From a virus, in the IMG/VR virus record IMGVR_UViG_3300025098_000331, positions 1 through 21,561 of that record: a DNA stretch of 21,561 bases; one strand, given 5' to 3'. This document shows positions 1-21,561 of the stretch, piece by piece; position 1 is the first letter of the stretch, and each line of letters opens with the position of its first letter. The notes under the pieces are model-generated. The model did not search any database. It was not told the origin of the DNA and saw only the letters and a program-made list of their open reading frames with translations. Position numbers and translations under genes: made by a program.

Positions 1-2
1 GG

Positions 3-431
3 CGCGGACGCGGCTTACGCGCGATGTACATCGAGGACAAAGCCTCTGGCCAGTCTCTCATCCAAGAACTCAAGCGCGAGAGCGGCATGGCCGTAATCCC
101 CTACAAAGTAGTCCACGACAAGGTCGCACGCGTCAACGCCATCCTGCCAATAATCGAGGGCGGACGCGTCTTTATTCCAGACACTTCCGACTGGCTAGAC
201 CCATTCATTGACGAGTGCGTAACATTTCCGGGCGGCAACCACGACGACCAAGTCGACGCCGCCACTATGGCCATCGACATTTTGTCACGAACTTCCATCA
301 GCCCTGAAGCGTGGTCACTACACGCAGACGCGAGCCAATCTCTTAACAACCACGACATTTCTGCATTCGGGAAATCCTTAAAAACCCGCGTCGGTCACGC
401 CATTCCAAAATGGACAGGCTGGGGTTTGTAG
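3..431 (+). CDS. terL: Terminase large subunit, C-terminal nuclease part (5' end outside window)
   Basis: This is the end of the large terminase, the packaging motor that cuts concatemeric phage DNA and pumps it into the prohead through the portal. The frame is open from base 3 with no stop upstream, so the ATG at 24 is an internal methionine and the gene begins outside the window. What remains matches the RNase H-like nuclease domain. It has an IEDKASG motif (bases 30-50) whose acidic residues fit the second metal-binding site. It also has a FPGGNHDDQVDA stretch (around 225-260), the usual terminase signature carrying the last catalytic aspartate. The ATPase domain is not in the window. The portal gene follows after 37 bases, the normal terminase-portal order. 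Family assignment is firm; the exact terminase type cannot be judged from this fragment. Confidence 0.93.
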   Translation, partial: RGRGLRAMYIEDKASGQSLIQELKRESGMAVIPYKVVHDKVARVNAILPIIEGGRVFIPDTSDWLDPFIDECVTFPGGNHDDQVDAATMAIDILSRTSISPEAWSLHADASQSLNNHDISAFGKSLKTRVGHAIPKWTGWGL

Positions 432-468
432 GGACGACCAACCACACAACAGAAGGTATCTTTAGTCC
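429..468 (+). promoter_or_regulatory. GGGACGA element 1, upstream of portal gene
   Basis: GGGACGA lies at 431-437, and its first G is also the last base of the terminase TAG stop. The same 7-mer occurs in three other gaps of this window (10192, 11820 and 13161). It could be the start of a phage-polymerase transcript (TA followed by GGGA, as in T7-type late promoters) or a leader-RNA element. No conserved block upstream of it is visible when the four sites are compared. AGAAGG at 451-456 is the likely ribosome binding site for the portal gene, at a rather long 12-base spacing. Confidence 0.4.
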
Positions 469-2427
469 ATGAGCGTAAATGGCCCCAAAGCACGTACAAC
501 AGCATCAGGTTCCGCCTATCGCAGCGCGGAATACACCGCTGGCCCTAACGAGGGTGTAGTTGTCGATCTCTCTGAGTTCGCCGACCAGCTTGTTGCATAT
601 GAAGACATCTCGCACCTTCTCAACGATGAGCAGGAGCGTCGCATTGTCGACTATGTAAAGTCGATGGTCGACATGTCCTATCACAAGATTAGGAAACGCT
701 ATGACCATTGGAAGGAAGCTGATCGCGCTCACGATGTATATGTTCGGCCAGACGCGACAGACTTCAGAGAAAAAGCAGTCATCGCCGACACCCGCGCCAT
801 TGCGGATACAGTCCTCACATATCTTATGGCCGCACTTTCTGGCCGTAACCCCATGTTCCAGCTTGAAGGTCTCAACCGAAAGTCCCGACAGTCCTCGCTT
901 ATATTGGAGCGTGTTTTACATCAGCAGATGCGGCGAACCGCCGGAGAGGCACGTCTGGCACAGTTATTATTGGACAGCATACGCTATGGCTTCGCTCCGA
1001 CGAAGGTCGTCTGGGACGCCAAGTCAAACCAGAACCAAATAGTCAACTTCGATCCCCGCCGCTGTTTTCCTGACCCCCGTGTAAACTGGGGCGACTGGGA
1101 GAACATGCAGTACATTGTTTTCTCCGACTACTCTAGCTTCAACAGCCTTCTCTACTCTGGCATGTACCCAAAGCTAAAGAAGTTCCCTGCCCTGCGTCAC
1201 AAGGTTTCGCCTCCCAGAAATGCTTGGAACGCGCATAAGTGGCATCAGGAAGAAGGGCGGGGTCTTTCCATAGACCCTGCCAGTCCTAATCAGCGCGAGC
1301 GCATGGATCACGCTTACTTCACGCTTGGCGACAGCCGCGTAGTAGACGAGGCGTGGGTTCGTCTTTCTGGCCATGAGATTGGCATTCCAGCAATCGACCA
1401 AATCTTTCTTGTAGTCACAATCCTCGATGAGAACGTAGTCCTGCGCTTCCAACTCAACCCATACGGCCAGCAGTTTCCGACGGTCATTGGCGGTTTATAC
1501 CAAGACCAGCACAAAACTTACGGCCAATCCCTTTACGACCTCATTCTACCGATGCACGACATCGCCACTTATCTTATGCGCTCTCGCATCGACAACATCA
1601 GCGCAGCCCTCAACAACCTTATCTTTGTTGACCCGACCCAAGTGTCAGTCCCAGACTTGATCGACCGCAATCCATGGGGTGTAGTCCGCACCTTGCCCGG
1701 TAGTAAACCGGGCGACGGCGTCTTTATTGCACAAGTCCCAGACGTAACGCGCGGTCACTTCAACGACATTGGTGCAATGTCTGAACTCAAGCAGCGCGTC
1801 AGCGCAGCGTCCGACGCCCAGCAGGGCATGCCCACCTCAGACGGCATACGCACGGCCACAGAAATACAACGCCTAACACAACTTGGCTCCCAGCGTCTTG
1901 GCGTCTTGGCTCGTATTATGTCTGCCACAACGATCCGCCCGATGGTCAGAATGATGACGGCCAACATCCAAGACAGCCTATCTATGCAAGGCTCTATAAA
2001 GATAGACCAGCAGAACATGCCCAACCAACTCGCAAGCATGGTTGAGGACGGCTACCTAGATTACGACGTGCAAAAAAATCTACAGGGTGACATCGACTAT
2101 CTCGTGATAGACGGCACGCTCCCGCTCGAACCGACGCGCAACGCAGAAACATGGATGAACATGCTTCAGATCATGTCCCAGACTGGCTTGAACATGGAAT
2201 ACAACGCTGGCCAGATTGCAGAAGAGGCAATCCGCGCGATGGGCATTACAGACTTAGACCGCTTCCGCGTTTCCAAAGAGCAGCTACAGCAAGAGGGGCC
2301 AAGTCCCAGCCAGCAGATGCAGCTTATGGAGAAGATGCGCGGTGCATCCGTACAACCACAAGGTGATGTCCAGAACGAAGTTCAGAAGGGCAACCTAATA
2401 CCAATGAGTGAGGCTAAGAGACGATGA
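469..2427 (+). CDS. Portal protein
   Basis: This is the likely portal: the dodecameric ring at one head vertex through which DNA enters and leaves, and onto which the tail is built. The call rests on position directly after the terminase, on length (652 residues, within the range of podovirus portals) and on general character. It has a mixed alpha/beta N-terminal half with many aromatic and basic residues, a DPR-type turn (NFDPRRCFPDP, around residues 193-203), a long helical Gln/Met-rich region from about residue 430 and a Gln-rich C-terminus (EQLQQEGPSPSQQMQLMEKM). That profile fits the wing, stem, crown and C-terminal helical barrel of podovirus portals. The stop overlaps the next start as ATGA, so the two are probably translationally coupled. 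I cannot place it in a named portal subfamily by eye. Confidence 0.85.
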   Translation: MSVNGPKARTTASGSAYRSAEYTAGPNEGVVVDLSEFADQLVAYEDISHLLNDEQERRIVDYVKSMVDMSYHKIRKRYDHWKEADRAHDVYVRPDATDFREKAVIADTRAIADTVLTYLMAALSGRNPMFQLEGLNRKSRQSSLILERVLHQQMRRTAGEARLAQLLLDSIRYGFAPTKVVWDAKSNQNQIVNFDPRRCFPDPRVNWGDWENMQYIVFSDYSSFNSLLYSGMYPKLKKFPALRHKVSPPRNAWNAHKWHQEEGRGLSIDPASPNQRERMDHAYFTLGDSRVVDEAWVRLSGHEIGIPAIDQIFLVVTILDENVVLRFQLNPYGQQFPTVIGGLYQDQHKTYGQSLYDLILPMHDIATYLMRSRIDNISAALNNLIFVDPTQVSVPDLIDRNPWGVVRTLPGSKPGDGVFIAQVPDVTRGHFNDIGAMSELKQRVSAASDAQQGMPTSDGIRTATEIQRLTQLGSQRLGVLARIMSATTIRPMVRMMTANIQDSLSMQGSIKIDQQNMPNQLASMVEDGYLDYDVQKNLQGDIDYLVIDGTLPLEPTRNAETWMNMLQIMSQTGLNMEYNAGQIAEEAIRAMGITDLDRFRVSKEQLQQEGPSPSQQMQLMEKMRGASVQPQGDVQNEVQKGNLIPMSEAKRR

Positions 2428-2696
2428 GCCAGAAGAAAACCGCCCTAGCTTCCACAATAGATCAGAAGGTCGTTGACTATGTCAGCGAGGTTGAGCGCGT
2501 ACAGCAGCGCGATTTAGACGTTCGCGATGAGCAGCGCACCTCTGAAGTTGACGCCCTTAAATCTCAGATCGAAGAGATGCGCCAACGTATCTCAGAACTT
2601 GAAGGTCTAACGAACACAACCGCATTGGACGACAAGTACACGCTTACTAAGGCAAAGTTAGTACGTCTGATGAAAGACATGGGGTATTATGACTGA
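2424..2696 (+). CDS. Small coiled-coil protein between portal and first tail fibre
   Basis: This 90-residue protein is not recognised as a named family. It starts inside the portal stop codon (ATGA) and its own TGA overlaps the next ATG as TGATG, so it sits in a tightly coupled translation chain. Residues from about 15 to 62 are highly charged with heptad-like spacing (DALKSQIEEMRQRISELEGL), so a coiled coil is likely. The C-terminal 25 residues (YTLTKAKLVRLMKDMGYYD region) look like a short separate helix. It has no membrane segment or signal peptide. Position between portal and fibre suggests a virion or assembly factor. That is an inference from context only. Confidence 0.7.
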   Translation: MSQKKTALASTIDQKVVDYVSEVERVQQRDLDVRDEQRTSEVDALKSQIEEMRQRISELEGLTNTTALDDKYTLTKAKLVRLMKDMGYYD

Positions 2697-5600
2697 TGGG
2701 TATTACGCGTCCTACAGGTGAACAGTTAAGGTTTCGGAGCGCAACGACAGGCGACCACATTCTTGACACGTATATGGAGAACTCAGAGAAGGGTAGCCGC
2801 ACGCTCCCTGATTTGATGGACGACCTGTTTGACGGCAGCGGCGTTTTCCGCGCCGCCAACTTTGAGTTCCGCTTTGACGAGACCACAGACAAAATCCAGT
2901 TCCGCGCAGGCAACTTCGCCAACAGCAACGCTGGCTGGACGGACATCACCACTTTCTTCAATATCACTGGCACCTTCAACGCATCGACCACCTACAATAA
3001 CTTTGACCTTATCACGCTTACAAACAAGGACGTTTACATCGTCCATGGCCTTTCATCCGGCACAACATTCGCGGACGAAGCGGCGGTTATCGCATCTGCC
3101 AATACAGACAAGCTCGTAGACGTATCCGAAGCTAGAGACTGGGCATCCAAGACTGACGGCCAAGTTGTCAGCACAGACTATTCATCAAAAGCCTACGCAG
3201 TTGGCGGCACGGGCATTGACACCACAACAGGTTCCGCAAAAGACTGGGCGATCAAAACCTCTAGCACAGTCGGCAATACTGGCGAATACTCAGCCAAATA
3301 TTGGGCAACCAGTACAGCAGTCACGACAGTTTCGTCTGGCATTGCGAACATCAACACAGTTGCAGCCGCAATCGCGAGCGTAAACACCACTGCTGCGAAC
3401 ATATCGAACGTAAACACGGTCGCTGGCATATCCGCAGACGTCACAACTGTGGCAAACATAGACGGCAACGTCTCTACAGTTGCTGGCATTTCAGCGAACA
3501 CAACCACAGTCGCAGGCATTGCATCGAACGTCACCACAGTCGCGGGTGTTGCAACAAATGTAACAACAGTTTCTGGCATTGCATCCAATGTCACGACTGT
3601 CGCAAACAACAACACCAACGTCACGACTGTCGCTACCAACGTGGCAGACGTGAACACGGTTGCAGGCGAGATTAACAACAACAACTTACAGACGGTGGCC
3701 AACGACATCGCCGCAGTTATCACACTTGCAGACGACCTTAACGAAGCCACGTCAGAGATCGACACGGTCGCTAACTCAATCACGAACGTGGACACAGTTG
3801 GCAACGACATCGCAAACGTCAACTCGGTCGCGACCAACATCGCGAACGTAAACACGTCTGCAACCAATATCGCCAACGTCAACACAGTTGCAGGCATTAG
3901 CGCGAACGTCACAACTGTGGCAGGCATAAGCGCAGACGTAACCACAGCCGCCACGAACAACGCGAACATTACGACCGTCGCTGGCATATCATCTAACGTC
4001 ACCACGGTTGCAGGCATCTCATCAAATGTAACGACCGTCGCAGGAATTGCCGCAGACGTCACGACCGCCGCAACAAACGTAACAGCATTCAACAACACAT
4101 ACCTCGGCGCACAGTCGTCTGCACCGACGCAAGACCCGGACGGTTCGGCTCTCGACGTTGGCGACCTGTATTTCGATACGGTTGCAGACGTTTTGAAAGT
4201 TAGGGCGTCTGGCGGATGGATCAACGCTGGTTCCGCAGTCAACGGCACAGCCAACCGTTTTACGTTTACAGCCACATCAGGTCAGACCACATTTACTGGT
4301 GCAGACGCAAATGGCGAGACGCTTGCATACGACAGCGGCTACATGGACATTTACATGAACGGCGTAAAGCTGGCTGCTGGTGATTACACAGCATCCAACG
4401 GCACGTCTGTCGTGATTGCTCCTGCTGCCGCAGGCGACACGCTTGAGATGATTGCTTATGGCACATTCAACTTGGCAAATGTTGCAATTAACGACCTTAC
4501 AGACGTCAACACCACTGGCTTGGCTAATAATGACGTTCTTGTTTATAACAGCAGCAACTCCCGTTTCGAGCCAAGCACAAAGCTCGGCACCATCGAAACC
4601 AATGCAGACGTAACCGATACGGCTAACGTCACTGCTGCTGGTGCCTTGATGGACAGCGAACTTACCGACATAACTGCGGTAAAGGCACTAGACCAAGGCG
4701 TTGCCACAACAGATAAGCCTACTTTTAACGGTATTAACTCTACTGAAGCCCTACCAACAGTACGCCCATCACTCCTGCTAGACTTTGCGAACAGCAAGAC
4801 CCTTGATCCACGCATCACGTTTACCCGTGGCAGCACTGGTACTTACTGGGATGGTAAGACTACGACTAAGGCAGAGGAGAATTTGGTTACTTATAGCCAA
4901 GAACTTAGAGATGCTACTTGGACAAACGGAGGCGTAGTCTTTACTGAAAACGATACAACCGCCCCCGATGGAACGACTACGGCTGATAAAGTTACATTTA
5001 CTAACCAAACAACTTCACGTTTTTATCAAGTTGTACCTAACCAAACAGGTGGTTACTTAACTTTTTCATTCTATGCCAAATATGTAGATAAGCAATGGAT
5101 TTCAGTTCGCATATCGGAAAGCGCAGCGGGAACACCGGGGCTATATTTACGGACTTGGTTTGATTTAAGTAATGGCATTATTGGTACAGATCAAACTAAT
5201 GATGCAACTATGACCTCTGTAGGGAATGGGTGGTATCGGTGTACTGTTACTTCGCAGCACCAAGTTTCTAGTGACGCATTTTTAATAAGAGGTGCGGCAG
5301 GAGATAACGCAACAAGCAATGTCGCCGCCGCTGGAGATGTTTATCTGTGGGGATTTCAAGCTGAACAACGCAGTTCAGCCACAGCCTACACAGCGACAAC
5401 CTCTAGCCCCATCGTGAAGTACCAACCGACACTGCAAACAGCGGCATCAGGTGAGGCACGGTTTGACCACGATCCCGTGACAGGTGAAAGCAAGGGCTTT
5501 CTGATTGAGGAAGCTCGGACGAATCTGGGAACGTATTCATCATATATATCTGGATCAATTAGCGAATATATAAGTGTAAGAACAACTCAATCACAAAACC

Positions 5601-6577
5601 AAATTATTGCTCCAGATGGAACTCTAACTGGTGATAAACTAATTGCTACTGCAGATAGCAGTACACATAGATTGGATCAGGTGGCACGATCCATGTTTAG
5701 CGTTAGTACAACTTATACAGTATCTTGTTATGCTAAAGCAGGAGAATATGAAGGAATAACTTTATCAATTATAGGATCAAGTAATTCCAATAATGGTGTA
5801 TATTTTAATTTAACAACTGGGTCTTCTGGAGTTATAGGAGGATCTTATACATCAACAATGGAAGATGTGGGCAATGGTTGGTACCGTTGTTCTGTTACAA
5901 GAACAACACCTTCTTCAATTACATCTTCAGATAATAAATGGCTCATAGGTATTGTTGATAGTGGTTCTAATATTTCATTTACTGGTGACGGATTTAGCGG
6001 TGTTTATGTCTGGGGTGTACAAGTAGAACAAGGCGCATTCCCAACGTCATACATCCCTACCTCTGGGTCTACTGTGACTAGGAGCGGTGAACTAACAAGC
6101 GTATCTACATCAACGGTTATGAGTACGCATGACGGTTCGATTTATGTCGAAAGCACCAGCGGCCCAGCAGGTTGGGACACTACGGGACAATACAATTTGT
6201 TCCAGTTTGGTGATAGCAATGCTGATGGACTAGGAGTTTTTAAAGAGAGCGGCACAAAGAAATTTTGGTATCACGCTCGTCGGGCAAATTCGTCATTCAC
6301 AAACGTCAACGGGAGCCTGACTTGGGCTGACAACACGACAAGTAAAGTCGTGTTGGGCTTTAACAATTCAAGTCAGCGGTTCTACGTTGATGGCACTTTA
6401 ATTGGGACGGAACAAACAGCGGCATTAACGCAGCTAGACCCTACTCAAGTTACAGAATTAAATATCGGAACAAGCGGAAATGCGGCTTATCATCAATTTA
6501 ACGGATATATCAAAAAAGTCGCTTGCTGGCCTAAACGCTTACCCAACGCCACCCTGCAAGCAATGACGGAGGCATAA
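2696..6577 (+). CDS. Large modular tail fibre, 1293 residues, with decapeptide repeats, two GWYRC carbohydrate-binding-like modules and a LamG/ConA-like end
   Basis: This is probably the main receptor-binding tail fibre. Modules in order: residues about 30-85, a virion-anchoring domain that resembles the N-terminus of the protein at 15521; 148-205, two copies of a DWA.KT...YS.K.YA motif common in phage fibres; 212-467, 25 tandem units of about ten residues (VAGISANVTT type). Then 475-515 has a GDLYFDT...GGW motif; 520-597 a beta module with YMNGVKL..GDYT and GDTLEMIAYG; about 690 a PSLLLDF...LDPRITFTRGST stretch. Residues 729-905 and 943-1130 are two diverged copies of one module, each ending GWYRC...VWG.Q.EQ...Y. 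Residues 1131-1293 form a LamG/concanavalin-like end closing with GYIKKVACWPKR. The two repeated modules probably bind surface sugars. Bases 5581-5940 are only about 35% GC against over 50% in the repeat region, so the second copy looks recently acquired. No ribosome binding site is obvious; the TGATG overlap suggests coupling. Confidence 0.88.
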   Translation: MGITRPTGEQLRFRSATTGDHILDTYMENSEKGSRTLPDLMDDLFDGSGVFRAANFEFRFDETTDKIQFRAGNFANSNAGWTDITTFFNITGTFNASTTYNNFDLITLTNKDVYIVHGLSSGTTFADEAAVIASANTDKLVDVSEARDWASKTDGQVVSTDYSSKAYAVGGTGIDTTTGSAKDWAIKTSSTVGNTGEYSAKYWATSTAVTTVSSGIANINTVAAAIASVNTTAANISNVNTVAGISADVTTVANIDGNVSTVAGISANTTTVAGIASNVTTVAGVATNVTTVSGIASNVTTVANNNTNVTTVATNVADVNTVAGEINNNNLQTVANDIAAVITLADDLNEATSEIDTVANSITNVDTVGNDIANVNSVATNIANVNTSATNIANVNTVAGISANVTTVAGISADVTTAATNNANITTVAGISSNVTTVAGISSNVTTVAGIAADVTTAATNVTAFNNTYLGAQSSAPTQDPDGSALDVGDLYFDTVADVLKVRASGGWINAGSAVNGTANRFTFTATSGQTTFTGADANGETLAYDSGYMDIYMNGVKLAAGDYTASNGTSVVIAPAAAGDTLEMIAYGTFNLANVAINDLTDVNTTGLANNDVLVYNSSNSRFEPSTKLGTIETNADVTDTANVTAAGALMDSELTDITAVKALDQGVATTDKPTFNGINSTEALPTVRPSLLLDFANSKTLDPRITFTRGSTGTYWDGKTTTKAEENLVTYSQELRDATWTNGGVVFTENDTTAPDGTTTADKVTFTNQTTSRFYQVVPNQTGGYLTFSFYAKYVDKQWISVRISESAAGTPGLYLRTWFDLSNGIIGTDQTNDATMTSVGNGWYRCTVTSQHQVSSDAFLIRGAAGDNATSNVAAAGDVYLWGFQAEQRSSATAYTATTSSPIVKYQPTLQTAASGEARFDHDPVTGESKGFLIEEARTNLGTYSSYISGSISEYISVRTTQSQNQIIAPDGTLTGDKLIATADSSTHRLDQVARSMFSVSTTYTVSCYAKAGEYEGITLSIIGSSNSNNGVYFNLTTGSSGVIGGSYTSTMEDVGNGWYRCSVTRTTPSSITSSDNKWLIGIVDSGSNISFTGDGFSGVYVWGVQVEQGAFPTSYIPTSGSTVTRSGELTSVSTSTVMSTHDGSIYVESTSGPAGWDTTGQYNLFQFGDSNADGLGVFKESGTKKFWYHARRANSSFTNVNGSLTWADNTTSKVVLGFNNSSQRFYVDGTLIGTEQTAALTQLDPTQVTELNIGTSGNAAYHQFNGYIKKVACWPKRLPNATLQAMTEA
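3329..4096 (+). repeat. Tandem 30-bp (ten-residue) repeat, 25 units
   Basis: Within the first fibre gene, 25 in-frame units encode peptides of the form V-A-x-x-I-x-N-V-x-T, starting with VSSGIANINT at 3329-3358 and fading out with AATNVTAFNN at 4067-4096. Twenty-three units are exactly ten codons long. Unit 12 (3659-3694) has twelve and unit 14 (3725-3766) fourteen. Two subtypes alternate in blocks: VAGISxNVTT with the isoleucine at position 4, and VAxNIANVNT with it at position 5. The regular hydrophobic spacing suggests a trimeric shaft, either coiled-coil-like or beta; the sequence alone does not decide. Confidence 0.93.
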
Positions 6578-6580
6578 GCT

Positions 6581-6964
6581 ATGACAACGTATTACCTCAA
6601 AGCCACCTCCGAAGCTGCACTCTGGGAAGCCCTAGAAGCTGCATCACTGGCGCACAAAGAGTATGACACTGAAGACCCACTGAACGTAGCCCCTGATGAC
6701 CTTGGCTACGAGGATACTTGGGACGGCCCCAGCGGTGCCTATGAGTGGATCGCAGACACACCCATGCTAGACATCATCGGCACCATGTATCGTGAGACAG
6801 GCACTATGCTGACTGACGATGACGGGATGGAATACCCTGAGATGGAAGCGATTGATGGCTATCATGCAAACCTACGGGAAATACTGACAGCGGAACAGGT
6901 GGCTGCACTGCCTACTGTGGCTGCACCAGCTACCCCATATCGTAAATGGGCGGGAGATAACTAA
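6581..6964 (+). CDS. Small acidic fibre-associated protein, candidate fibre assembly chaperone
   Basis: This 127-residue acidic protein directly follows the first fibre gene, with GGAGG at 6568-6572 as a good ribosome binding site. It begins MTTYYLKATSEAALWEALE, has a central acidic stretch (LTDDDGMEYPEMEAIDGYHANLRE) and ends with an ATPYRKWAGDN tail. Proteins of this style sit just behind tail-fibre genes in many phages, and I have seen the YHANLR and YRKWAG signatures among unnamed phage proteins. No catalytic motif, signal peptide or membrane segment is visible. A chaperone or fibre-cap role is inferred from position and from the matching layout behind the two later fibre genes. Its stop overlaps the next start as TAATG. 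Confidence 0.72.
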   Translation: MTTYYLKATSEAALWEALEAASLAHKEYDTEDPLNVAPDDLGYEDTWDGPSGAYEWIADTPMLDIIGTMYRETGTMLTDDDGMEYPEMEAIDGYHANLREILTAEQVAALPTVAAPATPYRKWAGDN

Positions 6965-7791
6965 TGGCAAAACTAATCGGTACAGACCCTAATCAAGTAC
7001 CATCTAATGCTGACCTTGGTACAATGGCGTATCAGGATAAGGATAATGTTCATTTAACTGGTCGTGTTGTGGTTAGCGCAGTAAACCCTGCACCTTTCAC
7101 CGTACCGAATGCCTCTGAAAGCCTAGAGATAAATGATGGCTCTACCACCAAACTTCTTATGTATGCAGATAATAGTAACGCATACATACAGGCGTCAAAG
7201 TACAATGGCACTAATCCCGGTCGAACCTTAATCTTTGCGACTAAACAAGGTACAGACGGTATCGCAGGAGAATCGGCTAGATTCAATGTAAATGGAAACC
7301 TAGCCTTCCCCAACGGACAAGGCATCGACTTCTCTGCATCTGCGGGTAGTGGGCAAACTTCTTCTTTGCTGGACGATTATGAAGAGGGGAGTTGGACACC
7401 TACTTTGTCTCACTCTTCGGGCGGCAGCACCGCAACTTATAGTGTGCAATCTGGTAGATATGTCAAAGTTGGCAGTTTGGTTTTTTGTATGTTTAGAGTT
7501 GCCATTTCAGCCAAAGGAAGCGGAACGGGGAGTATTCGATTGTCTGGTTTACCCTTTAACACATCAGGCTTTGGGGGAGATTTTGCTGGAGGCAATTGCG
7601 ACTTATTTTACTCGAATGGAGCTACAAACTGGGTCAACTTGAAGGCAGGTGCTAGGGCTAGCAACCCTCAGCTTTACATCTATGGCCAAATAGCCGCAAC
7701 GAACAGAACTATCAGAGAGGGCAACTTTGATGATACAGACATTAACAGTAATTTTGACCTTCGTGGGTCGTTTTCATATAGAATAAATTAA
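6964..7791 (+). CDS. Second tail-fibre-type protein (short fibre or fibre tip)
   Basis: This 275-residue protein has the features of phage tail fibres. The N-terminus carries a DLGTMAYQDKDNV motif. Residues about 105-145 read FNVNGNLAFPNGQGIDFSAS then SSLLDDYEEGSWTPTL, a junction widespread in marine-phage fibres. After it comes a beta-rich C-terminal domain beginning YSVQSGRYVKVGSLVF and ending SFSYRIN. That terminal domain is probably a receptor-binding or capping beta sandwich. The N-terminus is short, so it may attach to another fibre rather than directly to the tail. It is coupled to the preceding gene by TAATG. Its C-terminal half is lower in GC (about 35% by hand over 7441-7500), like the variable ends of the neighbouring fibres. 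Confidence 0.82.
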   Translation: MAKLIGTDPNQVPSNADLGTMAYQDKDNVHLTGRVVVSAVNPAPFTVPNASESLEINDGSTTKLLMYADNSNAYIQASKYNGTNPGRTLIFATKQGTDGIAGESARFNVNGNLAFPNGQGIDFSASAGSGQTSSLLDDYEEGSWTPTLSHSSGGSTATYSVQSGRYVKVGSLVFCMFRVAISAKGSGTGSIRLSGLPFNTSGFGGDFAGGNCDLFYSNGATNWVNLKAGARASNPQLYIYGQIAATNRTIREGNFDDTDINSNFDLRGSFSYRIN

Positions 7792-7844
7792 CCACCCCTG
7801 TTGGATCACAGGGTAGTCAGTCCAAGCATCACAGGAGATAAACG

Positions 7845-8123
7845 ATGGCACTAACAGAAGAAACAGTAAACGACAAAATCGAAGTCGTTCACAACGGCAC
7901 ATTTCCTGTCGTGCAAGTACGCACCGCTAACATCATCAAGCGTGATGGCGAAGAAATCAGCAGCAACTTTCACCGTCATGTAGTTATGCCAGACGCTGAT
8001 CTAGCAGACGAAGACGCAGACGTAGCAGACATCTGCACAACCGTATTCACGCAAGCGGTCAAAGACGCATACGCAGCCCACATTGCGGCACAAGTTGTCG
8101 AAGAACCCGCAGCAGAGGAATAA
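7845..8123 (+). CDS. Small acidic fibre-associated protein
   Basis: This 92-residue protein sits between the second and third fibre genes, with AGGAG at 7833-7837 upstream of the start. It begins MALTEETVNDKIEVVHNGTFPVVQVRTANIIKRDG, a short beta-like stretch. It continues through a helix-forming segment (FTQAVKDAYAAHIAAQ) and ends in an acidic tail (VVEEPAAEE). I recognise the type as an unnamed small protein found near marine-phage fibres but not its function. It has no membrane segment. A role in fibre folding or attachment is inferred from its repeated pairing with fibre genes here. The 53-base gap before it holds only a weak 5-bp hairpin (7796-7813). Confidence 0.72.
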   Translation: MALTEETVNDKIEVVHNGTFPVVQVRTANIIKRDGEEISSNFHRHVVMPDADLADEDADVADICTTVFTQAVKDAYAAHIAAQVVEEPAAEE

Positions 8124-8126
8124 ACC

Positions 8127-9638
8127 ATGACACGCGCCCGTACTCTCGCAGACATGATCTCAGACGGTGTCATCGGCACCACCGAACTCGCAGACGACGT
8201 AATCACGCCCGTCAAGCTCGACGAGACGGGCAACTATTCTATGGCGCAACTAGGCATTGGCACGAGTTCGCCCGATTATCCTTTGCATGTTAAAGGCACA
8301 TCTAACATCCTGAAATTAGAAACAAGCACTAATAGTAGGACACAATTAGGCGGATACGATGCCTCGGGTAATGCTAACTTTTTAATAGGCAGTAATGACA
8401 GTACAAACACTGAGTTCTGGAGTTACAAAAATGGCTACATGCGTTTTGCCACAAACAGCACAGAACGTATGCACATCACATCAGCAGGTAATGTTGGGAT
8501 TGGCACAGGTACGCCCAACGAAAAGCTATCAGTTTCAGGGAACATAGAACTATATAATGACGAGCAAGATGGCTACATTTGGTTCCATGATGCGGGAACT
8601 AGAAGTTGGACACTCGGAAGCCAACAATCATCTGGTAATTTTGTTTTAACTAACACGGTTAACATTGGCTCTAATGAAAAGCTCGTTGTAACTAGCGCGG
8701 GTAATGTTGGCATTGGGACGAGTTCGCCATATTCACGACTAAGCATTGCAAGCGGAAGCGGCGGAAATAATACTGGAATGCAAATTCAACGAACTGATGC
8801 TGGCGGAGCTAAGTACTGGATTTGGCCAACGGCAACGGCCAATGGTGAAGGCGCAGGTAAGCTATTATTTCAAGACGCAACGTCAGGTTCTGCTGTTGAT
8901 GTTATGGCATTCTCAGGCGGTAATGTTGGGATTGGCACGGTTTCGCCTCCACAGCGACTAACAGTAGCAAGTAACAGTCACGGAGTTTCCTTGGATTACG
9001 TTAGTGCGCTACCCTCTGGGGCGGGGATGTACACTTCCTCTCAAGCACATACTGCACAAGCCTACGGTGACTTGAACATTAAATCTCGTTCCGACTATGC
9101 GGGTTACGGTGTTGGAGTTTATACAGCCAGTTCAAATAACAGCCCACTGCTTAGATTAAAGGTCGACGCCTCTGGCCGTGTCACAAAGCCGTATCAGCCA
9201 GTGTTTAAGGCTTACTTAACCTCAGACTTAGCAATGACTTACGGTGGTTATAATAAAATAACTCACTCTGCTACTAATATTAACATAGGGGGTCATTTCA
9301 ACACCTCAAATAGTAGATTTGTTGCGCCTGTAGCAGGAACATATTTTTTCTACGCTAGTGTTATTGCTGAAGGTTTTGGTGCGACTGAAGCATATCGTAT
9401 ATCTTTAAATATCAGGAAAAACGGCAACACCAGTTCCAAAGACAGCCTATCTAGTGGCGGGGCTGCTAATGCCGTACATGATGATAATGAAGCACAGGTG
9501 AGCGGTTTAATATACCTAAACGCAAATGACTATGTTGAGCATTGGGTCAACGTAAACGCTACAGACACATCAGGTAATATTTGGGGGGCATCATCAAGTA
9601 ATGCGTGGACATCTTTTCAAGGTTATTTAATCGGGTAG
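8127..9638 (+). CDS. Third tail fibre with GIGT..P repeats and a C1q-like head
   Basis: This 503-residue fibre starts with a TRARTLADMISDGVIGTTEL N-terminus, commonly seen in marine-phage fibres. Four copies of a GNVGIGT.SP...L.V motif follow at residues about 42-55, 121-136, 192-207 and 265-280, spaced by beta-rich spacers. Residues about 358-503 look like a C1q/TNF-type jelly roll: FKAYLTS at the start, then SNSRFVAPVAGTYFFYASV, then ISLNIRKNG, SGLIYLNANDYVEHWV and a final SFQGYLIG. C1q-like trimers make compact ligand-binding heads, so this is probably a receptor-binding tip. The N-terminal end is GC-rich (about 62% over 8161-8220) and the head AT-rich (about 35% over 9241-9420), which suggests exchange of the head. 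It starts three bases after the previous stop. Confidence 0.87.
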   Translation: MTRARTLADMISDGVIGTTELADDVITPVKLDETGNYSMAQLGIGTSSPDYPLHVKGTSNILKLETSTNSRTQLGGYDASGNANFLIGSNDSTNTEFWSYKNGYMRFATNSTERMHITSAGNVGIGTGTPNEKLSVSGNIELYNDEQDGYIWFHDAGTRSWTLGSQQSSGNFVLTNTVNIGSNEKLVVTSAGNVGIGTSSPYSRLSIASGSGGNNTGMQIQRTDAGGAKYWIWPTATANGEGAGKLLFQDATSGSAVDVMAFSGGNVGIGTVSPPQRLTVASNSHGVSLDYVSALPSGAGMYTSSQAHTAQAYGDLNIKSRSDYAGYGVGVYTASSNNSPLLRLKVDASGRVTKPYQPVFKAYLTSDLAMTYGGYNKITHSATNINIGGHFNTSNSRFVAPVAGTYFFYASVIAEGFGATEAYRISLNIRKNGNTSSKDSLSSGGAANAVHDDNEAQVSGLIYLNANDYVEHWVNVNATDTSGNIWGASSSNAWTSFQGYLIG

Positions 9639-9650
9639 TAGGAGGCAACT

Positions 9651-9944
9651 ATGCCAGACATCACAATCACACTAACAGACACTCAGCTAAAAGGCTTACA
9701 ATACGCCGCTTTAGACCCACAAGACTGGGCTGAAAATGCGGTAACTAACCGTGCAAGAATTGCTAACGACGAAATCGTGCAGATGTACACCACCCGTGCA
9801 TTGGACGAAGGCGTACAAATTCCTGCAACACGGGAATTGATCGTAGCAGATGCTTTCACAAGAGGTTGGGCTAAGACAGCCGAACAACGTAATGCTGAAG
9901 CAGAAGCGGCTACGGAAGTAGCGTCGGAAGTTGACCCAGAATAA
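9651..9944 (+). CDS. Small acidic fibre-associated protein
   Basis: This 97-residue protein has a strong ribosome binding site (AGGAGG at 9640-9645). It begins MPDITITLTDTQLKGLQYAA, followed by QDWAENAVTNRARIANDEIVQMYTTRAL, a helical pattern I recognise from unnamed proteins beside marine-phage fibre genes. It ends in an acidic, alanine-rich tail (EAEAATEVASEVDPE). It shares with the proteins at 6581 and 7845 small size, acidic character and position directly after a fibre gene, but I see no clear sequence identity among the three. Its function is unknown; an assembly or attachment role is inferred. Its TAA overlaps the next ATG as TAATG. Confidence 0.75.
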   Translation: MPDITITLTDTQLKGLQYAALDPQDWAENAVTNRARIANDEIVQMYTTRALDEGVQIPATRELIVADAFTRGWAKTAEQRNAEAEAATEVASEVDPE

Positions 9945-10192
9945 TGGATATGCAGTTCGACATACTATGGAGCGGCGCATTAACCGCCATGATTGGCTTT
10001 GGCGGTTGGACGCTCCGTAACTATGTCGAAGAGCAGAAGCGTCTGCAAATTCTGATCAATCGAACGCGCGAAGAGATGGCGAAAGAGTACATCACCAAGG
10101 CCGAAGTCAACAGTGACATCAACCGGGTCATGGACAGGCTCGACGCGCTCGACGCAAAGATCGACAGACTAATAGAAAATTATTCGAGATAG
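9944..10192 (+). CDS. Membrane-anchored coiled-coil protein, possible holin or lysis accessory
   Basis: This 82-residue protein has one hydrophobic stretch near its N-terminus (about residues 8-24, LWSGALTAMIGFGGWTL). A charged helical region follows to the end (EEQKRLQILINRTREEM, then NRVMDRLDALDAKIDRLIE), which should form a coiled coil. This one-membrane-segment plus coiled-coil layout occurs among small phage membrane proteins, including some holin-like and spanin-like proteins. In T7 the holin gene also follows the tail-fibre gene. No endolysin or spanin partner is visible nearby, so a lysis role is a guess; it could equally be a small virion or superinfection protein. Translation is probably coupled to the gene before it (TAATG). 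Confidence 0.7.
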   Translation: MDMQFDILWSGALTAMIGFGGWTLRNYVEEQKRLQILINRTREEMAKEYITKAEVNSDINRVMDRLDALDAKIDRLIENYSR

Positions 10193-10248
10193 GGACGAAC
10201 AGTGCGTCTGTATCTTCTATCATACTCCTATCATAAGAGGAGAATGAC
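10190..10248 (+). promoter_or_regulatory. GGGACGA element 2 with hairpin and 11-bp spaced direct repeat, upstream of scaffold block
   Basis: GGGACGA lies at 10192-10198, sharing its first G with the preceding TAG stop. GATAGGGACG (10188-10197) can pair with CGTCTGTATC (10205-10214) around a seven-base loop, giving eight standard pairs, one G-U and one mismatch. Downstream, CTATCATA occurs twice, at 10217-10224 and 10228-10235. AGAGGAG at 10236-10242 is the ribosome binding site of the next gene. The block could be a promoter with leader structure; what acts on it is not known. Confidence 0.42.
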
Positions 10249-10389
10249 ATGGGCATGAACAACGGTAACGCAGACAAGTATTACCCGAAAGGCTCGGCAG
10301 TACACACACCTGCCAACAAGAAGGGTCATGGCGCAGTCATGGCTGGCAAGGCAGTCGTTCGTAAAGGCAAAAAAGCCAAACGCACATGA
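10249..10389 (+). CDS. 46-residue basic small protein
   Basis: This short gene has a clear ribosome binding site (AGAGGAG at 10236-10242, six bases before ATG) and its TGA overlaps the next ATG as ATGA, both signs of real translation. The product begins MGMNNGNADKYYPKGSAVH and ends VVRKGKKAKRT. It has nine lysines, two arginines and a single aspartate, so it is strongly basic, and it is rich in glycine and alanine. There is no membrane segment. I do not recognise the family. A basic peptide at the head of the scaffold-capsid block could bind nucleic acid or a shell protein, but that is speculation. Confidence 0.7.
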   Translation: MGMNNGNADKYYPKGSAVHTPANKKGHGAVMAGKAVVRKGKKAKRT

Positions 10390-10658
10390 CGCCAACCGCC
10401 AAGTTAAAGGCGGTCGACAACCTGTTAAATTCCAAGGGTTGGACAATCGTCCTAGAAATCATGCACGAGGAAATCTTGGCGTCTGCAATGTCTATTGCAG
10501 AGACCCCGTCAATGGAACTCGAAGAGATAAACTTTCGTCGTGGCTCGATCTGGGCCGCGAAGCAAATGTTGGAATTGCCTGTACGTCTGCGACAGAAACT
10601 AGAGGGTGACGTAGCCCTTCACTCTGTGGACGACAGCAACAACTCCACTGGCTCATAA
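10386..10658 (+). CDS. Small helical protein upstream of scaffold, unknown function
   Basis: This 90-residue protein begins in the stop codon of the basic small gene (ATGA). It is predominantly helical: MTPTAKLKAVDNLLNSKGW, a middle acidic segment (LEIMHEEILASAMSIAETPS), then RRGSIWAAKQMLELPVRLRQKLEG and a polar tail. I recognise no named family. A small gene of this sort just upstream of the scaffold is common in podoviruses, and a role in head assembly would fit. No catalytic motif, signal or membrane segment is visible. Confidence 0.72.
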   Translation: MTPTAKLKAVDNLLNSKGWTIVLEIMHEEILASAMSIAETPSMELEEINFRRGSIWAAKQMLELPVRLRQKLEGDVALHSVDDSNNSTGS

Positions 10659-10677
10659 TACAACATCTGAAACAATA

Positions 10678-10693
10678 CCCCGCTTCGGCTGGG
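10678..10693 (+). promoter_or_regulatory. Short UUCG-tipped hairpin just upstream of scaffold ribosome binding site
   Basis: CCC (10678-10680) pairs with GGG (10691-10693), a C/T mismatch follows, then GC (10682-10683) pairs with GC (10688-10689) around a TTCG loop closed by C-G, an especially stable tetraloop type. It ends one base before the AAGGAG ribosome binding site (10695-10700) of the scaffold gene. No T-run follows, so it is not a terminator. It could protect the mRNA, mark a cleavage site or tune scaffold translation. Confidence 0.45.
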
Positions 10694-10706
10694 CAAGGAG
10701 AATAAA

Positions 10707-11756
10707 ATGGCAAACCCCCAAGACCCCCAAGCAATGGCCGCGATGGTAGATGGCATCGCCTCCAGAAACATGGGCGTAGAACCGCAACAGGCGCAACCTG
10801 CCCCTGACGCACCGAAACCAGAGAAGAAGGATAGTGCAGAAGGCCAAGCGGCTGAGAAAGGCTCTCCCGACACTGAAGGCGATAAAATTTCCGCTGAAGC
10901 AATTATTTATGAGGTAGACTTCGGCGACGGCAACAATCGCAAACTAACACCTCAACAAATCAAATCTACGTTCGAGCGTTACAGCGCGATGAACTACAAG
11001 AACGCACAGTACAAGCCCGTCATGGACGTGGTTGAGCAGTACATGCGTGCCAATCCCAACATGACCAGCAAGCAGGTCGCAGAAACGCTAGTCAACTTAC
11101 AGAAAGCTGGCGAACCGAACCCTGTTATGGGCAACACAGACGGCGAGAAGTCTGGAGACTACTCCAAGACTGCGGCTCTCAAGGGCGGCGACATGGACGC
11201 CATGCTGTCAAAGTGGGAAGAAGATAACGCGGCATCCCTACCTCCGGGCTACAAAGAGATGATGTCATCTCAAGGCCAAGGTATGGCACAGATGCAACAG
11301 CAGCTTGCACAGACGCAACAGATGCTTCAAGCCGTCTTGGCTCAGTCATCTGGCGTTGCAGACGCAGCAAAGCAGGGAATGCAGGGCGCACAAAGCCAGC
11401 AGATCAATGCGATGCGCCAATCAATTTCGAACAACATCGACAAAGTACAGACCGCACTGGGTCTGCCAGACGACAAGGCCAACGACTTCATGGTTTTTGC
11501 GGCAGAGCGCGGCTTTACGATGGAAGACTTTGTCGATCCTCAACTCACCATCAAGGTGATGACAGACTTTAAGAACAACATGGATAGCCCTGAGATGGAG
11601 CGCATGCGTGCAATCGCACAGCGTCGTCAAGCCTACACTGGCTCAATGGGTTCAACACCTTCCGCGTCGTCAGGCGCAGAAGCGGGGGCTTCTGAAGGCG
11701 GAAACACCTTTGACAAGCTCGCGGCTATGGCCATGCAGAAGAAGGGCATGGTCTAA
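10707..11756 (+). CDS. Capsid scaffolding protein
   Basis: This is the probable internal scaffold on which the prohead shell forms before DNA packaging. The call rests on its place directly upstream of the major capsid gene, on length (349 residues, close to podovirus scaffolds such as T7 gp9) and on composition. It is low in aromatic residues, with an acidic, proline-rich N-terminus (APDAPKPEKKDSAEGQ), a long Gln/Met-rich helical middle (QQQLAQTQQMLQAVLAQ, about residues 197-215) and a disordered Ser/Gly/Ala linker before a C-terminal helix (NTFDKLAAMAMQKKGMV). Such C-terminal helices bind capsid protein in characterised scaffolds. Its ribosome binding site is AAGGAG at 10695-10700. A strong terminator follows 26 bases after the stop, so scaffold and capsid transcription can be separated. 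Confidence 0.85.
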   Translation: MANPQDPQAMAAMVDGIASRNMGVEPQQAQPAPDAPKPEKKDSAEGQAAEKGSPDTEGDKISAEAIIYEVDFGDGNNRKLTPQQIKSTFERYSAMNYKNAQYKPVMDVVEQYMRANPNMTSKQVAETLVNLQKAGEPNPVMGNTDGEKSGDYSKTAALKGGDMDAMLSKWEEDNAASLPPGYKEMMSSQGQGMAQMQQQLAQTQQMLQAVLAQSSGVADAAKQGMQGAQSQQINAMRQSISNNIDKVQTALGLPDDKANDFMVFAAERGFTMEDFVDPQLTIKVMTDFKNNMDSPEMERMRAIAQRRQAYTGSMGSTPSASSGAEAGASEGGNTFDKLAAMAMQKKGMV

Positions 11757-11782
11757 CTCGACATTACCTCCTCCCTTAACTA

Positions 11783-11812
11783 CGCCACGGCTAATCCCCG
11801 TGGCGTTTTTTT
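11783..11812 (+). terminator. Strong rho-independent terminator between scaffold and capsid genes
   Basis: CGCCACGG (11783-11790) pairs perfectly with CCGTGGCG (11798-11805) around a seven-base loop, and seven Ts follow (11806-11812). This is a textbook intrinsic terminator for upstream transcription. It lies directly before the GGGACGA element at 11820, so capsid transcription could begin afresh just after it. Confidence 0.92.
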
Positions 11813-11816
11813 ATGA

Positions 11817-11854
11817 ATAGGGACGATAACCTAGTTTGTACGTCCTATACTACA
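11817..11854 (+). promoter_or_regulatory. GGGACGA element 3, leader of the major capsid gene
   Basis: GGGACGA lies at 11820-11826, eight bases past the T-run of the terminator. ATAG and GACG (11817-11825, with one bulged G) pair with CGTCCTAT (11841-11848), so an eight-pair stem with a 15-base loop is possible. TATACT at 11846-11851 looks like a -10 box but has no -35 box at a proper distance. The position fits a capsid-gene promoter or the 5' end of its leader. Confidence 0.42.
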
Positions 11855-11866
11855 CTTAGCAATGAC

Positions 11867-11886
11867 GGCTGCGCTTCGGCCCAGCC
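11867..11886 (+). promoter_or_regulatory. UUCG-tipped hairpin in the capsid gene leader
   Basis: GGCTG (11867-11871) pairs with CAGCC (11882-11886), a C/C mismatch follows, then GC (11873-11874) pairs with GC (11879-11880) around TTCG. The tip and the mismatch position match the hairpin before the scaffold gene (10678-10693). It sits 79 bases before the capsid start and has no T-run. The remaining leader to 11964 shows only the GGAGG ribosome binding site (11954-11958). Confidence 0.55.
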
Positions 11887-11964
11887 AGCTAAAAAACTAA
11901 GGGCAATGCGATGGATTTTCCCGCGTAGCTCGCTGAACCGCAACTTTAATAATGGAGGCCAATC

Positions 11965-13158
11965 ATGGCTGCTATCCAAGGACTGCGCGGAACAGGTGAG
12001 TTTACCTCCGACTTCCGCCCAAAAAACTATCGTGAGCTATTCACGCTTCTCGAACCAAACGGTAACGCACCGCTAAACGCGATGCTTGCAATGGGTTCAT
12101 CAGAGCCGACAGACGACCCGGAATACAAAAACTTCCGCGACGAACTGCCGGAGCGCAAACTGAAAGTAAACGGTGCAGTAGCCTCAACGTCTACTACGTC
12201 TGTTACTATCGACGCGTCTGACGACAACAAGTTCGCCATCAACGGCGCAATCGTTGTCAACAGCGAAACTGGCGAAGTTATGCACGTCACTGCGGACACA
12301 ACAGCAACAACGCTGACTGTGGCTCGTAACATTGGCGGCACATCACACCAGATTGCTGATAACGCTGACCTGTTCATCGCTGGCTTTGCCGCACAGGAGG
12401 GTGGAACCTCTCCGACTGCTATCAGCTTTGATGCAACAGTATCATCCAACTTTACCCAGATTTTCCGTACAGCTTTCGCGGTAACAAACACCATGCAAAG
12501 CACATACCTACGGACTGGCGACAAGCTGGACGAAGCGATGACCAAAGCACTGAAGCTCCACATGTCTGACATCGAGCGTGCAATGTTCTTCGGTCAAAAG
12601 CACGAAGCCAACGGTTCAACTGCACAGCCAACTCGCTACACTGGCGGCTTGCTGAACAGCTTGAGCAACGTCGTTGACATCACCACAGACTACGCGTCTT
12701 ACGGTGGTTCTGGCGCAGGGACTATGACTGAAGAAGGTTTTGACAGCCTGCTCATCAGCACAGTCTTCAAGTTTGGCTCCAAGCAGAAGATCGCTTTTGT
12801 TGGCGAAAATGTTGCAAACCACTTGCAGCAGTACGGCAAAGATCGCTGGCAACCAACCGCAATGGAAGGTGCCTACGGCGTCAACCTGACACGTTACAAC
12901 ACGTTCGCTGGAGACTTGATGGTTCACCTGCACCCGCAGTTCCGTCAAATCCCGAACATGGCTAACGCTATGATCATCGTTGACTTCCCATATCTGGTTT
13001 ATCGTCACCTCGAAGGTCGCGACACCCAGCTATTGGAAAACCGTCAAGCGGTAGACGCGGACAGCGTCAAGCACGAGTACCTGACCGAATGTGGTCTGGA
13101 GCTTCTGCAAGACAAAACCCACGCCTACATCAAAAACTGGTCAGCACGCAAAAACTAA
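11965..13158 (+). CDS. Major capsid protein
   Basis: This 397-residue protein forms the icosahedral shell. It directly follows the scaffold and is preceded by a strong ribosome binding site (GGAGG at 11954-11958). The N-terminus (MAAIQGLRGTGEFTSDFRPK, then NYRELFTLLEPNGNAPL and a DDPEYKNF motif) matches what I know of capsid proteins of the DUF5309/SU10-like type, an HK97-fold group. Residues about 55-155 (VNGAVASTSTTSVTIDASDD through DLFIAGFAAQEG) look like an inserted beta domain. The C-terminal half carries the helical and beta parts of the shell fold, with FGQKHEANG and FPYLVYRHLEGRDTQLLENRQ stretches. It is flanked by separate regulatory signals: a terminator, a GGGACGA element and a hairpin upstream, and a GGGACGA element and a terminator downstream. 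That fits the need for hundreds of copies per virion. Confidence 0.9.
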   Translation: MAAIQGLRGTGEFTSDFRPKNYRELFTLLEPNGNAPLNAMLAMGSSEPTDDPEYKNFRDELPERKLKVNGAVASTSTTSVTIDASDDNKFAINGAIVVNSETGEVMHVTADTTATTLTVARNIGGTSHQIADNADLFIAGFAAQEGGTSPTAISFDATVSSNFTQIFRTAFAVTNTMQSTYLRTGDKLDEAMTKALKLHMSDIERAMFFGQKHEANGSTAQPTRYTGGLLNSLSNVVDITTDYASYGGSGAGTMTEEGFDSLLISTVFKFGSKQKIAFVGENVANHLQQYGKDRWQPTAMEGAYGVNLTRYNTFAGDLMVHLHPQFRQIPNMANAMIIVDFPYLVYRHLEGRDTQLLENRQAVDADSVKHEYLTECGLELLQDKTHAYIKNWSARKN

Positions 13159-13189
13159 GCGGGACGACCAGTCTGCTGAAACAAGCGAT
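13158..13189 (+). promoter_or_regulatory. GGGACGA element 4, between capsid gene and its downstream terminator
   Basis: GGGACGA lies at 13161-13167, two bases after the capsid stop codon. AGCG and GAC (13158-13165, one bulged G) pair with GTCTGCT (13171-13177), with one G-U, around a five-base loop. A strong terminator begins only about 23 bases after the motif. A promoter here would mostly make an RNA of about 60 bases unless the terminator is leaky or overridden. Confidence 0.4.
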
Positions 13190-13220
13190 ATTAAGGGGGC
13201 ATCTTGCCCCCTTAATTTTT
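13190..13220 (+). terminator. Strong rho-independent terminator after the capsid gene
   Basis: TTAAGGGGGC (13191-13200) pairs perfectly with GCCCCCTTAA (13206-13215) around ATCTT, extended by A13190 with T13216, and runs into TTTTT (13216-13220). It stands where T7 has its Tphi terminator, behind the capsid gene. The ribosome binding site AGGAG (13221-13225) of the next gene follows immediately, so the tail genes depend on read-through or on another start. Confidence 0.93.
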
Positions 13221-13231
13221 AGGAGAAACTT

Positions 13232-13543
13232 ATGGCGCAAACGAAAAAGACTGTGACTAAGAAAACAACCAAGACCCGCGCACGCACAGACACGGGCGCA
13301 TTTATTGCAGACGATCCCAGCACACCAGAGAACGAGGCTTGGGTTGAGACTGCACCTGCGAAAGACGCAGTAGTTTGGTACGAGAGCCGCGAGAAAGAAC
13401 CTTCGATGTTTTCCGTCGCTGGCATTGGCCCGATCAGAAATTTCCAGAGTGGACGCTTAGAGTACGAAGTACAGGCAGACGATGTCGAACGCTTCGAAAA
13501 GAACCACTTCGTAATGAACGCACGGATTGTTCGTAAGAGGTAA
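13232..13543 (+). CDS. Small virion-associated protein with Lys/Thr-rich N-terminus, unknown function
   Basis: This 103-residue protein sits between capsid and connector genes, right behind a terminator, with AGGAG at 13221-13225 as ribosome binding site. Residues 1-19 are basic and threonine-rich (MAQTKKTVTKKTTKTRART; seven Lys/Arg). The rest is a small mixed domain with VVWYESREKEPSMFSVAGIG and a C-terminal YEVQADDVERFEKNHFVMNARIVRK stretch, which looks like a beta strand followed by a helix-turn. I do not recognise a named family. The position, common for head-completion or decoration proteins, suggests a head role, and the basic tail could touch DNA or capsid. It is followed three bases later by the connector gene. 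Confidence 0.72.
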   Translation: MAQTKKTVTKKTTKTRARTDTGAFIADDPSTPENEAWVETAPAKDAVVWYESREKEPSMFSVAGIGPIRNFQSGRLEYEVQADDVERFEKNHFVMNARIVRKR

Positions 13544-13546
13544 CTC

Positions 13547-14008
13547 ATGGCACAGAGCGACACAAACCCCCACATCCGCGAAAACAACTCGCCACTAAAC
13601 ACGCTTGCCATGCAGGCGTTGCGGCGGTTTGGCGACTTTCACCCCGGCACGGTGGACGGTGACGTGATGCTTATGTTTATCGAGTTCGCCAATATGGTGA
13701 TCGACGACATCCGCGCTCATCCGTACTACGACAACGTGGCCATCGACTATTACCAGTCGGCCACAGACGTGCGGAAGATCAAAGACATCATCATGGTGCA
13801 AGGTTTGCTCTATCACTACGCCCTCCAGCAAGGCAGTGAGAAGATGCAGATGTACATGCCTACATACTTCGCCACGCTCAACCGAGAACTCTGGCAGTCT
13901 GTAAACGGCAACACCAAAATTCAGATGAAGGTTGTCGATGGCGGCACCAACAAGGCCAATATCAATGGCGGGACAACCAACGCGAACAACGGGACGGTTA
14001 GCTACTAA
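13547..14008 (+). CDS. Head-tail connector (adaptor) protein
   Basis: This 153-residue protein is probably the adaptor ring that binds under the portal and carries the tail nozzle, as T7 gp11 and P22 gp4 do. Residues about 20-120 are helical: LNTLAMQALRRFGDFHPG, FIEFANMVIDDIRAHPYY, the YYQSATDVRKIKDIIMVQGLLYHYALQQ block, and a final MPTYFATLNRELWQSV. Such helix bundles with a HPYY-like turn are typical of connector proteins. The C-terminus is a Gly/Asn/Thr-rich disordered tail (GGTNKANINGGTTNANNG). AAGAGG at 13535-13540 is the ribosome binding site, and the stop overlaps the next start as TAATG. The next gene encodes a nozzle-type protein, which supports the call. Confidence 0.8.
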   Translation: MAQSDTNPHIRENNSPLNTLAMQALRRFGDFHPGTVDGDVMLMFIEFANMVIDDIRAHPYYDNVAIDYYQSATDVRKIKDIIMVQGLLYHYALQQGSEKMQMYMPTYFATLNRELWQSVNGNTKIQMKVVDGGTNKANINGGTTNANNGTVSY

Positions 14009-15519
14009 TGACTAGCACGACGAAGTCACGCAGCGGCATAAAGGCAAGGACTTTTGCTTACGAGAACTTTCAAGGTCTCGACACCTCTCGCGACATCACA
14101 AGCCTAGACACTGGCAAAGACCAGCACGTCACCAAGATCAACAACGCCTCGTCTGACTGGCGAGGACAGATGGTGCGTGACCCTTCATGCAAGTTTCGCA
14201 AGGGCGAGTTCAAGGTAAACCACACCCGCTTCTTTGGCTCAGACGAAGTCTGCTGGGTGGAGGAAACAGGTTCTGGCTTGAACTTTAAGTCAGAGCGTGA
14301 CCACGTCTTGGAGAACGTACACCCTACGGCGGCTATCGTTACCAGCACAGTCTTCAACCAGTCTGTACATCTGGCTGCTCGCTCGCGTCCGATGTATCGC
14401 TACAACGGCATTCAGTTCACACGCAACCAGTCTCCCTCCATCAATAATATGTTGCCTGCATACGTCACGTCTGTGCAGCGGCGTCTGGCTGTGGCTGGCA
14501 TTCCGGGGCGTGAAACACAGGTGCATTTGAGTAGGGTAGACCAAGACGAACTCTTCCCCGATGATGAAGACCCAGCCAGCACAAATGTTTTACGCGCTGG
14601 CTTCATAGACGTAGCAAACTTGTTAGGGACTGCTGATCAGATCACTGGCCTTGGGACTTTCGAACAGAACCGTCTCGTGGTGTTCACTGCTGACCGAAGC
14701 ATCATTTACAGGATAGACCCGGATATTGACCGATGGGTAATAGACGACAACGCGAACATCAACATTGGCTGCATCAGTCACAATACTATCGCGAACGCAG
14801 GGACAGACCTCCTATACTGCTCGCGGTCTGGTATCCATTCGATCAAACGGTCGGAGGACAACGGGATACTCGTGTATTCTTACAGCCTGTCGGACAAGAT
14901 AGACCTGCTTTATCGCGAGCTATTTGCCTCCGTCGAGAACCCCGAAACATTGAGCGCGGTCTTTGACCAAGACACTGCGCAATACCACGTCTTTTTCCCA
15001 CAAGCAGGAGGCCAGCTTTGCAAACGCCTAACTCTGGCTATGAACCCAGAGGGCGGTCAGGCTGTGCCGAAGTTCAACACTGGCGACTTTCTCAACGCAC
15101 GCTGTGGGTCATTCTTAAATGGCAAGCTCGTCTATGGAACGACGGGTGGATTGTACGAAGTTCTCAAGGTCGAGGAGGATAATGAAAACGCGTTTACCCC
15201 CGATATGGAAGTTGTCACCCCCCTGCTTTGGCATGGGAGCCTTGAAGAAACGAAGGAGACGCAAAGCGTTATTATACAGGCGTCTGGCAAAGGCACTATC
15301 ACCATGGACGCCCAAGACGAAGATGGTCGAACGCTAGGCTCATTAGTTTTCGAGGTAGATGACACCTCGGACGACAACTACTTCGAGGATGTGCCACTAT
15401 CCAAACAGTATGAACGCAAGTGGTCACACCGTTATCGCGCGGCTCAGTACCGCATCAAAACACAAGGAGGCGGTGGTCTGCTTCGCATTATCGGTTTCGC
15501 AGTGACCGTGAGGACATAA
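14008..15519 (+). CDS. Tail nozzle / packaged-DNA stabilisation protein
   Basis: This 503-residue protein follows the connector and has the character of podovirus nozzle or stabilisation proteins (T7 gp12 or P22 gp10 type), which extend the tail channel and hold packaged DNA. It opens with a KARTFAYENFQGLDTSRD segment, then beta-rich blade-like repeats: MYRYNGIQFTRNQ, RRLAVAGIPGRETQVHLSR, GLGTFEQNRLVVFTADRSII, LLYCSRSGIHSIKRS and GSFLNGKLVYGTTGGLYEV. That fits a beta propeller. The C-terminal 100 residues (SGKGTITMDAQDEDG to FAVTVRT) form a separate beta domain. The start overlaps the connector stop, and the next gene begins one base after its stop. I cannot tell the gp10 and gp12 lineages apart by eye. 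Confidence 0.8.
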   Translation: MTSTTKSRSGIKARTFAYENFQGLDTSRDITSLDTGKDQHVTKINNASSDWRGQMVRDPSCKFRKGEFKVNHTRFFGSDEVCWVEETGSGLNFKSERDHVLENVHPTAAIVTSTVFNQSVHLAARSRPMYRYNGIQFTRNQSPSINNMLPAYVTSVQRRLAVAGIPGRETQVHLSRVDQDELFPDDEDPASTNVLRAGFIDVANLLGTADQITGLGTFEQNRLVVFTADRSIIYRIDPDIDRWVIDDNANINIGCISHNTIANAGTDLLYCSRSGIHSIKRSEDNGILVYSYSLSDKIDLLYRELFASVENPETLSAVFDQDTAQYHVFFPQAGGQLCKRLTLAMNPEGGQAVPKFNTGDFLNARCGSFLNGKLVYGTTGGLYEVLKVEEDNENAFTPDMEVVTPLLWHGSLEETKETQSVIIQASGKGTITMDAQDEDGRTLGSLVFEVDDTSDDNYFEDVPLSKQYERKWSHRYRAAQYRIKTQGGGGLLRIIGFAVTVRT

Positions 15520-15520
15520 A

Positions 15521-17080
15521 ATGGCTCGTATTAGACAACAATTCCCCCAGAACTACGGCTCAAGCGGGAACATTAACAACGAATTTGAAGGTGTCATCAG
15601 ATACCTTAACGCTGCTGAGTTGGGTAACAACACAGTTGGCGAATTGCTTGCAAAAATATTTGATGCCAACGGTAACTTCGATGGCCCTATCGAGCTTCAA
15701 AAGAATACAGGCGGCGACATTGAGTACCGCGTCGGCGAATACTCAAACACAACAGACGGCTGGATCACACTGGTCGCAGCGGCAGACTTGCGTGGCCCGT
15801 CTGGCCAAGACTTTGGTACAATCGGCGCACCTATCTTATTCGGGCGTGTAGACTTTACAGCTACGTCTGCACAAACTAGCTTTGACTACGCCCACGATGC
15901 CACAGACGAACTACTGGTTTACGTCGACGGCGTTCTAAAGCGTAGTGGCGCATCTTTCGATTACACGAGCAACGCTTCGGGAGGATCATCAAGCGCAGGC
16001 GCAGTTGTATTCAACAGCGGCTTATCCGCAGGCGACGTTGTCAGCGTTTTCAAGGTACGTGCTACAGCTATCACTGGCTTTAACCGCTCAGACACTGACA
16101 CAACTTCAAGCCAAGCTGTGTTCGCCTTTGTCCACGACGAGAACACCAAGCTGCAAGTTTACAAGAACGGCATCCTACAGCGCGAGGGTGGTGCTAACGA
16201 CTATACGGCATCGCCGTCATCCAACACTGTAACCTTCAACAGCAACGTGGCATCTGGCAACACAATCTCAATCATCACGGTTGAGAACACATCTGTCCAA
16301 GCTGTTACTGGCATGATGTTCGAGGAAGACTACGTTCATACAGATAGCGGCTTGATCCAACTCTCAAAGATTAAGATCGACAACGCGTCTATCCCACAGG
16401 CAAAAGTCGTCAGCTTGACGACAGACCTTGGGGCAAAAGCAAAACTCACAGTATCAGCCAACTCTCCAAGCGGCCCTGCAACGGGCGACTTGTGGCATGA
16501 TACGTCTGTCACTCCAAACCAACTCAAATTCTACGATGGCACCCAGTGGCTGAAAACGTCACCAGAAAGCTCTCTGCCTACATTCACAACGGCAAACTCT
16601 GGACAGTTCGTAAAAGTAAACGGCACTGGAACCGCGCTAGAATATGGTACAGTCGACTTGTCGTCTGTGATTGCCGTCACCCAAAAGGGTGCCGCCAATG
16701 GTGTTGCATCACTCGACAGTACAGGACGGCTGCCCTCATCTCAGCTTCCTTCATTACTGGCGAGTGACAGCTTCTACGACACAGTCACAACTCCGACAAA
16801 CACCACATACACGATCAAACGTATCTTCAAGCAGAAGATACAGATTGACGGCTTATCCTTGCAGACGACATCAGGCACTTGCTCAGTTCAAGTGGCGGTC
16901 AACGGTACAGGATTTGGAAGTACATACAGCGTAAGCTCAACAGTAAACGAGTTCACCATCGGCACGCCAATCGAAGTGGATGCGACATCAGCATCTAAAT
17001 CTATTGGCTTTATCGTAACCAACAACTCATCAGGCTCTGCGCTTGAGGTCACAATGGCGGTCAGTGTTCTGACTAGCTAA
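15521..17080 (+). CDS. Tail fibre or tail-tip protein sharing the anchor domain of the large fibre
   Basis: This 519-residue protein begins with a domain (residues about 22-86: TVGELLAKIFDANGNF, IEYRVGEYSNTTDGW) that matches residues 36-81 of the large fibre at 2696 in order and spacing, so both probably dock on the same tail site. Then come two beta modules with a YVDGVLKRSG or YKNGILQREG turn (about 108-180 and 190-257), a GDLWHDT...WLKTS motif (about 322-346) and the fibre motif KGAANGVASLDSTGRLPSSQL (about 389-409). A C-terminal beta domain (about 435-519, starting IQIDGLSLQTTSGTCSVQVA) closes it. It may be the structural fibre or adaptor that carries the other fibres. A GTGAGGA ribosome binding site overlaps the end of the nozzle gene. 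Confidence 0.82.
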   Translation: MARIRQQFPQNYGSSGNINNEFEGVIRYLNAAELGNNTVGELLAKIFDANGNFDGPIELQKNTGGDIEYRVGEYSNTTDGWITLVAAADLRGPSGQDFGTIGAPILFGRVDFTATSAQTSFDYAHDATDELLVYVDGVLKRSGASFDYTSNASGGSSSAGAVVFNSGLSAGDVVSVFKVRATAITGFNRSDTDTTSSQAVFAFVHDENTKLQVYKNGILQREGGANDYTASPSSNTVTFNSNVASGNTISIITVENTSVQAVTGMMFEEDYVHTDSGLIQLSKIKIDNASIPQAKVVSLTTDLGAKAKLTVSANSPSGPATGDLWHDTSVTPNQLKFYDGTQWLKTSPESSLPTFTTANSGQFVKVNGTGTALEYGTVDLSSVIAVTQKGAANGVASLDSTGRLPSSQLPSLLASDSFYDTVTTPTNTTYTIKRIFKQKIQIDGLSLQTTSGTCSVQVAVNGTGFGSTYSVSSTVNEFTIGTPIEVDATSASKSIGFIVTNNSSGSALEVTMAVSVLTS

Positions 17081-17493
17081 TGATTGAGGTAATAACAGAT
17101 GACAAACACCGCGTTGCAAAATGGGCAAAGCCAAAACTTGAAGGGAATGTCCAATGGGCAAACTTCCAAGCGTTTGGCTTTGAGCGACACGGTGATCTTG
17201 TTGGTGCAGTCGTGTTCACAGAATACACAGGCAACGACATCCACGTCAGCGTCGTCACCACAGACCCCTGCTGGTGGCACAGACGCTACATCAAGTTGCT
17301 CTACGAGTACGTTTTCGACCAGTGCGGATGTATTAGAATTTCCGCGCTCGTCAACGAAAGTAACCGAAAGTCGATCAAACTTCTGCGAGGTCTTGGCTTC
17401 AAAGAAGAAGGACGGCTTCGATCTTATTTCAACCCTAAAGATGGCATTGTCTTCGGACAACTCCGATCAGAATGCAAATGGCTAGAGAGGTAA
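17080..17493 (+). CDS. GNAT-family N-acetyltransferase embedded in the structural operon
   Basis: This 137-residue protein has the GNAT fold pattern: the strand FTEYTGNDIHVSVV, the helix YIKLLYEYVFDQ, and the motif B/C region RISALVNESNRKSIKLLRGLGFKEEGRL, which is well conserved (N..S..L...GF.EEG). The usual acetyl-CoA loop Q/R-x-x-G-x-G/A is not present; its place reads CWWHRRYI. This matches a phage GNAT subfamily with Arg/aromatic residues there, as far as I recall, so it may still bind acetyl-CoA in a modified way. The substrate is unknown; it could modify a host protein or a virion protein such as the adjacent internal proteins. TAATG couples it to the fibre gene. Other-frame reading frames across the same bases are shadows. 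Confidence 0.85.
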   Translation: MIEVITDDKHRVAKWAKPKLEGNVQWANFQAFGFERHGDLVGAVVFTEYTGNDIHVSVVTTDPCWWHRRYIKLLYEYVFDQCGCIRISALVNESNRKSIKLLRGLGFKEEGRLRSYFNPKDGIVFGQLRSECKWLER

Positions 17494-17496
17494 GTT

Positions 17497-19356
17497 ATGG
17501 GTAAGTCCAGTCCAGCTCCACCACCCGATTATACGGCAGAGAAAAAACAAATCCGTCTCGACACCGAGGCTGATTACAAGGCAAAAGCGGACAAGTATAA
17601 CGAGGCCGTTCAAAGCTATAATGATAACCTTACAAACTTTGGCAACACCTTCACCAACTTATCGAGTGGCGTTGGTGGCTTAACTTATGCTGACCTCTAT
17701 GATGATCCTACAACCGCAGCAAACGAAAACCCTTACGCTGGCTTCAATACGCAAATCGGAAATCTCTCATCAGGCTTGGGCAACCTGAGTTTTGATCTTG
17801 AGAAGCCGACATTTGAAAGCAGTGTTGCGAGTGAGTACGGGAACGTCGGTATAACGAACATCCCAGACTTGTTGAAGCTCAATACCAACAAGTATGACAA
17901 CCTTATGAACAATGTTTCTGGCTTGTCGGGAACATTGAGCGGCTTGCAAAGTGAGCGAGATAACGAAGTTAATCGTATTAACGAGTATCGCAACCAAGGG
18001 CTGGGAAGCCTCGCTGGCTTTAGCACTCAGCTAGGCCAACTGGGGATTGCAGACGAGAACCAGATGAACCAACTAGAGCGCGACCTCTCCGCACTCAATG
18101 TTGGCCGTACAAGTTTCTCATCTCCCATCCTCAATCAAATGTTCCCAGACGGGTTCACACAGTTCGACAGCCAATACTCTGGCTTAACTCAAGGATTGAG
18201 CGATCTTCGCAATCAAAGGCAGGCAGAGCTAGACCGCATCAATACTTACGAGCAAGGCTTGCTCAATGACGCAGACGCCTATCGCAATACTTTAGGCGGT
18301 CTGACAATCGCAAACGAGACTGGCATCAACGACCTCATCAGCCAGATCGAAGACCGCAATCGTCAGGCTGGTCGGTTCTCATCCGAGCTTGACTTTGACT
18401 TTAACCAAGAGACAGGCGAACTGAGCGACTTGCTTCGCGATGTAAACCAGTTGTCTGGCGAGCGTCAGGACGAACTCAATCGTATCAGCCGAGCAGAACG
18501 TGACTATCTCAACCAAGCTCGCGCATTAGAAGGGTCAGCAGAAACTGGCAGTATCTACAGTGCGGCAGGCATTGACGCCTTGGAAGACCAGCTTCGTGAT
18601 TTACGCCAGAACATTGGCGGCTTCACATCGCAGTTAGACTACGACTTTGGCGACACGACTGGTGCATTGGCTGACACAGACGTGGCTCTGGCTTCGTTGA
18701 ATGAGCAGCGTCAGGAAGCACTTGATAGCATCCTGTCTCAAATCACCGGGGCATCAGGTTCTGCTTTGACAGACCTCGAAGCCTACGATGAGACTGGCAT
18801 GCGCAATCTGGCATCACAGCTTACAGACGCAGGTGGTGAGCTTGCTCGGTTCTCAGGTGGCAGAGTTGGTGACATCAGTGGCCAACTTGATACAGCCGCA
18901 GGTGCAATCGAGACGCGTATGAACGAGCTAAACGAGGCACGCAACGCTCTTGAAACACGCGCACAAGCACTGCTCGAACAGGTAAACAATGCTTCATATT
19001 ATGGCACAGACGATCTTGGTGGGAACCAAGGAGAGTTTGACGCTTTGAATGCTGAAGTAGAACTTTACAACGCGCAGCAAGCTCTTGATGAAATTCAGTC
19101 TGCACAAGACCGTTTGAACTCAGAGCGGCAAAGACTTGAGCGTGACGAAGAAGCGGTGGCAGAGCGCGACCGCATCGCTAAAGAGCAAATCCTTTCAACC
19201 GTGGGTGCATCAGGTGTTCCTGAGTTCCAAGACTTCTCCCAAGTTGATCCAGTAACTTTGCAGGCATACATGCAAATGTTGGCTGATCAAGAGGAGGAGG
19301 AGTACGCGAATACACTGGCACCATCTGCGTTCGCACAAAATGTAATGAGGGCTTAA
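17497..19356 (+). CDS. Internal virion protein-like, helical, with about five internal repeats
   Basis: This 619-residue protein follows the GNAT gene and has a clear ribosome binding site (AGAGAGG at 17484-17490). After a proline-rich start (MGKSSPAPPPDYTAEKK) it is mostly helical and very rich in Asn, Gln, Asp, Leu and Gly. From about residue 147 to 540 there are roughly five diverged repeats of 65-90 residues, each opening with an L...R..ELNRI-like helix (SERDNEVNRI, NQRQAELDRI, GERQDELNRI, NEQRQEALDS, NEARNALETR). Several continue into a GRFSSELDFDF...TG.L segment. This looks like an elongated coiled-coil or channel-forming internal protein, probably ejected with the DNA. No lysozyme motif is visible. 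The C-terminus (DQEEEEYANTLAPSAFAQNVM) is acidic and then helical. Confidence 0.78.
   Translation: MGKSSPAPPPDYTAEKKQIRLDTEADYKAKADKYNEAVQSYNDNLTNFGNTFTNLSSGVGGLTYADLYDDPTTAANENPYAGFNTQIGNLSSGLGNLSFDLEKPTFESSVASEYGNVGITNIPDLLKLNTNKYDNLMNNVSGLSGTLSGLQSERDNEVNRINEYRNQGLGSLAGFSTQLGQLGIADENQMNQLERDLSALNVGRTSFSSPILNQMFPDGFTQFDSQYSGLTQGLSDLRNQRQAELDRINTYEQGLLNDADAYRNTLGGLTIANETGINDLISQIEDRNRQAGRFSSELDFDFNQETGELSDLLRDVNQLSGERQDELNRISRAERDYLNQARALEGSAETGSIYSAAGIDALEDQLRDLRQNIGGFTSQLDYDFGDTTGALADTDVALASLNEQRQEALDSILSQITGASGSALTDLEAYDETGMRNLASQLTDAGGELARFSGGRVGDISGQLDTAAGAIETRMNELNEARNALETRAQALLEQVNNASYYGTDDLGGNQGEFDALNAEVELYNAQQALDEIQSAQDRLNSERQRLERDEEAVAERDRIAKEQILSTVGASGVPEFQDFSQVDPVTLQAYMQMLADQEEEEYANTLAPSAFAQNVMRA
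17935..19116 (+). repeat. Diverged internal protein repeats, about five units of 65-90 residues
   Basis: Units begin at about residues 147, 234, 319, 401 and 477 of the protein at 17497. Units 2 and 3 are most alike: QAELDRINTYEQGLLNDAD against QDELNRISRAERDYLNQAR, and GRFSSELDFDFNQETGEL against GGFTSQLDYDFGDTTGAL. The DNA has diverged beyond clear identity, so this is an old duplication kept for structure. Confidence 0.7.
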
Positions 19357-19360
19357 CTAG

Positions 19361-20893
19361 ATGTTTTCAGCAGTCTTAGGTTTAGCAGGTAGCGCGATAG
19401 GTGCAGCATCAGCGTCTCGCGACGCTGCGGCTGCTCGCGCACAACAGGATTACCAATTCCGCAAACAACAGGATTTGCAGGAAGCTAACCTTGGAATGAT
19501 GCGTGATGCTCGAAGAGAGCAGCGCATAGAAAACGAATACCAGCGTGAGATGGAGCGGTTTAACAGACGCCTCCGCTCGCAAGAACGTGAGTTTGAGCTA
19601 GGCCAACTTCGTCAGAACCAAGAGTATCTGATGGAAGACAGACGCTTAGACATCGAGCGTCAGGTCAAGGAAGACCGTGAGGCTGCGAAGATACAGCAGT
19701 TCAACTTAGAAAACCTTCTGAAGCGTCAAGACATTGCAGAAGACGAACGCCAGTTCGCGATACAACAGCTTGAGCAGGTCAAAGCAATCGCCTCTGGCGA
19801 ACGCGATGAGGACATGCGCCGCTTTCTTGAAGAGCGTGAGATGGCTCGCATCGAGCGCGAGTTTCTGACTGACCAGTTCAATGAAGCAAAAGGGCAAGCC
19901 CAGCTAGAAAGAGACCAGCAGCTACAAGATCGCAACGCGATCATGCAGAGCATTTACGGCATGCAAGACGCAGTTCAAAACACTGCGGCTGGCCTTGGCT
20001 ACATTCCAGAGATTGAGCAACTTACAAGCGCAGACATTGCGACAGAGATCGACAGACGTACAAGCCAGTATCAGGGTGACGTTGATCGAGCAGCAGACCG
20101 TGTTGCATCTGTAAACGAGGCAGGTTTGATCCGAGGCGGCATGGATCGCAGCACACAAGGCACAGCCCGTCGTGGCGACATTACCGAGCGCATCGCCAAG
20201 GAATACCAAGACGCACGCAGCCGAGCATATGACGACGCACTTCGCTACATTACTGGCGAGCAGTCAGCCCTAACAAGCAATGTCGACAGCATTATGAAAC
20301 GTCGTGCTGGCATTCTTGGCGAGACAGCTAACGTCGCTGGCGCAGGCATTGACCAACTTATGAAGGTTCCGCAGGCGGCATCAGCCGTTGACGCCTATCG
20401 TCTGGCTCAGATGGTTCCGTCTGCAATTTACAACCGCAACGTATCGAGCGCAGGAAACTTCCGCGCCCCAGTACAGATTGGCACCGCAGCCGTTCAAGGT
20501 ACTATGTCACCGGGCATTGCAGATTATACGCGCCCAACGAGCTTGGTGAACAACGCTGGCTTTAACATCGACAGCGCGATCTTCAATCCATACGGCGTAA
20601 CAACGAATGATCCGAACACATACATGTCCAACGCCATGAATATCGGAAACAACTTGTACAACGCATCGGCAACGTCTGCGCAAAACGCAGCCGACCGTTC
20701 TTACCAAGCCTCTTCTGGCTTCGGTCAGTCGTTCAACAAGTTCTTAAACAATCAGTCGCAAGGTGCGCAGTTCAGCATTACGGGTGTAGGCACAGACGGA
20801 ACGCCGACTTATGGCCAAACTTCTGGGCCGGGAATGTTCTACGGAATTAACCAACGTACCAACGACTTCTTCGGCAATTTATTCGGTGGGTAG
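19361..20893 (+). CDS. Internal virion protein-like, N-terminal hydrophobic segment plus long coiled coil
   Basis: This 510-residue protein begins MFSAVLGLAGSAIGAASASRD, a small-residue hydrophobic segment that could enter a membrane. About 170 residues of Arg/Glu/Gln-rich coiled coil follow (EYQREMERFNRRLRSQEREF, LERDQQLQDRNAIMQS). A middle helical domain comes next (ADIATEIDRRTSQYQG, GLIRGGMDRSTQG, RAYDDALRYITGEQ). From about residue 340 the protein is rich in Asn, Ser, Gly and Tyr and ends RTNDFFGNLFGG. In podoviruses such proteins are packed in the head and ejected to form a conduit, as T7 gp14 to gp16 are. The order after connector, nozzle and fibre supports that. Five bases separate it from the previous stop; GAGGG near 19347 may act as a weak ribosome binding site. 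Confidence 0.77.
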   Translation: MFSAVLGLAGSAIGAASASRDAAAARAQQDYQFRKQQDLQEANLGMMRDARREQRIENEYQREMERFNRRLRSQEREFELGQLRQNQEYLMEDRRLDIERQVKEDREAAKIQQFNLENLLKRQDIAEDERQFAIQQLEQVKAIASGERDEDMRRFLEEREMARIEREFLTDQFNEAKGQAQLERDQQLQDRNAIMQSIYGMQDAVQNTAAGLGYIPEIEQLTSADIATEIDRRTSQYQGDVDRAADRVASVNEAGLIRGGMDRSTQGTARRGDITERIAKEYQDARSRAYDDALRYITGEQSALTSNVDSIMKRRAGILGETANVAGAGIDQLMKVPQAASAVDAYRLAQMVPSAIYNRNVSSAGNFRAPVQIGTAAVQGTMSPGIADYTRPTSLVNNAGFNIDSAIFNPYGVTTNDPNTYMSNAMNIGNNLYNASATSAQNAADRSYQASSGFGQSFNKFLNNQSQGAQFSITGVGTDGTPTYGQTSGPGMFYGINQRTNDFFGNLFGG

Positions 20894-20895
20894 AG

Positions 20896-21561
20896 ATGAT
20901 AGACTTCGTAGGATTTTCAGACGGGTACAGAAAGCAACAGGATACAGGCGAGCGCAAACGCCTCGAACTGGCTAAAGCCTTCCAAGAGTTTCAGCGTCAG
21001 AACCCGACAGCGAACCCACTGGAGTTCCAAGCCTTCATCGACAGCATGGCTGGCGGTAGCAATTACTTGCGCGGTGGTATGCCGTCTGGCGATATGCTCA
21101 AAGCAATCACAGACAGAGCAGACACTCGCCGTGCGCAGGCAGACGCAGATCGAGAGCGTGGCATATTAGAAAAAAACATCCAGCTTCAAACTAGCCTAGA
21201 GGGTGCGGCTACAGGCATTATGCTTGGCTATCAAGACCCCGGTAGCAATGGATATGAGCTTAAAGACTTTAATGCGATGTCAGAGCAACTTAAAGAACGC
21301 TTTCCCGGCGTAGACTTTGACAAGATTGGATTTGATCCCACGACAATGTTTACGGGCGACAGACGTAGGTCTGCTATAGCCTCTCGTATAGCTGAATACC
21401 TACCAACCATTACTAATCTTGTTCAAAGTTCTGCTGGCAAAGAGATTACGGCAGAACAGCTTTCTGCTATGAACGTGCCGCCTGCTCTTATCCAGCCACT
21501 TATAAACCAAGCAAGTCAGTTAGAAGACGAACGTCGTGATGTCTTCGCACGTACACGCGGT
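20896..21561 (+). CDS. Large virion protein, 5' part (runs past window end)
   Basis: An open frame starts at ATG 20896, two bases after the previous stop, behind a GGTGGGTAGAG purine-rich stretch, and stays open for 222 codons to the end of the window. The visible protein is soluble and helical. It begins MIDFVGFSDGYRKQQDTGER, with segments LELAKAFQEFQRQNPTANPL and RADTRRAQADADRERGILEK, then a GTD-rich middle and a helical QASQLEDERRDVFARTRG at the edge. No membrane segment or enzyme motif is seen so far. By position it is probably the largest internal virion protein, equivalent in place to T7 gp15 or gp16, but the family cannot be named from this part. Confidence 0.78.
   Translation, partial: MIDFVGFSDGYRKQQDTGERKRLELAKAFQEFQRQNPTANPLEFQAFIDSMAGGSNYLRGGMPSGDMLKAITDRADTRRAQADADRERGILEKNIQLQTSLEGAATGIMLGYQDPGSNGYELKDFNAMSEQLKERFPGVDFDKIGFDPTTMFTGDRRRSAIASRIAEYLPTITNLVQSSAGKEITAEQLSAMNVPPALIQPLINQASQLEDERRDVFARTRG

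Follow-up and report, generated by a model that had tools for sequence, protein, structure and literature searches.

The window, the whole stretch of viral DNA analysed here (21,561 nucleotides, a 21.6-kb virus record), encodes a tail fibre whose shaft is an array of 25 decads, units of mostly ten residues that share a single 3-3-4 hydrophobic lattice. The decad rod is probably tightly wound and helical, with its length altered when phages swap pieces of the array. A helical period of ten residues over three turns (10/3) stands at the edge of alpha-helix tolerance in coiled-coil theory, and the accessible part of the cited work (PMC4786415) has it only as local defects. The 25 natural decads, which have inherent phase shifts and dozens of relatives, provide a sequence set for testing a whole fibre at 10/3. 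Fibre length changes by recombination while synonymous codons drift, which points to selection on the rod core and not on the DNA.

The fibre gene sits in the virion structural module, preceded in order by the end of the terminase large subunit, the portal protein (87% identity with its counterpart in Roseobacter phage CRP-810) and a 90-residue protein. Gene order in CRP-810 is terminase, portal, small gene and tail fiber, and the window ORF occupies the slot of gp57, annotated "tail fiber". A conserved N-terminal domain precedes the array, and a domain like the head spike fibre of gene transfer agents (GTA) follows it. The earlier note had taken the array for a fibre shaft, a reading supported by this domain order, by the portal-adjacent slot and by relatives annotated as tail fibers. 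The features are as follows, residue numbers being those of the fibre protein.

2696..6577, + strand: tail-fibre ORF, 1293 aa (ORF list; PHROG tail and tail fiber families, best E 6.5e-92; CRP-810 gp57 slot)
2696..3310, + strand: N-terminal domain, residues 1-205, presumed virion anchor (relatives, alignment)
3329..4096, + strand: decad array, 25 units, residues 212-467 (parse, shuffles, 3-3-4 spacing, Fourier peak)
3329..3418, + strand: phase B block (hydrophobic at unit position 5), residues 212-241
3419..3598, + strand: phase A block (hydrophobic at unit position 4), residues 242-301
3629..3886, + strand: phase B block including both long units, residues 312-397
3659..3694, + strand: 12-residue unit, residues 322-333 (parse; kept in relatives such as L004, L014, L017 and L021)
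3725..3766, + strand: 14-residue unit, residues 344-357, spacing 4-3-4-3 (parse)
3887..4066, + strand: phase A block, residues 398-457
4097..4255, + strand: domain after the shaft (YLGAQSSAP...GDLYFD), residues 468-520 (identity drop in relatives; pLDDT)
4931..5485, + strand: region like structural proteins of solved phages, residues 746-930 (phmmer)
5501..6085, + strand: GTA head-spike-fibre-like domain, residues 936-1130 (NF048003, PDB 6tb9)

Further downstream, 8127-9638 and 15521-17080 encode fibre- or tail-like proteins matching tail fiber or minor tail PHROGs, and 6964-7791 encodes another whose PHROG matches are all to families of unknown function. An antisense ORF across the shaft (3193-4275, - strand, 360 aa) was rejected as a gene. 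Over a fixed 780-base stretch, which in L021 extends beyond the shaft, its frame is stop-free in seven of 11 sequences and carries one to three stops in the other four; it therefore looks like a by-product of codon composition.

The N-terminal domain, the putative virion anchor, has 104 relatives confirmed in viral contigs, and its 30-row alignment contains many invariant columns. When its AlphaFold2 model was compared with PDB folds, none of 173 matches (E up to 10) reached E 0.001, the best being a tail fibre at 0.025, while two of 633 matches in a viral fold library did so. Among genome contigs this domain had five weak matches, and at E 1e-3 it was found in only two of 50,697 phage records, CRP-810 and CRP-3 (the latter over residues 145-205).

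Beyond the shaft, residues 468-520 were modelled with pLDDT 65-87 over most of the domain (whole-shaft AlphaFold2 model), and residues 746-930 matched 9b45 (baseplate wedge, 1.6e-14) and 8env (triplex gp45, 2.4e-14) using phmmer. Residues 936-1130 matched GTA_spike_fiber NF048003 at 4.7e-71 (239 bits, cut-off 36) and residues 882-1139 matched PDB 6tb9 at 7.9e-32, so a distal domain of receptor- or glycan-binding type is present, and the tip domains may bind glycans. Pfam family PF16738 was rejected as a shaft family, as its match lies outside the shaft and below cut-off. Among eight relatives with shafts of the same length, the shaft is 81-100% identical. Identity is 70-77% immediately behind it and 45-54% in the stretch that follows; where the relatives' contigs extend to the two GTA-like regions, the alignable portions give 15-30%. 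Anchor and shaft are stable, and the tips are thus exchanged or evolve fast.

The limits, frame and unit count of the array given in the earlier note proved correct: base 3329 is in frame at residue 212, and 25 units span residues 212-467, 23 of them with ten residues, one with 12 and one with 14, a count that rests on one parse, inspected by eye, and on the length of shaft separating the flanking motifs. Identity at lag 10 extends to 125 of 246 positions, whereas the best of lags 5-30 in 2000 residue shuffles averaged 44 and never exceeded 59. As the earlier note stated, the period is not that of a classical heptad (lag-7 identity 0.163 vs 0.494 at lag 10), nor does it have the nonad or hexad spacing of alpha/beta coiled coils (lag 9, 0.117; lag 6, 0.116). 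The triple beta-helix repeat of T4 gp5 is an octad, VxGxxxxx, a period that the window shaft lacks (lag-8 identity 0.058). Preferred residues in the unit are V1, A2, G/N/T3, I4 or I5, A6, N7, V8, T/N9 and T10. Units 302-311 and 418-427 have no large hydrophobic at position 4 or 5. The 25th unit (AATNVTAFNN) scores 12.7 and merges into the following domain, the others scoring 18.5-32.0 except for the 14-residue unit at 8.3. By eye the 14-residue unit is two heptads, and its DLNE..SEI is kept in relatives such as L004, L009, L014, L017 and L021. Two automated counters were discarded: a score-matrix parser found a mean of 19.7 "units" in shuffled shafts vs 26 in the real shaft, and a motif-chain counter gave 11 for the window but up to 15 for shuffles.

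Two alternating subtypes had been described, and the blocks are present (B at 212-241, A at 242-301, B at 312-397 and A at 398-457); the subtypes are, however, two phases of a single 3-3-4 hydrophobic lattice. As the sequence itself shows, phase A from V8 is VTTVAGISAN and phase B from I5 is IANVNTVATN, both hxxhxxhxxN. Of 69 gaps between neighbouring V/I/L/M/F residues, 59 measure 3 or 4; in 1000 shuffles such gaps averaged 25% and reached at most 42%. In the window shaft, 15 of 19 4-steps end after N or D. Across 34 distinct shafts, preselected for a ten-residue period by a lag-10 identity of at least 0.30 and with any shaft sharing its first 150 residues with one already counted dropped, 251 stretches separate one 4-step from the next; 225 of them have exactly two 3-steps, 14 have three and 12 have one. 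Residue 9 tracks the phase of the unit, being N in 124 of 136 distinct phase B units and T, S or A in 165 of 167 phase A units, and in 102 of 405 distinct units neither position 4 nor position 5 is hydrophobic; units share ancestry, and these counts are not independent. The window shaft has its Fourier peak at 108 degrees and the CRP-810 shaft at 109 degrees; spacing in the window is thus that of a 10/3 decad, 3-3-4 with 3.33 residues per turn.

This lattice, together with a predicted helix over the first decads and the same lattice in the coliphage N4 appendage, leads us to favour slightly a sustained decad coiled coil for the shaft. The helix comes from an AlphaFold2 model of residues 1-245, in which 207-244 form one helix (block pLDDT 84, 86, 89, 86 and 75) and the first three decads are helical at pLDDT 86-89; its 30-row alignment includes some rows with non-decad shafts, and the five models had means from 43 to 68. 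The whole-shaft model was uninformative (mean pLDDT 41.8, about 36 over the decads), with partly short strands at a spacing of about ten residues over part of the shaft and helix only over the long units (residues 330-378). The folding alignment A1 (19 rows) was reduced to A2 (13) by omitting L015, L030, L039, L048, L051 and L078. No Pfam or NCBIfam family was above cut-off on the shaft, two NCBIfam coiled-coil families reaching E 0.009, and the PHROG tail fiber families that match it (phrog_22284, 2.9e-13 over 309-428; phrog_21412 from 382 on) carry no fold information. The shaft is composed of V, T, N, A, S and G, with few strong helix formers besides Ala. For alpha coiled coils, PMC4786415, in its accessible part, assumes 10/3 as the lower limit and describes decads only as single local stammers absorbed by short 3-10 segments.

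Two other structured rods were weighed, both of which we consider unlikely. A trimeric rod of beta structure, its chains intertwined as a triple beta-helix with roughly one strand to each decad, would be like other phage spikes except for its ten-residue step. It would suit the V/T/N/G-rich composition and the short strands at roughly ten-residue steps in part of the low-confidence whole-shaft model, and the VxG seen in many units of phase A is similar to the octad of T4 gp5. It accords poorly with hydrophobic spacings of 3 and 4 and with power that is strongest at 108 degrees rather than near 180; a hydrophobic alternating between positions 4 and 5 would switch strand faces, the first decads are predicted helical at the pLDDT given above, and the N4 appendage retains the lattice with many L, K, E and Q residues. 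An equally improbable mixed rod would combine, in each decad, a short helix with a three-residue non-alpha layer (a 3-10 turn or a beta layer at VAG/VAT), leaving no continuous alpha helix. VAG or VAT opens 12 of the 25 units, and the accessible part of PMC4786415 has stammers taken up by 3-10 segments and beta layers favouring a hydrophobic first and a small second residue, e.g. MAT; the same source places beta layers in 9- or 6-residue motifs, not ten, and a single helix is predicted over the first decads. A flexible low-complexity linker with no fixed fold is very improbable, as the monomer pLDDT of about 36 over most of the shaft is outweighed by a strict 3-3-4 lattice in 34 distinct shafts and codons randomised between units, which argue for selection on a packed core.

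Among the loci surveyed, related portals were found on 90 distinct contigs (16 of 106 loci were removed as contained in others), and 63 of the shafts beside them could be classed: 40 decad, nine of a 7- or 14-residue Ala/Ser type, six of 12 residues, four of 11 residues and four without a clear period, the other 27 contigs having no readable shaft or ending too early. The 12-residue repeats (such as TSDIVSDLNTLA) lie in the fibre slot of L046, L100, L112, L113, L114 and L124, and the 11-residue repeats (such as DFITDLNLVTA) in that of L118, L119, L120 and L123, with lag-11 identity of 0.75-0.77. One example of each of three non-decad classes was subjected to the Fourier test: the strongest hydrophobic period was 3.0 in L114, the sole 12-residue example tested, the main peak in L118 (11-residue class) was at 5.5 followed by 3.67, and the Ala/Ser shaft of L093 had no clear peak. 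L110, a relative at the fibre locus, has a short shaft rich in E, K and H with its strongest peak at 9.2 and 3.33 second; beyond its shaft, the same protein carries collagen-like G-D-K and G-E-K repeats. That the slot carries coiled coils is thus only partly borne out. As the tested non-decad shafts are not all coiled-coil-like, they support shaft exchange more than fold.

The earlier note had expected unit number to change easily by slippage or recombination of the 30-bp units, and had asked whether it is constant among relatives. It differs among them, and recombination inside the array is supported by break points; slippage is not. Near-identical DNA units, as a slippage-prone tandem repeat needs, are absent: mean pairwise identity is 55% over the first 24 units, and the best repeat-finder arrays have 70-82% matches. 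Synonymous codons at identical residues match at 0.407 vs 0.405 expected (1317 comparisons); for adjacent units the match is no higher (0.395 vs 0.414, 124 comparisons). Slippage is also at odds with the identical shaft length of eight out of 11 close relatives whose shaft can be read. Because the units are alike as protein and not as DNA, change by segment exchange is favoured over slippage.

The surveys covered the best 80 of 104 and the best 80 of 252 relatives, the nearest part of each set. Anchor identity is 88-100% at 17 loci (L002-L018), 11 of which show both shaft ends in frame; between flanking motifs the shaft has 259 residues in eight of these, 222 in two, which carry another end domain, and 309 in one. 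Among eight loci with portal identity of at least 98% and both shaft ends, lengths are 261 (five), 224 (two) and 191 (one), measured from two residues earlier so that 259 reads 261. Differences from 259 are thus +50, -37 and -70, not all whole decads. The three of 11 relatives that differ do so via sequence swaps inside the array. L009 tracks L010 at 86-98% per 60-base bin to about gene base 1200 and then at about 25-50%; L012, a separate contig, has the length of L009. L017 tracks L014 to base 720 at 75-100% per bin, with 91% or above in 10 of 12 bins; identity is then 21-68% and, between base 1200 and the contig end, 95-96% again. The net gain is 50 residues or five decads. L018, also a separate contig, begins like L017 and ends inside the array. 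In L005, whose capsid is 100% identical to that of the window, the fibre gene (from 545) breaks frame near residue 398 inside the array and the shaft goes on in another frame to a window-like end, either a frameshift or an assembly error. The length data come from metagenome assemblies, in which collapse of the repeat is unlikely because the DNA units differ. The observed length changes are explained by recombination and not by recent slippage.

On the favoured reading, the array is the rod of a receptor-binding fibre in a CRP-810-type marine phage. With three hydrophobics at 3-3-4 in each decad, a helix would present its hydrophobic seam at intervals of 3.33 residues. Three such chains would pack on this seam into a coiled coil with strong left-handed winding, stammers in tandem, and the trimeric coil may run along the whole rod. 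The rod would keep the carbohydrate-binding-like tip domains away from the virion, its length presumably being set by unit number and altered by swapping array segments with relatives, not by slippage. A fuller proposal, put forward tentatively and with less confidence than the decad coil itself, is a continuous trimeric alpha coiled coil at 10/3 over some 200 residues, forming a separate fibre class common to marine phages and N4-like appendages with length changed via segment exchange. Of 50,697 phage records, 45 match the window shaft at E 1e-5, and 27 of these are from Pelagibacter phages; shaft-matching tail fibers occur in Pelagibacter, Alteromonas, Synechococcus, Limnohabitans and other phages. 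A literature search judged mostly from listings gave no paper on the decad repeat, and ten-residue shafts are absent from the accessible parts of PMC11654681, PMC13232217 and PMC12750041.

Among known systems, the N4 appendage gp66 is like the window in its ten-residue period and 3.33-residue hydrophobic lattice over 147 residues, a stretch 100% identical to a coliphage N4 gene annotated "appendage" or "60 kDa protein" (lag-10 identity 0.41; 108-degree peak of 38.9 vs a shuffle maximum of 12.0), and unlike it in having many of the more helix-prone L, K, E and Q. The accessible part of PMC12633501 gives gp66 as a trimer; of its structures (PDB 9lc0, 9yf4 and 9yf5), 9YF4 and 9YF5 model only about residues 1-80. 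The tie by sequence is weak and homology is not established: phmmer of the window shaft against the appendage gave E 6.7e-5 with 20 bits of composition bias, the appendage against the decad profile a non-significant 0.12, and phrog_29955, the gp66 family, 0.0076 over residues 315-395. The N4 stretch matches 56 phage records, including Achromobacter, Escherichia, Erwinia, Alteromonas and Pelagibacter phages, and at E 1e-5 these include five Pelagibacter and five Alteromonas records.

The published stammer decad likewise places ten residues over three turns; in the accessible part of PMC4786415 it is isolated within a heptad stalk, whereas the window has 25 units, 23 of them exact decads. In the alpha/beta coiled coils of Thermosinus Tcar0761, tandem short repeats also build a trimeric fibre and MAT resembles VAT, but the period is nine residues and not ten. 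The GTA head spike fibre Rcc01080 (6tb9) resembles the window protein in the distal domain only, with no likeness to the shaft. CRP-810 gp57 shares with the window fibre its slot, N-terminal domain and decads, on a shaft about twice as long (504 vs 259 residues by equal measure).
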